Assembly (NCBI GenBank): GCA_023954475.1
Contig: JAMLHW010000001.1
Span: 248,001-312,000 of the forward strand
From: Anaerolineae bacterium
GTDB taxonomy: Bacteria; Chloroflexota; Anaerolineae; Promineifilales; Promineifilaceae
Direction: 5' to 3'
DNA length: 64,000 nt
Made by a program: the position numbers and the translations under genes. Positions within the stretch are counted from its first letter, which is position 1. Every line of letters starts with the position of its first letter. Positions 1 to 64,000 of the stretch are shown one piece after another. The notes under the pieces are model-generated. The model searched no databases. It saw only the letters and a list, made by a program, of their open reading frames with translations, and was not told where the DNA came from.

Positions 1-207
1 GCCACTGCCGGCCGCATCCAAAATAGCACTGAGATTTTTCAATACGCGCTCAGCTTGTGCGGCGACATCACCGTCGATCATCTTGCCGATGGTTGGATCG
101 ATGGCAATTTGACCGGCGGTGTAGAGCAGGTTGCCAACCCGCACGGCTTGTGAATAGGGGCCGACAGCGGCGGGTGCGTTGGTAGTGGCAATGATTTGTT
201 TTTGCAT
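1..207 (-). CDS. ridA: RidA family enamine/imine deaminase (partial, C-terminus outside window)
   Basis: The visible 69 residues match the N-terminus of the Rid (YjgF/YER057c/UK114) family: after the start comes a stretch with APAAVGPYSQAV and then LLYTAGQIAIDP, both hallmark motifs. Known members hydrolyse reactive enamines/imines made by PLP enzymes, in the cytoplasm. The start at 207 has GAGGT about 8 nt upstream. The gene runs off the left edge, so the catalytic Arg near the C-terminus cannot be checked. It follows the esterase gene on the same strand, separated by a GGTTGG-type hairpin. Confidence 0.9.
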   Translation of the reverse strand, partial: MQKQIIATTNAPAAVGPYSQAVRVGNLLYTAGQIAIDPTIGKMIDGDVAAQAERVLKNLSAILDAAGSG

Positions 208-230
208 GGAAGTTACCTCGGTAAATAGAT

Positions 231-266
231 GGATGGTTGGTTGATCGTCGATTCAACTAACCAACC
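231..266. repeat. GGTTGG/CCAACC intergenic inverted repeat (copy 1)
   Basis: GGTTGGTTGA at 235-244 faces TCAACTAACC at 253-262 and could form a 10-bp hairpin with one G-U pair. It lies between two minus-strand genes and touches the stop codon of the upstream esterase. Similar GGTTGG-rich tracts recur at 15389-15462, 18502-18540, 20280-20331 and 57588-57690. It may act as a terminator or be a small dispersed repeat. Confidence 0.55.
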
Positions 267-1552
267 TAATCATACAAGAAGCGCAGCGCGTCTCCAATTT
301 GAGCCTGCCAGAATCCCCAACTGTGACCTGCTGGAAGCTCGGCGTACTCAAAATCGTACCCTTTTTCGCGGAGGAAAGCGGCCAGACGGCGATTGAGTTC
401 AAGGAGATCGTTTTCGGCCGAATTCCCTCCCACCGCCGTTTCATAGCGTCCCACCGCCAAATGCAGCTTCAGCGGCAGCGCCTCCGCCAAAGATAACTCA
501 GTGATGATTGCGCCGTTATTCAAGCCAAACATGCCCGACTGCGTCGCCACGAGACCAAACAAATCGGGCCGACTTGTCGCCAGATGCAGCGCCGCCAATC
601 CGCCTTCGGCCGAACCAAGCGTGCCCGTGCGTGCCGGGTCGGGATCGGTGTCGAAGCGATTGCGCACCGCCGGCAGCAATTCTTCGGCGATAAAATTGGT
701 GTATGCGTCGTCGCGGTCATATTCATTCGGCCGATCGATAGGCGGCACAAAGACGACCAGCAGAGGCGGTATGTCGCGTTCCGCAATCAGCCGGTCGAGA
801 ATGGCGGGCATATCGACGATGTTCATGTAATCGGTGCCATCGTGCACATAGAGCGACGGCAGTTTGGCACCTACCAGTTGTCCCGCCGGTTCATAAACAA
901 AATAGGTGCGTGTTCGGCCGAGATACGCACTGTCGATAATGAAATCGCTGATTGTACCGGCCGGATAAACGGCATCAGTGGGAGCGAGTTCGGGCGGCGC
1001 GGCGTAATCGGGCATCTTCAACTCAGAGTGCAAGCCGTCACTGCCCAGAATCGTATGGGGATTTAGCGGATCGAGTTGCGCCACGCCATCGACAATGAGG
1101 CGATAATCGAGGCGGGCGTCAGACTCGTATTCGGCCGCCAGCCACCACAAACTGCTGCCGACCAACCGGGTAAAGTCGTCCGTTTCGCCCGGCGACCAAT
1201 TATTCATGTCGCCGGTGAGCTGCACCCGGTTGGCGTCGCCGCGATAGAGAAACACAGCTTGTTTGCCGGCTGTCAGCGGCGCTTCCGGCAGCGTCGTCAC
1301 GTAGTTGTTGACCAGAAACGGACGATCGGCGATGCGAGCTGCTTCGGCCGATTGCAAAAAGGTAGTAAACGCTGCCAACGCATTGTTCGTATCCACAGTA
1401 CCGGTACCGGCAATGGCTGCTTCTGTCACAAGTGGCGTCACACCCAGATCGATGTCGTCAACCGGTTGGCAGGCAGACACAAGGCATACGGTAAGCACCA
1501 GCAGCACCAACATCGCCCAAATGCGAACCAGTCTTGTCTTTCTGTTCAACAT
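266..1552 (-). CDS. Lipoprotein esterase, enterochelin-esterase/esterase D-like
   Basis: About 428 residues. A lipoprotein signal ends in the lipobox LVSAC within the first 30 residues, so the protein is probably anchored outside the membrane. Next comes an early-set (CBM48-like) beta domain with YRGDANRVQLTGDMNNW, then an alpha/beta-hydrolase esterase domain. That domain has the elbow GTLGSAEGGLAAL (Ser in GSAEG is the likely nucleophile) and a C-terminal AGHSWGFW (likely catalytic His). The architecture is that of Fes/DUF3327-type esterases, but the substrate cannot be read from sequence. I prefer the ATG at 1552; ATGs at 1561 and 1588 are also in frame. The gene is divergent from mtaB. Confidence 0.8.
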   Translation of the reverse strand: MLNRKTRLVRIWAMLVLLVLTVCLVSACQPVDDIDLGVTPLVTEAAIAGTGTVDTNNALAAFTTFLQSAEAARIADRPFLVNNYVTTLPEAPLTAGKQAVFLYRGDANRVQLTGDMNNWSPGETDDFTRLVGSSLWWLAAEYESDARLDYRLIVDGVAQLDPLNPHTILGSDGLHSELKMPDYAAPPELAPTDAVYPAGTISDFIIDSAYLGRTRTYFVYEPAGQLVGAKLPSLYVHDGTDYMNIVDMPAILDRLIAERDIPPLLVVFVPPIDRPNEYDRDDAYTNFIAEELLPAVRNRFDTDPDPARTGTLGSAEGGLAALHLATSRPDLFGLVATQSGMFGLNNGAIITELSLAEALPLKLHLAVGRYETAVGGNSAENDLLELNRRLAAFLREKGYDFEYAELPAGHSWGFWQAQIGDALRFLYD

Positions 1553-1594
1553 GCCCCGCATTGTACTGAAACCATGCGCCGTCTCCAATTGTGC

Positions 1595-1600
1595 TACAAT
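1595..1600 (+). promoter_or_regulatory. -10 element of a near-leaderless mtaB promoter
   Basis: TACAAT lies 8 nt before the ATG at 1609. Transcription from it would begin within a base or two of the start codon. No clear -35 is visible. The same arrangement recurs at several genes in this window. Confidence 0.5.
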
Positions 1601-1608
1601 CGGTTCTC

Positions 1609-2910
1609 ATGAAGGTGTATTTGGACAGCATTGGCTGTCGCCTCAACCAGAGCGAAATCGAAACGATGGCCCGGCAATTGTTGGCGGCCGGCCATGAGAT
1701 CGTGGCGGATGCGGATTCGGCCGATACCGTGATCCTCAACACCTGTGCCGTCACCCGCGAAGCGACACGCGACACACGCAACAAGACGCGCCGTTTTCAC
1801 CGTGCCAATCCCAACGCCGCAATCATTCTCACCGGCTGTCACGCCACACTCGCACCTGACAACCTGATCGCCCTAGACGGCGTCAAAGCGATTGTACCCA
1901 ACAACGAGAAGCAGCAGCTTGTCCAACGCATCGATCCGCGTGCCGTGCTCTCGCTGCCCGTCTACGACCGCGAACCGATCATCCGTGAATTTATGGCAGG
2001 GGGTATGGGCAACACCCGCGCCTTCATCAAAGTACAGGACGGCTGCAAAAACAAATGCACATTTTGTGTCACGACCATCGCACGCGGCGACGGCGTCAGC
2101 CGCCATTTGGCTGATATTGTCACCGAAATTCAGGCATTGGCGCAGGCCGGTTATCAGGAAGTGGTGCTGACCGGCGTTCATCTGGGCAGCTACGGCCACG
2201 ATTTTGGCAATCATGCCGGATTGTATGACCTCGTCCGTCTCATTTTGGAACACACTGACATCCCTCGCCTGCGGCTTTCCTCGCTTGAACCGTGGGACAT
2301 CGCGCCTGATTTCTTTGCACTGTGGGACAATCCGCGCCTGTTGCCGCATTTGCACATGCCGCTGCAAGCCGGCTGTGACCGTACATTGCGCCGCATGGCC
2401 CGCCGCACATCACAAGCTGCGTTTCGTGAGTTAGCCGACGCCGCCCGCACTGCCATTCCCGATCTAAATTTGACTACGGACATCATCTGCGGCTTCCCGG
2501 GCGAAACGGATGCCGATTTTGAGGAAAGCCTGGCCTATGTTGCCGACATCGGCTTTTCGCGGCTACACGTATTCGGTTACAGCGCCCGGCCCGGCACTGC
2601 CGCAGCAGCGATGCCCGACCACATCGCCAAAACGGTCAAAAAGGCGCGAGTGCAACGGATGCTTTCGCTCGGCCGGGACATGGGAAAAGCGTTTCATCAA
2701 CGCTATGAAGGCCAAACGGTCAACGTATTGTGGGAGCAGGTTGCCGGAGCAGACGAACACGGTTTGCGCTGGCAGGGTTACACCGATAATTATATCCGCG
2801 TGCTGGGGCACGGCGGCACTGATTTGGTCAATCGCGTGACGGCAACAAGGCTATTTGACGCTCACGAAGACGGTGTTGAAGGTGTCGTACTGGAATTGGC
2901 AATCGTGTAG
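1609..2910 (+). CDS. mtaB: tRNA (N6-threonylcarbamoyladenosine(37)-C2)-methylthiotransferase
   Basis: 433 residues. The N-terminal UPF0004 domain has the three conserved cysteines (C10 in SIGC, C46 in NTCAVT, C77 in TGCH), which bind the auxiliary 4Fe-4S cluster. The radical-SAM motif CKNKCTFC is at residues 146-153, and a TRAM-like RNA-binding tail ends the protein. The SIGCRLNQSE start and GFPGETD motif fit MtaB rather than MiaB or RimO. Family members convert t6A37 to ms2t6A37 in ANN-decoding tRNAs. I chose ATG 1609 because MKVYLDSIGC is the conserved start; an upstream in-frame GTG at 1591 is less likely. The next gene starts 55 bp downstream. Confidence 0.93.
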   Translation: MKVYLDSIGCRLNQSEIETMARQLLAAGHEIVADADSADTVILNTCAVTREATRDTRNKTRRFHRANPNAAIILTGCHATLAPDNLIALDGVKAIVPNNEKQQLVQRIDPRAVLSLPVYDREPIIREFMAGGMGNTRAFIKVQDGCKNKCTFCVTTIARGDGVSRHLADIVTEIQALAQAGYQEVVLTGVHLGSYGHDFGNHAGLYDLVRLILEHTDIPRLRLSSLEPWDIAPDFFALWDNPRLLPHLHMPLQAGCDRTLRRMARRTSQAAFRELADAARTAIPDLNLTTDIICGFPGETDADFEESLAYVADIGFSRLHVFGYSARPGTAAAAMPDHIAKTVKKARVQRMLSLGRDMGKAFHQRYEGQTVNVLWEQVAGADEHGLRWQGYTDNYIRVLGHGGTDLVNRVTATRLFDAHEDGVEGVVLELAIV

Positions 2911-2952
2911 CGAAAATGGTTCATCGCGTTACCCCCACCTCTGAAAACGTGT

Positions 2953-2958
2953 TATAGT
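2953..2958 (+). promoter_or_regulatory. -10 element of a leaderless PP2C promoter
   Basis: TATAGT is followed by 7 nt and then the ATG at 2966, so the transcript would start at or next to the start codon. No Shine-Dalgarno sequence is present. Confidence 0.5.
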
Positions 2959-2965
2959 CCCGCCA

Positions 2966-3865
2966 ATGGCACACCTTGACCGCGTCCATGCATCACAACT
3001 GACTGATGTGGGGCGAGTTCGCTCGCACAATGAAGATTTTATGGGCTGTTTGGTCCCGTCTTCGGCCGAAGAGCGATTGGAACACGGTTGGCTGTATATT
3101 GTCGCCGATGGCGTCGGTGGCGCTGAAGCAGGCGAAGTCGCCAGCCAACTTGCCACCGAGCGCGTTATCTACCACTTCCAGCATAATGATGGAAAAAGTG
3201 ACGAAGAACGGTTGTGGCGGGCCATTCGCGCAGCCAACGATGACGTACGGGCATTGGCAGCGGAACGCGGCGGCGGCTATATGGCGACGACCTTGGTCGC
3301 GGCCCACTTCCGCGACAGTTCCTTGCTCATTGCCAATGTCGGTGACAGCCGTTGTTATCACTGGCGCGACGGCGAACTGCGCCAGATAACCAGAGATCAG
3401 AGCCTGGTCGCCAAGTTACTGGATGAGGGTGCTATTACCGAAGAAGAAGCGCTCGTACATCCACGTCGCAATGTGATTTTGTCTAGTCTGGGATCGTCAC
3501 GCGAGCCGCAAATCGACTTTTATACTGAGCAGTTTGAAGCGGACGACAAAGTTTTGCTCTGTTCAGACGGCTTGATTCGGTATGTGACCGACAGTGAAAT
3601 TGCCGCATTGCTGGATGAATTGGCTGTTGACGAAGCGACGCAGATGTTGGTCGATTTGGCTAATGAACGGGGCGGTAGCGACAATATTACGGTTACGTTG
3701 TTGGAGTGGGCGACGGAAGCTGAGACGGCACCACAATTGGTCGTATCGGCCGATGCTGTCGCACCGGAACAAATGCCCAGTTACGGGTTATGGGTCTACA
3801 CGTTTTTTCTGGCACTGGTACAGTGTATCTTGATTTTGCTCATTTGGTGGGCATTGCGTGTATGA
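2966..3865 (+). CDS. PP2C-family Ser/Thr protein phosphatase with C-terminal membrane anchor
   Basis: 299 residues. All PP2C metal-binding motifs are visible: DVGRVRSHNEDF near the start, VADGVGGAEAGE, NVGDSRCYHW, LLCSDGLIRYV and GGSDNITVTLL. These form the Mn/Mg-dependent catalytic centre of Stp-type phosphatases that reverse Hanks-kinase phosphorylation. The last 25 residues (YTFFLALVQCILILLIWW) form one membrane helix, so the catalytic domain should face the cytoplasm. The cognate kinase is not in the window. Expression is probably from a leaderless promoter. Function is well supported; substrates are unknown. Confidence 0.9.
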   Translation: MAHLDRVHASQLTDVGRVRSHNEDFMGCLVPSSAEERLEHGWLYIVADGVGGAEAGEVASQLATERVIYHFQHNDGKSDEERLWRAIRAANDDVRALAAERGGGYMATTLVAAHFRDSSLLIANVGDSRCYHWRDGELRQITRDQSLVAKLLDEGAITEEEALVHPRRNVILSSLGSSREPQIDFYTEQFEADDKVLLCSDGLIRYVTDSEIAALLDELAVDEATQMLVDLANERGGSDNITVTLLEWATEAETAPQLVVSADAVAPEQMPSYGLWVYTFFLALVQCILILLIWWALRV

Positions 3866-4053
3866 TCGTTGCTAGGAACACACCGGGTAAATGATTTTTT
3901 GCCCGTTTTGTAACAATCCGATATGAGCCGATGCACATCAGACTGTGCTTCAGTTGATTGTGCCACCATACCGGAAACAGAAATGAATTATTGCATCCGG
4001 CGCAGTCGGGTATTGCTGCCTGCCGCCTGATGCTATCTACACGAGGTGATTTT

Positions 4054-5691
4054 ATGAGTTCTAAGCTCCGCATTCTGCCGTTGGGAGGTTGTGGCGAAAT
4101 CGGTAAAAATATGACCGTGATCGAATATGAGAACGAAATTCTCATTGTCGATGCCGGCATCATGTTCCCTGAAAATGACATGCTTGGGGTCGATGCCATT
4201 ATCCCCGACTACAGTTACTTAAACGATAAAATGGACAAGGTGAAAGGCGTGCTGATTACGCACGGTCACGAGGATCATGTTGGTGCATTGCCGCATTTGA
4301 TGCGCGATGTCAAAGCACCGCTTTACGCGACGCCGCTGACATTGGGCTTGATCGAGGTCAAGCTACAGCGGGCCGGATTGCGCCAAAATGTGCAACTGCG
4401 GGAGATTCAGGCGGGTGATGCATTTGCTGTCGGCCGATTTATGATCGAGCCGTTTCACGTCACCCACAGCATCCCCGATTGTGTCGGCTTCGGCATCACG
4501 ACGCCGGTCGGTTTAATCGTGCACACCGGCGACTACAAATTCGACCACACACCAGAGGATGATTGGCCGCCTGACTTCGCCAAACTGGCCGAATTCTCGG
4601 CTCGCAACGTGCTGTGCCTACTTGGTGACAGTACCAACGCCGAACGCCCCGGCTGGACGCCGTCCGAACGCGTCATTGTTGAGGCGTTTGACGAACTGTT
4701 TAGCCAGGCTGAAGGCCGCATTATCGTCGCCAGCTTTGCATCGTTGATCTCACGCGTCAAACAGGTCGCGGAAGCAGCTGAGCGCCATGGCCGTCGTCTG
4801 GCAATTGCCGGACGCTCCATGCGCGACAATATCAAAATGGCGCAGCGTCTCGGCTATCTGGACTTGCCAGAAGGTCTGTTGATTGACATCGATCAGGCTA
4901 ACAATTTGCCGGCACACAAAGTGGCGATCATGGCGACCGGCTCTCAAGGCGAGCCGACTTCGGTGCTGGGGCGCATGGCACGTGGTCGCCACAATCAGCT
5001 GCGTGTCCGTGAAGGGGACACGATTGTCATTTCGGCGCACACGATTCCCGGCAACGAGGAAATGACGCACCGGATCATCAACCGCATGTTTCAGCAGGGC
5101 GCCTCTGTGCTCTATGAAGGCAACGCCCATGTGCATGTTTCCGGGCATGGAGCGCGTGAAGAAATGAAACTGATGATCAACTTGATTCGGCCGAAATACT
5201 TCATTCCTGTCCACGGTGAATTGCGCCATCTGACCGCCCACCGCAAAATGGCAATAGAATTGGGTATACCGGATGAGCATATCGCTGTGGTGGAAAATGG
5301 TCATGTGGTCGAATTCACGCCCAACAGCATGAAGGTTCTCGACCGCTTACCCGGTGGCTACGTCTTCGTGCAGGGCAGTGCAGTGGGCGATATAGGTTTT
5401 CCCATCGTACGCGAGCGCGACGAACTGGCACAAGCCGGTTTCTACACCGCCGTCGTGCGCCTGAACGATAACGCCGACCTGCTCACCGCCCCCAAGATCG
5501 TTTCCGAAGGATTCATGAGCAAGAGCAACGTGGAAGAACTGTATGAAGGCGCTTGTGAAATCATTGCCAATACCGCCAGTCAGTATGGGATGAAGAGCAG
5601 GCATCTGGATTCACAAATTCAGGGCGCATTGAAACGCTATCTCTACGCAGAAACCGGTTTGCGTCCACGCGTGTTTGTCGTCATCAATTAA
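4054..5691 (+). CDS. rnj: Ribonuclease J (metallo-beta-lactamase/beta-CASP)
   Basis: 545 residues, usual family length. HGHEDH at 70-75 is the zinc-binding motif; GDYKFDHTP, SAHTIPGNEE, HVSGHGAREE and PVHGELRHL are the beta-CASP motifs. RNase J combines 5'-3' exonuclease and endonuclease activity and matures or degrades mRNA and rRNA. The start at 4054 has GAGGTG 7 nt upstream, and LRILPLGGCGEIGKN follows directly, as in the family; the longer frame from 3958 is unlikely. A strong intrinsic terminator overlaps the stop codon. Confidence 0.93.
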   Translation: MSSKLRILPLGGCGEIGKNMTVIEYENEILIVDAGIMFPENDMLGVDAIIPDYSYLNDKMDKVKGVLITHGHEDHVGALPHLMRDVKAPLYATPLTLGLIEVKLQRAGLRQNVQLREIQAGDAFAVGRFMIEPFHVTHSIPDCVGFGITTPVGLIVHTGDYKFDHTPEDDWPPDFAKLAEFSARNVLCLLGDSTNAERPGWTPSERVIVEAFDELFSQAEGRIIVASFASLISRVKQVAEAAERHGRRLAIAGRSMRDNIKMAQRLGYLDLPEGLLIDIDQANNLPAHKVAIMATGSQGEPTSVLGRMARGRHNQLRVREGDTIVISAHTIPGNEEMTHRIINRMFQQGASVLYEGNAHVHVSGHGAREEMKLMINLIRPKYFIPVHGELRHLTAHRKMAIELGIPDEHIAVVENGHVVEFTPNSMKVLDRLPGGYVFVQGSAVGDIGFPIVRERDELAQAGFYTAVVRLNDNADLLTAPKIVSEGFMSKSNVEELYEGACEIIANTASQYGMKSRHLDSQIQGALKRYLYAETGLRPRVFVVIN

Positions 5692-5751
5692 AGGATGAAG
5701 GCGAAAGGCGGAAGCACTTCATCCTTCATCCCTCCGCCTTCATCCTTTTAT
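5690..5751 (+). terminator. Intrinsic terminator after RNase J
   Basis: AAAGGATGAAGGCG (5690-5703) pairs perfectly with CGCCTTCATCCTTT (5735-5748) and is followed by TTTTAT. The stem begins at the stop codon. Confidence 0.8.
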
Positions 5752-5766
5752 ATTACAGGGGTTCAC

Positions 5767-6048
5767 ATGGTTTCCGCAGTAGTTTTACTCAACATACGGC
5801 GCGGCAGCATCAACGAAGTCGCTGACCAATTGACCGATCTGAAAGGTGTCACCGAAGTCTATTCAGTCGCCGGTCGCTATGACCTGGTGGCGATTGTACG
5901 CGTGCCGCAGAATGATGATTTGGCGATGCTGGTAACGGAACAGTTGCTCAAAATCGATGATATTGTCGAATCGGAGACATTGATCGCATTTCGCGTTTAC
6001 TCGCGCCACGATTTGGAGTCGATGTTTTCAATTGGCGTTGACGAGTGA
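5767..6048 (+). CDS. Lrp/AsnC ligand-binding (RAM) domain protein
   Basis: 93 residues consisting only of the RAM/ACT-like ligand-binding fold seen at the C-terminus of Lrp/AsnC regulators: VLLNIRRGSINEVAD, GVTEVYSVAGRYDLVAIVRV, then IDDIVESETLIAFRVYSRHD. There is no helix-turn-helix, so it cannot bind DNA by itself. Stand-alone RAM proteins oligomerise and sense small molecules, often amino acids; the ligand here is unknown. Start 5767 has AGGGG 7 nt upstream and follows the RNase J terminator, so it is probably its own transcription unit. Confidence 0.85.
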   Translation: MVSAVVLLNIRRGSINEVADQLTDLKGVTEVYSVAGRYDLVAIVRVPQNDDLAMLVTEQLLKIDDIVESETLIAFRVYSRHDLESMFSIGVDE

Positions 6049-6088
6049 ACCAAGTAAACCGCTGGAGGAACTGTGCCTGCCTGGTGGA

Positions 6089-6865
6089 TTACGCAAAACA
6101 GTCGGCGATTGCTGCTGCGTAGCGTTGCGGCTGCTCGCTGTGGACATTGTGACCGGTGCCGGGAATGACGATGCGTTGTGAATGCGGGTTGAGTTTGTGC
6201 ATTTCGGCCGAAATGCCCACATATTTCGCATCCAGTTCACCCACAATCAGCGTACTCGGCATCGTCAGTTGCGCCCATTCAGTCCACAAGGACGGCTGCG
6301 ATCCGGTGCCCATTTGCCGCAGTGATAGCACTAGCTGCGCCGGATCATTCTCCAGCCGTTTTTGCAGCATCGTTGCAAACTCAGCCGTGCCGTGTAGCGA
6401 GGTGAACAGCGGCATGGCGTACCATTGTTCGAGAAACGCCGGCAACGGCATGGTCTCCAACTTGTGTGCCATTGCCTCATCCCAACTGCGGCGGGTTGTC
6501 CGTTCGGCCGCTGTGCGCAGACCCGGCGACGATGATTCCAGCACCAGATGCGAAAATCGCGCCGGAAAATGAACCGCTAAATACAGAGCCAACCGGCCTC
6601 CCATCGAATAACCCACCAATCCGCCCGCGCCAATCGCCAGATAATCCAGCAGTTCAATCACCGCAGCGGCCGCCGTAGGCATGGCAAACTGCAACGGGTC
6701 GTCACAGCGACTCTGTCCATGCCCCGGCAGATCAACGGCAATGCAGTGAAAATGGTCCTGTAGTCGGCCGATAATCGGCTTCCAGTCGCGGCAACTCCCT
6801 ATAAAACCGTGCAGGAAAAGAAGGGATGGCTTTTCGGCCGAACCGGTCAATTCATAGTGCAACAT
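6089..6865 (-). CDS. menH: Alpha/beta hydrolase, probable MenH (SHCHC synthase)
   Basis: 258 residues. LLFLHGFIGSCRDWKPI and VDLPGHGQS precede the nucleophile elbow GYSMGGRLALYLA, and a C-terminal GTGHNVHSEQP supplies the catalytic His. The elbow sequence and length are typical of MenH, which eliminates pyruvate to form 2-succinyl-6-hydroxy-2,4-cyclohexadiene-1-carboxylate in menaquinone synthesis. No other men gene is in the window, so a different esterase-type role remains possible. A menaquinone route would fit the NrfD-type quinol module at 60.5 kb. Divergent from the helicase. Confidence 0.7.
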   Translation of the reverse strand: MLHYELTGSAEKPSLLFLHGFIGSCRDWKPIIGRLQDHFHCIAVDLPGHGQSRCDDPLQFAMPTAAAAVIELLDYLAIGAGGLVGYSMGGRLALYLAVHFPARFSHLVLESSSPGLRTAAERTTRRSWDEAMAHKLETMPLPAFLEQWYAMPLFTSLHGTAEFATMLQKRLENDPAQLVLSLRQMGTGSQPSLWTEWAQLTMPSTLIVGELDAKYVGISAEMHKLNPHSQRIVIPGTGHNVHSEQPQRYAAAIADCFA

Positions 6866-6957
6866 ACATCCATTCCCAAACTGCTACAGTGCCATTCTCC
6901 CGGCGATTATACATCCAATTTACCGAACATTTATTCGATGAATTGACTTTCGTGCTT

Positions 6958-6963
6958 TATAAT
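6958..6963 (+). promoter_or_regulatory. -10 element of a leaderless helicase promoter
   Basis: A perfect TATAAT lies 6 nt before the ATG at 6970. It supports that start over longer in-frame extensions and predicts an mRNA with almost no leader. Confidence 0.6.
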
Positions 6964-6969
6964 CGCGCC

Positions 6970-9507
6970 ATGTCCATTGCCGAAGCGATCCACACCCTGC
7001 GCATGAACCGCGATTTTATGTCGCAGGTTGTGGCATGGGAACGTCTGCCGGCCCGTTCGGCCGAATTGGCACCCTGGCCCGATCTCGATCCCCGGCTGTG
7101 CGACACATTGCAGCGGCAGGGAATCGACAATCTGTACACGCACCAGTCAGCCGCCGTTGCTGCGGCGCTGCGCGGTGACAACGTCGTCGTCGCTACGGCG
7201 ACCGCGTCCGGCAAATCGCTGTGCTACACGCTGCCCGTTTTGCAGCGGCTGCTCGACAAACCGAAGGCACGGGCGCTGTATTTGTTTCCGACCAAGGCGC
7301 TGGCGCAAGATCAGTTCGCCGCGACGCAGGCGTTGATTCACGACGGTGGCTTGCCGCTCGAAGTGGGCGTCTACGACGGCGATACGGCGCGTCATCTGCG
7401 CACAGCGGTGCGCAAAAACAGCCACATTGTCATCTCAAATCCAGACATGCTGCACGCGGGCATGTTGCCGTATCATCCGCAGTGGCGTGACCTTTTCGGC
7501 CGAATCGAATACGTCGTCATCGACGAAATTCACACCTATCGCGGCGTCTTTGGCAGCCACGTCGCCAACGTGTTGCGCCGTCTGCAACGCATCTGTGCTT
7601 TCCACGGCAGCCGTCCACAGTTCATCTGCTGTTCCGCCACCATTGCCAATCCTCTGGAACACGCCGAACGGTTGGTTGAACGACCGTTCACCCTCATTGA
7701 TGAGCGGCAAAACGGTGCGCCACACGGTGAAAAACAGTTTATCTTGTACAATCCGCCGATTTTTGATCAGGAACTGGGCTTGCGTCAAAGCGCCCTCATC
7801 ACCGCCATGGAAGCGGGGACTCATTTCCTCAAACACGACGTGCAGACAGTGCTGTTTGCCCGCACCCGCCAGTCGGTTGAATTGCTCCTGACCTATTTGC
7901 GCGACCAGCTCGACTACGCCAATCTCAATCCTGACAGCGTCACCGGCTATCGCGGCGGTTATTTGCCCAACGAGCGCCGCGCTATCGAGGCAGGGCTGCG
8001 TGACGGTAGTTTGCAAGGCGTGGTGGCGACCAACGCACTCGAATTGGGCGTAGACATTGGTCAACTCGATGCGGCGGTACTGACCGGTTATCCCGGTTCG
8101 ATTGCCTCGGTCTGGCAGCAGGCAGGGCGAGCCGGACGGCGCGTGGAACAATCGGCAGTCATGATGATTGCCGGCAACAGCCCTCTCGATCAATACATTT
8201 GCCGCCATCCGCGCTACCTTTTCGGCCGAACCCCTGAACACGCGCTGATCAATCCCGACAACCTGCGCATCATGGTCAGCCATATCCAGTGCGCGGCATT
8301 TGAAATGCCGTTCGATGAAGGTGAACCGTGGGGCGATTTTGGCCCGGTTGATGCGTTGCTAGACGCATTGCGTGAAAGCGGCGTGCTGCATCAGACGCGT
8401 GGTCGCTCGCACTGGATCGGCGAGTGTACGCCGTCGAGCACGTTCTCGCTGCGCACGTCCAGCACTGACACGGTTGTTATCCAGGCGATCGACGGCGACG
8501 CCGGTACGGCCACGGTAATCGGTGAAGTTGATCTCGACAGCGCCCCGTTGATGGTTTACGAAGGGGCGATTTATTCGCACCGCGCCGAGACGTATCTTGT
8601 CGACGAATTCGACTGGGATGGTCGTATCGCTTACGTGCGTCCGCGTGAGGTCGATTATTATACGCGGGCGACGGTGAGCAGTGATGTGCGCGAGATGGAA
8701 GCGGTCGCTTCGGCCGAAGCGGACGACGTGCTGCGGGCACATGGCGAAGTGCTGGTGGTCAGCAAGGCGACCGGCTACCGCAAGATCAAGCGTTATTCGC
8801 ATGAAACGCTTGGTTACGGCAACATTGATCTGCCGGAGTTGACGCTGGACACGACCGGCTACTGGCTGGTGTTTGGCGACAAGTTGACGGAGCAACTTTA
8901 CGATTTGGGCGTGCTGTTTCGGCCGAATCAATACGGTCCCAACTGGCAAACGCAGCGCCGGCAGGCGTTGAACCGGGACAGCCATCGCTGCAGGACATGC
9001 GGCGCAGCAGCGAAAGACGGACGAACGCTGCATGTGCATCATATTCGGCCGATACGCGACTACGGTTACATTCCCGGCGCAAACGACGCCTACTTGCAAG
9101 CCAACCAGCTTGACAACCTCATTACACTGTGTCCGAGCTGCCACCGGCAGGCAGAAGCCAGTGTGCAGGCACGGTCAGCGCTCGGTGGCCTGGCGTACGT
9201 GCTGCGCAATCTGGCACCGCTTTTCCTGATGTGCGACCCGACCGATTTGCAGGTCGTAGCCGAGAGTCGCAGCCCGCTCACCGACGCACCGACCATCGTG
9301 GTCTATGAACAAATTGCGGCGGGCGTCGGCCTCAGCGAACGGCTGTTTGAACTGCATCACGAGGTGCTGGCGGCCGCACTGGAACTGGTCAGTGATTGCG
9401 ACTGCAGCGGCGGCTGTCCGGCTTGCGTCGGGCCTCCCGGCGAAATCGGCCCGGATACCAAAGCAGTTACAAAACGACTCCTGCGAATTTTGTGTGGTGG
9501 GAAATAA
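6970..9507 (+). CDS. MrfA-like DEAD/DEAH helicase with embedded HNH motif and Cys4 C-terminus
   Basis: 845 residues. Helicase domain 1 has ATATASGKSLCYTLP (Walker A, about residue 75) and VIDEIHTYRG (Walker B, about 184). Domain 2 has ATNALELGVDIGQLDAAVLT and QQAGRAGRR. The C-terminus carries CDCSGGCPACVGP (about 809), the four-Cys site of the MrfA/YprA family, known for repair of mitomycin-type DNA damage. Unusually, residues about 660-720 hold an HNH-type motif: CRTCG, then LHVHHIRP, then LITLCPSCHRQAE. That would be a zinc-bound endonuclease-like fold between the helicase core and the Cys4 domain. Start chosen from the TATAAT 6 nt upstream. The cupin gene follows 4 nt after the stop. Confidence 0.85.
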   Translation: MSIAEAIHTLRMNRDFMSQVVAWERLPARSAELAPWPDLDPRLCDTLQRQGIDNLYTHQSAAVAAALRGDNVVVATATASGKSLCYTLPVLQRLLDKPKARALYLFPTKALAQDQFAATQALIHDGGLPLEVGVYDGDTARHLRTAVRKNSHIVISNPDMLHAGMLPYHPQWRDLFGRIEYVVIDEIHTYRGVFGSHVANVLRRLQRICAFHGSRPQFICCSATIANPLEHAERLVERPFTLIDERQNGAPHGEKQFILYNPPIFDQELGLRQSALITAMEAGTHFLKHDVQTVLFARTRQSVELLLTYLRDQLDYANLNPDSVTGYRGGYLPNERRAIEAGLRDGSLQGVVATNALELGVDIGQLDAAVLTGYPGSIASVWQQAGRAGRRVEQSAVMMIAGNSPLDQYICRHPRYLFGRTPEHALINPDNLRIMVSHIQCAAFEMPFDEGEPWGDFGPVDALLDALRESGVLHQTRGRSHWIGECTPSSTFSLRTSSTDTVVIQAIDGDAGTATVIGEVDLDSAPLMVYEGAIYSHRAETYLVDEFDWDGRIAYVRPREVDYYTRATVSSDVREMEAVASAEADDVLRAHGEVLVVSKATGYRKIKRYSHETLGYGNIDLPELTLDTTGYWLVFGDKLTEQLYDLGVLFRPNQYGPNWQTQRRQALNRDSHRCRTCGAAAKDGRTLHVHHIRPIRDYGYIPGANDAYLQANQLDNLITLCPSCHRQAEASVQARSALGGLAYVLRNLAPLFLMCDPTDLQVVAESRSPLTDAPTIVVYEQIAAGVGLSERLFELHHEVLAAALELVSDCDCSGGCPACVGPPGEIGPDTKAVTKRLLRILCGGK

Positions 9508-9511
9508 AAGT

Positions 9512-9871
9512 ATGCAACCAGTTAATCTGGCCGGTAAACTGACGCAATTCGACGATTACTGGAGTCCCAGGATCGTCGGCGAACTGAATGGGCAACATGT
9601 TAAACTCGCCAAGCTCAAGGGGGAGTTTGTCTGGCATCATCATGAAGCTGAAGACGAACTGTTCTACGTCATCAAAGGCACACTGGTGATCGAGTTCCGC
9701 GACAAATCTGTCACGATCAATGCGGGCGAGTTCATCATCGTGCCGCGCGGGGTCGAACATCGGCCGATTGCAGCCGAAGAAGTCCATGTCATGCTCTTTG
9801 AGCCAGTAACGACCCTGAACACGGGCAATGTGCGCGGCGACTTGACCGTCGATCACCCGGAGGCGTTGTGA
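9512..9871 (+). CDS. Small cupin-domain protein
   Basis: 119 residues, a single cupin barrel. FVWHHHEAEDELFYVIKG is motif 1 (metal-binding His, His, Glu) and GEFIIVPRGVEHRP is motif 2 (the final His). The metal site looks intact. Such mono-cupins include isomerases, dioxygenases and binding proteins, so no specific reaction can be assigned. It sits 4 nt after the helicase stop and its TGA overlaps the next ATG, so it is probably co-transcribed with both neighbours. Confidence 0.85.
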   Translation: MQPVNLAGKLTQFDDYWSPRIVGELNGQHVKLAKLKGEFVWHHHEAEDELFYVIKGTLVIEFRDKSVTINAGEFIIVPRGVEHRPIAAEEVHVMLFEPVTTLNTGNVRGDLTVDHPEAL

Positions 9872-10437
9872 TGCACCAGCACCGTCTGTTTCGTTTGTTC
9901 GGAATGCAGGTGTGGGTCACACCGCCGACCTTACTCGGTTTCCTGCTCATTTGGACAGGTGTAGGCATTGCCGCATGGTATTATCTCGGCGCAACGCCGA
10001 TCGAGATGATTGTCGGCGGTTTTCTGGCGGCTGTGCTGCATCAGATCGTCGGACTGGTACACCATTTGGGTCATTTTGTCGCGGCCAGGCAAACCGGTTA
10101 CCCGATGGAAGGCGTCGTTTTCGGCCGATGGCTGTTTTTCGGCACATCGATTTACCCGAGCGACGAACCGGCGCTTTCCGGCGACATTCACAGCCGCCGC
10201 GCCTGGGGTGGGCCGATTGCCAGCGCCTTGTTCGGCATTCTGGCGTCCATCGTGGCGGCGATGCTGCGCGAGTCTGGCGGCATGGCTTACTGGCTGGCTG
10301 TATTTACGATGTTCGACAGCCTGTTTCTCTTTTTCATTGGCCCGTTGATTCCGCTGCGCGTTACGGATGGTGCGACCATTCTGTATTATCGGGCAGTCAA
10401 AAAAGCCGGAAAACAGCGCGATATGTTCGGTCGATAA
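9871..10437 (+). CDS. M50-like integral membrane protein with altered HExxH (HHLGH)
   Basis: 188 residues with four to five membrane helices. LVHHLGHFVAARQTGYPMEG sits where site-2 proteases have HExGHxxxA, but the catalytic Glu is His, so proteolysis is doubtful. GGPIASALFGILASIV matches the second M50 helix with its small residues. The N-terminal helix VTPPTLLGFLLIW is also M50-like. The start overlaps the cupin stop (TGATG). It is probably an inactive homologue retained for binding or structure, but an unorthodox zinc site cannot be excluded. Confidence 0.65.
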   Translation: MHQHRLFRLFGMQVWVTPPTLLGFLLIWTGVGIAAWYYLGATPIEMIVGGFLAAVLHQIVGLVHHLGHFVAARQTGYPMEGVVFGRWLFFGTSIYPSDEPALSGDIHSRRAWGGPIASALFGILASIVAAMLRESGGMAYWLAVFTMFDSLFLFFIGPLIPLRVTDGATILYYRAVKKAGKQRDMFGR

Positions 10438-10460
10438 TGTGAACCACTGGCGTAAACAAT

Positions 10461-11327
10461 ATGAACAAAGCAACCCAATGGCGATTTGAATTAGCACAGC
10501 GCATTGCGTCGGCGTACGCAGCCATTCCCGCAGCCGAAGTTGTCATGATTGCCGGCTCGACCGGGCGCGGTACGGCCGATCGTTACTCCGACATCGAAAT
10601 TGATGTCTATTATGCCGCGTGGCCGACGTTGGCCGAACGTCAGGCAGCGGTTGCGGCGTGTGGTGGTGAATCGGCCGAATTCTCAACCTTCGCCGAAAGC
10701 GAGATCGAATTAGCGGAAAGCATGTTTTTCAACGGCTTTTACGTCCACACGAGCACATTTCTCTCGCAGCAAATGGAGCAATGGGTACAACGTGTCACCA
10801 TCGACGGCGATCCCGATGTTGAAGGGCAGATGCGCATGAATTCCGTGCGCAACGCCGTCGCCGTCACCGGCCACGAGCAGGCGCGGCGCTGGCAGCAGGC
10901 TGCCCAAGCCTATCCCGACGCGCTGGTTGAGCGGATGTTGACTGACAATCTCGATTTTGAGCAATTTTACTATCTCGCCGATATGGTCGTGTATCGTGAT
11001 GATACGCTGCTGCTCAACAAGACATTGCTACAGTGTGCGACCCAGATTTTGCAGGCGCTGCACGGTCTCAATCGCGTTTACTTGCCGACGCCCGATGCGC
11101 TGAAATGGATGGATGAAACGATTGGTGTGTTGGCGATTAAGCCGGAGCAGTTAGGCTGCCGGTTGCGTCAGATGTTTCGCGTCGATTCGGCCGAAGCGGT
11201 CGCCATCATGCGCAGCCTCATCGGCGAAACACAGACGTTGATCGCACAACACCTGCCCCAGTTTGATTTGTCGCGTTTTGCTGCCAGCAATGCACAAATA
11301 CGCCAACCCTTTGACAAGATGCCCTAA
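10461..11327 (+). CDS. Nucleotidyltransferase-domain protein
   Basis: 288 residues. IAGSTGRGTADRYSDIEIDV near residue 30 is the pol-beta nucleotidyltransferase motif GS-x-G-x-SD-x-D, with two acidic metal ligands. The rest is helical and resembles the C-terminal domain of stand-alone aminoglycoside-nucleotidyltransferase-like proteins. Substrate unknown. There is no clear ribosome-binding site before the ATG. The gene converges with the GNAT array, ending 16 bp from the next stop; AAACCAGTCA and TGACTATGGTTT in that gap could form a shared bidirectional hairpin. Confidence 0.7.
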   Translation: MNKATQWRFELAQRIASAYAAIPAAEVVMIAGSTGRGTADRYSDIEIDVYYAAWPTLAERQAAVAACGGESAEFSTFAESEIELAESMFFNGFYVHTSTFLSQQMEQWVQRVTIDGDPDVEGQMRMNSVRNAVAVTGHEQARRWQQAAQAYPDALVERMLTDNLDFEQFYYLADMVVYRDDTLLLNKTLLQCATQILQALHGLNRVYLPTPDALKWMDETIGVLAIKPEQLGCRLRQMFRVDSAEAVAIMRSLIGETQTLIAQHLPQFDLSRFAASNAQIRQPFDKMP

Positions 11328-11343
11328 ACCAGTCACGCACTGA

Positions 11344-12330
11344 CTATGGTTTGAATAGACGCTTTACATAAACCAGTGACGCCGGTTGTTCGACAAAACC
11401 CAGTCGCAAATTGATCTGCAGCATCGGATTCGTCTCGTGATTCTGCGTTTCCACCAATGGTGGTTGCCCGTTCGCTGCCACGCGTTTCTTGCCATTCGTC
11501 AACGACAGGACCTTCAGCGCCGTAGCAACGCCGTGACCCCGATAAGCACGGCGCACACCGGTAAAACCTGTGTACAGCTTCTTATCCGTCGCTTCCGACC
11601 CCCACAATTCGCTCAGCCCAACGCATTGCCCGTCAGCAACGGCAACCACGTAACAGTCAGGCAAAAAATCGGGGTTATCCTCAAATTGCCTGGCAAAGAA
11701 AGCGAATGATACGCCTCCGCCTGCCTCATACCAGGGCACATCGCGTTCGGCTTCGTGATGTGCATCGTAGATTTGTCGCACGTAATCCGGTTCGCGAGCC
11801 ATATAAGCGCCCAACGTCAGGATTTCGACACCAGATGCAGCCGCGCGTTGTTGCATCCCCGCGTAGAGTGACGGGTCGAATGTGCCCAGATCGAGATACG
11901 ACACAATTTGACGTGCGCCGAGTTCAAAGCCGCGCTTTTCCAGGAAACGGATACCGTCCGGTTCGTTTTCACGTGTAGATGACTCAAAAGCAATGGGATC
12001 GTGCGGTGCAATTTGGGCTGACATGCGCTCATAGAGGGCTGTGCCAATGCCCTGCCGTCGATAATCGGGGTGAACGATGAGTTCAAACCAGAATTTCTGT
12101 GGGTGATCCTGCTCAAAATTGTGACCGAAATGGATTGCACCAACCGGTTTGTCGGCAGCAAAGGCCAGCAGGCGCTCGTTGAGAAAGCGCGGTTCGGCCG
12201 AATCATCAAAGCGCCGCATAAATCCTGCCGAGGCCTTGCTGTTGGGCCAAACCGCATTATGTACAGCGACATATGCTTCATAGTCATGGTCATCTTGCTT
12301 ATCAAACGGCTTAAACTGAATCATCATCAT
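11344..12330 (-). CDS. Tandem-GNAT acetyltransferase, array member 1
   Basis: About 328 residues in two GNAT domains, an arrangement like mycothiol synthase. Domain 1 has HPDYRRQGIGTALYERM (acetyl-CoA pyrophosphate loop). Domain 2 has AYRGHGVATALKVLSL, followed by TNPMLQINLRLGF. Expected chemistry is acetyl transfer from acetyl-CoA to an amine, but the substrate is unknown. Three consecutive ATGs start the gene (12330, 12327, 12324); AGGA spacing favours the third. It is the last gene of the minus-strand array and lies 66 bp after member 2. Confidence 0.85.
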   Translation of the reverse strand: MMMIQFKPFDKQDDHDYEAYVAVHNAVWPNSKASAGFMRRFDDSAEPRFLNERLLAFAADKPVGAIHFGHNFEQDHPQKFWFELIVHPDYRRQGIGTALYERMSAQIAPHDPIAFESSTRENEPDGIRFLEKRGFELGARQIVSYLDLGTFDPSLYAGMQQRAAASGVEILTLGAYMAREPDYVRQIYDAHHEAERDVPWYEAGGGVSFAFFARQFEDNPDFLPDCYVVAVADGQCVGLSELWGSEATDKKLYTGFTGVRRAYRGHGVATALKVLSLTNGKKRVAANGQPPLVETQNHETNPMLQINLRLGFVEQPASLVYVKRLFKP

Positions 12331-12396
12331 GCTTCCTGAATGTTTTTGACAAACGTTGCAAAGGCGGATTTTCTCAGCTTCGGAAAACTTTGTTTC

Positions 12397-13359
12397 TTAG
12401 TCCGTTAAGCGTTTCTCGTAATCCAGCCACGCCGGCTGCGACACAAAACCCAATGCCATGTTCAGATCATACATCGGGTTATTTTCCTCGTTCTGTGTCT
12501 CGATGATGCGCGCGCCGTACTGCCGGGCAAACTCAATGCCATGCAACTTTAATGCCGTGGCAATGCCCTGGCGACGCCGTTCACGTGTCACCCCCGTGAT
12601 CGATGTGATCACCTTTTCATCATCGCCCATCACCTGCCACGTACTGGTCATGCCCACATAATCGCCCGTTACCTCATCCACAGCGACAAACCAACCGTCT
12701 AGCATCACGCCTGGGCGTTCGATCCAGCCACTGACATACGTTTCGAACGTTGTCTTGGTCGGCGGCGTGCTAAACGGCACATCGCGAATGATCAGCCAGT
12801 TCAATTCGTACAATCGCTGTTGCCAGTCGTCGTCTTGCTCTTTCAAATCAGCCACCGTGCGGATAGAAATACCGTGGGCAGCCGCTTTTGCCTGCGCGCC
12901 TGCAAAAGGCTCCGGATCGAAGTCGGCGACTGTCAAGTGCGAATTGGGATACCGTTTTGTGTTCTCAAAACCGAGTTGTTCCAGGAGGCGAATGGATTGC
13001 GTTTGTGATTCATCCGTGCCGGAAACGTAGATTTTGGGACTGTGCGGTGACAGATCGTGACATGCTTTGTTATAGAACGCCGTGCCGATACCCCGCCGCC
13101 TGTAATCGGGATCGACGCTAGCGAAGATGAAGTATTTGTCGGGATCGAAAGCCCACTCAGACTGCCCGTAGCCGGCGGTCGCCACAATTCGGCCGTCAAT
13201 CTCGACGACGAATCTCTCATCCATGAAGTCAGGGTTGCGCTTCTCATCGTGGTAACGCCACTCTTCAACCGTGGTCGCCTCACGCGGCCAGACGCGGCGA
13301 TGGATAGCAACAGCAGCTTCATAGTCGGCATCGGTTCTTTCAAATGGTCGGATTTTCAT
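12397..13359 (-). CDS. Tandem-GNAT acetyltransferase, array member 2
   Basis: 320 residues, two GNAT domains. Domain 1: DPDYRRRGIGTAFYNKACHD. Domain 2: TRERRRQGIATALKLHG, followed by ETQNEENNPMYDLNMALGF, the same signature as its neighbours. GGAG sits 7 nt before the start. The first 20 bp overlap the end of member 3, so the two are translationally coupled. Substrate unknown. Confidence 0.85.
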   Translation of the reverse strand: MKIRPFERTDADYEAAVAIHRRVWPREATTVEEWRYHDEKRNPDFMDERFVVEIDGRIVATAGYGQSEWAFDPDKYFIFASVDPDYRRRGIGTAFYNKACHDLSPHSPKIYVSGTDESQTQSIRLLEQLGFENTKRYPNSHLTVADFDPEPFAGAQAKAAAHGISIRTVADLKEQDDDWQQRLYELNWLIIRDVPFSTPPTKTTFETYVSGWIERPGVMLDGWFVAVDEVTGDYVGMTSTWQVMGDDEKVITSITGVTRERRRQGIATALKLHGIEFARQYGARIIETQNEENNPMYDLNMALGFVSQPAWLDYEKRLTD

Positions 13360-14326
13360 AGTTTAACTCCAATTTGTAATCTAAATCGGCCGGTAATGGC
13401 TTAAAGCCGAGTTGCATGTTGAGTTGGTACATCGGATTGTTCTCCTCGTTATCGGTTTCGACTTTAGTAGCGCCCGTTTGTTGCGCCCATGCAAGGGACA
13501 GTGCTTTGAGGGCCGTCGCAATACCGCGACGCCGATACGCACGGCGTACACCGGTTAAGCCCGTGTAGATTTTGTCAGGATTACCCAAACTAAGCCACAG
13601 ATTGGACACACCGACGTAATGTTCAGTCGCGTTATCGACAGCAATATGCCAGCTTTCCGGCGCACAGTTTTCATATTCAAACATTTTGGCGAATTGTTCG
13701 AGCGGTGTACGCACCTTTTCGTCGTGATAGGGGACGTCTTGCTCGATTTCCCAGCTCATATCTTCGAGTCGGATGAGCCAGTCTTCATGACGCTTTTGTA
13801 ATTCAGGTAGCGTGACTATGCTGATGTTGCCGGCACGCACTTGCTGAACGACATTGTCGTATTGGCCCGGATCGAAAGTTGTCAGATCGAGTTGTGACCG
13901 CGGGTAGCGCATAACGACGGTGAAGCCGACCGATTCCAGCATGGTGCGATATTCGGTGAAGTTTTCGCGTGTGCTGCTGATCAGTTTTTTTAGCTCGATT
14001 TCGGCCGAAACCGCAGCAACCATCCACTCGTACAAGTCGCGATACATACCATTCCCGGCACAGTCGGGATGGACTCGCAAATCGAACTGGAACTTGCCCG
14101 CTTCGGGAGACCACCACGGTTCATGCACAGTGATTTGCCCGACAGCGTGCCCGTTTCCATTTTCAGCCAGCCAGCGACGGTAGTAGATGCCCTTCGGGCG
14201 CAGCTCATCACTCTTTTTCCACTCTGATGCCAGACTGGGATCATCGGGCCAGACGGCAAGATCGAGTGCCGCTACTTGCTCGTAATCGGCATCGCTTACA
14301 AAATCAAACGGTCGTATGGTGTACAT
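13340..14326 (-). CDS. Tandem-GNAT acetyltransferase, array member 3
   Basis: About 328 residues, two GNAT domains. Domain 2 has AYRRRGIATALKALSLAW and ETDNEENNPMYQLNMQLGF. In domain 1 the acetyl-CoA loop is weaker (HPDCAGNGMYRDLYEWM), so this half may not bind the cofactor. I chose ATG 14326 because GGGAAGAG precedes it; an upstream ATG at 14347 overlaps member 4. It overlaps member 2 by 20 bp at its 3' end. Confidence 0.83.
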   Translation of the reverse strand: MYTIRPFDFVSDADYEQVAALDLAVWPDDPSLASEWKKSDELRPKGIYYRRWLAENGNGHAVGQITVHEPWWSPEAGKFQFDLRVHPDCAGNGMYRDLYEWMVAAVSAEIELKKLISSTRENFTEYRTMLESVGFTVVMRYPRSQLDLTTFDPGQYDNVVQQVRAGNISIVTLPELQKRHEDWLIRLEDMSWEIEQDVPYHDEKVRTPLEQFAKMFEYENCAPESWHIAVDNATEHYVGVSNLWLSLGNPDKIYTGLTGVRRAYRRRGIATALKALSLAWAQQTGATKVETDNEENNPMYQLNMQLGFKPLPADLDYKLELNYENPTI

Positions 14327-14330
14327 GATT

Positions 14331-15374
14331 TCACTCTTCCCGTTCATCTACCTCAGTATCGTCGGCCGATTGGAGCGTCTTGATATAGCTCAACTCATCC
14401 GGCATCTTCTCAAAACCGAGTTTGACATTGATCTGGAACATCGGATTGTTGACTTCGTTTTCCGTCACGACAAACGGAATGTCGCCTTCCGCCGTACGGA
14501 AGTTGGCTTTGGCGAAAGCAAGGGCGTGGACTTTAAGCGCCGTGGCGATGCCGCGCCGACGGTATGTGCGACACACGCCGGTCAAATCGGTGAACAGTGT
14601 CTTGTCTGTCGCCCGGCTACGCTCCAACATAGTTACGCCAACATAGTGGTCTCCGTCCAGTGCCACCAGAAACGCCTCGTCAATGCGGTTGGGGTCGTCT
14701 GCAAAGCGCTTGAGCCAGATGTCGTAAGGCGTAGGCGTGATCGGATCATGAGACGGAAGGTCCTGGACAATCTCGAAGATCATTTCATACAGTTTGCGCA
14801 GGTGTTCGGGATCGTCGCGGCGCAATTGGGTCAGATTTTTGACGACGATGCCGGATTGATCGACGCGATGCACAGTGTCTGCCCACAAATCCGGGTCAAA
14901 GTCGGCCAGTTCGAGGCGCGAACAATGGTCGCGCATCTTGACGGCAAAGCCGCGATCTTCGAGAAAGCGCCGGGCACGCGGCTTGTCGGCGTACGTGCTG
15001 CTCTCCAACGAGATTGGCCTATGTGGAGCCAATGCGTCCATTGCGTATGTGTACATTGTTCGGCCGATACCCAACCCTTGCAAATCGGGGTCAACATAGA
15101 TGCCGAAGTAGAATTTGCGCGGATGGAACGCCCACGACCGGTGCATGTAAAAGCCGTAGCCGACGATTTTGTCGTCAGCAGTACGGCACGCCACAAAGCG
15201 TCTAAACAGATGTTCCGGGATACGATTGCGATCCCACCGTTGCCAATCAGCCGCAACACTGGGGTAAAGTGGCGCACAGCGATTGTAAATCTGCACCACA
15301 GCATCGTAGTCGACTTGACGGTAGCCAAACGGCTCGACGGTAATCGCCTCGGGTAGTGTTGGTGTTGTGGTCAT
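14331..15374 (-). CDS. Tandem-GNAT acetyltransferase, array member 4
   Basis: 347 residues, two GNAT domains. Domain 1: DPDLQGLGIGRTMYTYAMD. Domain 2: TYRRRGIATALKVHALAF and TENEVNNPMFQINVKLGF. GAGGAG lies 8 nt before the start. The end is 4 bp before the start of member 3, indicating one operon. A GGTTGG-rich repeat fills the gap to member 5. Members 4, 5 and 6 resemble each other most (shared APHRPIS/APFRPIS and LYTGL/LFTDL segments), suggesting recent duplication. Confidence 0.85.
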   Translation of the reverse strand: MTTTPTLPEAITVEPFGYRQVDYDAVVQIYNRCAPLYPSVAADWQRWDRNRIPEHLFRRFVACRTADDKIVGYGFYMHRSWAFHPRKFYFGIYVDPDLQGLGIGRTMYTYAMDALAPHRPISLESSTYADKPRARRFLEDRGFAVKMRDHCSRLELADFDPDLWADTVHRVDQSGIVVKNLTQLRRDDPEHLRKLYEMIFEIVQDLPSHDPITPTPYDIWLKRFADDPNRIDEAFLVALDGDHYVGVTMLERSRATDKTLFTDLTGVCRTYRRRGIATALKVHALAFAKANFRTAEGDIPFVVTENEVNNPMFQINVKLGFEKMPDELSYIKTLQSADDTEVDEREE

Positions 15375-15388
15375 GATGAACTCTCCTC

Positions 15389-15462
15389 ACCTTGGATGGT
15401 TGGGTAGTTGGATAGTTGGATGGTCGGGTAAGTGTCCCAACTAACAAACCACCCAACTAACC
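15389..15462. repeat. GGTTGG/CCAACC intergenic repeat (copy 2)
   Basis: The gap between array members 4 and 5 consists of repeats such as GGATGGTTGGGTAGTTGG followed by CCCAACTAAC and CCACCCAACTAACC, able to fold as an imperfect hairpin. It is the same family as the tract at 231-266. Confidence 0.55.
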
Positions 15463-16485
15463 TTACTCCTCATCGATTTTTTCAATCGTTTTCACGTACA
15501 TTAGCCAATCGGGTGCTTTCTCAAAACCCAGCCTGACGTTGATCTGGTACATTGGATTATTGATTTCGTTTTCGGTGGTCACGACGGGGATGTCACCATC
15601 GGCCGAACGGATATTGGCCTTGGCATAGCCAAGCGAACTGACCTTGAGCGCTGTGGCAATCCCGCGCCGCCGGTGCGTGCGCTTGACCGCTGTCAGACCG
15701 GTGTACAATTTGGTGTCAATCGCCTCACTGCGAAACAACATGGTGATGCCGACATAGTCGTCGCCGTCGAGCGCCAGTAAGTAACAATCGTCAATGCGGT
15801 TAGGCGAGTCTTCAAACCGTTTTAGCCACAAATCGTATGCGGGCGGCGTAAATGTGCCGTGATACGGGATGTCCTGCTCTGTTTCGCACATTAGATCGTA
15901 GATTTTGCGTGCGTGCTCAGGGTCGTCGCGCTTCAATTCGGTCAGACTCTTGATTTCAATGTTCGAATCAGCGACGTAATTGAGCGTAGCGGCCCATTTT
16001 TCCGGATCGAAGGCGGCCAGATCGAGATTGGACGTATGTTCGCGGGTCTTGAGTTCAAAGCCGCGTTGTTCGAGGAAGTGCACGCTGTGTTCTTTATCCT
16101 CGCGTGTTTCGGCATCGATGGAAATCGGCCGATGTGGGGCCAGTTGTGCCATCACATGGGCGTACATCATCTTGCCGATACCCTTGCGTTGATAGGCAGG
16201 ATGCACATAGCCGTCGATATAGAAGCGGCGTGGATGGTGTGCCCAAGAACGATGCATATAAATGCCTGTAGCGACCATTTCGCCATTATCCGGTCGCCGC
16301 ACGACATAGCGTTCAAACATGTGCTCCGGATTGCGTTTTTCGTCCCACCGTTTCCAGTCGGCGACGACATCGGGATACTGGGGCCAACAAGTGTTGTAAA
16401 TGGCGACAGCACGCTCATACGCAGCGTCACTGTAGTCAAATGGTTCAATTTTGAGTGTGAGTTGTTGTGCAAATGTAGTAGCCAT
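15463..16485 (-). CDS. Tandem-GNAT acetyltransferase, array member 5
   Basis: 340 residues, two GNAT domains. Domain 1: HPAYQRKGIGKMMYAHVMAQ. Domain 2: THRRRGIATALKVSSLGYAK and TENEINNPMYQINVRLGF. AAGGA precedes the start by 9 nt. It is the closest relative of member 6 in the window (shared KIEPFDYxD start and AVAIYNTCWP). Substrate unknown. Confidence 0.85.
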   Translation of the reverse strand: MATTFAQQLTLKIEPFDYSDAAYERAVAIYNTCWPQYPDVVADWKRWDEKRNPEHMFERYVVRRPDNGEMVATGIYMHRSWAHHPRRFYIDGYVHPAYQRKGIGKMMYAHVMAQLAPHRPISIDAETREDKEHSVHFLEQRGFELKTREHTSNLDLAAFDPEKWAATLNYVADSNIEIKSLTELKRDDPEHARKIYDLMCETEQDIPYHGTFTPPAYDLWLKRFEDSPNRIDDCYLLALDGDDYVGITMLFRSEAIDTKLYTGLTAVKRTHRRRGIATALKVSSLGYAKANIRSADGDIPVVTTENEINNPMYQINVRLGFEKAPDWLMYVKTIEKIDEE

Positions 16486-16543
16486 TTTCGTTTTTCCTTG
16501 CAGAGGTTTGACGAGTCAAACCCGGACAGATTGCATCGTGTCC

Positions 16544-17563
16544 CTAGTTTGTGTTGTCAACTGTTTTGACAAGCATCAGCCAGTCCGGGCGTCTCGTGAA
16601 TCCCAGCTTGACATTGATTTGGTACATCGGGTTGTTTACCTCATTGCCGGTCAACACAGTGGGGGCTTGCCCCTCAACGGTGCTGAAATTGGCTTTGGCA
16701 TAGCCGAGTGAACGGACTTTGAGCGCTGTTGCGATACCGCGCCGTCTGTGCGTGCGCTTGACGGCTGTGAACCCCGTGTACAGATATTTGTCAGATGCGC
16801 GACTGAAATACAGCATTGTGATGCCCACATAGTCATCGCCGTCGAGGGCCAACAAATACGCTTCTTCAATACGCGTCGGGTGTTTTTCAAACCGTTTGCG
16901 CCACAACTCAAACGGATCGGGCGTAAATGTGGCGTGATACGGAATGTCTCGCTCTGTTTCACAGATGAGATCGTAGATTTTACGGAGATAGTCCGGATCA
17001 GCGCGGCGCAGTTCGACCAGGTTTTTGATGGCGATACCTGAATCTGCGACGTGATTGACTGTTCCAGCCCACTGCTCCGGCTCGAATTGGGCCAGATCAA
17101 GGCCGGATTCGTGCTCGCGTGTTTTGACCTCGAAACCGCGTTCTGTGAGAAAACGCAGTGCGCGTTCTTTGTCGGAACTGGTTTCGGTATCGAATGAAAT
17201 CGGCCGAAACGGAGCCAATCGCTGCATCGAATGGGCATACATGGCTTTGCCGACACCCAAACCACGATAGTCGGGATGCAGCCAGCCGTCGATGTAAAAG
17301 CGGCGCGGTTCGTGTGCCCAGGACCGATGCATTGTGACCCCGACGGCAATCATCTTGCCGTCACTGGCGCGCCGCACGACGTAGCGCTCAAAGAAGTACT
17401 CCGGATTGCGGTTTTTGTCGCTGCGCTTCCAATCTGCGGGTACATTGGGGTAATTCGGCCAGCATGTATTGTAAATGGCAACGGCCTGCTCGTATGTCTC
17501 ATCTGTGTAATCAAAAGGCTCAATTTTCACGGCCAGTTCTTGTCGTAACGTTGTTGTTGTCAT
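16544..17563 (-). CDS. Tandem-GNAT acetyltransferase, array member 6
   Basis: About 339 residues, two GNAT domains: HPDYRGLGVGKAMYAHSMQR in domain 1 and THRRRGIATALKVRSLGYAK plus GNEVNNPMYQINVKLGF in domain 2. The start is set by GGAG 6 nt before ATG 17563; the adjacent ATG at 17566 is possible, and the longer frame to 17647 is unlikely. The SDR gene ends 61 bp upstream on the same strand. Confidence 0.84.
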   Translation of the reverse strand: MTTTTLRQELAVKIEPFDYTDETYEQAVAIYNTCWPNYPNVPADWKRSDKNRNPEYFFERYVVRRASDGKMIAVGVTMHRSWAHEPRRFYIDGWLHPDYRGLGVGKAMYAHSMQRLAPFRPISFDTETSSDKERALRFLTERGFEVKTREHESGLDLAQFEPEQWAGTVNHVADSGIAIKNLVELRRADPDYLRKIYDLICETERDIPYHATFTPDPFELWRKRFEKHPTRIEEAYLLALDGDDYVGITMLYFSRASDKYLYTGFTAVKRTHRRRGIATALKVRSLGYAKANFSTVEGQAPTVLTGNEVNNPMYQINVKLGFTRRPDWLMLVKTVDNTN

Positions 17564-17624
17564 CATTTTCTCCAAATCAAAATAGAGGCACGGATTCACC
17601 GAGTTACCCCGTGACCGCATCACC

Positions 17625-18494
17625 TCATTGTCCCATCCGCCAGCCACCGCCGACGTAGAGCAATTGTCCGGTCAGCCAGCGCGCCTGTTCCGACGCGACA
17701 AAGACGATGGCGTCGGCCACGTCTTCTGGCTTGCCAAGACGTCCCAGCGGTATGCCCGGCACGATGTCGGCTTCTGCTTCGGGCGGAATGTAGCCCGTTT
17801 GAATCGGTCCTGGTGCAATGACGTTGACTGTGATGCCATACTTTCCGAGTTCGCGTGCCGCCGAGCGACTGTACGACTCGATGGCGTGTTTGCTGGCAGC
17901 GTAGCTGACGTTGCCGACGTGTTCGTGAGCGGCGTCGGTGCTGATGTTGATGATGCGACCCCAGGTTGCATCGCGTGCCAGATAGCGCTCGACGTATTCG
18001 CGCATGAGCAGCGCGAAGCCGCGCGCGTTGATGGCGAAATGTTTGTCGATTTGTTCGGCCGAAACCAGACTCGTCGCAAACCCGCCGTGTGTCACCCGTG
18101 CCGGATCAAATGTCTCCAACACGCAGTGGGTGTGGTTGTTGACGAGAATGTCGACCGGGCCAAGCTGTGCTTCGCACAAGTCAAACAGCAGCGAGATAGC
18201 GGCGGCGTCTTCCAGATCGACTTCGTAAGCGACCGCTGTGCCGCCGAAAGCTGCGATTTGTTCCACAACGGTTTCGGCCGATGCAGCCTGTCGCGCCCGA
18301 TACAACGCCGGGCCGCCAACACCACTTGCTAACGCGTCAGCCATTTCCGCAGCGTCGTACTCCGGATTCGGCCGAAAATAAGTAATGAACACCTTTGCAC
18401 CTTGTGTTGCCAGAGCCTTTGCCGTCGCCGCGCCGATGCCGTGATTGGCACCGGTTATCAAAACGACTTTATCTGCAAGTTGTGGATTTATCAT
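17625..18494 (-). CDS. Short-chain dehydrogenase/reductase
   Basis: 289 residues, Rossmann fold. VLITGANHGIGAATAKAL is the NAD(P)-binding TGxxxGIG motif, NNHTH corresponds to NNAG, and YAASKHAIESYSRS holds the YxxxK catalytic pair. INISTD contains the catalytic Ser region. The C-terminus has APGPIQTGYI and a GG-W ending like FabG-type reductases. Start 18494 has GAGGA upstream. Substrate unknown. It interrupts the GNAT array in the same orientation and may act in the same pathway, but this is only positional. Confidence 0.85.
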   Translation of the reverse strand: MINPQLADKVVLITGANHGIGAATAKALATQGAKVFITYFRPNPEYDAAEMADALASGVGGPALYRARQAASAETVVEQIAAFGGTAVAYEVDLEDAAAISLLFDLCEAQLGPVDILVNNHTHCVLETFDPARVTHGGFATSLVSAEQIDKHFAINARGFALLMREYVERYLARDATWGRIINISTDAAHEHVGNVSYAASKHAIESYSRSAARELGKYGITVNVIAPGPIQTGYIPPEAEADIVPGIPLGRLGKPEDVADAIVFVASEQARWLTGQLLYVGGGWRMGQ

Positions 18495-18501
18495 GTCGTC
18501 C

Positions 18502-18540
18502 TCGTTGGTTGGTCGGTGTGCCGGATGATTGGCTGGTCGA
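18502..18540. repeat. GGTTGG-type repeat (copy 3)
   Basis: GTTGGTTGGTCGG and GATTGGCTGGTCG lie directly before the SDR gene. This copy is partial, with no clear opposite arm. Confidence 0.35.
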
Positions 18541-18550
18541 TCCAGGGTTT

Positions 18551-19297
18551 TCACCGTGTTACTCTGTGTATCATCCACACGTTTGGCTCGACATAGCGTG
18601 CCCAATCTTGCTCGCGATTGACTTCAATCGGATTGAGCGCACCGGGAACAATGTAACTACCGCTCTCAGGAAACTGCATCCCTGTCCAGCTTTCCCAATT
18701 GGCTATAGGATGGTCGATGACCATGGAGCGCGGTGCAACTTTGACAATCTCTGCACCAACCCGGCAATGGACGCGCAGCCACGGATCGAATGGTGTGCCG
18801 TCGGCGCGTTGCCACCGGATGTACTTTTCCATCGGTGTCAGCGGGTAATCTGATTTGCGATTCGGCCGAACGGGTGCAACCAGCACGTCCCAGCCGTTAG
18901 CCCGCACTTTCGCCCGCATCGCCTTGACGATCTCGTAGCTGACCCCGTTGCCGTGCCGGGATGGATGGATTGCGGCTTCGATAGCTGAGAGCGTGTTCGG
19001 CGTGATGCCTTGTTCATACTGCTGCACAGCCAGAGCAAACACGCCATCCCAGCCTGACGGCAGTCCATCGGTCGTGCCGTCCCAACGGAACGGAACGCTA
19101 TGCCCCACGCCAATAAAGTGATCCTGCTCATCGGTCAGAAACAACTGGTAGTCGGGAAAATAGTCAAACAGACAGTGCCAGATCGGATCCGACACGTTGT
19201 CATGCAGCATGAACTCCGGCCAGACTGTGTATTTCCATTCCAGTTTATTTCTAAAATCAGGTCGTTCTCGATACGTGTGTATGGTGTAGTTGTTCAT
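18551..19297 (-). CDS. GNAT-like acetyltransferase, long single-domain type
   Basis: 248 residues. The protein resembles N-acetyltransferases with a large C-terminal region: WPEFMLHD, then IGVGHSVPFRWDG, AAIHPSRHGNGVSYEIVKAM (position of the acetyl-CoA loop) and a tail with LRVHCRVGAEIVKVAPRSM. It lacks the second GNAT half of its neighbours. AAGGATG precedes the ATG at 19297. Substrate unknown. Confidence 0.7.
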   Translation of the reverse strand: MNNYTIHTYRERPDFRNKLEWKYTVWPEFMLHDNVSDPIWHCLFDYFPDYQLFLTDEQDHFIGVGHSVPFRWDGTTDGLPSGWDGVFALAVQQYEQGITPNTLSAIEAAIHPSRHGNGVSYEIVKAMRAKVRANGWDVLVAPVRPNRKSDYPLTPMEKYIRWQRADGTPFDPWLRVHCRVGAEIVKVAPRSMVIDHPIANWESWTGMQFPESGSYIVPGALNPIEVNREQDWARYVEPNVWMIHRVTR

Positions 19298-19308
19298 TGT
19301 TTCATCCT

Positions 19309-20274
19309 TTATCTTTCTGCCGTCATCCTTTTCACCAGCGTGATCCACGGCGGCTGGCGCTTAAAGCCAACGAGTTCATTGATACGCAGCATACCGACAT
19401 TTTGCCTGGCATTAAACGTCTTGATCTGCGTCTTGCCATTGCGTTTGGCAAACTCGACTGCACACACCTTGAGCGCCAGCGCAATACCGCGACGACGGTA
19501 ATGGCGCAGTACGCCCGTCAACCCCTGGTAATATTCCCACGGATTGCCCAAGCCTTCGGTAATTTGTGTGAACCCGACGTAGTCATCACCGTGGACAGCC
19601 ACAAAGTAACCGTCCGGCAAGAACGTCGGATTGTTGAACAATCGGTCGCGCCACGCTGTAAACGGCCGTCCGGTCGGCTCGCCAACTGTCGGTACATCGG
19701 CCGCAACCTGTTCAAAAAGCGCATACAATTTGCAATCACGCTGCGGATCTGTGTGCAATTCACGCAGCGTACGCACGACGATGCCACGCGCTGCCAGCTT
19801 CGTTTCCAGATCCGCAAAAGGTGTGGCATCAAACAGTTGTGGGTTGAGTCGTTGCTCATAATCCCACTGTTCCGGTGCGAAGCTACGGTCAAGCACAAAG
19901 CGCATGGCACGCGTGATGTCCTGCCGTGTCCGCGTGATCAATTGGCGCGGTGCGTATGCCTGTAAATCGTCCATAATGTGCTCGTAGAGCGCTTTGCCAT
20001 AACCGCATCCCTGAAAATCGGGCAATATTTCCGCTCCCAGAACAAAGTGATGTGCATCGTAGCTCCGTATAGATTGGTCGTAGCCGCCTGTCCCAATCGG
20101 CCGACCGTCGTGTTCAACCATATACCAGCGAAAGATGATCTGGTCTGGATGGTCGTGGTACATATGCTGCCAGCGGGGCACGCTATCACGCATGAACGGA
20201 TACACGGTATTTTTGATGGCGAGCATCGCTTCAAAGTCGGCATCGCTGCCGGTGAATTCACGGATTGTGATCAT
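19309..20274 (-). CDS. Tandem-GNAT acetyltransferase, array member 7 (first gene of the array)
   Basis: About 321 residues, two GNAT domains. Domain 1: LPDFQGCGYGKALYEHIMDD. Domain 2: HYRRRGIALALKVCAVEF and TFNARQNVGMLRINELVGF, the most divergent version of the shared signature (NNPM is replaced by NVGM). ATG 20274 fits the conserved MITIREF start, but no ribosome-binding site is obvious. A GGTTGG repeat and two tandem terminators lie upstream. Confidence 0.84.
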   Translation of the reverse strand: MITIREFTGSDADFEAMLAIKNTVYPFMRDSVPRWQHMYHDHPDQIIFRWYMVEHDGRPIGTGGYDQSIRSYDAHHFVLGAEILPDFQGCGYGKALYEHIMDDLQAYAPRQLITRTRQDITRAMRFVLDRSFAPEQWDYEQRLNPQLFDATPFADLETKLAARGIVVRTLRELHTDPQRDCKLYALFEQVAADVPTVGEPTGRPFTAWRDRLFNNPTFLPDGYFVAVHGDDYVGFTQITEGLGNPWEYYQGLTGVLRHYRRRGIALALKVCAVEFAKRNGKTQIKTFNARQNVGMLRINELVGFKRQPPWITLVKRMTAER

Positions 20275-20279
20275 GATGA

Positions 20280-20331
20280 TTTGTTGGTTAGTTTGATAGT
20301 TGGATGGTTGGTTGGTGATTGCTATCCAACT
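20280..20331. repeat. GGTTGG-type repeat (copy 4)
   Basis: TTGTTGGTTAG and GTTGGATGGTTGGTTGG are followed by CTATCCAACTAGCC, allowing an imperfect hairpin. It precedes the first gene of the GNAT array. Confidence 0.5.
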
Positions 20332-20360
20332 AGCCCACATTCAACCCATCAAACGCTCGA

Positions 20361-20403
20361 AAAACAAAACAGGGCCGTGGAGTTTGCCCCACGACCCTGT
20401 TTC
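20361..20403 (-). terminator. Second of two tandem minus-strand terminators
   Basis: Read on the minus strand, AACAGGGTCGTGG pairs with CCACGGCCCTGTT and is followed by TTGTTTTT. It separates the short transcript at 20.5 kb from the GNAT array. Confidence 0.7.
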
Positions 20404-20440
20404 GTCTGCGGTTACGGCGTGCGCCGCCAAAGTACAGACA

Positions 20441-20478
20441 ATAAAAAAGGCCGTGGGTGCGAAGTTGCGCCCACGGCC
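20441..20478 (-). terminator. First tandem minus-strand terminator
   Basis: Minus strand: GGCCGTGGGCGC, loop AACTTC, GCACCCACGGCC, then six T. This is a strong intrinsic terminator ending the short transcript that starts near 20624. Confidence 0.85.
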
Positions 20479-20501
20479 CTCGTCGTCAAATTAAGTTTGA
20501 C

Positions 20502-20585
20502 TTAACGGCAAGTAGACACACTTCTCCCATGGAAGTCAGAAACTCCGTTGGGACCTGTACGAAAAGTGTTGCTGTACTTGCTCAT
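20502..20585 (-). CDS. Possible 27-residue peptide inside a short independent transcript
   Basis: ATG at 20585 with GAGG about 12 nt upstream opens a 27-codon frame beginning MSKYSNTFRTGPNGV and ending SVSTCR. It lies wholly between a consensus promoter (20631-20659) and a terminator (20441-20478), so the roughly 180-nt RNA is either a small mRNA or a small non-coding RNA. I do not recognise the peptide. The promoter is far better than most in this window, which is the main reason to list it. Confidence 0.4.
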   Translation of the reverse strand: MSKYSNTFRTGPNGVSDFHGRSVSTCR

Positions 20586-20630
20586 TAACTCAAAACCTCG
20601 CATAAAAATTGCGCTTCAGTACGCCTTTCC

Positions 20631-20659
20631 ATCGTAACAAATGCGGGCATGACTGTCAA
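20631..20659 (-). promoter_or_regulatory. Sigma70-type promoter for the short transcript
   Basis: On the minus strand TTGACA (20659-20654), a 17-nt spacer and TACGAT (20636-20631). Predicted start near 20624. It begins just beyond the stop codon of the propeller gene. Confidence 0.7.
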
Positions 20660-20672
20660 CTAATTCGGCCGA

Positions 20673-23234
20673 TCAACTTTCAAACTGGTCAGAATGCAGA
20701 ATAAACAGGCCATAATCCTGTTGACCTGGTCGATTACCGATGGCGACAATGATGTCGCCTTCGGCCGAAAACAACACCGGCGTCACCCAATACGGCGATG
20801 CGTCATATCGGCCGAATATCTCCAGATCGTCGCCAAATGACTGCCACACCACCTTATCTTCGTCATGCGTCCAAAAAAACTGGTCGTCGTCTGCGGCAAA
20901 CAGCGTTGCATCGACATTGTCTGCGAGCAACTCCCATGTGCCGTCAACATCGTCAATGCGCCGCCGCCATAATTGATACTGCTCGTTGCCGTCGACGATG
21001 GGGCGTGCATCGGCGATCAACCACTCGCCGACGACCGGCGTCCACCACATATGTGTGTAGGGCAGCGTTTCCACTGTATTGGTCGCGGCGTGATAGAGTT
21101 GCGTCGGCGGGAAGTTGCCTTCGTTGCCGACGCCGTAGGTGATCAGCCGATATGCATCTGTTGTGTCGCCGGGAATCGGCCGAACTGCCAGATTGTAACC
21201 TTCCTCGTTCAAAAGCGACGGAATTTCGTCCACACCCATGCCCAGCAAATCGACCAACACCGATATGACACCTGCATCCGCATCAAGCAGCAGCGGCCCT
21301 TGCGTCAACGTCTCGTAGATCACAAATTGTGTCGGGCTGACCCATTCGCCGCCCAGCCAGGCGCTGTAATCGCCGAGCCGTTCGTCAATGAGCCACGCCG
21401 TCTCGGCCAGAACGGCGTCAGTGGCGGTGTCGACAAGGCGTGTTTCGTATTGGCGAATGCCGTCTTCAGCCACGATAAAGTCAGTTTCCACGCGATAAGC
21501 GCCATCGGCCGAAAGTGTTGGATCGGGCGGATCGGCACTGGGAGGCAATTCGGCCGATTCGTGTGGTTCGTTCGCGCAAGGCGTCACAGCAACCGTCTCA
21601 TCGCCAATCGTGACGAGCAATGTATCGTCCGTTGTCCAGAGCAGTGCCGCTTCGCCGCCAAATGTCGTATGCAAATCGGGTTCTGCGCAGACCGCTTCCG
21701 TCTCCACGTCGAGTAGTGTCAGCGTACCACCGGGCGCTGTGGCCGGAAGCAAATTGGCGACATCTTCTGTTGACGATGCCCAATATGCCAGCCAGGTGCC
21801 ATCCGGCGAAAATGCCATCTGTTGCGGAATGTAGGCGGCTGTGACGACCGGTGTGACCGGTGCGAACACGGTTTCCGGTTGCGGCGTGGGTGTGGGTGTA
21901 GCGGTGGGCGCTCCGCCGGGACGCTGCCATGCCGCAATGACGCCGAGCAGTGTGCCGCGTTCGGCAAAGATAGTGAGATCATCGTTATCGGCCGAAACGC
22001 GCCAGATCGGACCGTTTTCAAAGATACTGCCGCCACTGAAAAACAAGTAGTTGCCGTCCAGTGACCAAGCTACGTGTAAAGCGCTTGTCGACTCGACCAG
22101 GCGCTCCCACAGATTCTCGCCAGTCGCCGTATCTGTGACGATCAGGCGCGATTGCTGCCATACGCCGTCGTCGTCCAGGATGGCTTCCCAATGAGCGCGG
22201 CGTCCGTCGGCGGTTGTATCGCTGAAGTGAGCAAAGTTAAACGGATCAACACAGCGATCACTTTCGGCCGAATCACTTTCCGCAACCAGTTGGCCGCTTT
22301 CTGTCCAGCAAATCGCCGATGCGCCACTGCCGACTGTCAACTGCGCATCCCCCACGCGCTCACGTTGGCCTGTAGCCACATCGACCACAATGGCCGAGCC
22401 GTCGCTGATCCCTTCATACGGGTCGCGTTCTGTGAAACAGCAGGTGAATGCCAACTGCGATCCGTCCGGCGACCACAGCAGGTTGTACACACGACTCAAA
22501 TTGCCTTCCCGTGACTGGGTCAGCAATCTTTCCTCAGCGGTGACCGCGTCAACCAGATAAACAGCATTGGGTTCATCGAGCGGCACATAGGCCAAGGTGC
22601 GGTTGTCGGGTGACCAGGCGACTTCCCACACACCCAGCGGCAGTTCTGTCTGCTGCCGTGTACCGATGTCGAACAATAGGGTGGTGTTTTCATCGTGCAG
22701 TTGGGCAATCCAGCGGCCATCGGCCGAAAGCTGCGGGAACGTGTTGCGAAAATCCGGCTCGTCCTGGTTGCGATTCCAGCCGAGGAAATTGGGGCCGGTC
22801 AGTGCATCCAGCGTCAAACCGGCCGGATCACTGCGGAACAGCGCATCATCCTGCGCAAACCACACGGTTTGTCCCGTTGTCAACGGCACAGCTACCGTCG
22901 GCATGAGCGCCAGGGTTGGCGTCAGCGTAGCGGCAGCTGTGGCACGGGGCGTCTCTGTCGGTGTGAGCGTCGGCAACAAGGTTGCCGTGGGTGCCGGTGT
23001 CGGCGACGGCACTACTGCTGCGATCTCTGTCGCAGTTGGGGGCGGCGTGGCTGTAGTTGCTGACTGAAGCGGCGCAGGTAACGCGTCGGCCGTCGTTTCC
23101 GGTGTGGTCAGAGCGATTGGTTCTGAAGTGGGCTGGCTGCGGCGATTGATATACGTTGCGACAGCGGCGAGACCTATCACGCCAACAAGTACAAGACCCA
23201 GAATGAGCAAGATAGTCAATCGATGGCGATTCAT
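20673..23234 (-). CDS. Membrane-anchored TolB-like beta-propeller protein
   Basis: 853 residues. One N-terminal helix (LTILLILGLVLVGVIGLAAV) is followed by a Pro/Thr/Ala-rich linker with TPTP runs, then two blocks of WD40/TolB-like blades: LSADGRWIAQLHDE, VAWSPDNRTLAYVP, LLWSPDGSQLAFTC, VAWSLDGNYLFFSGG, MAFSPDGTWLAYW. The propeller should face the cell exterior. Such proteins bind ligands or proteins; no enzyme motif is visible. Start 23234 has GAGGA 7 nt upstream. The coding region carries many TCGGCCGA sites (at least eight), so it is native to this genome. Confidence 0.75.
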   Translation of the reverse strand: MNRHRLTILLILGLVLVGVIGLAAVATYINRRSQPTSEPIALTTPETTADALPAPLQSATTATPPPTATEIAAVVPSPTPAPTATLLPTLTPTETPRATAAATLTPTLALMPTVAVPLTTGQTVWFAQDDALFRSDPAGLTLDALTGPNFLGWNRNQDEPDFRNTFPQLSADGRWIAQLHDENTTLLFDIGTRQQTELPLGVWEVAWSPDNRTLAYVPLDEPNAVYLVDAVTAEERLLTQSREGNLSRVYNLLWSPDGSQLAFTCCFTERDPYEGISDGSAIVVDVATGQRERVGDAQLTVGSGASAICWTESGQLVAESDSAESDRCVDPFNFAHFSDTTADGRRAHWEAILDDDGVWQQSRLIVTDTATGENLWERLVESTSALHVAWSLDGNYLFFSGGSIFENGPIWRVSADNDDLTIFAERGTLLGVIAAWQRPGGAPTATPTPTPQPETVFAPVTPVVTAAYIPQQMAFSPDGTWLAYWASSTEDVANLLPATAPGGTLTLLDVETEAVCAEPDLHTTFGGEAALLWTTDDTLLVTIGDETVAVTPCANEPHESAELPPSADPPDPTLSADGAYRVETDFIVAEDGIRQYETRLVDTATDAVLAETAWLIDERLGDYSAWLGGEWVSPTQFVIYETLTQGPLLLDADAGVISVLVDLLGMGVDEIPSLLNEEGYNLAVRPIPGDTTDAYRLITYGVGNEGNFPPTQLYHAATNTVETLPYTHMWWTPVVGEWLIADARPIVDGNEQYQLWRRRIDDVDGTWELLADNVDATLFAADDDQFFWTHDEDKVVWQSFGDDLEIFGRYDASPYWVTPVLFSAEGDIIVAIGNRPGQQDYGLFILHSDQFES

Positions 23235-23442
23235 AATGTTCCTCATGTACAGCAAAACAGGTGCCGTGTGCTGTCTCTATTATAAGCTATATTGAGAAAC
23301 GTTTTGCCTGAGGAGTTAGTTCCCGCAGAACTTCGCGCCGCCACTGAGTTTCCACCGCAGAAATGGGCGCAGCGCAACCGGTCATTGACATTGTGCTACA
23401 CTTGCGGCGACTAACATTTCAGATCAACAGGATGATGGGCGA

Positions 23443-23802
23443 ATGGACAAGATTTTTATCACCGATTTGCAGGTAGAGGGTATTCTGGGTGTCAATCCTG
23501 AGGAAAGGATACAGACACAACCGATTGTGGTCAATGTGGTGTTGTTTGTCGATACGCGCTTATCGGCCGAAACGCAAAAGATCAACGACACAGTCAGCTA
23601 TTCAGCCGTTGCCAAACGCATCCGGCGTCATATCGTTGCCAGTTCTGATTTCCTCATTGAGAAGCTCATCAACGATCTGGCGCAGGTTATCCTCACTGAA
23701 TTTGCCGTGGAGCGCGTCATCCTGCGTGTCGAAAAGCCGCAAGCTGTGGCCGCTGCCCGTACTGTCGGCGTCGAGATCGACCGCACTGCACCCGCTCCAT
23801 AG
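23443..23802 (+). CDS. folB: Dihydroneopterin aldolase
   Basis: 119 residues, the family length. MDKIFITDLQVEGILGVNPEER holds the conserved Glu region; IVVNVVLFVDT and DTVSYSAVAKRIRRHI follow, then FLIEKLINDLAQVILTEF and VRVEKP-like ILRVEKPQA. FolB cleaves 7,8-dihydroneopterin to 6-hydroxymethyl-dihydropterin and glycolaldehyde in folate synthesis. No other folate gene is adjacent. A perfect 16-bp inverted repeat lies 70 bp downstream. Confidence 0.92.
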   Translation: MDKIFITDLQVEGILGVNPEERIQTQPIVVNVVLFVDTRLSAETQKINDTVSYSAVAKRIRRHIVASSDFLIEKLINDLAQVILTEFAVERVILRVEKPQAVAAARTVGVEIDRTAPAP

Positions 23803-23870
23803 TCAGAATCTCCCGGAACTGTTCGCGCACTGTCCAATTATACTGAGCACGGTCATAAACTGACATTTCG

Positions 23871-23903
23871 AGACATCCGATTTCTCAGAGAAATCGGATG
23901 TCT
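23871..23903. repeat. Perfect inverted repeat, 16-bp arms, 1-nt centre
   Basis: AGACATCCGATTTCTC, a single A, then GAGAAATCGGATGTCT. It lies between folB and the convergent 24.0-kb genes and has no T-run, so a cruciform or protein-binding site is as likely as a terminator. Confidence 0.7.
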
Positions 23904-23937
23904 GGCGCTCGCATATTGACCTATGTGAGTATAGCAA

Positions 23938-23972
23938 CAAAAAAGACCGCCCATTACTGAGCGGCCTCCACA
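23938..23972 (-). terminator. Terminator of the 24-kb minus-strand genes
   Basis: On the minus strand GGCCGC, loop, GCGGTC, then six T and GTT. It follows the small membrane-protein gene. Confidence 0.65.
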
Positions 23973-24030
23973 ACGCTGTTGCTATATTAGCACAGTCGTT
24001 CGACTCTTGTCCAATGGACAGATCAGCCGT

Positions 24031-24246
24031 TTACCACGCCGAGCTAAGGCCGAATGCGGTTAAGAACCCAAGAATCACCCAATTTACAAAGACCCACACA
24101 AACGGGAAAGACACGAGTACTCCGAAAGCTACACACCCTGTGTGCTCACCTAATCCTCCACCGCCTAACTCGCGAAGAAACCAACGATAAGCTAGTAGCA
24201 ACCCTACTGTAACAGCGGCAACTACCAACAGGTCTAGGACATTCAT
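24031..24246 (-). CDS. Small membrane protein, unknown
   Basis: 71 residues with two hydrophobic segments (LDLLVVAAVTVGLLLAYRWF and FGVLVSFPFVWVFVNWVILG) around a glycine-rich loop. I recognise no family. The ATG at 24246 lies 1 nt past the stop of the upstream lipoprotein gene, so the two are probably co-transcribed and coupled; a TTG at 24255 would give three more residues. Confidence 0.55.
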   Translation of the reverse strand: MNVLDLLVVAAVTVGLLLAYRWFLRELGGGGLGEHTGCVAFGVLVSFPFVWVFVNWVILGFLTAFGLSSAW

Positions 24247-24247
24247 G

Positions 24248-24832
24248 TCACTCAAGACTCAACAGGACATCGCGATATTGTAGAGCCAACTCCTCGGGCA
24301 TGTCGATACTGGTTTGCATCAGTAGATTTTCGTGTGCGTAGACCCAACTGGCTAGAGCACCCCCAAATGACTCATAATAGCCTTTCATGACTTCTAAATC
24401 TTGCGGCGACGCGAAGCTGAAGATGCGGACGCCATGATTGTCGCCGACGGACGGCACAATAAATCGTTGTCCTTCAATGAATACATCGGGTCGTGGCCCC
24501 TCATCGGCCGATTCAGGTGCAGCTTCCACAACTTCAAGTCCAGCGGACGCAAAGGCATCAAGCACATCCTGACTTGTAAATGATGTGATCTCGGGCGTAT
24601 CTGTCGGCACTGGTGTCACCTCGACGATCCGTGTCACTTCGGTTTCAATGAGTTGAGTAACTTCAACCTCGACTATTCGCGTGACCTCTGTTTCGACGAG
24701 TCGTGTGACTTCGGTTTCGATCTCTACCGTAATCGGTACTTCGGTAATCACGATTTCTGGTTCGGCCGAACCACAACCAACCAATGCCAACATTGCAAAT
24801 ATGATCAGACTTGCTTTGAGGAATGACGGCAT
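24248..24832 (-). CDS. Lipoprotein with ETEVTRIVEV repeats
   Basis: 194 residues. The signal peptide ends in the lipobox LVGC. Residues about 30-75 are short repeats of the type ETEVTRIVEVEVT, probably an extended stalk. The C-terminal domain (SQDVLDAFASAGLEVVEA and onward) looks globular and is unassigned; VLDAFxxAGLEV resembles small substrate-binding folds. The repeat stalk is a style I associate with Chloroflexota lipoproteins. It is coupled to the downstream membrane protein. Confidence 0.65.
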   Translation of the reverse strand: MPSFLKASLIIFAMLALVGCGSAEPEIVITEVPITVEIETEVTRLVETEVTRIVEVEVTQLIETEVTRIVEVTPVPTDTPEITSFTSQDVLDAFASAGLEVVEAAPESADEGPRPDVFIEGQRFIVPSVGDNHGVRIFSFASPQDLEVMKGYYESFGGALASWVYAHENLLMQTSIDMPEELALQYRDVLLSLE

Positions 24833-24921
24833 TATATTTACCCCTCATTCTGGAATTGATTTGCCTAATCAGTTACACTAACCTCATGACTTGGCTCTGC
24901 AGCGTCCTCAACTGAAAATCG

Positions 24922-25077
24922 TCATTTCGGTTTTGGTTTTGGAATAGTAGCGCCTTCGCCTCCCTCACGGATTTCGACCACTTGTGGTGGTGGCAAAGGG
25001 GGCGCAGGAGAACGGGGCGGTGTTGGAGGAGTTGATCCTCCACTATCGCCTGAACTCTTTCCATCTTGATCAGACAT
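24922..25077 (-). CDS. Short proline-rich protein, unknown
   Basis: 51 residues starting at ATG 25077 with GGAG 8 nt upstream. The start is Ser/Gly/Asp-rich, then a Pro-rich core (TPPTPPRSPAPPLPPPQ), then VVEIREGGEGATIPKPKPK. No hydrophobic segment. Composition suggests a disordered linker-like protein. It is divergent from the membrane protein at 25101, only 23 bp apart. Listed because of the good ribosome-binding site; the function is unknown. Confidence 0.45.
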   Translation of the reverse strand: MSDQDGKSSGDSGGSTPPTPPRSPAPPLPPPQVVEIREGGEGATIPKPKPK

Positions 25078-25100
25078 ATGATTTCTCCTAAAATTGATTT

Positions 25101-25580
25101 ATGTCTCTCTCAACTCAACAACAGTTAGCTCTTGACCAACAAAAGGCACTTTATCTATCGGTACGTGAAGCCAATCAACGGCTTGAAGACAAAGCATCAA
25201 CGCTTTTGCAGGCGAATGGGTTTGTCGTGGGGCTTGCTATCGCTGCACAAATCAGCTTCGGTTCATCTGTCACTGACTCGCAGAAGTATCTTGCGGTAGC
25301 TGTATTGGTTCTTTTTGTGATTATGATTGTGTTGTCTCTGTTTGTCTGGCTGCCCATCTCAAAAAAGGCGTTGCCTGGTACTTTGGATTGGGACGACATC
25401 TACTACGATATTGTCAAGGCTGATGAAACAGGTGCTTATCGCCTGGTGATCGCCAACCTGCTAAACGCGACTATACGCGAAAGGAAACGCAATAAGCACC
25501 GGTGGATGCTAGTAGTATTCGCTGGCATATGCTTTGGCTTGCAGATAATCATCTTGTTTATAGCTCTGTTAATTGTCTGA
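25101..25580 (+). CDS. Three-helix membrane protein, resembles Pycsar/SLATT-type effectors
   Basis: 159 residues. An amphipathic start (ALDQQKALYLSVREANQRLE) leads into DKASTLLQANGFVVGLAIA, then a second helix YLAVAVLVLFVIMIVLSLFV, a roughly 60-residue cytoplasmic segment and a third helix near the C-terminus. The DKAxxLLxxN motif entering helix 1 is reminiscent of DUF5706/SLATT membrane effectors in nucleotide-signalling defence systems. No cyclase gene is adjacent, so this is a resemblance only. Confidence 0.45.
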   Translation: MSLSTQQQLALDQQKALYLSVREANQRLEDKASTLLQANGFVVGLAIAAQISFGSSVTDSQKYLAVAVLVLFVIMIVLSLFVWLPISKKALPGTLDWDDIYYDIVKADETGAYRLVIANLLNATIRERKRNKHRWMLVVFAGICFGLQIIILFIALLIV

Positions 25581-25671
25581 CTCTCGGCATTCAGCACACC
25601 GTTTTCGGCCGGAACATTCGCTTCATAAATGCCTTAAACTAACATCATGTCGGTCTTGGTGGTACTGGCCG

Positions 25672-26778
25672 CTACTGTTCTAATGTCAATTCACATGCGG
25701 TTTCAAGAGCAAAGTCAGATTCATTGACTTGCACGTAAAACACTCCCTCGCCATTGTCATTTGCTATCAGTTCACCGAATTCACCTGAAAGTCCACTAAC
25801 TCTTTCCCAATAACACGCATCCAAGATGCCAGTTCCCGCCTCACCCTTGTAAAGACCTGGTGCGATGTCGATGCCGACAAGATATGTTCCTGGTTGAATG
25901 GTTGCCGGGAACTCAATTACAGATTCGGGCAGCTGATCGAGTAATGTCAATTCACATGCGGTTGAGAAAGCAAAATCACCATCTCCGACTTCAATGTAGA
26001 ATTGGCCGACTTCATTATCATTTGCGACTAAGCCGTCAAAACTTCCTGAAACATTTTCCAAGCGTTCCCAATAACACGAGTCAAGAAAATCGATTCCTGC
26101 AACTCCTTTGTAAAGTCCCGGCTGAATGTCTCGATTGACAAGATACATGCCGGGAAGTAAGTTGACTGGAAATTTTTCAGTGGCAGCCGGTAAAGTTTCC
26201 AACAATACCATGTCACAATCGGTCTTGAATGCGAAATCGCTATCTTGTACCTCAACGTAGAATTGTCCAATACTGTTGTCATTTGCAATTAGGCTCCCAA
26301 ATTCACCAGATAGATCACTAACGCGCTCCCAATAGCATGAGCTGAAGAAGTCCAATCCCGCTTGACCTAAGTAGATTCCGGCTTGTATGTCTTCTCCGAC
26401 AAGATGAGTGCCAGTGCGAATGAGATTTGGGTCTGGCGTGGCAGTCGGAGTGGGAGAGTTTGTTGGTTCCGGTGTAGTAGTGGGGATAGGGGTATCCGTT
26501 GGTTCCGGCGTAACAGTTGGTGCAAGTGTACTAATATCTGTGGGAAGAGGTGTGTTTGTTGGCACAGCTGTGTCAGCGGAAGTGGCTGCGTCAGCGAGAG
26601 CCGGTGTCGTAGCCATCACCTCAACTCTTTCCGGTTCGGGCGTAGGGTCCGGGATAATTCCTAGTGCATCCAACATTACACCAAGCATCGTCATACCACA
26701 GCAACCGAACACGAATAATGCTGCACAACCCACAATCAACTGACGACCACGCGACCAGCTCCTTAAACGATTCCACAT
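25672..26778 (-). CDS. Membrane-anchored protein with three CYWERVS repeats
   Basis: 368 residues. One N-terminal helix (LIVGCAALFVFGCCGMTMLG), a Pro/Thr linker of TPEPTDTP type, then three tandem repeats of about 75 residues. Each repeat contains G-x-YLVG-DI-PG-Y-G-AG, then CYWERVSxLSGEFG, then LIANDN-xG-FYVEV and DFAxxTxC. Two cysteines per repeat could form disulfides outside the cell. I do not know a named family. The start is fixed by GGAGGGG just upstream of ATG 26778. It has almost no TCGGCCGA, unlike its neighbours. Confidence 0.65.
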   Translation of the reverse strand: MWNRLRSWSRGRQLIVGCAALFVFGCCGMTMLGVMLDALGIIPDPTPEPERVEVMATTPALADAATSADTAVPTNTPLPTDISTLAPTVTPEPTDTPIPTTTPEPTNSPTPTATPDPNLIRTGTHLVGEDIQAGIYLGQAGLDFFSSCYWERVSDLSGEFGSLIANDNSIGQFYVEVQDSDFAFKTDCDMVLLETLPAATEKFPVNLLPGMYLVNRDIQPGLYKGVAGIDFLDSCYWERLENVSGSFDGLVANDNEVGQFYIEVGDGDFAFSTACELTLLDQLPESVIEFPATIQPGTYLVGIDIAPGLYKGEAGTGILDACYWERVSGLSGEFGELIANDNGEGVFYVQVNESDFALETACELTLEQ

Positions 26779-26845
26779 GATCCCCTCCATGTATGTTTTT
26801 CGGCCGAATCGTCACTTACTTCACCGAATTTCGGCCGAATTGCTA

Positions 26846-26884
26846 TTGACACGGCCTCATAAACTTCATACACTAGTATATACT
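26846..26884 (+). promoter_or_regulatory. Promoter with overlapping palindromic operator
   Basis: TTGACA (26846-26851), 17-nt spacer, TACACT (26869-26874), then the palindrome AGTATATACT (26875-26884) covering the predicted start of transcription. The palindrome may be an autoregulatory site for the helix-turn-helix protein encoded directly downstream. Confidence 0.6.
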
Positions 26885-26894
26885 GGAGGCCTAA

Positions 26895-27092
26895 ATGAGC
26901 ACAGAGAAAACTCATTACACTGTGACAGAGGCGGCCAAAGAACTCGACGTACCAAAACCGACACTGCATACGTGGATTCAGCAGGGGAAAGTAGTGACTG
27001 ATGGGCGATTTGGTATCAGCAAACAATCTCCATACAGAATTCATCGTGACGAGATTGATCGAATACGCCGTGCAATGGCAACCGCTTCGTGA
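26895..27092 (+). CDS. Small helix-turn-helix DNA-binding protein (MerR/excisionase-like)
   Basis: 65 residues. TVTEAAKELDVPKPTLHTWIQQG is the winged helix-turn-helix of the MerR/excisionase superfamily, followed by YRIHRDEIDRIRRAM. GGAGG precedes the ATG by 6 nt. Small proteins of this type are excisionases or autoregulators. No integrase is nearby, but a tRNA gene lies 125 bp away, a common integration site; no attachment repeats were seen. Confidence 0.7.
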   Translation: MSTEKTHYTVTEAAKELDVPKPTLHTWIQQGKVVTDGRFGISKQSPYRIHRDEIDRIRRAMATAS

Positions 27093-27102
27093 CACAAAAG
27101 AT

Positions 27103-27145
27103 AACGCGGGGATAAGGCTTCCTATCCCAACCCCGCGCTAATCTA
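27103..27145. terminator. Hairpin between HTH gene and tRNA-Leu
   Basis: GCGGGGATA and TATCCCAACCCCGC pair imperfectly. On the minus strand the stem is followed by TTATCTTTT, fitting termination of the tRNA transcript. Confidence 0.45.
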
Positions 27146-27217
27146 CGGCGCTCCGAAAGCACCTTACCAACCGCATAAAACAGTTAGTATTTTTGTTCAG
27201 ATTGCAGTCTGAACAAG

Positions 27218-27299
<82 letters not shown>

Positions 27300-27385
27300 C
27301 GAAATCTGACGACCAAAACGAAGTATAAATCAACCCCGATTTTCTGTCAAAATTGCCACTTTTCCGTCACCATCCGATGTGTCTG

Positions 27386-27414
27386 TTGCCAATGACAAAC
27401 CCATCCGGTATAGT
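27386..27414 (+). promoter_or_regulatory. Sigma70-type promoter
   Basis: TTGCCA (27386-27391), 17-nt spacer, TATAGT (27409-27414), ahead of the small membrane-protein gene at 27463 and probably also serving the response regulator. Confidence 0.55.
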
Positions 27415-27462
27415 GTGACAGAGCGCAAACACAGGTTGACAATACCTGCGTAGGGGAAGGAT

Positions 27463-27846
27463 ATGCAAGAAATCCTGTGGAAACTCTGGGAAATGCTGGC
27501 GGGGGTAATCCAAACCATCCTCCAGACGATTATCGACGCCACTGCTGCGTTTGCCTACTGGGTGCTGGATATGATCAATGCCAACACCTCGTCCGAAAAG
27601 ATGCGCGGTGTGGTCTGTGCGCTGCTCGGCATGTTCCTGATCGCATTGGTCCTCAACCGGTGGCGCTACCTGACAAAAACGAGGAAAGGATATTTCAAGC
27701 CTGTGCCACAATCATTTCATCCGACCGACAGCGGACTCGTTCGCGGCCTCAGGTTTTTATGGGGATTTTTTACGTTCCTCGCCATATCCTTTTTTGTCTT
27801 TGTCTTTGCCTATGCATGGTATACCTACGCGACGACAGTTTGGTAG
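27463..27846 (+). CDS. Small membrane protein, unknown
   Basis: 127 residues with an amphipathic N-terminus and two clear membrane helices (VVCALLGMFLIALVLNRW and GFFTFLAISFFVFVFAYAWY) joined by a basic loop. No family recognised. GGGGAAGGA precedes the ATG. The response regulator starts 24 bp after it, so the two may be co-transcribed; it has no kinase motifs. Confidence 0.6.
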   Translation: MQEILWKLWEMLAGVIQTILQTIIDATAAFAYWVLDMINANTSSEKMRGVVCALLGMFLIALVLNRWRYLTKTRKGYFKPVPQSFHPTDSGLVRGLRFLWGFFTFLAISFFVFVFAYAWYTYATTVW

Positions 27847-27870
27847 CCTGACCGGACAACCAATCACACT

Positions 27871-28530
27871 ATGACACAATCTACCATTCGGCTGTTGCTT
27901 GTCGATGACCAGTCGCTGTTTCGCGAAGGGTTGCGCACGTTGTTGTCTGTCTGGCCTGATCTGGCTGTGGTCGGCGAGGCGAGTAATGGTGAAGAAGCGA
28001 TAGAACAGGCGCAACTATTGCGCCCCGATGTGGTGCTGATGGATTTGCGCATGCCGGTGCTGGATGGTGTGGCGGCGACACAGCGTATCCGGCAAACAGT
28101 TCCAACCAGTCAGGTGATCATACTGACCACATTTGACGATGACGAGTACGTTTTTGAAGGATTGCGTGCCGGCGCGGTTGGCTATTTGCTCAAGGATGTG
28201 TCGTCTACAAAGCTGGTCGAAGCGATTCGGTCGGCCGCTCGGGGCGAGACGTTTTTGCAGCCGTCGGTCGCAGCCAAAGTAGTGGCTGAGTTTACGCGTC
28301 TGAGCCAATCGGCCGAAACCCGTCCCCAACCGCTCGTCGAACCCCTTTCCAACCGCGAGATGGAAATCCTGGAAATACTCGCTACCGGAGCCAGCAACAA
28401 AGAAATCGCTGCCCAACTGTTTATCGCCGAAGGTACCGTCAAGAACCACGTCACCAACATTCTCGGCAAACTCGGCGTCCGCGACCGCACACAGGCGGCA
28501 TTGAAAGCCAAAGAGCTGGGATTGATCTGA
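27871..28530 (+). CDS. NarL/FixJ-type response regulator
   Basis: 219 residues. Receiver domain: LLVDDQSLFREGL (acidic pair), DVVLMDLRMPVLDG (phospho-acceptor Asp), TTFDDDEYVFEGL and GAVGYLLKD (conserved Thr and Lys). The C-terminal LuxR-type helix-turn-helix LSNREMEILEILATGASNKEI and TVKNHVTNILGKLGVRDR is complete. No histidine kinase is adjacent, so this is an orphan here. The stop is followed by GATTTCGG...CCGAAATC (28529-28555), a hairpin without T-run. Confidence 0.92.
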   Translation: MTQSTIRLLLVDDQSLFREGLRTLLSVWPDLAVVGEASNGEEAIEQAQLLRPDVVLMDLRMPVLDGVAATQRIRQTVPTSQVIILTTFDDDEYVFEGLRAGAVGYLLKDVSSTKLVEAIRSAARGETFLQPSVAAKVVAEFTRLSQSAETRPQPLVEPLSNREMEILEILATGASNKEIAAQLFIAEGTVKNHVTNILGKLGVRDRTQAALKAKELGLI

Positions 28531-28610
28531 TTTCGGGACGAGACATGCCGAAATCCCAAATCCGAAATCGCCCTTTGGTGTTTTCGGCCGAATCGTGATA
28601 CAACCGCCGC

Positions 28611-29759
28611 ATGCGCATCAGCATGATTGGCCCCTTCGGCTTTAACCCCAAAAAGACCATGCGCGCCCGCGCTTTCCCGTTGGCACGCGAGCTGGTGCAG
28701 CGTGGGCACGATGTCGCCCTGTTCATGCCGCCATGGCATACACCCGATCAAGCTGATCGCGCCTGGAATGAAGACGGTGTCATCATCCGCACTGTCGCCC
28801 TCGCCGGCGGTGCACCGGCTGTCACCTGGAACCTGGTGCGCGAATCCCTGGCATGGCAGCCGCATGTGGTTCACTGTTTCAAGCCAAAAGCGTACAGCGG
28901 CGCGGCGGCGAGTTGGCTCTGGTTTCGGCAGCGCAAACGCGTTCGCGTCGTCATGGATATGGATGATTGGGAAGGTTGGGGCGGCTGGAACGATTTGGAA
29001 GCGTATCCGACCGTTGCCAAACATGTTTTCGCCCGGCAAGAGCAATGGGGCATGCACCACTGCCATGCGCTGACCGTCGCCAGCCGTGCTCTGGAAACGT
29101 TGGCGTTGGGCCATGGCGTTTCGGCCGAAAAGATCATCTACCTTCCCAACGGTCCCGGCATCCGCGTTCCACCATCCGACCAACCAGCCGGCCAACAATC
29201 TGATCAACCAACCGTCCTCCTCTACACCCGCTTTTTCGAGTTTGACGTGGCGCGGTTGGTGGCCGTGTTGCAACGCGTGCAGACACAGATTCCGGATGTG
29301 CGCATCCTCGTTGTCGGCGCGAGTTTGCAGGAGGCTGACGGCGAGCAGTTCCAACGGATGATGACTGAGGCTGGTTTATGGGGTGCGGTTGAGGAGACAG
29401 GCTGGTTGCCGGAAGATGCGCTGCCGGACGTGTTGCATTCGGCCGATGTGGGTCTCTACCTCATGGACGACACCCTGCTCAACCGCACCAAATGCCCCGT
29501 CAAACTGGCCGATATGGCCGCGCTGGGGCTGCCTGTCGTAGGCGAAGCGGTCGGACAAGTGCCGGAATACGTCATCCACGAGCAAACAGGATTGTTGCAG
29601 CCCAGCGGCGCCGTTGACAGCCTAGCCACCGCTGTCGTGCGCCTGCTGCGAGACCCGGAAGAACGGGCACGGTTCGGCATGGCGGCGCGTACCCACGCCG
29701 CAACCCATTTTGCGTGGAGCCGTCTGGTAGAATCGGCCGAAACAGCATACAAAGCATAG
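28611..29759 (+). CDS. GT4-type glycosyltransferase
   Basis: 382 residues. The N-terminal half begins MRISMIGPFGFNPKKT and contains HGxP-like motifs; the C-terminal GT-B domain has VLLYTRFFEF, ILVVGASLQ, WLPEDALPDVLHSADVGLYL and the ADMAALGLPVVGEAVG donor site. Donor and acceptor are unknown. Residues around 185-200 (PPSDQPAGQQSDQPT) lie in the interdomain linker and are encoded by a CCAACC-rich tract resembling the intergenic repeat family, apparently an in-frame insertion. A -10-like TACAAC lies 6 nt before the ATG. Confidence 0.85.
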   Translation: MRISMIGPFGFNPKKTMRARAFPLARELVQRGHDVALFMPPWHTPDQADRAWNEDGVIIRTVALAGGAPAVTWNLVRESLAWQPHVVHCFKPKAYSGAAASWLWFRQRKRVRVVMDMDDWEGWGGWNDLEAYPTVAKHVFARQEQWGMHHCHALTVASRALETLALGHGVSAEKIIYLPNGPGIRVPPSDQPAGQQSDQPTVLLYTRFFEFDVARLVAVLQRVQTQIPDVRILVVGASLQEADGEQFQRMMTEAGLWGAVEETGWLPEDALPDVLHSADVGLYLMDDTLLNRTKCPVKLADMAALGLPVVGEAVGQVPEYVIHEQTGLLQPSGAVDSLATAVVRLLRDPEERARFGMAARTHAATHFAWSRLVESAETAYKA

Positions 29760-29825
29760 TTGACCGTCTCGACGGGTAAACGCTATTCGCACCCAGCCCG
29801 GTGCAATGGGTATGGCATTGCCACT

Positions 29826-32800
29826 TTAAGGGTAAGGTGACGGTGTTACAGAGACAATGATATCAGGTGTCGGCGTCGGCACTTCCGGCGTCGGTGACTC
29901 AGCCGGTGCCGGTGGCGTTGCAGTTGGCGTCGGTGTGCCGAGCGGTGGCACAGTGGGCGTCGCGCCAATCGTCGGAATCGGTGTCGGTGTTGGAGCGGCT
30001 GTCGGCGCTGGTGGCAGCGCGACATTGACCGGCACACGGTATTCGGCCGAAACCTCGTCAAACTCCGGCGTATACGGATTGTCCGGCCCATAGATGATCA
30101 GACGAATCGTCATCGGACCGCCCGGCGTACCGAACGTATCCCACAAGCCCAGCAAGCCGCCCGGCTCCGCTTCAAGGCGGCGCGGTTGAATCAGCGCCCA
30201 CCCTTGCGGATCGTGTGTCAAGCCGAATTCCAGCATGTAGCCACGGAAATTAGGCCCATCGGCCGAACCCCCGATTTGCACCAGCGCCGTCGCCAGCGAC
30301 TGATTCGCCACCGGTTGATTGATGATCGCCAGTGGACGCGGCGTGTCCGGCTGGCATGTCGCCGTCGGTGGTTGTTGCAACGGGAAGGTCATGCCGTAGC
30401 GGGCGCCCCATCCCGTTTGCTCAATCCAGCGCACCACCTCTGTCTGATAGCGGGAAACGGCATCCGGTCGGGCGTTAATCGGAAGGTTGAAGAATCTGGC
30501 ATCATAAACGGCACCCGGTTCATCGCAGTACGCGTTGGCAACCAGTTGCGTCCACAAATCTATCGGCACCGTGGTGACGAAATGTTCATCCGCAGGCAGT
30601 GGCAACTGGCCGTTCTTGAACAATTCCAGCGTGCGATCCGTGCAATTGGGCGTGGGACTCGTGCCGGAGTCGGCGCAAATCTCCAATGCGACAATGCCCG
30701 CCGGCCGCTCAAAATCACGTGCCGGCTGGTTTGCCAGGTATTGACTCATGAAGCTGTTCCACAGTGGAGCCGCCATGCCGTAACCCGATTTGTCCGGTGC
30801 GACCGGCTTGTTGTCGGTGTTGCCGACCCACACCGCTGTGACGACATCGGGCGTATAGCCAATCGTCCAGCCGTCGCGCACATCGTTGGCGTTGGTGCCT
30901 GATGTGCCGGTTTTGGCGGCGACGCGCTGATTGGGGATGGTGAGCAAGTTGTTTCGGCCGAATGCCGGCTGCCGCGCGTCGTCATCAGACAAAATATTGT
31001 TGATCAAATAGGCGTGTTCCGGCGTGACGATCTGCACCGGTTCCGGTGGTTCATATTCAAACAAGACCTCACCGCGACTGTTTTCGACGCGGCTGATAGC
31101 GTAAGGCGGAATATACCGACCTCCGTTCGCCAGCATCGCGTACGCGCTCGCCATGTCGAGCGGGCTGATTTCGCCGCCGCCAAGCGCCAGCGCCGGGCCG
31201 ACATCGCGTGGCTGGCCGACGGTCGCGCAGCCTTCATCTTCCAACCCCAACCCGAACTGCGCCGCGCGGTTGACAAAATTGCAGACACCGACGTAGTCGA
31301 GCGCCTTAACCGCCGGGATGTTATACGAATTGCCCAGCGCATTGCGCAGCAGCAACGGGCCGTGAAAACGGTCGTCGTAGTTTTTGGGCGTGTAATCGGC
31401 GTTGGGCGGATTGGGGAACGATGTCGGCACATCCCAAAGCAGCGTCGCCGGGGTCCAGCCTTGTTCCAGCGCCGTCAAATAGACAAAAGGCTTGATGGTC
31501 GAACCGGGTTGGCGCGGTTGTTCGGCCATGTTGACCTGCCCGCTGATGGCTTCGTCGTTGAAATCAGCACTGCCGACCATCGCCTGAATTGCGCCGGTGT
31601 CGGGATCGAGGACGACCATTGCGGCGTTGTTGGCACCGTCAGCAGCGAGCAGCGGACGGGCGCGGTTGACTGTCTCTTCCGCCAATGCCTGTGTTGCCGG
31701 ATCGATGGTTGTATAAATGCGCAAGCCGCCCCGATAAATCGCTTGCGGATCGTTGGCAGCTTCGAGTTGCTGCAAAATGGATAAGGTGAAGTGCGGATAG
31801 GTGATGTTGACGGCGGGCGGTGTGAGATTGGCGATTAAATCGGCCGATTCCGCAAGTGTAGCGTCGGCGGTTTCGGCCGAAATATACCCCGCCTGCACCA
31901 TCAACCCCAACACCTCCGACTGACGACCCAACGCCAATTCCGGCTCCGTAAACGGATCCCAGGCCGCCGGCGCTTGCGGCAAACCGGCCAGTAGCGACGC
32001 TTCTGCCAGCGTCAAATCTGACGACGATTTGCCGAAATACGTCTGTGCCGCCGCTTCAATGCCGTAGGCGCGATTGCCGTAAAAAATCTCGTTGAGATAC
32101 AGTTCGAGGACATCGTTTTTGGTATATGCCGGGTCGCGTCCCAATTCGGCCGCCAGGATAATTTCGCGAACTTTGCGGCTGATCGATTCGTCGTTGGCCG
32201 CCCCTTCACCGAGCAACAGCGCGCGCACCAACTGCTGCGTGATCGTGCTGGCACCGCCGCCTGCGTACACATCGCCGCCGCTCACCGCTGCCCAAACGGC
32301 GCGGGCGATGGCGATGGGATCAAAGCCGGGATTGACGTAAAAACGGGCGTCTTCAGTGGCGATGGTGGCGTTGATCAAATCCTGATCGATGTCAGCGAGG
32401 AGTTTATAGGTTCGGTTGCCGGTGTTGGGGTCGGCAAAGGCATACAGTTCGTTGCCGGCGCTGTCGTAGATGCGTGCCGTTTCAAAAGTGCTGGCGCGGC
32501 CACGCAGTTCGCTGACCGGCGGCAGTTCGGCGGCAATGGTCATGTAGCCGACGGCGGTAGCGACGAAGGCGATAATCACGCCGAACAGAAGCAGAAACGT
32601 GGAGAAGATCAGAAATCGGCCGATACATCCCATCCCGCTGCGCTGTGTCTTACCGGTCGACGGCACGACTTTGGGCGGCACGGGCGGCGCGGCAGCAGAT
32701 GTATACTGCGCTTGCCGCACTTTGGGCACATCGCGCACCGGACGGCGCACGGTTTGGGCCGGTTGTACTTGTGTGTTGCCGGGGAACGCCGTCGCCGGAT

Positions 32801-33104
32801 TGACCGTCGTTGCCTGATCGTCGCGCACGGGTTGCCGCGGCGGGGCGCTGAATTGACCTGGTTGCAGGGGTTGTGGTGGCGGGGCGGCTTGCGTTACCGG
32901 TTTCGGCCGAAAGGTCGGTGTGGCCTGATCGTCGTCTGGGGTTTCGTCGCTGAGATCGAGTCGGACGGAAACGGTCGCCTCGTCGCTACTGGATGTGATG
33001 ATGGGGGGCGGCAGGGTGACGGTCTCGTCAGATTCGGCCGCAAACAATGAATCGGCCGAATGCGATTCTGCCGGCTCACCTTGTTTTCCCGATTCATCCT
33101 TCAT
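29826..33104 (-). CDS. Class A penicillin-binding protein (transglycosylase/transpeptidase)
   Basis: 1092 residues, long for the family. A disordered Pro/Gln-rich N-terminus of about 155 residues precedes one membrane helix (about 160-190). The GT51 transglycosylase (about 200-380) has EDARFYVNPGFDP and GASTITQQLVRALL. The transpeptidase has PGSTIKPF (catalytic Ser, about 537), SYN (about 590) and KTGTSG (about 730). The tail is an Ig-like segment and then a TPTP-rich end. It polymerises and crosslinks peptidoglycan outside the membrane. The cytoplasmic N-terminus contains many Thr/Ser-Pro sites and could be regulated by phosphorylation (inference). Confidence 0.93.
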   Translation of the reverse strand: MKDESGKQGEPAESHSADSLFAAESDETVTLPPPIITSSSDEATVSVRLDLSDETPDDDQATPTFRPKPVTQAAPPPQPLQPGQFSAPPRQPVRDDQATTVNPATAFPGNTQVQPAQTVRRPVRDVPKVRQAQYTSAAAPPVPPKVVPSTGKTQRSGMGCIGRFLIFSTFLLLFGVIIAFVATAVGYMTIAAELPPVSELRGRASTFETARIYDSAGNELYAFADPNTGNRTYKLLADIDQDLINATIATEDARFYVNPGFDPIAIARAVWAAVSGGDVYAGGGASTITQQLVRALLLGEGAANDESISRKVREIILAAELGRDPAYTKNDVLELYLNEIFYGNRAYGIEAAAQTYFGKSSSDLTLAEASLLAGLPQAPAAWDPFTEPELALGRQSEVLGLMVQAGYISAETADATLAESADLIANLTPPAVNITYPHFTLSILQQLEAANDPQAIYRGGLRIYTTIDPATQALAEETVNRARPLLAADGANNAAMVVLDPDTGAIQAMVGSADFNDEAISGQVNMAEQPRQPGSTIKPFVYLTALEQGWTPATLLWDVPTSFPNPPNADYTPKNYDDRFHGPLLLRNALGNSYNIPAVKALDYVGVCNFVNRAAQFGLGLEDEGCATVGQPRDVGPALALGGGEISPLDMASAYAMLANGGRYIPPYAISRVENSRGEVLFEYEPPEPVQIVTPEHAYLINNILSDDDARQPAFGRNNLLTIPNQRVAAKTGTSGTNANDVRDGWTIGYTPDVVTAVWVGNTDNKPVAPDKSGYGMAAPLWNSFMSQYLANQPARDFERPAGIVALEICADSGTSPTPNCTDRTLELFKNGQLPLPADEHFVTTVPIDLWTQLVANAYCDEPGAVYDARFFNLPINARPDAVSRYQTEVVRWIEQTGWGARYGMTFPLQQPPTATCQPDTPRPLAIINQPVANQSLATALVQIGGSADGPNFRGYMLEFGLTHDPQGWALIQPRRLEAEPGGLLGLWDTFGTPGGPMTIRLIIYGPDNPYTPEFDEVSAEYRVPVNVALPPAPTAAPTPTPIPTIGATPTVPPLGTPTPTATPPAPAESPTPEVPTPTPDIIVSVTPSPYP

Positions 33105-33125
33105 CCTGACGCCTTCATCCTTATT

Positions 33126-33590
33126 CTACGCCGCGCTCTTGACCAACATCACCCATTCACCGCGCTGCACAACTTTGCCGTCCTGATTTAAGACGTTGAC
33201 CTTCAAGTGAATGTTCCCTCCACCCAGTCGCGGTAACGCTTTCTTCTCAGTCACCTCTAATCTGACGTGGATGGTGTCGCCGATAAACACGGGCAGGCTG
33301 AATTTAGCCGACAATTCGCGAAACGCCAGCACCGTGCCTTCGATGACGCCGGTTTGCACAGCGAGGCCGGTCGCAATGGAGTGCACCAACATGCCGTGCG
33401 CCACCCGTCGGCCGAATGTGTCCTGGGCCGCGTGCACGGCATTGGTGTGAATGGCGTTGAAGTCACCGGACAGACCGGCAAAGTTGACAATGTCGGCCTC
33501 CGTAATCGTGCGCCCGGCAGTCAGCACTTCAGCGCCAACTTCAAATTGTTCAAAAGTCAGACCGCGTGGTTGGTAAGTTGGTTCACTCAT
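33126..33590 (-). CDS. MaoC-like (R)-hydratase domain protein
   Basis: 154 residues, hot-dog fold. ADIVNFAGLSGDFNAIHTNAVHA contains the hydratase-2 catalytic Asp and His (D-x4-H), and RVAHGMLVHSIATGLAV is the conserved second motif. It probably hydrates trans-2-enoyl-CoA or a related thioester; the physiological substrate is open. Start 33590. It ends 21 bp before the PBP gene on the same strand and follows the HIT gene. Confidence 0.85.
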   Translation of the reverse strand: MSEPTYQPRGLTFEQFEVGAEVLTAGRTITEADIVNFAGLSGDFNAIHTNAVHAAQDTFGRRVAHGMLVHSIATGLAVQTGVIEGTVLAFRELSAKFSLPVFIGDTIHVRLEVTEKKALPRLGGGNIHLKVNVLNQDGKVVQRGEWVMLVKSAA

Positions 33591-33611
33591 GGAATTTTCT
33601 CTACGATTGTT

Positions 33612-34022
33612 TTATTGTAGACGTTGCAACAGGTCGTCAAAACGTGCCGATATGCCGGGACGCACCGCCCATCCGATGTTTTGTCCATCGCCTCGGTGTC
33701 TGGGAATGACGTGAAAATGCAAATGAAACACGTCTTGTTGTGCTGCCACGCCGGAGCTATTGATGATCTGGATATTCTCTATACCAGCTTTGGCATGCAA
33801 CAAATCTGTGACGTGTTTAACCGCTGCCATCACGTGTGCCAATTCTGCAACCGGCACGTCAAAGAGATTGGTGAAATGGCGCCTGGGAATCACCAATGTG
33901 TGATATTCGTTTACCGGATTGATGTCGAAAAAGGCGTAAGCGTGTTCTGATTCGTATACCGGCCATGATTTGACGCTACCGACAACTATTTGGCAGAATA
34001 TGCAATCGGTTTGGTTTGACAT
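33612..34022 (-). CDS. HIT-family nucleotide hydrolase
   Basis: 136 residues. DCIFCQIVVG is the N-terminal Cys pair, INPVNEYHTLVIPRRHF follows, and HLHFHVIPRH is the histidine-triad HxHxHxx. Members hydrolyse AMP-lysine-like or dinucleoside polyphosphate substrates. It sits between release factor 1 and MaoC on the same strand, within 20 bp of both. Confidence 0.9.
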   Translation of the reverse strand: MSNQTDCIFCQIVVGSVKSWPVYESEHAYAFFDINPVNEYHTLVIPRRHFTNLFDVPVAELAHVMAAVKHVTDLLHAKAGIENIQIINSSGVAAQQDVFHLHFHVIPRHRGDGQNIGWAVRPGISARFDDLLQRLQ

Positions 34023-34037
34023 GGTAGTTTCAGCCGA

Positions 34038-35108
34038 TTACTGTTCCAATGCCGCCATCTTCGCCGCTTCATCGGCCACAGTCAGCGCATCGACAAACTG
34101 ATCGAGATCTCCGTCCATCACGGCGCTTAAATTGTAGCTGGAAAGGCCGATGCGATGGTCGGTAACGCGGCTTTGCGGGTAGTTGTAAGTGCGAATCTTC
34201 TCGCTGCGGTCGCCGGAGCCGACTTGCGCCTTGCGGTCGGCGGCAATGGCAGCATGTTGCTTTGCCTCTTCCATCTCCTGAATACGCGCCTGGATAATCG
34301 CTTTGCCGACCTGTTTGTTTTGCGTCAAGCTGCGCTCGCTCTGGATTTTGACCATGATGCCGGTTGGTTTGTGGATGATGCGGGCAGCGGTAGCGTTTTT
34401 TTGCATGTGTTGTCCGCCAGGCCCGGCCGAAAATTCGGCTTTGATCTCCAGATCGTTGTCGTCGAGTGTGATGTCAACCTCATCCAGTTCGGGAATAACG
34501 GCGACGGTGGCGGCGCTGGTGTGAATGCGGCCTTGCGATTCGGTGACAGGGACGCGCTGCACGCGATGGACACCGCTCTCAAATTTGAGCTTGGAGTATG
34601 CGCCGTTGCCGCGAATGTTGGCGATGACTTCTTTGTAGCCGCCCGCACCAATCCAGTTTTCGTCGACGATGGCGACTTGATAGCCGTGGCGTTCGGCAAA
34701 GCGCGTGTACATGCGCATCAGGTCGGCGGCGAAAATGGCGGCTTCGTCGCCGCCGGTTCCGGCGCGGATTTCGAGGTAGACGTTGCGTTTGTCGCGTGGG
34801 TCTTTGGGGACGAGCAGGCGGCGCATTTGTTGTTGTAGGGAGTCGAGTTCAGCCGATAAGCGATCGATCTCCTCATTTGCCAATGCACGCATTTCTGCAC
34901 CTTCCTCCAGTTCCAGCATTTCCTCCGTCTCTTCCAACTCCTGTGCCAGCGTCTGGTAGCGACGGTACGCCGTGACAATCGGTTCCATTTCGGCGCGTTC
35001 CTGCGCCAGTTCAGTCAGTTTGGTGTAGTCGGCAGTGACGGCCGGATCGGCCATTTGACTCTCCAGCGCATCGTAGCGCCGGGCAATGTTGTCTATTTGG
35101 TCTAGCAT
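34038..35108 (-). CDS. prfA: Peptide chain release factor 1
   Basis: 356 residues, standard size. AGPGGQHMQKNATAARI is the universal GGQ motif that triggers peptidyl-tRNA hydrolysis, IRAGTGGDEAAIFAADLMRMY precedes it, and RIRTYNYPQSRVTDHRI-like residues end the domain. RF1 reads UAA and UAG. The start is taken as ATG 35108, giving MLDQIDNIARRYDAL; upstream frame to 35159 is not conserved-looking. Confidence 0.95.
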   Translation of the reverse strand: MLDQIDNIARRYDALESQMADPAVTADYTKLTELAQERAEMEPIVTAYRRYQTLAQELEETEEMLELEEGAEMRALANEEIDRLSAELDSLQQQMRRLLVPKDPRDKRNVYLEIRAGTGGDEAAIFAADLMRMYTRFAERHGYQVAIVDENWIGAGGYKEVIANIRGNGAYSKLKFESGVHRVQRVPVTESQGRIHTSAATVAVIPELDEVDITLDDNDLEIKAEFSAGPGGQHMQKNATAARIIHKPTGIMVKIQSERSLTQNKQVGKAIIQARIQEMEEAKQHAAIAADRKAQVGSGDRSEKIRTYNYPQSRVTDHRIGLSSYNLSAVMDGDLDQFVDALTVADEAAKMAALEQ

Positions 35109-35293
35109 ACTGTTACCGATCACCGAATGAGCATGGTTTTGACGTGTGCCGGGATTCAAGCCTGTCGTGAATCAACTGCTCAGGCATTTGTTTCTCACCA
35201 GTGAAAGCGATTGGATTATAACGTGATGCCAGGTGACAGTCACTTCGAGGTGGCTGATGTTTGTGAATTCATTATGTTGTCATCAGGTGATGG

Positions 35294-36427
35294 TCACTTT
35301 CCGGGCAGGCTGTTATGTTGTAAGTAGCGTTCGAATTGCTGGAGGGCATCGGGGAATGCTTCTCGGCCGAATCCCATGCGCATTTGTTGATCGGTGCCGC
35401 CCAACATCGTCGCCGGCTGAATCAGCACACCCGCTTCCGCTGCCAAACGCTGCGACAGTGCCGTCACCGACGGCACAGCGACGCCGACCAATGCCACCGA
35501 TCCGGCCAGTGGCCGCCGCCAGGTAAACAAATCCGGCCAACGCGCGAAAAATGCTGTGGCGATCTGCAAATTCTGCTCAATTCGGCCGATATTACGGTCG
35601 AGCAACTGGTCGCGTACCTGCCACGCGGCCAGCGCCAAAAACTCCGACGGCGCCGGCGGGCAAATGCTCGTGTAAAATTTCCAGTTCATGATGTCGTCGT
35701 GCAGCGCCCGATCCTGCACGACCAGCCAGCCTGCACGCAAACCGGGCAGACCGACCGTTTTCGACAGCCCGGAGAGGACAACGGCGCGATTGGTCATTTC
35801 GGCGGCAGACGAAATGGGCGGCGTGCCGGAATGGACAAGGCCGTAGTACATTTCATCGTAAAAAAGCCAGAGGTTGTGCTGCTCAACGATCCGCACTAAT
35901 TCAGCCAGTTGGTCCGGTGTCGGCAGGTAGCCGGTTGGGTTGTGGGGAAAGTTGACGACGACTAGTCTGGTTTTGGGTGTAAGCAGGCTGCGCAGGTCAT
36001 CGAGATCGAGTTGCCAACCGGTCGCCGTCGGCCGAAAAGCCCATTTTTTGACGTTTTCCGCGCTGACAATGTGTTCAAACAGGTTGATCAACGCATCGTA
36101 GGCGGGCGTGAGCACGATGACATCGTCACCCGGCTCGAGCAGGGCGCGGGCTGTGAGGTAAATACCTTCGACCGGTGTGCCGAGCATGATGATCTGTTCG
36201 GCCGAAATGCCGGCATACGCTGCTGCAATTGCTTCGCGCAGCACCGGATTGCCCTGCGACTCGGTGTAGCCCAATGTCAGGCGGCCCAATTCGTCCAGCG
36301 TCGTTCCCGACAGCGCCAGCAATTCAGCCACAGTGACTGTCTCGCAGTCGGAATTGCACAGTTGATAAGGCGTGGTGAACTCATATTCGGCGAAGAAATG
36401 TTCGGTGGCGAATGGGGCAATTTTCAT
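35294..36427 (-). CDS. PLP-dependent aminotransferase class I/II
   Basis: 377 residues. YTESQGNPVLREAIA, then VVVNFPHNPTGYLPT, YDEMYYGLVHS and the PLP lysine in LSGLSKTVGLPGLRAGW (about residue 225). The C-terminal arginine region MRMGFGREAFPDAL binds the substrate carboxylate. Fold type I; amino acid specificity cannot be read. A TCAGGTGATGGTCACTT sequence at the 3' end repeats a TGCCAGGTGACAGTCACTT element at 35228-35246. Confidence 0.85.
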   Translation of the reverse strand: MKIAPFATEHFFAEYEFTTPYQLCNSDCETVTVAELLALSGTTLDELGRLTLGYTESQGNPVLREAIAAAYAGISAEQIIMLGTPVEGIYLTARALLEPGDDVIVLTPAYDALINLFEHIVSAENVKKWAFRPTATGWQLDLDDLRSLLTPKTRLVVVNFPHNPTGYLPTPDQLAELVRIVEQHNLWLFYDEMYYGLVHSGTPPISSAAEMTNRAVVLSGLSKTVGLPGLRAGWLVVQDRALHDDIMNWKFYTSICPPAPSEFLALAAWQVRDQLLDRNIGRIEQNLQIATAFFARWPDLFTWRRPLAGSVALVGVAVPSVTALSQRLAAEAGVLIQPATMLGGTDQQMRMGFGREAFPDALQQFERYLQHNSLPGK

Positions 36428-36484
36428 ATAAGGACTCCTTCAATAAGTGCATTGCAGATGCTTCCATCTTGAGATAATTTACGT

Positions 36485-36490
36485 TATAAT
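36485..36490 (+). promoter_or_regulatory. -10 element before the PRC-barrel gene
   Basis: A perfect TATAAT, 34 nt before ATG 36525. No convincing -35. Confidence 0.4.
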
Positions 36491-36524
36491 GCAGTGCGTC
36501 AAAACATGCCACTCGAGGTACATT

Positions 36525-37217
36525 ATGCGCTTATGCAAAGACCTGATCAACAAGCCCATTTATACGATTAGTGATGGTCGCAATATTGGCGACGCCAAAG
36601 ATTTATATTTATCGGCCGATTTAGAGACGATGGCCGGTATTCATCTGGGCCGTGAGGGTCTGGTGCGGCGCAAATCGATTCTCATTCCCATCGATGCTGT
36701 CGTCGTTTTCGGCATCGACGCCATTCTCGTAAAAAGCGATGATGTTGTCACAGACAACAAGGCCTTGTCTGATTCGGCCTCCTGGGTGCGTCTCGACGAT
36801 GTAATCGGACGCGGTGTCGATACACCCGGCGGCACGAAAGTCGGCGTCATCGGCGATGTCGTGCTCGACGAGGACGGCAGTGTGGCCGGATTTGTCCTGT
36901 CAAAAGTATACGTCGAAGGGCCGATCAGTGAAAAACGGTTGATCAGCCACGATGCTATTATCGACAACGGCAATGTGGACGGTGTGATGACAGTCGAAAT
37001 CGCCCGCGCTGAAGCGCCGGAACTGGCCGTTGCACCAGCCGAGAAAGCACCGCCGGAAAAGATGCCGGATGAAATTGAGCCGCCCAAAGCGGCCGATGCC
37101 TTACCGGAGAGCGACCCCGTTATCGAAGCAGAAGTGGAAGTGGAAGCTGAAGTTGAATCGGCCGAAATGGACACCTCTGTCATTGAACAGGATTTACCGC
37201 CGACTGCAGACGCCTAG
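36525..37217 (+). CDS. PRC-barrel domain protein with acidic tail
   Basis: 230 residues. Two PRC-barrel-like halves: LCKDLINKPIYTISDGRNIGDAKDLYL with RKSILIPIDAVVVFG, and GTKVGVIGDVVLDEDGSVAGFVLSKV. The last 60 residues are highly acidic (EAEVEVEAEVESAE). PRC barrels occur in photosynthetic reaction-centre H subunits, RimM and stress-related proteins; no photosynthesis gene is present here. Role unknown. Confidence 0.75.
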   Translation: MRLCKDLINKPIYTISDGRNIGDAKDLYLSADLETMAGIHLGREGLVRRKSILIPIDAVVVFGIDAILVKSDDVVTDNKALSDSASWVRLDDVIGRGVDTPGGTKVGVIGDVVLDEDGSVAGFVLSKVYVEGPISEKRLISHDAIIDNGNVDGVMTVEIARAEAPELAVAPAEKAPPEKMPDEIEPPKAADALPESDPVIEAEVEVEAEVESAEMDTSVIEQDLPPTADA

Positions 37218-37255
37218 CGCATTGCCAATCACACATCACTCACAAGGAGCCACCT

Positions 37256-38428
37256 ATGTTTAAGGAAGCACAAGCCATTCCCGGTGTCGGGTTTGGACTC
37301 ACCGATGAGCAAAAAATGATCCAGCAACTCGCCCGCGACTTCGCCCACAACGAAATCGCGCCGGTTGCTGAACATTACGACAAAACACACGAATATCCCT
37401 GGCCCGTCGTGCGCAAGGCGCAGGAACTCGGCCTGACCGTCATGGCCGTGCCGGAAGAATACGGCGGCCTCGGCTTGAGCATGTTTGAAGAAGTGCTCGT
37501 CGCGGAACAACTCGGTTGGGGCTGCACCGGCATCTCCACCACGATGTCGGCCAACGGCCTCGGCTATTTGCCGATCAAAGTCGCCGGTAGCGAAGACCAG
37601 AAAGCGACCTATGGCGAACGCCTCGCCGACGGCGAACTGTGCGCCTACTGCGTCACCGAACCGGAAGCCGGTTCCAATGTCGCCGGCATCCGCACGACAG
37701 CCCGCAAGCAAGGCGACTACTACGTCCTCAACGGCAGCAAGACGTTCATCACCAACGCCACCAACGCCAACTTCTACACCGTGTTTGCCTACACCGATCA
37801 GGCTGCCAAGCACAAAGGCATCTCCTGTTTCATCGTCGAACGCGACTGGGAAGGGGTTAGCGTCGGGCAGCCGTTTGACAAGATGGGCCAGCACGCCTCC
37901 GACACGGCCGAGGTGATTTTCGACAATGTCAAAGTGCCGGAAAGCTATCTGGTCGGCGCAGAAGGGCAGGGTTTTCTGATTGCCATGAAAGTGTTTGACA
38001 ACAGTCGGCCGACTGTGGCTGCGGCTGCGGTTGGACTCGGCCAACGCGCCGTTGACGAAGCGGTGCGCTATGCCAAAGAGCGCTCGACTTTCGGCAAACA
38101 GTTGTGGCAGCACCAGGTGATCGGCCACATGATCGCCGACATGGGCATGGAAGTGGAAGCGGCGCGTCTGCTGACTTGGAAATCGGCGTGGGCGCTGGAT
38201 TCAACCGGCGCGAATACGATGGAAGCGGCGTATGCCAAGGCGTATGCGGCGGACACGGCAATGAAAGTTGCCACGCAAGCCGTCCAGGTGTTCGGCGGTT
38301 ACGGCTACATGAGCGAGTATCCGGTCGAAAAGTTGATGCGCGACGCCAAGATTTTCCAGATTTATGAAGGCACGAGCCAGATTCAGCGCGAGATCATGGT
38401 GCGGGAGATTTTCCGCAAGCGGAAGTAG
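37256..38428 (+). CDS. Acyl-CoA dehydrogenase
   Basis: 390 residues. LCAYCVTEPEAGSNVAGIRT and YVLNGSKTFITNATNA are the FAD/substrate motifs, FGKQLWQHQVIGHMIADM follows, and VFGGYGYMSEYPVEKLMRDAK with IYEGTSQIQ contains the catalytic Glu near the C-terminus. It oxidises acyl-CoA to trans-2-enoyl-CoA with an ETF as acceptor; chain length is unknown. AAGGAG lies 8 nt before the start. The 3' end and terminator are duplicated as a decayed copy at 39.57-39.8 kb. Confidence 0.93.
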   Translation: MFKEAQAIPGVGFGLTDEQKMIQQLARDFAHNEIAPVAEHYDKTHEYPWPVVRKAQELGLTVMAVPEEYGGLGLSMFEEVLVAEQLGWGCTGISTTMSANGLGYLPIKVAGSEDQKATYGERLADGELCAYCVTEPEAGSNVAGIRTTARKQGDYYVLNGSKTFITNATNANFYTVFAYTDQAAKHKGISCFIVERDWEGVSVGQPFDKMGQHASDTAEVIFDNVKVPESYLVGAEGQGFLIAMKVFDNSRPTVAAAAVGLGQRAVDEAVRYAKERSTFGKQLWQHQVIGHMIADMGMEVEAARLLTWKSAWALDSTGANTMEAAYAKAYAADTAMKVATQAVQVFGGYGYMSEYPVEKLMRDAKIFQIYEGTSQIQREIMVREIFRKRK

Positions 38429-38449
38429 GGATGGATAGTTTGCAAGCAA

Positions 38450-38482
38450 AAGGCTCTCTGGACAACCGGAGAGCCTTTTTTA
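38450..38482 (+). terminator. Terminator of the acyl-CoA dehydrogenase gene
   Basis: GGCTCTC (38452-38458) pairs with GAGAGCC (38469-38475), extended by a short inner stem, followed by seven T. A near-identical copy is at 39744-39776. Confidence 0.88.
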
Positions 38483-38790
38483 TTGATCGGGGATCGGCCG
38501 AAGCGGCTGCCTCCAATTCCTGGAGAATACGACTACTTTTCTACACTTCTGGAGTCTGGCGAAAATCGAGACCCTTAGGGTTTCCTCTCGAGTAATCAAT
38601 CCAATTTACGGACAAAACCCTAAGGGTCTTACCTCGAGTAAATTTCAAAAACGCCAGTGTCCAGTACACTTAAAGCCACGTTGCGTTTACAGTCGCGTTT
38701 AGTCCACTTATGAGCCGGCCGATTTCACCCCTTCACCTCACCCTTAGCGGTGAAGACAACCCGCCACCGTACATGTAGACTGAAGACATC
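38483..38790. other. Gene-free 308 bp between ACAD terminator and M50 gene
   Basis: It holds one TCGGCCGA, a segment matching 39778-39870 (the decayed duplicate) and, interrupting that match, the CCCTTAGGG inverted-repeat element. The last 90 bp carry TAGACT about 12 nt before ATG 38791, a weak -10. No ORF stands out. Confidence 0.6.
38570..38628. repeat. CCCTTAGGG inverted-repeat element, copy 1
   Basis: Arms GACCCTTAGGGTTT (38570-38583) and AAACCCTAAGGGTC (38615-38628) are perfect inverted repeats. TCGAGTAA occurs just inside the left arm and again after the right arm. The interior shares CCTCT and GGACAAAA with copy 2 at 55.8 kb. Compared with the duplicate at 39.8 kb this segment looks inserted. 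Confidence 0.65.
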
Positions 38791-39579
38791 ATGCGCATTA
38801 ACTATCCCAAATTCCCCCGCCTGTTACTTCTAATCCTATTCTTGAACCTCCTGATGGCACAATTGCTGCACGAAGCCGGCCATTGGGCGGTGCTGCAAGC
38901 GTTCGGCCGCCAGCCTGTGTGGGGATTCACCAGTCTGGTACAAATTTGGGACAGAACGCCAACTTCTCCTGCAGAGTGGGTGCAAACGACCAGTATTGAT
39001 GGCGATCAAGGCTGGCTCTATCTCGATTCTGTCCCTGACAGTGACCTTGAATGGCTGTTATTCATTGTCGCCGGCCCGATTATCCAGTTGATTGCAATCG
39101 TGATTGGCTTTGCTGTTGCCAGGTACGGACGTTCTGCTGTGGTCAGAACTATCGCCTTTCTCGTCGCGCTGATCAATGCGTTTGCGGGTTTTTTCTATCA
39201 GATTGTCAACTGGCTGCAAGGCATCGGCGGAGATGAGGCTCTGATTGCGCACTACATGAATGTGTCGCCGCAAATTGTCTCGGCCGTGTTTATTGCTGCT
39301 TTTGGGATCGCGCTTGTGATCGCTTTTCGCGCTATCAAAGGTTGGAAGATGCGTGTGAAATGGCTCGCTGCGCTTTTACTCGGAACCTTGTCAGTGGGGC
39401 CGCTGCTCATGCTGGCTAACCGCACCGTTATCGAACAAGTGAACGCCGGCAATCCATTTTTCGGCTCAGTGATCGGGTTCTCTTTTCCAGTTTTCCTGAC
39501 GGGGCTTGTCTGTCTGGTGCTCGTTGGACTGATCGCATATCAGTGGGAAAAATCACTGACGCCAACGGTTCCAACATGA
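38791..39579 (+). CDS. M50-like membrane metalloprotease
   Basis: 262 residues, about six membrane helices. LLHEAGHWAVLQAFGRQP in helix 1 contains HExxH, the zinc-binding site of site-2-protease-like families. VAGPIIQLIAIVIGFAVARYG is a plausible second core helix with small residues. A periplasmic loop separates them. Substrate unknown. It lies between the intact acyl-CoA dehydrogenase and its decayed duplicate, and its stop codon is inside the duplicated segment. Confidence 0.7.
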   Translation: MRINYPKFPRLLLLILFLNLLMAQLLHEAGHWAVLQAFGRQPVWGFTSLVQIWDRTPTSPAEWVQTTSIDGDQGWLYLDSVPDSDLEWLLFIVAGPIIQLIAIVIGFAVARYGRSAVVRTIAFLVALINAFAGFFYQIVNWLQGIGGDEALIAHYMNVSPQIVSAVFIAAFGIALVIAFRAIKGWKMRVKWLAALLLGTLSVGPLLMLANRTVIEQVNAGNPFFGSVIGFSFPVFLTGLVCLVLVGLIAYQWEKSLTPTVPT

Positions 39580-39722
39580 TGGAAGCAGTGTATTTGGCTG
39601 ACACGGTGATGAAAGTCGCTACGCAGGCGGTGTAGGTGTTCAGCGGCCACGGCTACATGGCCGAATATCAAGTCGAATAGCTGTTGCGCAACGCCAAGAT
39701 TTTCCGGATTTACGAAGGCAAG
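39569..39722 (+). pseudogene. Decayed duplicate of the acyl-CoA dehydrogenase 3' end
   Basis: Translation in one frame gives MMEAVYLADTVMKVATQAV, stop, VFSGHGYMAEYQVE, stop, LLRNAKIFRIYEGK. This parallels residues near the end of the dehydrogenase at 38.2-38.4 kb (TMEAAY...ATQAVQVFGGYGYMSEYPVEKLMRDAKIFQIYEG). Two in-frame stops and deletions make it non-functional. The similarity continues through the terminator and about 80 bp beyond. Confidence 0.85.
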
Positions 39723-39743
39723 AGACGGATAGTTTGCAAGCAA

Positions 39744-39776
39744 AAGGCTCTCTGGATAACGGGAGAGCCTTTTTTA
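39744..39776 (+). terminator. Duplicated copy of the ACAD terminator
   Basis: GGCTCTC (39746-39752) and GAGAGCC (39763-39769) followed by seven T, flanked by the same GATAGTTTGCAAGCAAAA and TATTGATCGGG as at 38.45 kb. It now terminates the M50 gene. Confidence 0.85.
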
Positions 39777-39903
39777 TTGATCGGGTATCGGCCGAAGCAA
39801 CTGTTTTCAATTCCAGAATGACACCGCCACTCTTCTATACTAGCGCCAGTGTTACCTGCACGGAATGTTAGGCAAGCAAACAGCTAAACTTTGCCTACCA
39901 ATC

Positions 39904-40794
39904 CTATGAATTAAGCCATTTTCTTCTCGATGACTTGTTAACTGACACAACCCATCCTAACCGATTTACCAAAGACATTTCGGCATCCAGTAAATCGTCA
40001 ATGCGTTGATCATACCTCTCAGCAATATAGTCCAGCGCATAAAGAGTACCATCATTGAATCCCCAACGAGCTTTTAGCCCTCGAAACAGCTTGGCTTTCA
40101 TTTCTTCTGGGCGTTTACCAGCAAAGAATTCCACAAAATCAGAAATTACAACGGCTCCCTGTTCTTCAGGTTCACCTTTTTCACCACCATTCATCAAGTT
40201 AGCAATGTCATCGGCGTTAGGGTAGTGATTGTGTTGAGAGCGGAAATCGTGAGCAAACTGGGCCAGAAGCTTCAAATAGTCTAGAATTTTATGATCGACC
40301 GGTGTTTTCGTATGGTCAAAGAAACCATCCACCAAATGGTCCTTTTCAAAATTGGCGCTTTTTCTAAGATTGCAGTTACTACAAAGTAATTGGATATTGT
40401 TTTCATTAGAAGAGCCACCCTTTGACCACGGAATAATATGGTCAAAGTGGATGTCATCATCTGCAACAGGCTGACCGCATTTACGGCATATTTGATTTTC
40501 CCGTTTTAGGACTCGAAATTGAGTTGGGCGTGAAATAGACCGACTGATATTACGAAGCTCTTTTGTTTCGGTCAGTGGTTCAGCAACAAAAAACACAGGA
40601 CATAGATGACCAAAAACTCGACAGCGACGGGGGTCATTATCGTCCACAGAAAAAGGAAATTGCTCAATTAAGGATCCATATGGGCAGTACTTAATTTCCC
40701 AACACGGTTTGCAAACGGATTTAGCACGCTGTTTGGCATTTATTGTGTCAAACCATTCTGCAAAAACATTGGTTTGCCGTTCATCCTGGTGCAT
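39904..40794 (-). CDS. HNH endonuclease
   Basis: 296 residues. CRKCGQPVADDDIHFDHIIPWSKGG followed by IQLLCSNCNLRKSANF is a complete HNH with a CxxC/CxxC zinc site. An N-terminal CKPCWEIKYCPYGSL may be a second metal site. The region is AT-richer and has no TCGGCCGA, suggesting later arrival. No methylase or specificity subunit is adjacent, so whether it is a restriction, homing or repair nuclease is open. Confidence 0.8.
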   Translation of the reverse strand: MHQDERQTNVFAEWFDTINAKQRAKSVCKPCWEIKYCPYGSLIEQFPFSVDDNDPRRCRVFGHLCPVFFVAEPLTETKELRNISRSISRPTQFRVLKRENQICRKCGQPVADDDIHFDHIIPWSKGGSSNENNIQLLCSNCNLRKSANFEKDHLVDGFFDHTKTPVDHKILDYLKLLAQFAHDFRSQHNHYPNADDIANLMNGGEKGEPEEQGAVVISDFVEFFAGKRPEEMKAKLFRGLKARWGFNDGTLYALDYIAERYDQRIDDLLDAEMSLVNRLGWVVSVNKSSRRKWLNS

Positions 40795-40875
40795 TATGTC
40801 ACATCCCCTTACCTGACAAATGACTTGCTACCTAACCTTTCTTTATCTTCAAAAAAATCAAAGTATTCTACCATA

Positions 40876-40985
40876 ATCGCGTGGTATTCTCGTGATTCAG
40901 GGTTTGACGGTGAGTGAGGAATGGCTTTTCGGCCGAAACAAACCCACAAAATGCGCACACCTACGGCATCGAGTATTGTCCCGTT
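40876..40985. repeat. Dispersed repeat of about 110 bp, copy 1
   Basis: Contains AATCGCGTGGTA, GGAATGGCTTTTCGGCCGAAAC and CTACGGCATCGAGT. The same blocks in the same order occur at 41398-41512. It lies between the YCII gene and the HNH gene, upstream of the latter. Confidence 0.6.
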
Positions 40986-41002
40986 GCTGCGCACACGCTG
41001 TA

Positions 41003-41344
41003 TTAGGCCTTTGGGTCGAATTGGAAGACGCGCAGTTCCTGGTCGCAGCGGCACGCCTTCGCAATGCGTGCTGCCCAGGCAACGGCCTGTTCTCGCGAAG
41101 GCAGTTCGAGTACGGTAAAGCCGCCGTCAAGCGGGGGCGCCCACGGGTAGCCGCCTTGGGCGACCGACCCGTCGGCCGAGACGAGTACAGGTGGTACATC
41201 TTCGTCGATGCCGCCGCCGAAAACGTAGACACCGGCAGCTTTCGCCTCGTCGATGACGGCATGTGCGTCGCGGCCCACCGCCTCCCACTCACTGTCCGGT
41301 ACGACCATGGCCGCGCTGGGGAAGGAGATTAAGTACTTGGTCAT
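41003..41344 (-). CDS. YCII-related (DGPF-domain) protein
   Basis: 113 residues, ferredoxin-like YCII fold: MTKYLISFPSAAM, GGIDEDVPPVLVSADG, then PLDGGFTVLELPSREQAVAWA and RVFQF. Similar proteins resemble muconolactone isomerase folds; some pair with ECF sigma factors, but none is nearby. Enzyme activity uncertain. The gene is flanked on both sides by copies of a 110-bp repeat. Confidence 0.8.
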   Translation of the reverse strand: MTKYLISFPSAAMVVPDSEWEAVGRDAHAVIDEAKAAGVYVFGGGIDEDVPPVLVSADGSVAQGGYPWAPPLDGGFTVLELPSREQAVAWAARIAKACRCDQELRVFQFDPKA

Positions 41345-41397
41345 ACGGTTCTTCCTCTTGGTGGTTGATTTCGGTTGTGAAGCATATGTTATTCTGC

Positions 41398-41512
41398 CAC
41401 AATCGCGCGGTAATGTCGCAAGTCAGAATTTGCCGGTGGCGAAAATGGTTTTTCGGCCGAAACAAACTCACAATCTGTTTATGCTTACGACATCGAATTG
41501 CTGTGCCGGCAA
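41398..41512. repeat. Dispersed repeat of about 110 bp, copy 2
   Basis: Contains AATCGCGCGGTA, AATGGTTTTTCGGCCGAAAC, CTCACAATCTG and TTACGACATCGAATTG, parallel to the copy at 40876-40985. It lies upstream of the YCII gene. The rest of the interval to 41601 shows no gene. Confidence 0.6.
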
Positions 41513-41601
41513 TCAAGAGAGATCGTGCATCAGTTGAGATTCATGAAGCCGAGACTGGGTTGCTGACGCAATTAGTCCATCCAATAGAATTCTCTTGTGG
41601 T

Positions 41602-41886
41602 TCAATATTCGTTGGTTACTGCCACCTCAACAATCCGTGAGCGAGGATTCATCATGATTGTACCTTCGACCTGTCCCCACACGACGCGCATTGCAGCGAG
41701 CAAAGCCTCAGCTTGGTGGATGGTATCAAATTCCAGGTCAATCATGACGAAGTTGGGATCGTCGACCGGACGTAGAATCTGGTAACGGCGTACACCTGAT
41801 TTCTCTCTGCCAACCGGGTCACTATCAAAGGCTTGTTTCCAGCCGTCATAGTTTGGTACAGGGTGTTCAATGCGAAGTACGTACAT
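41602..41886 (-). CDS. Small dimeric alpha/beta-barrel-like protein
   Basis: 94 residues: MYVLRIEHPVPNYDGWKQAFDSD, RRYQILRPVDDPNFVMIDLEF, then AEALLAAMRVVW. The pattern fits ferredoxin-like dimeric barrel proteins (ABM/Dabb type), some of which are small monooxygenases or cyclases. Function unknown. GGAGAG precedes the start. Confidence 0.6.
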   Translation of the reverse strand: MYVLRIEHPVPNYDGWKQAFDSDPVGREKSGVRRYQILRPVDDPNFVMIDLEFDTIHQAEALLAAMRVVWGQVEGTIMMNPRSRIVEVAVTNEY

Positions 41887-42041
41887 CTTCTCTCCTTAAC
41901 TGAGACAAAAAAAGTGGATAAAAAGTCGATTTTGACCGCTCATAATTTTACTGCTACCTGAGCACAAAGTCCTTAAGAGATGATAATAAAAAGGACAATT
42001 GAACAGTAAGTAATCATCGTTACCGAGCGTTCGGATGCACA

Positions 42042-42509
42042 TCAATCTGTTGATCGATCTGGATTGCCGTTGCCTGTCGAAGCGGCTGATAACTCATTTC
42101 TGATTGTGCCGGCCCATGTTCGGACTCGTTCGGCTGCTCCTTCAGGATGATCCGGTAGATAGACATCAGCGATAGTCATCTTCCAGTAATGAAGGATGAA
42201 TTGGTGTATGGGATCCTTCCGACGCACTTCTCGTGATCCATCAAAGCTGGATGCTATTCGATCTCTCAACTGCTCAACTGGTGTTCCGTTGTCCAAATGC
42301 TCGATGAAAATGTTGCGCAGACTTGTTACTGCTTCAACTGTGAATTGCGCAGGGTGCTGGAGATTGTATGAGGCAACTGTCAAAAAGTGCACTGAGAGTA
42401 AATCCGGGTCATTCCATTCCCAGGCGAGAACGCCTCCAAGCTGTTCCCAGCAGGACAATCCCATTGTCTGGGCTGCTCCGCATTCAGGGCAAGAACTTGA
42501 GATTGGCAT
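42042..42509 (-). CDS. DUF5946-like protein
   Basis: 155 residues. It starts with a zinc-knuckle-like SCPECGAAQTMGLSCWEQL, then LLSVHFLTVASYNLQHPAQFT, a conserved pattern I associate with DUF5946 proteins. The C-terminus KMTIADVYLPD and WAGTIRNELS is also typical. No enzymatic function is known to me. It lies in a run of small minus-strand genes. Confidence 0.6.
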   Translation of the reverse strand: MPISSSCPECGAAQTMGLSCWEQLGGVLAWEWNDPDLLSVHFLTVASYNLQHPAQFTVEAVTSLRNIFIEHLDNGTPVEQLRDRIASSFDGSREVRRKDPIHQFILHYWKMTIADVYLPDHPEGAAERVRTWAGTIRNELSAASTGNGNPDRSTD

Positions 42510-42577
42510 GGCTTTTCGGCCGAAACGCTCGCTATTCCGATATTCCTGTAAGCAGGTTTTTACTCAAGTAGTCTCTT

Positions 42578-43048
42578 TTATGATTGCAAAACCTTTTCTA
42601 CCATTTCCCATCTGGCAGTTGTTTCAAGCTTCTTGTTGAGATGATAAGTTAGAGCCAAGGCGATACATCTTCTTAAATCTTCCTCAGGGACGTCGTCATC
42701 AAGGTGAAAATCAATGCTCCTGTTCCCACCAAATCGAAACCTGCTGGGATACCTTTCTTTAAAAACGGGAACCAGATTTGCTGTACATTTGAAGAAGATC
42801 GAATATTGTTCGCTTTGGGCTTCTTTCCAGGCAATCCTGATCGTGCTACCGGTTTTTGTTCGTGGGGTCAAATAGCTTGGTTCGCCCCACTTCAGAGTTT
42901 CCTCAATCTCACCAACATCCTCAATGGATGCCGCCGTATCCAATATTAACTGCCGAAGAAACAATAGCTTCGCTTTGAATTCTATGGGGTAAGTATCAAA
43001 AACAGCCGCGACCGTTGAATTCATTTTCGCCCCCGAAACAGTTGACAT
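42578..43048 (-). CDS. DUF1801 family protein
   Basis: 156 residues. YPIEFKAKLLFLRQLILDTA, EETLKWGEPSYLTP, GSTIRIAWKE and FHLDDDVPEEDLRRCIALALTYH match the DUF1801 (YdhG-like) fold. Role unknown. An alternative start at 43024 (MNSTVAAVFDTYP) is nearer the usual family start. Confidence 0.75.
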   Translation of the reverse strand: MSTVSGAKMNSTVAAVFDTYPIEFKAKLLFLRQLILDTAASIEDVGEIEETLKWGEPSYLTPRTKTGSTIRIAWKEAQSEQYSIFFKCTANLVPVFKERYPSRFRFGGNRSIDFHLDDDVPEEDLRRCIALALTYHLNKKLETTARWEMVEKVLQS

Positions 43049-43110
43049 GCTATCGCTTACAATTTGCAGGTAGCTAAACGTTTACTTCGCGGTGACCTAA
43101 CTGCGCACGC

Positions 43111-45045
43111 CTACCCGATCGACAACTCGTAAGCCACCGAATATTGACCCAGAGCCGTACGGACATCCTGTTCGAGCGCGACTTTGTCTGTGCCGGGCTG
43201 GGCGGTAACGTTGACGTACGCAATGGTGCCGCGCACTTTGTCCGCTTCGGCCGAAACCACCACTTTTTCTACACCATCCACTTGCGCCACTTCCTCCTGG
43301 TAGACATCGACCACCTGCGCCCGTGACAACGCCGGTTTGAAAATCTTGCCAACGGCTGTCAACGGAATTTCGTTCACAATGTAAATTCGTTTCGGCACAG
43401 CGGCGCGTTCACCGACATGCTCGCAGGCAAATTCGAGAATCTCCTCTTCAGTCGCCGTTTGGCCCGGCTTCAACTCCACGTATACCACCGGTAATTCACC
43501 GACACGTGCATCTGGTCGGCCGACAGCAGCCGCCACCGCCACCGCCGGATGTTCGTGAATTGGTTCCTCGATCAGCTTGGGATCGATATTATGGCCGCCG
43601 CGAATGATCAACTCCTTTTTGCGCCCTGTCAGCCAGAAATAACCGTCCGCATCCTGCCGCCCCATATCGCCAGTGTTGAGCCATTTAGCACCGCCGTCGC
43701 CACTGTCTACAAAAACGTTGACATTGTGAACGGCCTCTTTGTAGCCGGGAAATACGTTGGGGCCGCGCAGAATGACCACGCCGACCTCGTCTGTTTCGGC
43801 AAAACGCTCAAATTGACCGTCTTCAATGATCGCGATGCGCATTTCCTGATACGGCAGACGAAACCCGATTGATCCGACGCGTTGTTCGCCGTAGCGTGGA
43901 TTGACCGAGTTGACCGATGTCGCTTCGGTGAGTCCGTACCCTTCGAGGATACCGACACCGGTGCGCTCGCGGAACTGTTTGAACCATTCAACCGGCAGCG
44001 GTGCCGCGCCACAGATGGCGCTGGCGAGAGAACTGATGTCGGCGTCGCCAACCGGCAGATCGAGCAGCGATTTGATCAGCGTTGGCACGGTGTTAAACGA
44101 TGTGCAGCGATAATGCTCGACGATTTTCCAGAAGTTGGGAACCACGCCTTCGCCCCGATACCCTTGCGGTGAGGCGAGTACGACCGTGCTGCCGACTGAC
44201 CACAAACCCAGACCAGCAGCAATAGCGCCAAAGTTGTGGAAGAGGGGCAAGCCGCACAGCGTAATTTCGGTCTCGTCAGCGCCGGCGGCGGTGGCGGCCA
44301 TCCAGGAATCGAAGACTTCGTTGCGGTGGGTGTGGATGGCGAGTTTGGGAATGCCGGTTGTGCCGCCGGTGTGGAAGTAGGAGGCGACGTCGTCGGGCTT
44401 GATGGCGCGGTTGAAAGTCAGTTTTTCGGCCGAATATCCCTTCAGTGTCTTGTTGAAATTGAGCACCCTGGCCTTAACCGGCGGGTTTGCTTCGCGGCGT
44501 TGCATCAATTTGACCACCAGTTTCGTGAGACCGCTCAGATGATCGGCCAGATCGACTTGCAAAATCGTGTGGATCGACGGAACTTTGGCGACAATTTCGG
44601 CCGATTTCTGCCACAAATCGATATTGGGAAACGGCCCCACGGTGACCAAAACCTTTGTCTCTGCGGCCTTCATGATTTCGGCCAACGTGTCCGGCTCCAA
44701 CAGCGGATTGAGCGGATTGCTGATCCCGACTGCTTCAGCACCATACAGCGTGATAAATGTTTCGGGTAAATTGGGCAGAATGTAGCTGACGACATCGTTG
44801 GGGCCAACGCCGAGATCGTGGAACATGTTGGCCGCCTGCGTCATTCGGCCGAACCAATCGCGATACGAATACGAAACCGATTTTTCGTATTTTGTGCCTT
44901 GCAAAAAGAATGTCAGCGCCGTCTTGTCCGGACGTTTTTGGGCTCCGCGTGCGAACACCTCATACGTGCTGTCGGGCAAATTGCGTTCTACCAATGGTGT
45001 GGATTCAAAGGCTACAATATCGGCAATTGTCCTGATTTCGAGCAT
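43111..45045 (-). CDS. Acyl-CoA synthetase (AMP-forming)
   Basis: 644 residues. YFHTGGTTGIPKLAIHTH is the AMP/P-loop motif, GYGLTEATSVNS the adenine motif, GDMGRQDADGYFWLTGRKKE and IRGGHNIDPKLIE the hinge, and TAVGKIFKPALSR holds the catalytic Lys. It activates a carboxylic acid to acyl-CoA through an acyl-AMP; the long form is typical of fatty-acyl-CoA synthases. AGGAG precedes the start. It could feed the acyl-CoA dehydrogenase at 37.3 kb. Confidence 0.9.
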   Translation of the reverse strand: MLEIRTIADIVAFESTPLVERNLPDSTYEVFARGAQKRPDKTALTFFLQGTKYEKSVSYSYRDWFGRMTQAANMFHDLGVGPNDVVSYILPNLPETFITLYGAEAVGISNPLNPLLEPDTLAEIMKAAETKVLVTVGPFPNIDLWQKSAEIVAKVPSIHTILQVDLADHLSGLTKLVVKLMQRREANPPVKARVLNFNKTLKGYSAEKLTFNRAIKPDDVASYFHTGGTTGIPKLAIHTHRNEVFDSWMAATAAGADETEITLCGLPLFHNFGAIAAGLGLWSVGSTVVLASPQGYRGEGVVPNFWKIVEHYRCTSFNTVPTLIKSLLDLPVGDADISSLASAICGAAPLPVEWFKQFRERTGVGILEGYGLTEATSVNSVNPRYGEQRVGSIGFRLPYQEMRIAIIEDGQFERFAETDEVGVVILRGPNVFPGYKEAVHNVNVFVDSGDGGAKWLNTGDMGRQDADGYFWLTGRKKELIIRGGHNIDPKLIEEPIHEHPAVAVAAAVGRPDARVGELPVVYVELKPGQTATEEEILEFACEHVGERAAVPKRIYIVNEIPLTAVGKIFKPALSRAQVVDVYQEEVAQVDGVEKVVVSAEADKVRGTIAYVNVTAQPGTDKVALEQDVRTALGQYSVAYELSIG

Positions 45046-45221
45046 TGTCTTCTCCTGACGGTGTGAAATTGGTTGTGATAGCGGGAAAATGGCCTGTTTC
45101 GGCCGAATCAAACAGCTTCAACGAGATGATAGCGCAACCGGCGTCCATCAGGCAACGAATTGTGAGCCGGGAATTTGAGGATAATGGGTTTGAAAAACAG
45201 GGTGATGATAAGTATTTTGTC

Positions 45222-45286
45222 ACAAAAGAAGCCTAGCTTTTTCGCCTGGTGCAAACGCTACTCATAGCAAAAGCTAGGCTGCTGAA
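45222..45286. repeat. 65-bp hairpin repeat, copy 1
   Basis: GAAGCCTAGCTTTT and AAAAGCTAGGCTGC form a long stem around a 28-nt loop containing GGTGCAAACGCTACT. The copy at 62518-62582 differs at only 4 of 65 positions, and the loop is as conserved as the stem. On the minus strand it ends in TTCTTTTGT and lies just after the methyltransferase stop, so it could terminate that gene. Confidence 0.75.
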
Positions 45287-45296
45287 CTCGCGCCAA

Positions 45297-46109
45297 TCAC
45301 CGTTTCGTGGCAACGGCGAACAGTTCACGCTCGAAAAACCAGCGGAACGGTGGCAGATCAAAGGCAATTTTGCGCAACAGCGCCATGATGACGTTCTCAT
45401 TGCGATTTTGCGGCGGCGAATCGAGCCATGTGCGACTCTTGAAACCGGCTTTGCGCAAATTACGGCCCATGCTAAACGGGTCTTGCTCGTTGATGTGGAC
45501 ATGCTGGTTGGCCGGTGTAATGGCACGCGGGTCTTTGGGATAGGCGGCACCCTGGCCCATCACCGTGCGGACACGTCGCACCCACGGATAGGCGTAGAGA
45601 TCGTACCAACGGTTGGGTGCTGTGTGGACGACGAGCTTGCCGTCCGGCTTGAGGACGCGACGGATTTCGAGATACGCTTCGTGCAGTTCCCACGGGTGCA
45701 GGTGTTCGACGACATCGAACAGCAGCACGCGGTCAAAATAGCCGTCGGGGAAGGGTAGTTTTTTGGCGTCGGAGCGCAGCACACCGGCTTGGGCAGCGGT
45801 CGTATGGTTGGCGATTTCGGCCGAGATCACATCACGCGTCATTCGTGCCGCCACTTCAGCATAATCAATGCCATACGCTTCAATGCCGTTGCGCATGCAG
45901 TGCAGCACAATTTCGCCGCGGCCACAGCCCACATCGAGCACGCGCATGCCGGCGCGCACATCGGCCAGCGCAAAGGCGTCGTGCAGCCGACGCGAGAGAT
46001 GCTGCCCTTCCGACTCAATAAACTCTTCGTACCCTTCGCACGAAGTCAGGAAATATTCTTCCGTGTACAGTGTTGATGGAAGCGGCGCTTCCCGTTTCGA
46101 TTCGGCCAT
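45297..46109 (-). CDS. Class I SAM-dependent methyltransferase
   Basis: 270 residues. VLDVGCGRGEIVLHCMRNG is motif I (SAM binding), AYGIDYAEVAARM follows, and LPFPDGYFDRVLLFDVVEHLH is motif II/III, then EIRRVLKPDGKLVVHTAPN. The C-terminus FDLPPFRWFFERELFAVATKR looks lipid- or sugar-directed but is not diagnostic. Substrate unknown. Confidence 0.88.
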   Translation of the reverse strand: MAESKREAPLPSTLYTEEYFLTSCEGYEEFIESEGQHLSRRLHDAFALADVRAGMRVLDVGCGRGEIVLHCMRNGIEAYGIDYAEVAARMTRDVISAEIANHTTAAQAGVLRSDAKKLPFPDGYFDRVLLFDVVEHLHPWELHEAYLEIRRVLKPDGKLVVHTAPNRWYDLYAYPWVRRVRTVMGQGAAYPKDPRAITPANQHVHINEQDPFSMGRNLRKAGFKSRTWLDSPPQNRNENVIMALLRKIAFDLPPFRWFFERELFAVATKR

Positions 46110-46179
46110 CGGCGCGATTATAGCAGAAGCCTATTTGCTGTGCAGACCACTTGTGCGTGGAACGAACTATGAGCAATGG

Positions 46180-46208
46180 TTGACACATGTCCATTCGTAT
46201 GTCATAAT
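46180..46208 (+). promoter_or_regulatory. Consensus sigma70 promoter of a short transcript
   Basis: TTGACA (46180-46185), 17-nt spacer, CATAAT (46203-46208). Start predicted near 46215. It is one of the best promoters in the window, and drives only about 175 nt before a terminator. Confidence 0.75.
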
Positions 46209-46262
46209 GCTCACACGGTCGGCACAGAAGTTGCGACCCCTTAACAAGCCATCCTAAACCAA

Positions 46263-46348
46263 AAGGAGGTGGTGCTTATGTCTAGTAACTTAGCCAATAG
46301 TACCGCGGCAGCACTACCTCCTTATTGGAATTCGTAGTGCTGCCGCGG
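46263..46348 (+). promoter_or_regulatory. Two mutually exclusive RNA pairings around a Shine-Dalgarno sequence
   Basis: AAGGAGGTGGTGC (46263-46275), which includes the Shine-Dalgarno sequence, can pair with GCACTACCTCCTT (46311-46323) over 13 positions with one G-U. Alternatively CCGCGGCAGCACTAC (46303-46317) pairs perfectly with GTAGTGCTGCCGCGG (46334-46348). The two structures share 46311-46317 and exclude each other, so the RNA could switch between a closed and an open ribosome-binding site. Confidence 0.6.
46278..46337 (+). CDS. 19-residue peptide in the short transcript
   Basis: MSSNLANSTAAALPPYWNS, read from ATG 46278 with AAGGAGG 9 nt upstream. The reading frame covers the left arm and loop of the long hairpin, and its stop lies in the right arm. 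It has one Thr and no Met/Ile run, so a classical attenuation leader for homoserine dehydrogenase is not evident. I do not recognise it. A translating ribosome would disrupt the hairpin, so the peptide may serve only as a translation sensor. Confidence 0.45.
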   Translation: MSSNLANSTAAALPPYWNS

Positions 46349-46354
46349 TCGGCG

Positions 46355-46392
46355 AAAGAGCCTGTTCACAATTGTGGACAGGCTCTTTTTCC
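46355..46392 (+). terminator. Terminator of the short transcript, upstream of hom
   Basis: AAAGAGCCTGT (46355-46365) pairs with ACAGGCTCTTT (46378-46388), with an inner CACAA/TTGTG stem, followed by TTTTT. Confidence 0.88.
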
Positions 46393-46426
46393 TTTTGGAC
46401 AAAGTTGTCCGTGCCTGCCCCAGAGC

Positions 46427-46432
46427 TATAAT
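46427..46432 (+). promoter_or_regulatory. -10 element of a leaderless hom promoter
   Basis: A perfect TATAAT lies 7 nt before ATG 46440, directly after the terminator, so hom has its own transcript. Confidence 0.6.
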
Positions 46433-46439
46433 TCTCACC

Positions 46440-47507
46440 ATGAACAAACAAATTCCTGTAATCATCTTCGGTGCCGGCGGTGTGGGCCGTGCGCTTTTGC
46501 AACAAATCGTAGAAGGTCGCGAGACGGTAGCGACGCGCAACCAACTCTATTTCAACGTCGTCGCTGTGGCCGACAGCCGCCGCTGGCTGTGGCAGCCCGC
46601 AGGCATGGCTGACGAACAACTGCTCGCCGTTATTCAGGCGAAAAAGACCCGGCAAAACCTCGGTGTCGAACGTCCAGACGGCGTGACAATTATCGAGCAA
46701 GCGGCGCAAGCCGGTCTCGAAAACGGCATTGTCGTCGATGTGACAGCGTTAGAAGGCATGGAACCGGTGCTGGACAAAGCGCTGGCAATCGGTTGGGGCG
46801 TGGTGCTGGCGAACAAGAAGGCGTTGGCCGGTCCGTGGGCGACGGCGCAGCGCTATTTCAACAATCCGCGCGTACGCCATGAATCGACGGTCGGCGGTGG
46901 TCAGCCTGTCATTGCCACGCTGCGCTATTTGCTGGACACGAGCGACCCGATATTGCGTATCGAGGGCCAGATGAGCGGTACGCTGGGTTACATTTGCCAA
47001 CGACTCGACACAGGGCTACCGTTTTCGCAAGCGATTGCGGAGGCAAAGGCGTTTGGCTACACGGAGCCGGATCCGCGTGAAGACCTGGGTGGATTGGACG
47101 TGATGCGCAAAATTTTGATCCTGGGGAGAATGGCGGGGTGGGGGTTGGATTCGGCCGATATTGCCGTCGAATCTCTCTATCATCCATCGCTGGCGCATCT
47201 GTCTGTGCCGGAATTCATGACGGCATCGCGGGCGCTCGATCCGTCGATGGCTGACCGCGTCAAGGTTGCCCATGCCAATAACACCGTTCTGCGCTATGTG
47301 GCTGAATTATCGGCCGAAGGCGGCTCAGTCGGTCTCAAGGCGCTGCCGGCGACGAGCGGCCTGGCCAATCTGAAGTACATCAGCTTCCAAACGGGGCGCT
47401 ACGAGGATGAGCCGCTGTTGATCGGGGGTAAGGGTGCAGGCGTGAGCATGACGGCGGCGGGTGTGCACGGGGATATGATCGATTTCGGCCGAGAGATCAC
47501 AAACTGA
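46440..47507 (+). CDS. hom: Homoserine dehydrogenase
   Basis: 355 residues, short form without an ACT domain. IIFGAGGVGRALLQQI is the dinucleotide-binding site. NKKALAGPW, then ESTVGGGQPVIATLR and the signature GTLGYICQRL with EPDPREDLGGLDVMRKILILGR (catalytic Asp/Lys region). It reduces aspartate semialdehyde to homoserine, leading to Thr and Met. Lack of an ACT domain suggests no allosteric Thr inhibition through that domain. It is preceded by a separate short transcript ending in a terminator. Confidence 0.9.
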   Translation: MNKQIPVIIFGAGGVGRALLQQIVEGRETVATRNQLYFNVVAVADSRRWLWQPAGMADEQLLAVIQAKKTRQNLGVERPDGVTIIEQAAQAGLENGIVVDVTALEGMEPVLDKALAIGWGVVLANKKALAGPWATAQRYFNNPRVRHESTVGGGQPVIATLRYLLDTSDPILRIEGQMSGTLGYICQRLDTGLPFSQAIAEAKAFGYTEPDPREDLGGLDVMRKILILGRMAGWGLDSADIAVESLYHPSLAHLSVPEFMTASRALDPSMADRVKVAHANNTVLRYVAELSAEGGSVGLKALPATSGLANLKYISFQTGRYEDEPLLIGGKGAGVSMTAAGVHGDMIDFGREITN

Positions 47508-47537
47508 AGATTGTCCGCAGGTCTGTCAGAAAATAAC

Positions 47538-47571
47538 GAAGCGGCTCAAGATTGACTTGATGCCGCTTTAT
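47538..47571. terminator. Terminator after hom
   Basis: AAGCGGC-TCAAG (from 47540) pairs with CTTGA-TGCCGCTT (bulged T) and is followed by TATTGTTTTC. It marks the left edge of the palindrome-free island. Confidence 0.75.
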
Positions 47572-47692
47572 TGTTTTCTGATGAAAACGGAGTTTTCTCT
47601 AGTACTCCATCCACCACACTTCCTAAATGACTCTCTAACGCCTGGAACGCTTAACTGGAAACGCCGGCGTGTGGACATAGGCTGTATTAAAC

Positions 47693-47749
47693 CTATCCTC
47701 CGCCGATCAAACCGGCGATTGTTGCAATAATGTCGCCACGTGTCAACAT
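47693..47749 (-). CDS. Left-pair peptide B: hydrophobic 18-mer ending GLIGGG
   Basis: MLTRGDIIATIAGLIGGG from ATG 47749. The ribosome-binding site GGAGG is formed by the glycine codons and stop of peptide A, 8 nt upstream, so translation should be coupled. The C-terminal GLIGGG is identical to the end of peptides C and D at 53.4 kb. A further frame of 36 codons (start at 47678, ending RKQ) follows after 14 nt, with no glycine tail; it may or may not be translated. Unrecognised family. Confidence 0.6.
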   Translation of the reverse strand: MLTRGDIIATIAGLIGGG

Positions 47750-47754
47750 GGTGA

Positions 47755-47808
47755 CTAACCTCCACCACCAATCATACCTTGATTATGATGGTCTCTTTCC
47801 ACTGTCAT
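47755..47808 (-). CDS. Left-pair peptide A: hydrophilic 17-mer ending GMIGGGG
   Basis: MTVERDHHNQGMIGGGG from ATG 47808. AAGGAG lies 6 nt upstream, and the ATG overlaps the TGA of the upstream gene (ATGA), a typical coupled junction. Peptide B starts 5 nt after its stop. It is charged and polar apart from the tail. The tail G-M-I-G-G-G-G parallels G-L-I-G-G-G in the other three peptides. Confidence 0.6.
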   Translation of the reverse strand: MTVERDHHNQGMIGGGG

Positions 47809-48640
47809 GTAACACTCCTTGGTTGCCATTTTATCATATATGTCAATCCCATAACAGGATACATGATACTAAGAGACAATTCAATCCTTCCGTCTCTTGT
47901 CTTTTCATACGTAGGTTCGGGGATATAAAGGAGTTCAGCGTGTTGGATTGGAGGTGACTTGAATCCTGACGTAGTTGAGCGACGCACCTCTTTGCGAAAG
48001 ATGATGGGTTCCTCGATCAAAGGAAATATCACTTTGAGTTGTAACTGTCTTGTAGGGCGAGATATGGCCCATCCGAAATACTCGTAGTTTATCGGTCTTT
48101 CATTCTGTTTCTGCGTATGTCCCAATTCAAAAACCGGGATCGTCGATTTCTCTATAAGAAGATATCGAACATAGTCACCAAACCTCAAGGTAGTCGTAAA
48201 ATCGATTTCTATCAAAAGCCCCTGAGATTCTGGGCGAATACTTTTGGTTTTAATCAATGGTGTATCTCCTTCCTCAGGTTCAATAATCCTCCAATCTTTG
48301 TCAAGTGTACTCAGCTGAACAAAATCCAAGGATGAATCTTCCCGATCTTCATTACCTTCTGGAAACATCAGGAAGCTATCTAAAGTTTCGATTTCTGAGA
48401 AGGCTTCAACTTCTAGTCTACGCGAAACAATAGAATGGCCTTTGTCGTCAATCTCACATGTGAATGATGCGGAATTGTGACCGACTCCGAAACGTCTTGC
48501 CAGATACTGATATACTGGTTCAGGAGCTTCTTGAAGACGATTCAATATACCAAAAACATCTCTACTTTTTTTAGTCTCAGATACTAAGTACTCTGTAACA
48601 GAAAAGATATGAAAATCTCTTGAATCCTTAAAAAAAGCAG
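47805..48640 (-). pseudogene. Unknown protein, 5' end apparently removed by the IS630-type element
   Basis: About 278 codons remain before the frame enters the IS630 sequence near 48640. It contains no obvious Met near that edge, so the true N-terminus seems lost. The readable part is soluble and mixed alpha/beta: VYQYLARRFGVGHNSASFTC, then an acidic stretch EGNEDREDSS, then a beta-rich C-terminus NYEYFGWAISRPTRQLQLKV and YMIKWQPRSVT. I do not recognise the family. Its stop overlaps the start of peptide A. Transcription from within the IS could still express it. Confidence 0.5.
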
Positions 48641-49790
48641 ATAAGCTAACGGGTACTATGAAAAAACAACATGTCACCCTAAGCGATAATGATCGCACTT
48701 ATCTGGAAGACTTAATCAGCAAAGGCAGTTTATCTGCCAAAATGTATAAACGAGCTGTAGCTCTCCTCGAACTAGATCGAGGAAGCACCTTTACAAAGGT
48801 GGCTCAAATCGTCGGTGTGACGATACAAACCGCATCGACCTGGGCCCAAAAATACGGAGAAAATGGGCTGGAATTCTTAACCGATAAACCCCGTCCCGGT
48901 CGTCCCAAAGAGATTGATGGGATTACCCGTGCCCAAATCACAGCCCTGGCTTGCAGCGACGCTCCAGAAGGATATAGCCAGTGGAGCCTGCGTCTTTTGG
49001 CCGAAAAAGTGGTTGAACTGGAGTATATTGACACCATTTCCCACACTGAAATTGGACGCATTCTCAAAAAAACGAACTCAAGCCCCACTTGAAGCGACAG
49101 TGGGTAATCGGCAAAATGACGCATGCTTTTCTCGCAGCAATGGAACGTATCCTCTGGTTGTATGCCCAACCTTACAATCCGAAGCGTCCCGTCGTCTGCT
49201 TTGATGAACGTCCTTGTTTTCTGATCGGTGACGCTGTCGAACCAATAGCCATGCAAACCGGTCAAATCCGCAAAGAGCATTATGCCTATGAAAAGAATGG
49301 TTCCTGTGCTCTTCTGGCAGCGATTGAACCCTTGACGGCCAAACGAGTAGCTGAGATATATCCTCAGCGCACAGGCAAAGAGTTCACTCATTTTTGTCAA
49401 CGCTTGTCGCGACAGGCTTATCCCGAGGCTGACAAGATTTTGCCTGGTTCTCGATAACCTCAACACACATACGATTGCCTCTTTTTACAAGTATTTGCCG
49501 GCTGATGAAGCCTTTGCTTTAGGGCAACGATTTGAATTCTGGTATACGCCCAAGTCGGCCAGTTGGCTCAATATGATTGAAATTGAGTTCTCGGCTTTGA
49601 CTCGACTCTGTCTTAATCGGCGTATCCCCATGATCGAGGAATTGTCAACCGAACTGTTAGCCTTGATTGCTGAGCGGATGCGCAAAGGTATCAAAATCAA
49701 TTGGCAATTCTCCATAGCCGTATGTCGCCAAAAGCTAAATTCTCGATATACAGTTGTTAATGATGCGAATTCCAAGTTTGCTTATTCACC
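48636..49790 (+). mobile_element. IS630-family element (decayed)
   Basis: Bounds are approximate. ATAAGCTAAC (48641-48650) and GTTTGCTTAT (49776-49785) are inverted with one mismatch and may be inner parts of the terminal repeats. The element carries the two-frame transposase described separately. The region is AT-rich and has no TCGGCCGA. A TA target duplication, usual for this family, could not be assigned with confidence. Confidence 0.6.
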
Positions 49791-49815
49791 AACTTCGGAA
49801 ACCGTGAATGTTTAG
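48658..49815 (+). pseudogene. IS630-family transposase, -1 frameshift architecture plus an extra disruption
   Basis: First frame: helix-turn-helix region with FTKVAQIVGVTIQTASTWAQ and LTDKPRPGRPKE. At CTCAAAAAAACGAAC (about 49068) a -1 slip on seven A joins NELKPHLKRQWVIGK in the second frame, the arrangement used for programmed frameshifting in IS630. The DDE domain continues with VVCFDERPCFLIGD. At 49445-49451 (TTGCCTGG) one extra base breaks the frame before VLDNLNTHTIASFYKY and FWYTPKSASWLNMIEIEFSAL. The element is therefore probably inactive unless the extra base is a sequencing error. Confidence 0.8.
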
Positions 49816-49835
49816 GTCATTTATGTTACTGAGTA

Positions 49836-50436
49836 TTAAACCATCTTTAATAGATACAATCTCCCCTTGCAAGTCTCGAATCGCTTCGAAATCGCATGTG
49901 TCCTTTCATTCACGGACTCAAGAATCTCTTCTTGTGTCTTCTCGATCTTTGTTGGGAATTTAAGCTGAGCAATAAACTTCTGGAGTTCATCCCAATATGA
50001 CGTATCGAAGCGATGAGCTACGACTTGTTCCTTACGGGCTCTATCCCCTATTGCAATATTCAGATCCATAACTAGTTTTCGAACTTCGACTTTATCGGTT
50101 GCCGTTGCTGCTTGAAACATGCCTAATGGATTTGGGACTTCTGATTTTCAACACCGACGAGGAATAATGCCAATGTACCTTCTTGTGCTTTTGTATTGAA
50201 CCTGCCTCAAAATGAATCCAAGGTGCATGAAGGTTCTCTGGCGTCAGACATACTATACCGTAATTCGTTGTTGCAAGACTCTTTCTTATCTCACTGAACC
50301 AGGGTAGACCTGTCGCTATATCCGAATCAGACATCCATGGCTCAATACCATCAAGTATGTATTCAAGCCATTCGTTCCTAAGGAACTTGGCTACCTGTTT
50401 GCCTATTTCACCTGACCAACTGATGAATACTTTCAT
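49836..50436 (-). pseudogene. TIR-domain protein, frameshifted
   Basis: MKVFISWSGEIGKQVAKFLR starts the frame at 50436 with GAGG upstream. EPWMSDSDIATGLPWFSEI and NYGIVCLTPENLHAPWIHFE are classic TIR-like motifs of bacterial TIR proteins. The frame shifts near 50170: LALFLVGVEN is read in a second frame and PNPLGMFQAATATDKVEVRK in a third. The C-terminal part runs to 49836. Intact relatives are about 190-200 residues and many are NAD-degrading defence effectors; here it appears inactivated by two indels or by sequencing errors. Confidence 0.75.
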
Positions 50437-50466
50437 CTTGTCGTTCCTCTGCATATTCCTGCGGCT

Positions 50467-51235
50467 TTAGGGCATGATCAAATCGGCCACTGCCCAAAGC
50501 TTCTCAATTGATGAACTATAGTATTGGAAAAGAGTCGGGGCAGCACTATCTACGAGAAAGCCACGACGATCACCTGTTGCTCCACCGTATGAATAGTGTG
50601 AAATCCAGATTGTATCTGATTTTGTGCTACCTCGATTAGATATCTTGATGCATGAGAAAAACGGAACACCCGCGTAGGTTTTACTTGAACCAAACTTATG
50701 CTACTGTCGGGCACACTGTGCCGTAATTGTCCGATGCGTGACAATCCGGATTTGATGTTTTGCTTAATGGTTGCTTTACCATGATGATTTGGCATTCCAT
50801 GATCTATAGCATCCAAATACGTAACATCGGGATCGATTACAAGTAATCGAAGCCCACAACCATTTTCCACTAAATCGAGTAATACATTGTATTGACTATC
50901 AACAAAATTGTGCAATGAGATTCCACAGACTAAAATGTCTTTTGCACTACTCGATTGTCGTTCAAAATCGAAAAGTTGAGATCGTGGGACAAGTAAATTA
51001 TCAAGGCTAGGGCCAAGACTTTCGCACTAATATAACTGATGGAGCTTTCAAGATTTTCCAAATAGCCAACATTGAGCACGATTGATTCTAAGGCAATGAA
51101 GCTAAGCAGACCGATAATCAACTGTGTTAGTAAAACCGAGTTGCTGCGGCAACCCAAAATTCCCAATAGACCGATAGCTACTGCAATAAGTGATAAGATA
51201 TTTCGTCGGTTTACCAAACGATGAGTTACATCCAT
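50467..51235 (-). pseudogene. Membrane protein with PLD/DUF5919-like C-terminal domain, frameshifted
   Basis: Start 51235: two membrane helices (ILSLIAVAIGLLGILGCRS and LLTQLIIGLLSFIALESIVL) and a weaker third. The frame shifts near 50950 into SSSAKDILVCGISLHNFVD and ENGCGLRLLVIDPDVTYLDA, and shifts again near 50590 into YGGATGDRRGFLVDSAAPTL and SSSIEKLWAVADL. Joined, they make one protein of about 250 residues with helices followed by a phospholipase-D-like/DUF5919 domain. At least two frameshifts suggest decay. It is next to the TIR pseudogene on the same strand, as in defence islands. Confidence 0.6.
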
Positions 51236-51581
51236 CTCAAATAATTTCCATTTTCGTATTGATGTACTAAATGCAGAAGCGATGCAGAAGCGGACAGTTT
51301 TTTGATCTTTATAGGAAACGCATAAATGTTAAAACTACACGTGGCGTCCACTCGTATAGTGCATTAATGGAGAATCAAGTGAAAGATCAACTTTCATAAT
51401 ATGATACACTTCAAAAAGCTAACGTCAAGCAATGATTATGGGTCGTTTCAATGGCGTACGATCGCACAAATTCGCACAAAAATCGCGAGAAATTACAATA
51501 TACTCACTAATGTCAACTTGAAATTCTCTCAAGAGAGTTCGAATGTCAGGCGAACTGATTCTTTCACACCATTTTCATTAG
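51236..51581. other. Gene-free 346 bp left of the intact IS
   Basis: AT-rich, with a direct repeat of ATGCAGAAGCG at 51270-51292 and no convincing ORF or promoter. A frame at 51401 runs into the IS and lacks a ribosome-binding site. The last nine bases are the left copy of the IS target duplication. Confidence 0.4.
51573..51581. repeat. Target-site duplication, left copy
   Basis: TTTCATTAG, identical to 52989-52997 on the other side of the IS. Confidence 0.88.
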
Positions 51582-52988
51582 CAGCAGTTCTCAGTTTGGA
51601 ATCAGTGCAGCAATTTCAGAGGGAACATCGTCCTCATCAAGGGACTCAATCATGAAGAGCCAGAGAGCTTCCCAGTTGGGGAAATCATGGTAACGGCACA
51701 GGGCTCTCATATCATTGAAGAAGGTGACCCGCCTGTGTAATGCGCGACGCAGGAAGCGATACAAGTCATCGACAAGCTCCAGAGCGGTGTGCAACAGAAA
51801 GGCGAGGAGATTGAGAACCAGAAACACCTGAGACAGGTACTGTTTGCCGTGACCGAAGTTGTGCTCGACATGATACCCCTTGGTCTTGAGCACATTGATC
51901 CCTTCGTTCTCAATCTTCCACCGAGTGCGCCCAAAGGTGCAGACAGCGGCCACATTGCGGTCGCTCAACGCATGATTGGTGGCCCAACTGTTGTGGTAGA
52001 GAACATCGCCACTGTCCTGATGGGTAATGGTCAACTCACACCAGTTGACCCACAGGGCGTCATCTCCGCCGCGCAGAGGGACATCATTGACCCAGCGCCA
52101 GCGCCAAATCGTCCCATGTTGGCCATTCCAGCGTCGCTGAGTCCGTTCATGTGGCGTCAGCGCTGCGAGCCAGCGATACAGCTCAACGTGTGAGTCCGGC
52201 TTGCACACAAAGAGGAAGTACTGGTTGTTGGCGATGACCTGCTCACAGAACGGCTGATTGCAGAACAGGTCATCTCCCAGGTAGGTGATGGAGTCTGGCG
52301 TGAACAGATGAGACCACTTGTCCAGCCAGCGCTTGCCGGCATTGCGCTCACAATCCTGCTTGTCACTCCCGTCCTGAGGAGTGATCATCTCGGGAAAGCA
52401 GGCCAGGACATGGCTCACATCCGGGTGCACCATCAGGGGTAACACCGTTGCATGGTAGTAATGGATGGTCCCCTTGTGGTCCCGTCGTGTCGAGCAGCGG
52501 TCGCATGCGATCGTGCTTGACGAGTGGTATGTCATCCCGTCCAGTGCGATCAATCGTGTTCCCAAACTGGTCTGATACGGCTGCAAACCGCCCATGCGTG
52601 CCAATTGCTGCCAGACCCATTCGTACTGAGGTGCGAATTCTGCTGGTTCCAGTGGGTCGAGCAACGTCCGAATCTGATTGTCTGTCGGCACATTCTCGAC
52701 TTCAAACAGCGTGTGCAGGTTCTTCTTCCCTTTTCTCCTCTTGCGCAGCTCCTGATGATGCGCCAGGAACGACTGCGACTGTGTGAAGAAGACGCTCATG
52801 GCGCTGTTGACCGCATCGGACACGTCGTACTTTGTGTTAGGGCTGGGTTGACGGTAGTCTGGCAATACTGACCACGCTTGCTGACTTTGCCTGAAGAACT
52901 GCTGTAGTGGGAATCGTCTAACCATGCCCCGTATTTGTTCCCCGTTCTACTCCATTTGTCAACCCCAGGTTCAAACTGAGAATTGCTG
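51582..52988 (-). mobile_element. Complete insertion sequence, 1407 bp, IS4-like
   Basis: Terminal inverted repeats CAGCAGTTCTCAGTTTG (51582-51598) and CAAACTGAGAATTGCTG (52972-52988) match at 16 of 17 positions. TTTCATTAG is duplicated on both sides. The single transposase gene fills the element, and its stop codon lies in the left repeat. Intact ends and perfect duplication indicate a recent insertion into AT-rich non-coding DNA. Confidence 0.93.
51591..52925 (-). CDS. DDE transposase (IS4-superfamily type)
   Basis: 444 residues, uninterrupted. LIALDGMTYHSSSTIACDRC contains the first catalytic Asp, TYLGDDLFCNQPFCEQV the second, and RWKIENEGINVLKTKGYHVE the Glu with the YREK-like context, followed by EHNFGHGKQYLSQVFLVLNL. 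Between them NQYFLFVCKPDSHVELYRW. The exact IS family (IS4, ISAs1 or an unclassified group) was not resolved. The gene is GC-richer than the island around it, so the IS came from another background. Confidence 0.88.
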   Translation of the reverse strand: MVRRFPLQQFFRQSQQAWSVLPDYRQPSPNTKYDVSDAVNSAMSVFFTQSQSFLAHHQELRKRRKGKKNLHTLFEVENVPTDNQIRTLLDPLEPAEFAPQYEWVWQQLARMGGLQPYQTSLGTRLIALDGMTYHSSSTIACDRCSTRRDHKGTIHYYHATVLPLMVHPDVSHVLACFPEMITPQDGSDKQDCERNAGKRWLDKWSHLFTPDSITYLGDDLFCNQPFCEQVIANNQYFLFVCKPDSHVELYRWLAALTPHERTQRRWNGQHGTIWRWRWVNDVPLRGGDDALWVNWCELTITHQDSGDVLYHNSWATNHALSDRNVAAVCTFGRTRWKIENEGINVLKTKGYHVEHNFGHGKQYLSQVFLVLNLLAFLLHTALELVDDLYRFLRRALHRRVTFFNDMRALCRYHDFPNWEALWLFMIESLDEDDVPSEIAALIPN

Positions 52989-52997
52989 TTTCATTAG
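52989..52997. repeat. Target-site duplication, right copy
   Basis: TTTCATTAG, directly after the right inverted repeat. Confidence 0.88.
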
Positions 52998-53005
52998 AAT
53001 CATAT

Positions 53006-53034
53006 TTGACGATTTTGAATATAGAAGTTACAAT
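53006..53034 (+). promoter_or_regulatory. Sigma70-type promoter of the right peptide operon
   Basis: TTGACG (53006-53011), 17-nt spacer, TACAAT (53029-53034). It is the only good promoter upstream of the right peptide pair and gives a leader of about 300 nt. Confidence 0.65.
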
Positions 53035-53066
53035 CGAGCATTATCCTCCCAAATAAAGAGGATAGA

Positions 53067-53252
53067 GTGTTTACCTTTGCTTTCCGTAGAGAGATAGTTG
53101 TGTCAGGTTTCAAGCCCGCAAAAACATGGTTCTCTATTTTGGATATGTGTAGTTTGATAGTGTATGCTCTCGCTCAGAAATCTGATGGAGGACGTTTAAC
53201 TCTGGTTAGGTGTGGGGTTAACAGATTTTGTCGACCATGGCCCATCTGGTAA
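53067..53252 (+). CDS. Possible 61-residue protein in the peptide-operon leader
   Basis: A GTG start at 53067 with GAGG 6 nt upstream opens a frame with MFTFAFRREIVVSGFKPAKT, a central hydrophobic part (SILDMCSLIVYALA) and a basic end with RCGVNRFCRPWPIW. Its stop falls inside the hairpin at 53239-53266. No family recognised. It may be real, or the leader may be a structured untranslated RNA. Confidence 0.35.
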   Translation: MFTFAFRREIVVSGFKPAKTWFSILDMCSLIVYALAQKSDGGRLTLVRCGVNRFCRPWPIW

Positions 53253-53266
53253 AAACTAGATGGGCC
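53239..53266 (+). promoter_or_regulatory. Hairpin in the leader of the right peptide operon
   Basis: GGCCCATCT (53239-53247) pairs with AGATGGGCC (53258-53266). There is no T-run after it, so it is probably not a simple terminator; it could set how much transcription or translation reaches the peptides 65 nt downstream. Confidence 0.55.
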
Positions 53267-53341
53267 TACTCAATCATGAAATTAAATTCAGTCCATCATA
53301 GAACAACCACAAATTACGAAAGAGGGTCTTAGGAGGTAATG

Positions 53342-53404
53342 ATGAAGTATTTGCAGAATTTTGAACAGCCAAAATGTAAGACAGGCCTGATAGGCGGGGG
53401 GTAA
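53342..53404 (+). CDS. Right-pair peptide C: hydrophilic 20-mer ending TGLIGGG
   Basis: MKYLQNFEQPKCKTGLIGGG from ATG 53342, with a perfect AGGAGG 5 nt upstream (an ATG at 53339 is only 2 nt from it). It is polar, with one Cys. The last six residues equal those of peptide B in the left pair. Peptide D starts 6 nt after its stop. Confidence 0.65.
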   Translation: MKYLQNFEQPKCKTGLIGGG

Positions 53405-53410
53405 TCAGGT

Positions 53411-53515
53411 ATGTTAAAGCAGATAGCGTTACGCAGTATAATTGGTATCAGCATATTCCTTCTTGTTGCGCCAATAATACCTTCGGTGACAGGACTTATT
53501 GGCGGGGGTGGTTAA
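53411..53515 (+). CDS. Right-pair peptide D: hydrophobic 34-mer ending TGLIGGGG
   Basis: ATG 53411. The start MLKQIALRSIIGISIFLLVA is basic and then strongly hydrophobic, like a membrane-inserting or signal-type helix; PIIPSVTGLIGGGG follows. The G-rich 3' end of peptide C (GGCGGGGGG) and CAGG supply possible ribosome-binding sequence. As in the left pair, the second peptide starts with ML and is the hydrophobic partner. An AT-rich spacer and a strong terminator at 53694 follow. Confidence 0.65.
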   Translation: MLKQIALRSIIGISIFLLVAPIIPSVTGLIGGGG

Positions 53516-53693
53516 AACCATCTTTTCCACTATAAGTAAATCGACTGAGTGCTTGATTGCTTTACATTCGAATGCATCCTTTTTTTCATTAGTTGAATAT
53601 TCTTTTCGAAGCGTTCATAATAACGTTTTAGTGTTCGTTTTGTGAAAATCACTGGATAATCGATTGGAAGCTAGTGGCAACTCAACAAATTCA
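53516..53693. other. Gene-free stretch before the operon terminator
   Basis: 178 bp of AT-rich sequence with no ORF of note and no repeat seen; probably the 3' untranslated region of the peptide operon. Confidence 0.4.
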
Positions 53694-53726
53694 AGCGACA
53701 TCTATAAACTAGATGTCGCTTTTTTA
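53694..53726 (+). terminator. Terminator of the right peptide operon
   Basis: AGCGACATCTA (53694-53704), loop TAAAC, TAGATGTCGCT (53710-53720), then six T. The first TCGGCCGA to its right is at 53796, so this marks the right edge of the island. Confidence 0.88.
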
Positions 53727-53815
53727 TTCAACTCACTACGTGTGTACAATACAAAAGGGGCGGCAAACTGCCACCCCTTGGAAGTATCATTCTTTTCGGC
53801 CGAAACCCTTCTAAC

Positions 53816-55735
53816 CTACGAATCGGCCGAAACATACTCCGCAATCGGATAACCGGCGTCAACCCAGCCGGTGAAGCCACCCTTCAAACTGCTGACATCG
53901 CTATAGCCATACGACCACAGAATCGTCATCGCAATCGTCGAGCGATGACCGCTGCCGCAGTAGATGGCAATCGGCGCATCCAGGTCAGCCGGCCATTCAT
54001 CCATACGCGCGACAAACTCTTCCAACGGGATGTGAATCCAGTTCTCCGCCTCGATCACGCCTTTTTCTTCTACTTCGGCCGTTGTGCGGACATCGATCAC
54101 GATCAGGTCTGGATTCTCAATGATGGCTGCGTTGAGATCATCGGCCGAAATGCCACCATACCCTTCCGGCATGATTTCCAGTGCTGCTGCAAAAATCTCA
54201 ACACCGGCCGGATCAGGTTCAACGGCAGCCAGAATGACTTCATCGGGCACGCCTTCCGCCACAGGATAACCGGCTTCCACCCAACCGCCAAAGCTGCCGC
54301 CCTTGAGACCCTTCACATCTTCCCAACCCAACGCTTCGAGCATCGTCAGGGCGATGGTGCAGCGCCAGCCGCTGCCGCAGTAGCTGACGATGGGCGTATC
54401 ATAGCTCGGCAGTTCGTCCAGTTCGTTCATCAACTCGCGTAATGGCACAAGTACAGCGCCTTCGATGTAGCCGTTCTCTTCCAGTTCGCTTTCATTGCGC
54501 ACGTCGAGAATGAAGATGTCTTCGCCTTCAGCCAGTGCCAGATTGACTTCATCCAGGCCAACCGTATTGTACGCTTCCATGTCGTCGAGGAAAATCTGAT
54601 AGGCAGCTTCCAAATCGAAAGCGGCTTCTTCCGTCATCGTGCCGCCGACAGTCGGATAGCCTGCTGTTGCCCAGTCGCCAAAACCGCCTTTCAGGCTGCG
54701 CACATCGGTGTAGCCATATGACCACAAGATGGCCATGGCGATGGTGGAGCGATGTCCGCTGCCACAGTAGATGACGATAGGCGCATCCAAATCGGCCGGC
54801 CATTCATCCATGCGTGCGATGAGCTCTTCCAACGGGATGAAAATCACGTTCTCAGCGTCAATACTGCCTTTTTCTTCGACTTCAGCGGCAGTGCGCACGT
54901 CGATCAGGATCAGGTCGGGATTTTCAGCGAGTTCGGTGTTGAGTTGTTCGGCCGAAATGCCGCCGAATCCTTCCGGCATACGGGCCAGCGCTTCGTCAAA
55001 CAGCGCGACCATGGCAGGGTTTGGATCAGCCGCGTTGAGCGGTTCCATCTCCGGAACGCCTTGCGCAACCGGGTAACCCGCTTCAATCCAGCCGCCAATG
55101 CTGCCACCCTTGAGGCCCTTCACATCCTGCCAGCCCAATGCTTCGAGCATGGCCAGCGCAATGGTACAACGCCATCCGCTGCCGCAGTAGCTGACAATGG
55201 GTTCGTCGAAGGCCGGCAGATATTCCAGATTATCCATCAGGTCGACGAGTGGGATGTTGACGGCACCTTCGATGTAGCCATTCTCTTCCAGCTCGCTCGG
55301 ATTGCGCACATCGAGCAGGAACAGGTCGGGATTTTCGGCCAGTGCTTCGCTCAATGCTTCAATACCAATCGTGTTGTATGCTTCCATGTCACCGAGGAAG
55401 GTAGCGAAGGCTGCCTCGAGATCGACTTCTTCCATCTCTTCTTCGCAACCAGCTGTTTCCGGATTGGCTGCACAGTATTCTTCAACTGACACGCCCTCAG
55501 CACAGGCCAGACAGTCTGCAGTCAGTGCCATGCAGCATGCTACCGCGTCTTCAGCTTCTTCGGCCGAATCGCTCTCAGTCGTCGTTTCTTCAGCAGCCGG
55601 CTCGGCTTCTTCCATTTCTTCGGTTGCAGCGGCTGGTTCTGGCTCGACAACCGGCTCAGCTTCCTCGCCACCGCATGCGCTAATTGCAAGCGCCAAAATC
55701 AGTAACAGTGCCAGTAAAAGTTTTTTCGTATCCAT
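53816..55735 (-). CDS. Lipoprotein with four rhodanese domains
   Basis: 639 residues. The signal ends in lipobox AISAC, followed by a Glu/Ala-rich linker and a Cys-rich segment (CCMALTADCLACAEG). Four rhodanese domains alternate in two types. Domains 1 and 3 have ILDVRNxSELEENGYIEGAV and active-site loop CGSGWRC (Cys about 181 and 450). Domains 2 and 4 have IDVRTxAEVEEKG and loop CGSGHR (about 323 and 593). All four retain the catalytic Cys. Such domains carry sulfur as persulfide, so an exported sulfur-transfer or storage role is likely. The A-B-A-B order shows a duplicated two-domain unit. It lies next to multiheme cytochromes and a PsrC-like subunit. Confidence 0.88.
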   Translation of the reverse strand: MDTKKLLLALLLILALAISACGGEEAEPVVEPEPAAATEEMEEAEPAAEETTTESDSAEEAEDAVACCMALTADCLACAEGVSVEEYCAANPETAGCEEEMEEVDLEAAFATFLGDMEAYNTIGIEALSEALAENPDLFLLDVRNPSELEENGYIEGAVNIPLVDLMDNLEYLPAFDEPIVSYCGSGWRCTIALAMLEALGWQDVKGLKGGSIGGWIEAGYPVAQGVPEMEPLNAADPNPAMVALFDEALARMPEGFGGISAEQLNTELAENPDLILIDVRTAAEVEEKGSIDAENVIFIPLEELIARMDEWPADLDAPIVIYCGSGHRSTIAMAILWSYGYTDVRSLKGGFGDWATAGYPTVGGTMTEEAAFDLEAAYQIFLDDMEAYNTVGLDEVNLALAEGEDIFILDVRNESELEENGYIEGAVLVPLRELMNELDELPSYDTPIVSYCGSGWRCTIALTMLEALGWEDVKGLKGGSFGGWVEAGYPVAEGVPDEVILAAVEPDPAGVEIFAAALEIMPEGYGGISADDLNAAIIENPDLIVIDVRTTAEVEEKGVIEAENWIHIPLEEFVARMDEWPADLDAPIAIYCGSGHRSTIAMTILWSYGYSDVSSLKGGFTGWVDAGYPIAEYVSADS

Positions 55736-55780
55736 TTCTAGGCTCCTCAAATCTCCATCAAGTTGGTAATCTGCTAGACT

Positions 55781-55838
55781 CTAAGGGTTTCCTCTAAAGA
55801 AATTTGACTGGTATGGACAAAAACCCTTAGGGTTTCTA
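55781..55838. repeat. CCCTTAGGG inverted-repeat element, copy 2
   Basis: CTAAGGGTTT (55781-55790) and AAACCCTTAG (55821-55830) are inverted repeats. The interior shares CCTCT and GGACAAAA with copy 1 at 38.6 kb. It sits between the cytochrome and rhodanese genes and overlaps the cytochrome stop codon. Confidence 0.6.
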
Positions 55839-57401
55839 AGGCGATTCCACAGTGGGTGAGATTGTTTCCGTCGTGGTAATCGCCACAGGTGACTGTATTG
55901 CTGCAATTGGCGGCGGAATCACGTCGATGATCAAGTCGTGATTTGCCTCCAACTCTTCTGCTACGATCTTGTCGGCCGTCAGGAACAAATCAGCATTGCC
56001 GTGGCACGAATCGCAGCTTGCCGCTTGCGGTGTTTCAAGCTGAATGTTGTGCGGTGTGGCGTAAGCCCAGGTTGCCCGTTCGTGGAAGTTGGGCAACAGG
56101 TCGTCGCCGTAGAAGCTGTAGCTGTCGTCGGCTATCGGGATGTGGCGTACCGTGACAAAATCGTACGGGCGGTCGAAACTCTTGAGCGGATTTCGGCCGA
56201 TCAGAAATGTCAAATACGCCCCATCCGTGCTGAATTTGGGATTGCCGGTCTCTACACTCAACTCCACATGGCAATTGTCACAACTGGTGTACGCCACCGA
56301 GTGACACACCTGGCAAGAGAGATCCGCGCCGTGAACCGCATGCATCTCGACATCGTCCTGCCCTGTCGCCACCGTCTGGTGACATGTCTCGCAGCGCGGT
56401 GATTGTACGCCGTCGTAGCGGTGTTCCGGTGGCGCAACGGCCATCGCTTCCGGCCCGTCGTGGCAATTCTGGCAATCGTCGGTCTGGCCGTGCATTTCAT
56501 GGCTCGTGTGACAATCGACACAGGTCATGCGTCCTTGCCGGAAGTGGACATCAGGGCGCAATTCGAGGTCTTCGGCCGAATTTTTGCCCAGATATTCGTT
56601 GCCCACACGGCTGCCGTGACACGCCGTGCAGTTGCGCGTCATCGACGGCGTGGCGTTGAAATTGTGGCCTTCGATAAAACCGCTGCCGACCGAGTCCGGC
56701 TGACTGACGTGGCAATCGCCGCACGTTGCATGGCAACTGGCGCAATGATTGCCGAACATTTCGCTGAGTGCTTCGTGGTTCTCCGGCACGCTACGTTGGT
56801 CGAGCGCGTTCCAATAACCGTTGAGTGTGCTGTGCAAACTGGTAGCGCTGACCGCCGTCACATCGGGATGGCATTCGCCACAGCCCACTTCGGGGTCGGC
56901 ACTGGGGTCGCGAATCATATCGGCGTGGGCGTCGTTTTTATTTTCGGCCGAATCGTCACCACCATGACAATCGACGCACGCAATCTGGCCGTGGACTGTT
57001 TCCGGGTACGTTTCGCCGTCGACGAGTACCTTCTCCCATGGCTCCAACGGAGCCACAGAGCCACCTCAACCCGCCCCTTCGTTTTCGCTGACCAACTCCT
57101 CCACCGGATCGGCGACAGCGATCAACTGCTCTTTATCGATGTGACACGATGTACATGTATCAATAACAGGTTCTGCTGTAGCTTCATCCAATAAAAACTC
57201 AGTTGCCGTTGCCGTCGGCAAAATTGCCTGGGGTTCGTCGGCAACCTGTTGGGCGACTTCCGCGACGGCAACTTCTGCGACCGTCGTCGTCCCCAACTGC
57301 TGACAGCCAATCACCAACAGCGTCACACCGAAGAGGCAAAACAGCACACCAATCACCGTCACTAGAGATATTGTCTGAAACTGCCGCAGTAAACGTTTCA
57401 A
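55836..57401 (-). pseudogene. Dodecaheme cytochrome c, interrupted by one in-frame TGA
   Basis: From ATG 57401: a membrane-anchor or signal helix (VTVIGVLFCLFGVTLLVIGC), a Pro/Ala/Thr linker and the first heme site CTSCH. The frame meets TGA at 57066-57068 and continues in the same frame with GGSVAPLEPWEKVLVDGETY and eleven more CxxCH sites (CVDCH, CGECH, CASCH, CGDCH, CTACH, CVDCH, CQNCH, CETCH, CQVCH, CDNCH, CDSCH). In homologues as I remember them this point is a GW-GG junction, so TGG to TGA is the simplest change. A GTG at 57054-57056 could restart translation, but without a signal peptide. The protein would be periplasmic and carry electrons. Confidence 0.8.
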
Positions 57402-57707
57402 GCCGGGCTCCCAAAATTTCGTTCGTGAAACTTTTCACATATTCTATAACGGATTACTTTTATAAATCAATGCCAAACACCCGTTTTGCTTATAGGTTTT
57501 TCTTTTAGGTTACAATAAACGAAAGCTATCATAGGGAGGTGTTTCCCTATTGAAGTACTAATTCTATTTGTTACAATATTCACAAAGGGGGTGGCTGGTT
57601 GGTTAGTTTTAAGGTAGTTGGTTGGCTAGCTCAATCCGGCGAACAACCTGTCAGACTGCCAAACTATCCAACTTTCGAACGATCCAACCACGCCCCAGGA
57701 GTCTGTT
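57402..57707. other. Divergent promoter region with GGTTGG repeat
   Basis: Towards lysR: TTGAAG (57550-57555), 16-nt spacer, TACAAT (57572-57577) is the best promoter; a second TACAAT is at 57511. ATAGGGA/TCCCTAT (57531-57550) forms a small hairpin or operator overlapping it. 57588-57690 is a GGTTGG/CCAACC-type repeat (copy 5). No ORF seen. Confidence 0.5.
57588..57690. repeat. GGTTGG/CCAACC repeat (copy 5)
   Basis: GGCTGGTTGGTTAG, GGTAGTTGGTTGGCTAG, then GCCAAACTATCCAAC and GATCCAACC can form an imperfect long hairpin directly before the LysR gene. Confidence 0.5.
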
Positions 57708-58649
57708 ATGCTTGATGCCCATCAACTCAACGTTTTTGTAATTGCAGCGGAGACACTCAACTTTACGCAGGCGGCACGCCTGTTGCACATGAGCCAGCCC
57801 AGCGTCAGCCAGCACATTCAAGCGCTGGAACAGCATTTTGAGCAGGAGTTGTTCCGGCGTAACGGACGGCATATTGAGTTAACCGATGCCGGCCGCGCTT
57901 TGCTACCGTTGGCGCGAGACATGGTTTCACGGTCGGACAATATTGAAACTATGATGAAATCGCTCCAGGGTGAGGTGTATGGGCATCTATTAGTCGGTTG
58001 TAGCACCACGCCGGGCAAATACATCCTGCCACATCTGCTGGCCCATTTTCATCGCCGTTATCCCAAGGTGACGATGGCGTGTGAGGTCTCGCCGCAGCGC
58101 GATTCGTTGCAAAAGCTGGCAGAGGGTGACATTCATTTTGCGCTGGCGAGTGCGCCACTTCGGCCGATCAATGATGTCGAATTCTGTGATTTTATGACAG
58201 ACAGGATTCAGCTCATTGCGCCGGTCGACCACCCGTGGAGTCATCGCGAGTATATCGATCCGGAAGAATTACTCGACGCTGACTTTATCCTGCGCGAACA
58301 GGCATCCGGCACACAAATTACCGTTCGCAAAGGACTTAAAGGATTGGGTGTCTCGGAAAGCCGACTCGATACATTGCTCATTTTAGGCAATTCGGAGGCG
58401 ATCGCGCTGGCTGTACAAGAAGGGCTGGGCGTCGGCTTTGTGTCGAGCATGGTCGTTTCCAAATTGGTGCTCGATGGGGTCCGGATCATCAACGTGCGCG
58501 GACTGTCGCTGGAGCGTTCCATAAAATTCGCACGCAACACACGCCGACCACCGACCAAAGCGCAATCTGTTTTCTGGGAGTTTGCCACGCGCGATGCATT
58601 GCCGCTCGTCAATGATCTGCAAACGGTCAATTTGACCGCGGCGGCATAA
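57708..58649 (+). CDS. LysR-family transcriptional regulator
   Basis: 313 residues. The N-terminal helix-turn-helix FVIAAETLNFTQAARLLHMS with QPSVSQHIQALEQHFEQELF is textbook LysR. The effector domain (about 90-300) has the CysL/CbbR-like GHLLVGCSTTPGKYILPHLL. AGGAG precedes the ATG. It is the first gene of the plus-strand set and 28 bp from the octaheme cytochrome gene, so it probably autoregulates and controls this respiratory operon. The co-inducer is unknown. Confidence 0.92.
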   Translation: MLDAHQLNVFVIAAETLNFTQAARLLHMSQPSVSQHIQALEQHFEQELFRRNGRHIELTDAGRALLPLARDMVSRSDNIETMMKSLQGEVYGHLLVGCSTTPGKYILPHLLAHFHRRYPKVTMACEVSPQRDSLQKLAEGDIHFALASAPLRPINDVEFCDFMTDRIQLIAPVDHPWSHREYIDPEELLDADFILREQASGTQITVRKGLKGLGVSESRLDTLLILGNSEAIALAVQEGLGVGFVSSMVVSKLVLDGVRIINVRGLSLERSIKFARNTRRPPTKAQSVFWEFATRDALPLVNDLQTVNLTAAA

Positions 58650-58677
58650 GGCATACGGTGTTGTGGGGGAGTGAGTC

Positions 58678-59736
58678 ATGAATTTGCAACTCAATCGGAC
58701 ACAGCGGGTGACCATTGGTGTCGCATTGTTTGGGCTGTTGACGATGCTGTTGTCGGTGCAATGGGCGTTAGCTGCGCCACCACGGCAATCAGATGACGGC
58801 GCAGACGACCCGATCGAAGCGCTTCCTGAAGATCACCCTGCGCAAGGATGTCAGGAATGCCATCTCGACATCACCAACAGGTGGACAGACAGTCCACATG
58901 CGCACGCGTTCGATGACAAATATTTTCAGGAACAATGGGCGGGATTGGGTGAGCCGACCGAATGCCTGACTTGCCATACGACGGAATTTGATGCTACAAC
59001 GGGTGAGTTTGCCGTAGAAGGTGTTGCGTGTGTCGGCTGTCACGGTGAAACACCGGCAGACCATCCGCCAACTGCGCTGGAAATTCGCGCCGACACGGAT
59101 TATTGCGGCACGTGCCACACGACGACGCACAGCGAGTGGCGGTTGACTGGGCATTTTTCGGCCGAAATTGGCTGCACAGATTGCCACGATCCGCACAATC
59201 AGCAACCGTTATTCGAGGAACCGGATGACCTGTGTCTCAACTGTCACGAAGACGACATGGGAGCATATCTGGAAGATATGCACATTGAGAAGGGCATTGG
59301 CTGTGTAGATTGCCACGCGCTGGTCATCCCGCCCGATGAGATTCCGGAAGACGGTATCGTGCCGACGGGCCACGCATTTACCATTTCAGCAGCGACATGC
59401 GTTGCTTGCCACACCGATTCGCTCCATGCCGGTTTTTCACTGCCCGGCTACGAGAATGGTGCACAATCGGTTTCATTGCCGGCGGACGATACAGCGATTG
59501 CTGCTGCAGATTCGGCCGAATTGGAATCTGAACAAGCCAATGTCTCGCCTGAACAACAAATCGAAACGCTTGAAGCTGCCCTCGCCAGCCAAAATACCAC
59601 CTTGATCTTCCAGGGAGCCATCGTAGGATTGGTATTGGGCGGCACAACGGCTTGGTATGTCGCTCGCAACACGCGCGGCAGTTCGGCCGATGACGACGAA
59701 ACGGAGCAATTAGATGGCGGACAAGAATCCGACTGA
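58678..59736 (+). CDS. Octaheme cytochrome c with C-terminal membrane helix
   Basis: 352 residues. A signal-type helix near residues 10-32 ends in ALAAPP. Eight CxxCH sites follow: CQECH, CLTCH, CVGCH, CGTCH, CTDCH, CLNCH, CVDCH, CVACH. After an acidic coiled-coil-like stretch (SAELESEQANVSPEQQIETL) one helix LIFQGAIVGLVLGGTTAWYV anchors the C-terminus. The heme domain faces the periplasm. GGGGGAG precedes the start, and the last 23 bp overlap the ferredoxin gene. It probably exchanges electrons with the FeS/NrfD partner downstream. Confidence 0.88.
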   Translation: MNLQLNRTQRVTIGVALFGLLTMLLSVQWALAAPPRQSDDGADDPIEALPEDHPAQGCQECHLDITNRWTDSPHAHAFDDKYFQEQWAGLGEPTECLTCHTTEFDATTGEFAVEGVACVGCHGETPADHPPTALEIRADTDYCGTCHTTTHSEWRLTGHFSAEIGCTDCHDPHNQQPLFEEPDDLCLNCHEDDMGAYLEDMHIEKGIGCVDCHALVIPPDEIPEDGIVPTGHAFTISAATCVACHTDSLHAGFSLPGYENGAQSVSLPADDTAIAAADSAELESEQANVSPEQQIETLEAALASQNTTLIFQGAIVGLVLGGTTAWYVARNTRGSSADDDETEQLDGGQESD

Positions 59737-60547
59737 CCAGCCTGACAAAAAAGTGATCATCACCCGGCGGCAGGCGCTCAAGGTCATGGGTGCAACCGGC
59801 TGCGCGGTGATCGCCACGCAGTTGTTCAACTCAGGCCCGTTCTCCGTAGACGCCATAGAAGGACTGGAACGGGTTACCGAAGCCGACAGCCGCTATGAAT
59901 GGCACATGGTCATCGACCTCAACAAATGTGTCGGCTGTCAATACTGCATCTGGGCCTGTCAGGCTACCAACAACGTGCCCGAAGACGATATGCGCTGGAA
60001 CATCGGTTTCCCCGAAAAGACCGAGAACGGCACCGATTTCTATATGACCCGTCCTTGTCTGCACTGTGAAGATGCACCGTGCGTTAAAGTGTGTCCAGTC
60101 GGCGCGACATGGGTGCGCGAAGACGGTATCGTGACGATGGATTATGACCGCTGTATCGGTTGTCGCTATTGCGAAGTCGCCTGCCCCTACGACGTGCGCC
60201 GTTTCAACTGGAAAACACCGACCGGCAAAAACGAGTATGTCCCGACATGGGGCGTGCCGGAAGTTGAACGCCGTTCGCGTGGCGTTGTTGAGAAATGCAC
60301 GTTTTGCGTGCAGCGCATCGACCGTGGTCTCTCGCAGGGCTTGATGCCCGGCGTCGATCCACAGGCGACACCGGCTTGTGTCAACATCTGTCCGGTCGGT
60401 GCTCGCCAATTCGGCAATGTCAACGACCCGACAAGCCCAGTCGCGATTTATCTCGACGAACACGACACATTCCGCCTGCGTGAAGACCTCGGCACCGAGC
60501 CGAAAGTCCATTACGTGCGCCCGGATGTCAACGGACAGGAGGCGTAA
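59714..60547 (+). CDS. Tat-exported four-cluster ferredoxin (NrfC/HybA/PsrB-like)
   Basis: 277 residues. The Tat-like signal ITRRQALKVMGATGCAVI starts the protein. Four 4Fe-4S binding groups follow: CVGCQYCIWACQAT, CLHCEDAPCVKVCP, CIGCRYCEVACPYD, and CTFCVQRI with CVNICPVGA. This is the electron-transfer subunit of quinone-linked oxidoreductases (DmsB/NrfC/PsrB). GGAG precedes the ATG, which lies inside the end of the cytochrome gene. The NrfD-type gene starts 1 nt after its stop. Confidence 0.92.
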   Translation: MADKNPTDQPDKKVIITRRQALKVMGATGCAVIATQLFNSGPFSVDAIEGLERVTEADSRYEWHMVIDLNKCVGCQYCIWACQATNNVPEDDMRWNIGFPEKTENGTDFYMTRPCLHCEDAPCVKVCPVGATWVREDGIVTMDYDRCIGCRYCEVACPYDVRRFNWKTPTGKNEYVPTWGVPEVERRSRGVVEKCTFCVQRIDRGLSQGLMPGVDPQATPACVNICPVGARQFGNVNDPTSPVAIYLDEHDTFRLREDLGTEPKVHYVRPDVNGQEA

Positions 60548-60548
60548 G

Positions 60549-61772
60549 ATGGCAACCACACAACTCGCTGCGCCAACCCGTCGCCGCTTTCTCAATTTTC
60601 GTACATGGGTATTGTCACTGCTGATCGTCGTTGGCATTGGCGTGGCTGCTGCCGTTTATACGATGATCAACGGTCTTTCTGTCACCAATTTGAGCGATCG
60701 TGTGCCGTGGGGTTTGTGGATTACCCATGATCTGTCTGCCATCGGTCTCGGTGCGGGGGCGTTTACCTTTTCAGCCATCGTATACCTGTTCCGCATTAAG
60801 CGGTTTGAGCCGATTGCACGCGCGGCTGTCTTCATCGGTTTTCTCGGTTACACGTCGGCGATGTTGGTGCTGGCAATGGATATCGGCCGACCCGATCGAT
60901 TTTGGCATCCGCTGATTTACTGGAATGTTCATTCGGTACTCTGGGAAATCACCTGGTGCGTAATCCTGTATGCCACCGTCTTGACCGTCGAATTTCTGCC
61001 TATCTTGTTTGAGGCGAAATACTTTGATCGTTGGCCTTTCCTGCGTACATTCGGCCACATGTTGCACAAGTTGACACCGGTCATGGCATTTTTCGGATTG
61101 GCGCTGTCGCTGCTGCACCAGAGTTCTTTAGGTGCGAGCTATGGCGTGTTATCGGGTCGTGAAATCTGGTTCAAGCCGTCGCTGCCGGTGATGTTCATCA
61201 TGTCTGCCGTGGCTGGCGGCATGGCGTTGACCTTGTTGGCGACGATGGTGGCGGGTCGTGTGACGCATCAGCGGCTGATACCCGGCACGCTGAAGCGCGA
61301 AATTGCACGACTCGTTGGCTTTGCATTGCTGGCATATCTCTATCTGAAGTTGTGGGACTGGGCGGCGACCAACTATTACAGTCATGCGCCGGGTACGGCC
61401 AGTGCGGTTGAGCGCTTGCAACTGACGACGCCGTACAGCCAGACGTTCTGGTTGCTGGAAATCTTGCTCGGCCTTGTCATTCCGGCAATCATCATGCTCT
61501 ATCCGACGCTGCGGCGCAATGATCGCGCATTGCTGATTGGGTTGACGCTGATCGTGCTAGGGTTGGTGGTCAATCGCTGGAATGTGACGTTATCGGGGTT
61601 GGTTGCGCCACCGCAATGGTCACCGGGCGTGCTGGGCAACACGATTGCCGCGGCGTACACGCCGTCGTTGGTGGAGATTGCGCTGTCGGCAGGTGTGCTG
61701 GCGTATGCGCTGCTGGGGTTTACACTGGGGATGCGTTATTTGCCTGTTTATCCGGATGCAAAACCGGAGTGA
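60549..61772 (+). CDS. nrfD: NrfD/PsrC-type membrane quinone-binding subunit
   Basis: 407 residues, nine to ten membrane helices. LNFRTWVLSLLIVVGIGVAA and NLSDRVPWGLWITHDLSAIG (the conserved W-G-L-W), then HKLTPVMAFFGLALSLLHQS. This subunit couples menaquinol oxidation or menaquinone reduction to the FeS partner. GGAGG lies 7 nt before ATG 60549. Together with the octaheme cytochrome and ferredoxin it forms an NrfBCD-, Qrc- or Tmc-like module; no molybdopterin or nitrite-reductase catalytic subunit is in the window. Confidence 0.9.
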   Translation: MATTQLAAPTRRRFLNFRTWVLSLLIVVGIGVAAAVYTMINGLSVTNLSDRVPWGLWITHDLSAIGLGAGAFTFSAIVYLFRIKRFEPIARAAVFIGFLGYTSAMLVLAMDIGRPDRFWHPLIYWNVHSVLWEITWCVILYATVLTVEFLPILFEAKYFDRWPFLRTFGHMLHKLTPVMAFFGLALSLLHQSSLGASYGVLSGREIWFKPSLPVMFIMSAVAGGMALTLLATMVAGRVTHQRLIPGTLKREIARLVGFALLAYLYLKLWDWAATNYYSHAPGTASAVERLQLTTPYSQTFWLLEILLGLVIPAIIMLYPTLRRNDRALLIGLTLIVLGLVVNRWNVTLSGLVAPPQWSPGVLGNTIAAAYTPSLVEIALSAGVLAYALLGFTLGMRYLPVYPDAKPE

Positions 61773-61838
61773 TTTGGATCACACTTTTATTTTATTGGGC
61801 AACTTAAGGATGCGGGGAGAATACTGCATCCTTTTTCC

Positions 61839-62213
61839 TTACCATTGAGCCAACGCGACGTTATTGAGCATGGTTTGATCTTTTGTAAGTAGAAGATTGC
61901 CGTTTAGTTCTGCGTGAGCAGCAATGATGCGATCAAATGGATCTCGCGTCCATGTCAGTTGTGTGGCATGGGATATGATCGCGGGAAAGGGTTTACTGCA
62001 TTCGGCAAGTCCAATACGTCGCGACAAATCGGCCGAAATCGCATCACTTGTCGCCGTAATTCGGCCGATTTCATACAAATATTGCAATTCCAACCGCACA
62101 ATGGGCGACATCAAAAGCTCATTTGCACTGATTAATGTTTTTGCATTTTCGCTGAGTTTGTCGATTAAACCGGCATAGAGCCAAACAATCACATGGGTAT
62201 CAAGGTAAATCAA
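61839..62213 (-). CDS. vapC: PIN-domain toxin (VapC-like)
   Basis: 124 residues. MIYLDTHVIVWLYAG contains the first catalytic Asp, SPIVRLELQYLYEIG the conserved Glu, and TRDPFDRIIAAHA with LLLTKD the further acidic residues. PIN toxins cut RNA in an Mg-dependent way. Its start overlaps the antitoxin stop by 14 bp, as usual in such pairs. Confidence 0.9.
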   Translation of the reverse strand: MIYLDTHVIVWLYAGLIDKLSENAKTLISANELLMSPIVRLELQYLYEIGRITATSDAISADLSRRIGLAECSKPFPAIISHATQLTWTRDPFDRIIAAHAELNGNLLLTKDQTMLNNVALAQW

Positions 62214-62430
62214 GCTTGACCTCCCATTCCATGTGAATCAAATCATCGGGATCACCGGCGATCACATCTGAGCGTTTTACCAAATTCCCTAGCTTGTCAA
62301 CTTTTTCGGTAGGCACGATCTGCAGTTTTTTGCCACCTCTGCTGATCTCGAGTGGGATGCCGGTTTCTAACACTTCATCAAGCAGGTTATAGATATTACT
62401 GCGCAACTCAGTTGCTGTAATTGTTTTCAT
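62200..62430 (-). CDS. Antitoxin, Phd/YefM-like
   Basis: 76 residues. MKTITATELRSNIYNLLDEV and GIPLEISRGGKKLQIVPTEK match the Phd/YefM DNA-binding antitoxin fold; the C-terminal part (DLIHMEWEVKLDLP) would wrap the toxin. It should repress its own promoter through the repeated CGAACGTACGTG sites upstream. Start at ATG 62430 fits the conserved MKTI start. Confidence 0.85.
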   Translation of the reverse strand: MKTITATELRSNIYNLLDEVLETGIPLEISRGGKKLQIVPTEKVDKLGNLVKRSDVIAGDPDDLIHMEWEVKLDLP

Positions 62431-62440
62431 TATAATAATC

Positions 62441-62504
62441 CGAACGTACGTGATGAATGCAACGAACGTACGTGTAGTATAAACTATGAACTGACTGATG
62501 TCAA
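62441..62504 (-). promoter_or_regulatory. Promoter and repeated operator of the toxin-antitoxin pair
   Basis: Minus strand: TTGACA (62504-62499), 17-nt spacer, TATACT (62481-62476). CGAACGTACGTG occurs twice (62441-62452 and 62463-62474), each with the palindrome ACGTACGT, between the -10 and the start codon. These are probable binding sites of the antitoxin. Confidence 0.8.
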
Positions 62505-62517
62505 TACTCTTAACATA

Positions 62518-62582
62518 ACAAAAGAAGCCTAGCTTTTTCGTCCGGTGCAAACGCTACTTATAGCAAAAGCTAGGCTTCTGAA
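62518..62582. repeat. 65-bp hairpin repeat, copy 2
   Basis: GAAGCCTAGCTTTT and AAAAGCTAGGCTTC form a 14-bp perfect stem. It differs from 45222-45286 at 4 of 65 positions. Here it lies just upstream of the toxin-antitoxin promoter, so termination is not an obvious role for both copies. Confidence 0.75.
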
Positions 62583-62629
62583 AACTTCCGTTACAGTGTA
62601 ATTGGCGCTGCATTCGGCCGAAAATCATC

Positions 62630-62635
62630 TATACT
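62630..62635 (+). promoter_or_regulatory. -10 element of a leaderless methyltransferase promoter
   Basis: TATACT lies 7 nt before ATG 62643, with a TTCGGCCGAA about ten bases further upstream. Confidence 0.5.
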
Positions 62636-62642
62636 TGCGCTT

Positions 62643-63269
62643 ATGAACGTGCAAGATGCTTACAATCAATGGTCGGTCATTTACGACACGAATGACAATC
62701 CCACCCGCGATCTCGACGCTGACATCACCCGCAAAGCGCTCAAGGACCTGCGCTGCAACACCATCGTTGAAGCCGGCTGTGGTACGGGCAAGAATACGGC
62801 TTTTCTGGCGGAACGCGCCCATACCGTCTATGCGCTTGATTTTTCGCCGGAGATGCTTGCCAAAGCCGCTGCGCGAATTTCGGCCGAAAATGTGCGCTTT
62901 GTCGAGACAGATTTAACGCAACCGTGGCCGGTCGAGAGCGAATCGGCCGAATTTGTAACCTGCAACCTTGTTTTAGAACACATCGCCGATCTCAACGACG
63001 TTTTCTCAGAAGCGGCACGTGTCCTGAGTCGCAGCGGTCATTTCTACATCAGTGAACTGCATCCGTTTAAGCAGTATCAGGGCACGGTAGCCAATTTTCA
63101 GCAGCATGGCGTGACGACCCAAATTGATGCCTTCGTCCATCACATTTCCGACTTTCTGGCGGCTGCGACAGCTAACGGATTGCACTTGCTGGAATTGGGT
63201 GAATGGTGGCACGCTGACGATGTGCAAAAGCCACCGCGATTGATCACGTTCCTGTTTGAAAAAACGTGA
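62643..63269 (+). CDS. Class I SAM-dependent methyltransferase
   Basis: 208 residues. IVEAGCGTGKNTAFLAERA is motif I, VYALDFSPEMLAKAAARI the next strand, FVTCNLVLEHIADLNDVFSE the post II region and SRSGHFYISELHPFKQYQGT follows. Small-molecule methyltransferase of the UbiE/biotin BioC-like shape; substrate unknown. No Shine-Dalgarno; the promoter suggests a leaderless mRNA. The frame includes two TCGGCCGA sites. Confidence 0.85.
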   Translation: MNVQDAYNQWSVIYDTNDNPTRDLDADITRKALKDLRCNTIVEAGCGTGKNTAFLAERAHTVYALDFSPEMLAKAAARISAENVRFVETDLTQPWPVESESAEFVTCNLVLEHIADLNDVFSEAARVLSRSGHFYISELHPFKQYQGTVANFQQHGVTTQIDAFVHHISDFLAAATANGLHLLELGEWWHADDVQKPPRLITFLFEKT

Positions 63270-63359
63270 TCCCATCGTCATGTGTGGATACCCTGTCAGG
63301 AAATGGCAGTAATCTGCACGCTAACAAGACAAACGCGATTTCACCACAAGGAGATTCTC

Positions 63360-63815
63360 ATGCCACAAGGTCCACCTGAGCAAATTGTCCTGCAATCCCT
63401 CAACGATTATCTCGAGATCATGAGCAAGTCTGTCTTCCAGTCAGGCATGTCGTGGAAGGTTGTCGAAAGCAAATGGCCAGGAACCCGTGAAGCATTTCAC
63501 AACTTCGATGTACACACGGTTGCCAACTTCAACGAACGCGATATCGAGACATTGTCGCAAGACACCCGCGTCATCCGCAACTTTCGCAAACTCAACGCCA
63601 TCGTCTACAACGCACAGCAGATCATCGCCCTGGACAAAGCGCATGGCTCATTTCAGCATTATCTACGCGCCCACGGCGATTTTGACAGCACCATGAAAGC
63701 CATCCGCAAAGATTTCAAATTCATGGGTCCGTCAGGAATCTATGTTTTTCTCTACATCGTTGGCGAACAGGTGATTCCGCACGAGGAATTTGAGCAGCGC
63801 TATCGCAAAAAGTGA
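63360..63815 (+). CDS. DNA-3-methyladenine glycosylase I (Tag)-like domain protein
   Basis: 151 residues. SGMSWKVVESKWPGTREAFHNFD and FNERDIETLSQDTRVIRNFRKLNA match the core of Tag-family helix-hairpin-helix glycosylases, as does FMGPSGIYVFLYIVGE. Tag removes 3-methyladenine from DNA. The N-terminal Cys/His zinc ligands of canonical Tag are not visible in this short form, so activity is uncertain. AAGGAG precedes the ATG at 63360. Confidence 0.75.
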   Translation: MPQGPPEQIVLQSLNDYLEIMSKSVFQSGMSWKVVESKWPGTREAFHNFDVHTVANFNERDIETLSQDTRVIRNFRKLNAIVYNAQQIIALDKAHGSFQHYLRAHGDFDSTMKAIRKDFKFMGPSGIYVFLYIVGEQVIPHEEFEQRYRKK

Positions 63816-63850
63816 CAGCCTGAATGGGAACGCGTGCTGCTGCGCTGTGT

Positions 63851-64000
63851 TTATGCAGCCGGTTCAGGCATGTCGTCGTCTAAATCGACTATTTCGGCCG
63901 AAACCATATAAATGATGCGCTCACACATATTGATTACGCGGTCCGCTGTTCGTTCCAGGCTGTATGCCATCATAATCACGTAGTTGATTTGATCGACATG
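63851..64000 (-). CDS. phoU: PhoU-like phosphate regulator (partial, C-terminus)
   Basis: The last 49 residues of a minus-strand gene that runs off the right edge. INYVIMMAYSLERTADRVIN and MCERIIYMVSAE match the end of the second PhoU helical repeat (LERIGDRATNICERxxY). PhoU binds metals and represses phosphate uptake signalling through PhoR and PstB. A TTCGGCCGAA lies in the codons for SAE. Confidence 0.85.
   Translation of the reverse strand, partial: HVDQINYVIMMAYSLERTADRVINMCERIIYMVSAEIVDLDDDMPEPAA

Follow-up and report, generated by a model that had tools for sequence, protein, structure and literature searches.

A widely conserved, free-standing short-ORF RNA of Chloroflexota as a candidate ribosome-operated switch

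The unit at positions 46180-46392 of an Anaerolineae contig is a member of a conserved family that extends far beyond the window, that is, the whole stretch of 64,000 nucleotides analysed here (contig JAMLHW010000001.1 of assembly GCA_023954475.1). All 110 of 110 members are built on a common plan, consisting of an extended Shine-Dalgarno (SD) sequence (segment A), an ORF of 14-20 codons that contains its complement (segment B), a stop codon near the border of segments B and C, and an arm C as a second pairing partner of B. We tentatively posit, at a little short of an even judgement, that the unit may be a free-standing short mRNA or regulatory RNA with a predicted length of about 175 nt, acting as a ribosome-operated two-state switch whose output would be the state of the RNA.

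A sequence-only reading of this DNA had named a promoter, a leader with AAGGAGG, a 19-codon ORF, a hairpin and an intrinsic terminator within about 210 bp, and every one of these elements sits where that reading had placed it (Table 1). The hairpin is perfect, as had been noticed, and its length was measured as 16 bp instead of 15 bp. The pairing of the SD over 13 positions with a sequence inside the ORF could be verified, as could the overlap of that sequence with the left hairpin arm. Because of this overlap the A:B and B:C helices are mutually exclusive. The transcript fold has a stability far above chance (MFE -84.7 vs. -48.9 in shuffles, z -9.4).

Table 1. Features of the unit, in window coordinates.
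Feature	Position	Strand	Remarks
Promoter TTGACA-17-CATAAT, TG ahead of the -10	TTGACA 46180-46185, CATAAT 46203-46208	+	11/12 consensus
5' leader motif GCCATCCTA	46248-46256	+	weak pairing of its TCCT with the SD predicted for the full-length RNA
SD AAGGAGG	46263-46269	+	part of segment A
Segment A AAGGAGGTGGTGC, Shine-Dalgarno and next nucleotides	46263-46275	+	near-invariant in the family; co-varies with B in the class
ORF MSSNLANSTAAALPPYWNS, 19 codons, stop UAG	46278-46337	+	start, frame and stop kept in homologues
Segment B, left hairpin arm ACCGCGGCAGCACTAC	46302-46317	+	16 bp with 46334-46349; covariation
Anti-SD part of segment B, GCACTACCTCCTT	46311-46323	+	13 pairs with A
Segment C, right hairpin arm GTAGTGCTGCCGCGGT	46334-46349	+	stop codon 46335-46337 at its 5' end
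Intrinsic terminator	46354-46392	+	stem 46354-46389, then T-rich tail

Within its own genome the unit had no second full-length copy detectable with a 251-bp query, and a 221-bp query returned no plasmid or phage match. According to a plain DNA search of 59 relatives, most genomes of the window's taxonomic family carry it. A covariance model (R1) matched 50 of 52 genomes of the window's family and 232 of 396 Anaerolineae genomes, while the class-level model R2 matched 201 of the 297 Anaerolineae genomes that were at least 90% complete, nearly always with a single match per genome. Carriers include Promineifilum, Ardenticatenia, Caldilineaceae, Litorilinea, Thermoflexales and Anaerolineales. 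About one third of the near-complete class genomes had no R2 match, so either the family is not universal or R2 misses divergent copies. The possibility of a mobile or repeated element was ruled out by the single copy in its own genome and the usual one elsewhere; the family is apparently single-copy and vertically inherited.

Weaker R2 matches (E<=0.01) were obtained in 61 of about 338 genomes from other Chloroflexota classes. By reading, the SD, the short ORF and the following hairpin were kept in 25 of 26 such examples, less clearly in L287; locus L269 was rejected as a false model match. Two other phyla yielded R2 matches in 8 of 357 genomes, which are weak and amount to a background of about 2%. 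The best match outside Chloroflexota, locus L291 of Actinomycetota, was judged to be unrelated, having a 5-codon TTG ORF and no A:B pairing. On its minus strand near position 1515, AAGGAGGTGGTGCTC is followed by this ORF and a strong hairpin, perhaps another unit of short ORF and hairpin. Among 80 organism-named pattern matches, 12, mostly from other phyla, were without a match to R2.

The B:C hairpin covaries strongly among the aligned homologues. In the window's family, whose alignment was not fitted to the hairpin, two-sided changes were found at 8 of 15 pairs (28 cells vs. 8.2 shuffled). Across the class, 14 of 15 pairs changed two-sidedly (146 cells vs. 32.7 shuffled, covariation score 0.413 vs. 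0.165), figures that lean towards the hairpin because the class alignment was fitted to it. For A:B, to which the class alignment was not fitted, the class gave 16 two-sided cells vs. 5.9 shuffled, and one pair occurs as A-U (44), G-C (13) and G-U (7) with 2 breaks. In the family, the 11-pair core of A:B is 98% paired; A is near-invariant there, and changes in B almost all preserve pairing, with the exception of one column in four sequences. Covariation among homologues had been set beforehand as the point on which the switch would stand or fall, and the comparison supports both helices.

For 84 of 85 members the SD:ORF duplex energy was better than with shuffled ORFs (p<=0.05); the 85th is without upstream sequence. 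The SD complement is evidently rebuilt in each group, in new registers: one group combines GAGGAGG[U]GAUG with the complement CAUCCCUCCUC, another GGUGAUGCCC with GGGCAUCACC, and locus L290 GGAGGUGAUGCGAC with GUCGCAUCACCUCC. In members of the other classes, part of the GGAGG core stays outside A:B. The likeness to a translation-sensing leader with a switch over its ribosome-binding site, as proposed from the single sequence, is thus backed in its structures and its ORF by 110 homologues.

The reading frame is conserved as well. All of 85 members have an ORF length of 14-20 codons, and the first in-frame stop falls at the site in 110 of 110 members in frame 0; the corresponding counts for the two other frames, the fair comparison here because the ORFs had been picked by their start codon, are 6 and 3 of 110. 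Relative to the right arm, the stop is positioned between -15 and +4 nt in 83 of 85 members. Of the 110 ORFs, 104 end in UAG or UAA, and UGA accounts for 6 of 110 (about 5%) vs. 77 of 205 (38%) in neighbouring genes; the binomial p of 7e-15 for this avoidance is overstated because the members are related. Avoiding UGA means that termination would almost always proceed via RF1, the release factor that reads UAG and UAA, a hint that termination matters.

The strongest alternative, which we nevertheless consider unlikely, is that the unit is a small mRNA for a functional peptide of 14-20 residues and that the A, B and C structures merely limit its translation. Frame, start, strong SD and stop are indeed kept in all 110 members, and the Anaerolineae peptides share an MDSSxxxxSAVASPR-like pattern. 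However, the common residues lie mostly inside the pairing arms, and peptides of other classes, such as MHSKTKGITVEVTR, bear no likeness to this pattern. The complement to A is also found in all three codon phases (70, 23 and 12), with different residues in each, which argues that the RNA pairing is selected and not the peptide. Within the family, the third position of a four-fold degenerate Pro codon is invariant, and Pro-to-Ser changes that preserve a G-U pair occur. Serine is encoded by AGU in 148 of 218 cases vs. 10.7% in neighbouring genes (codons 2-8 of the 110 ORFs, window 46281-46301), a preference for nucleotides and not for amino acids. We infer that the act of translating, and not its product, is probably under selection. 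Of the earlier suggestion of a stand-alone regulatory RNA or peptide, the stand-alone part is therefore strengthened by the conserved promoter and terminator described below, and the peptide part is weakened by the three codon phases with their different amino acids.

Most of the early codons (2-8) have the form NNU or NGU and, together with the AGU serines, create out-of-frame UAG repeats (AUGGAUAGUAGU). Binding of Hfq was ruled out as a reason for the AGU repeats, as the genome carrying the window has no match to PF17209 (Hfq); this also sets the unit apart from Hfq-dependent sRNAs.

Less probable still is a trans-acting antisense RNA, in which CCUCC in segment B, partly in the hairpin loop, would bind the SDs of other mRNAs, with the ORF and its SD controlling exposure. 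Other bacteria have small RNAs of this sort, with anti-SD loops, in which a CCUCC-type segment likewise lies in a hairpin loop or close to it. Segment B contains AUCACCUCC in most class members, which we take to be the sequence of the 16S rRNA 3' tail. The CCUCC-type segment is largely conserved, yet it changes together with the unit's own SD, and in the family of the window B departs from the 16S-like sequence but keeps its complementarity to that SD, as expected of an intramolecular partner. Unlike in the anti-SD-loop sRNAs, the segment lies within an ORF and co-varies with its own SD.

The genomic setting bears on whether the unit controls a neighbour. A promoter-like site (at least 9/12) was found upstream in 25 of 25 family loci, 53 of 60 class loci and 18 of 25 loci of other classes vs. 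6.7% of controls, and a strict terminator downstream in 19 of 23, 41 of 60 and 13 of 24 loci, respectively, vs. 4.4% of controls. The gene hom follows shortly downstream on the same strand in 16 family loci (the window and 15 others), with the terminator in between; six family loci with readable downstream flanks lack hom, and some of these then have convergent genes. Outside the window's family, hom adjoins the unit in 0 of 60 class loci. Simple ORF calling places the nearest downstream gene on the unit's own strand in 31 class loci and on the opposite one in 29, with 12 vs. 12 in other classes, and no neighbour is conserved across the class. The lack of a consistent neighbour, and of hom outside the family, points to a stand-alone mini-mRNA or regulatory RNA and not to a hom attenuator. 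The sequence-only reading was right in placing a terminator between unit and hom; the position before hom appears to be incidental.

A leader attenuating hom is accordingly very improbable, and we regard it as ruled out by synteny, despite the adjacency in the window's family. Besides the absence of hom elsewhere and the equal use of both strands downstream, hom has its own -10, the TATAAT that had been noted before and that was found at 46427-46432, 7 nt ahead of the ATG at 46440. Threonine codons are not conserved, and the 110 ORFs contain no conserved run of Thr, Met or Ile codons that could serve regulation. The terminator does not overlap the switch: its stem lies outside arm C and the predicted fold holds both together, so the unit lacks the antiterminator that shares a terminator strand in an attenuator. 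The working principle of attenuators, a translated short ORF combined with exclusive RNA pairings, is present, translation being suggested by frame conservation.

Several observations on the flanks stand apart from this question. With its TATAAT so close to the start codon, hom is apparently leaderless. Consecutive ORFs in different frames at window positions 48658-49815 resemble a transposase in pieces, presumably IS630-like. Downstream of the unit in locus L091, six tRNA genes and RNase P RNA lie on the minus strand (3686-5090), and eight loci have in common a spurious ORF such as arises over tRNA genes. In L277 and L284 the convergent downstream neighbour resembles, by reading, ribosomal protein bL25, which is probably incidental.

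Type I toxin mRNAs typically have a short ORF and an internally sequestered SD, and a toxin message masked until activation would fit the unit in both respects, but we judge it to be a very remote prospect given peptides that are short, hydrophilic, unconserved and, as judged by reading, devoid of a membrane-spanning stretch, nearly always one copy per genome with class-level conservation, and an anti-SD within the ORF that competes with a stop-codon arm.

Folding predictions are consistent with a two-state switch in Anaerolineae. When folded up to the stop codon, as a nascent RNA would be, 74 of 85 Anaerolineae members are predicted to pair their SD with the ORF; in the full fold with segment C this is predicted in 9 of 85, and B:C forms in 82 of 85. 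The difference speaks for a transition from an SD-closed nascent RNA to the B:C state. In other classes the nascent-closed pattern is weak in these predictions (9 of 25). In the predicted fold of the complete RNA the 5' leader keeps the SD largely base-paired, with a median accessibility of 0.10-0.15, so that the "open" state would not be fully open. Either a third, weaker lock exists, in which the leader with its conserved GCYATCYT holds the SD, or the prediction is wrong.

Within this leader, GC.ATC is invariant in 24 family members and near-invariant in the class, and the longer motif GCYATCYYA is near-invariant in Anaerolineae (window 46248-46256). In other classes its place is often taken by a small hairpin, for example TGCCATCTAGGCA in L273. 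The motif may bind a protein or contact the ribosome.

On the basis of these folds, we propose that A:B would shut the SD in the nascent RNA, and that B:C would win once C has been synthesized, so that A is freed, though partly held by the weaker pairing with the 5' leader. A ribosome loaded on A would then unwind B:C while translating B and terminate at UAG or UAA on the border of B and C. At the stop it would cover C, and B, re-emerging behind it, could re-close on A unless the next ribosome has already loaded there. In this way, ribosome loading and release would be reflected in the state of the RNA. Since a consistent downstream gene is lacking and changes in the RNA alter the peptide too, we consider the RNA itself the most likely output. 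It would act in trans on translation, perhaps by binding 30S subunits, by exposing the anti-SD segment or through its stability. A more far-reaching version, which is conceivable and on balance somewhat doubtful, is a gene-independent housekeeping device of Chloroflexota in which the 30S subunit and a built-in copy of the anti-SD compete for the SD, and which would sense ribosome loading and release and act in trans on translation.

No Rfam 15 family matches the unit at its gathering score; Thr_leader (RF00506) reached 26.3 bits vs. a gathering score of 55. The literature searched, with a 2017 survey of 224 candidate structured RNAs lying outside that scope, contained no paper describing this RNA. 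The unit resembles the trpL/thrL attenuators (Thr_leader RF00506) and the ermC-type translation-attenuation leaders in its short ORF with an SD, its exclusive segment pairings and its close terminator. Unlike these leaders, it has no consistent regulated gene downstream and it masks the SD of its own ORF. The nearest idea in the literature is rnTrpL/peTrpL of Sinorhizobium meliloti, whose leader RNA and peptide resemble those of an attenuator and are reported to work in trans (PMC7298713). However, rnTrpL is part of the trp operon leader, whereas the Chloroflexota unit forms a gene of its own, with a dedicated promoter and terminator and neighbours that vary.

The switch principle as such is therefore already known, and the new part, to our knowledge, is its gene-independent and widely conserved version; we know of no other ribosome-operated switch of this kind. 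Known ribosome-operated RNA switches mostly precede the gene that they control. If our reading is true, the product here would be the switching RNA itself, a single-copy and widespread RNA with its own promoter and terminator and an unconserved peptide, and the little-studied phylum Chloroflexota would gain a candidate housekeeping regulator of translation.
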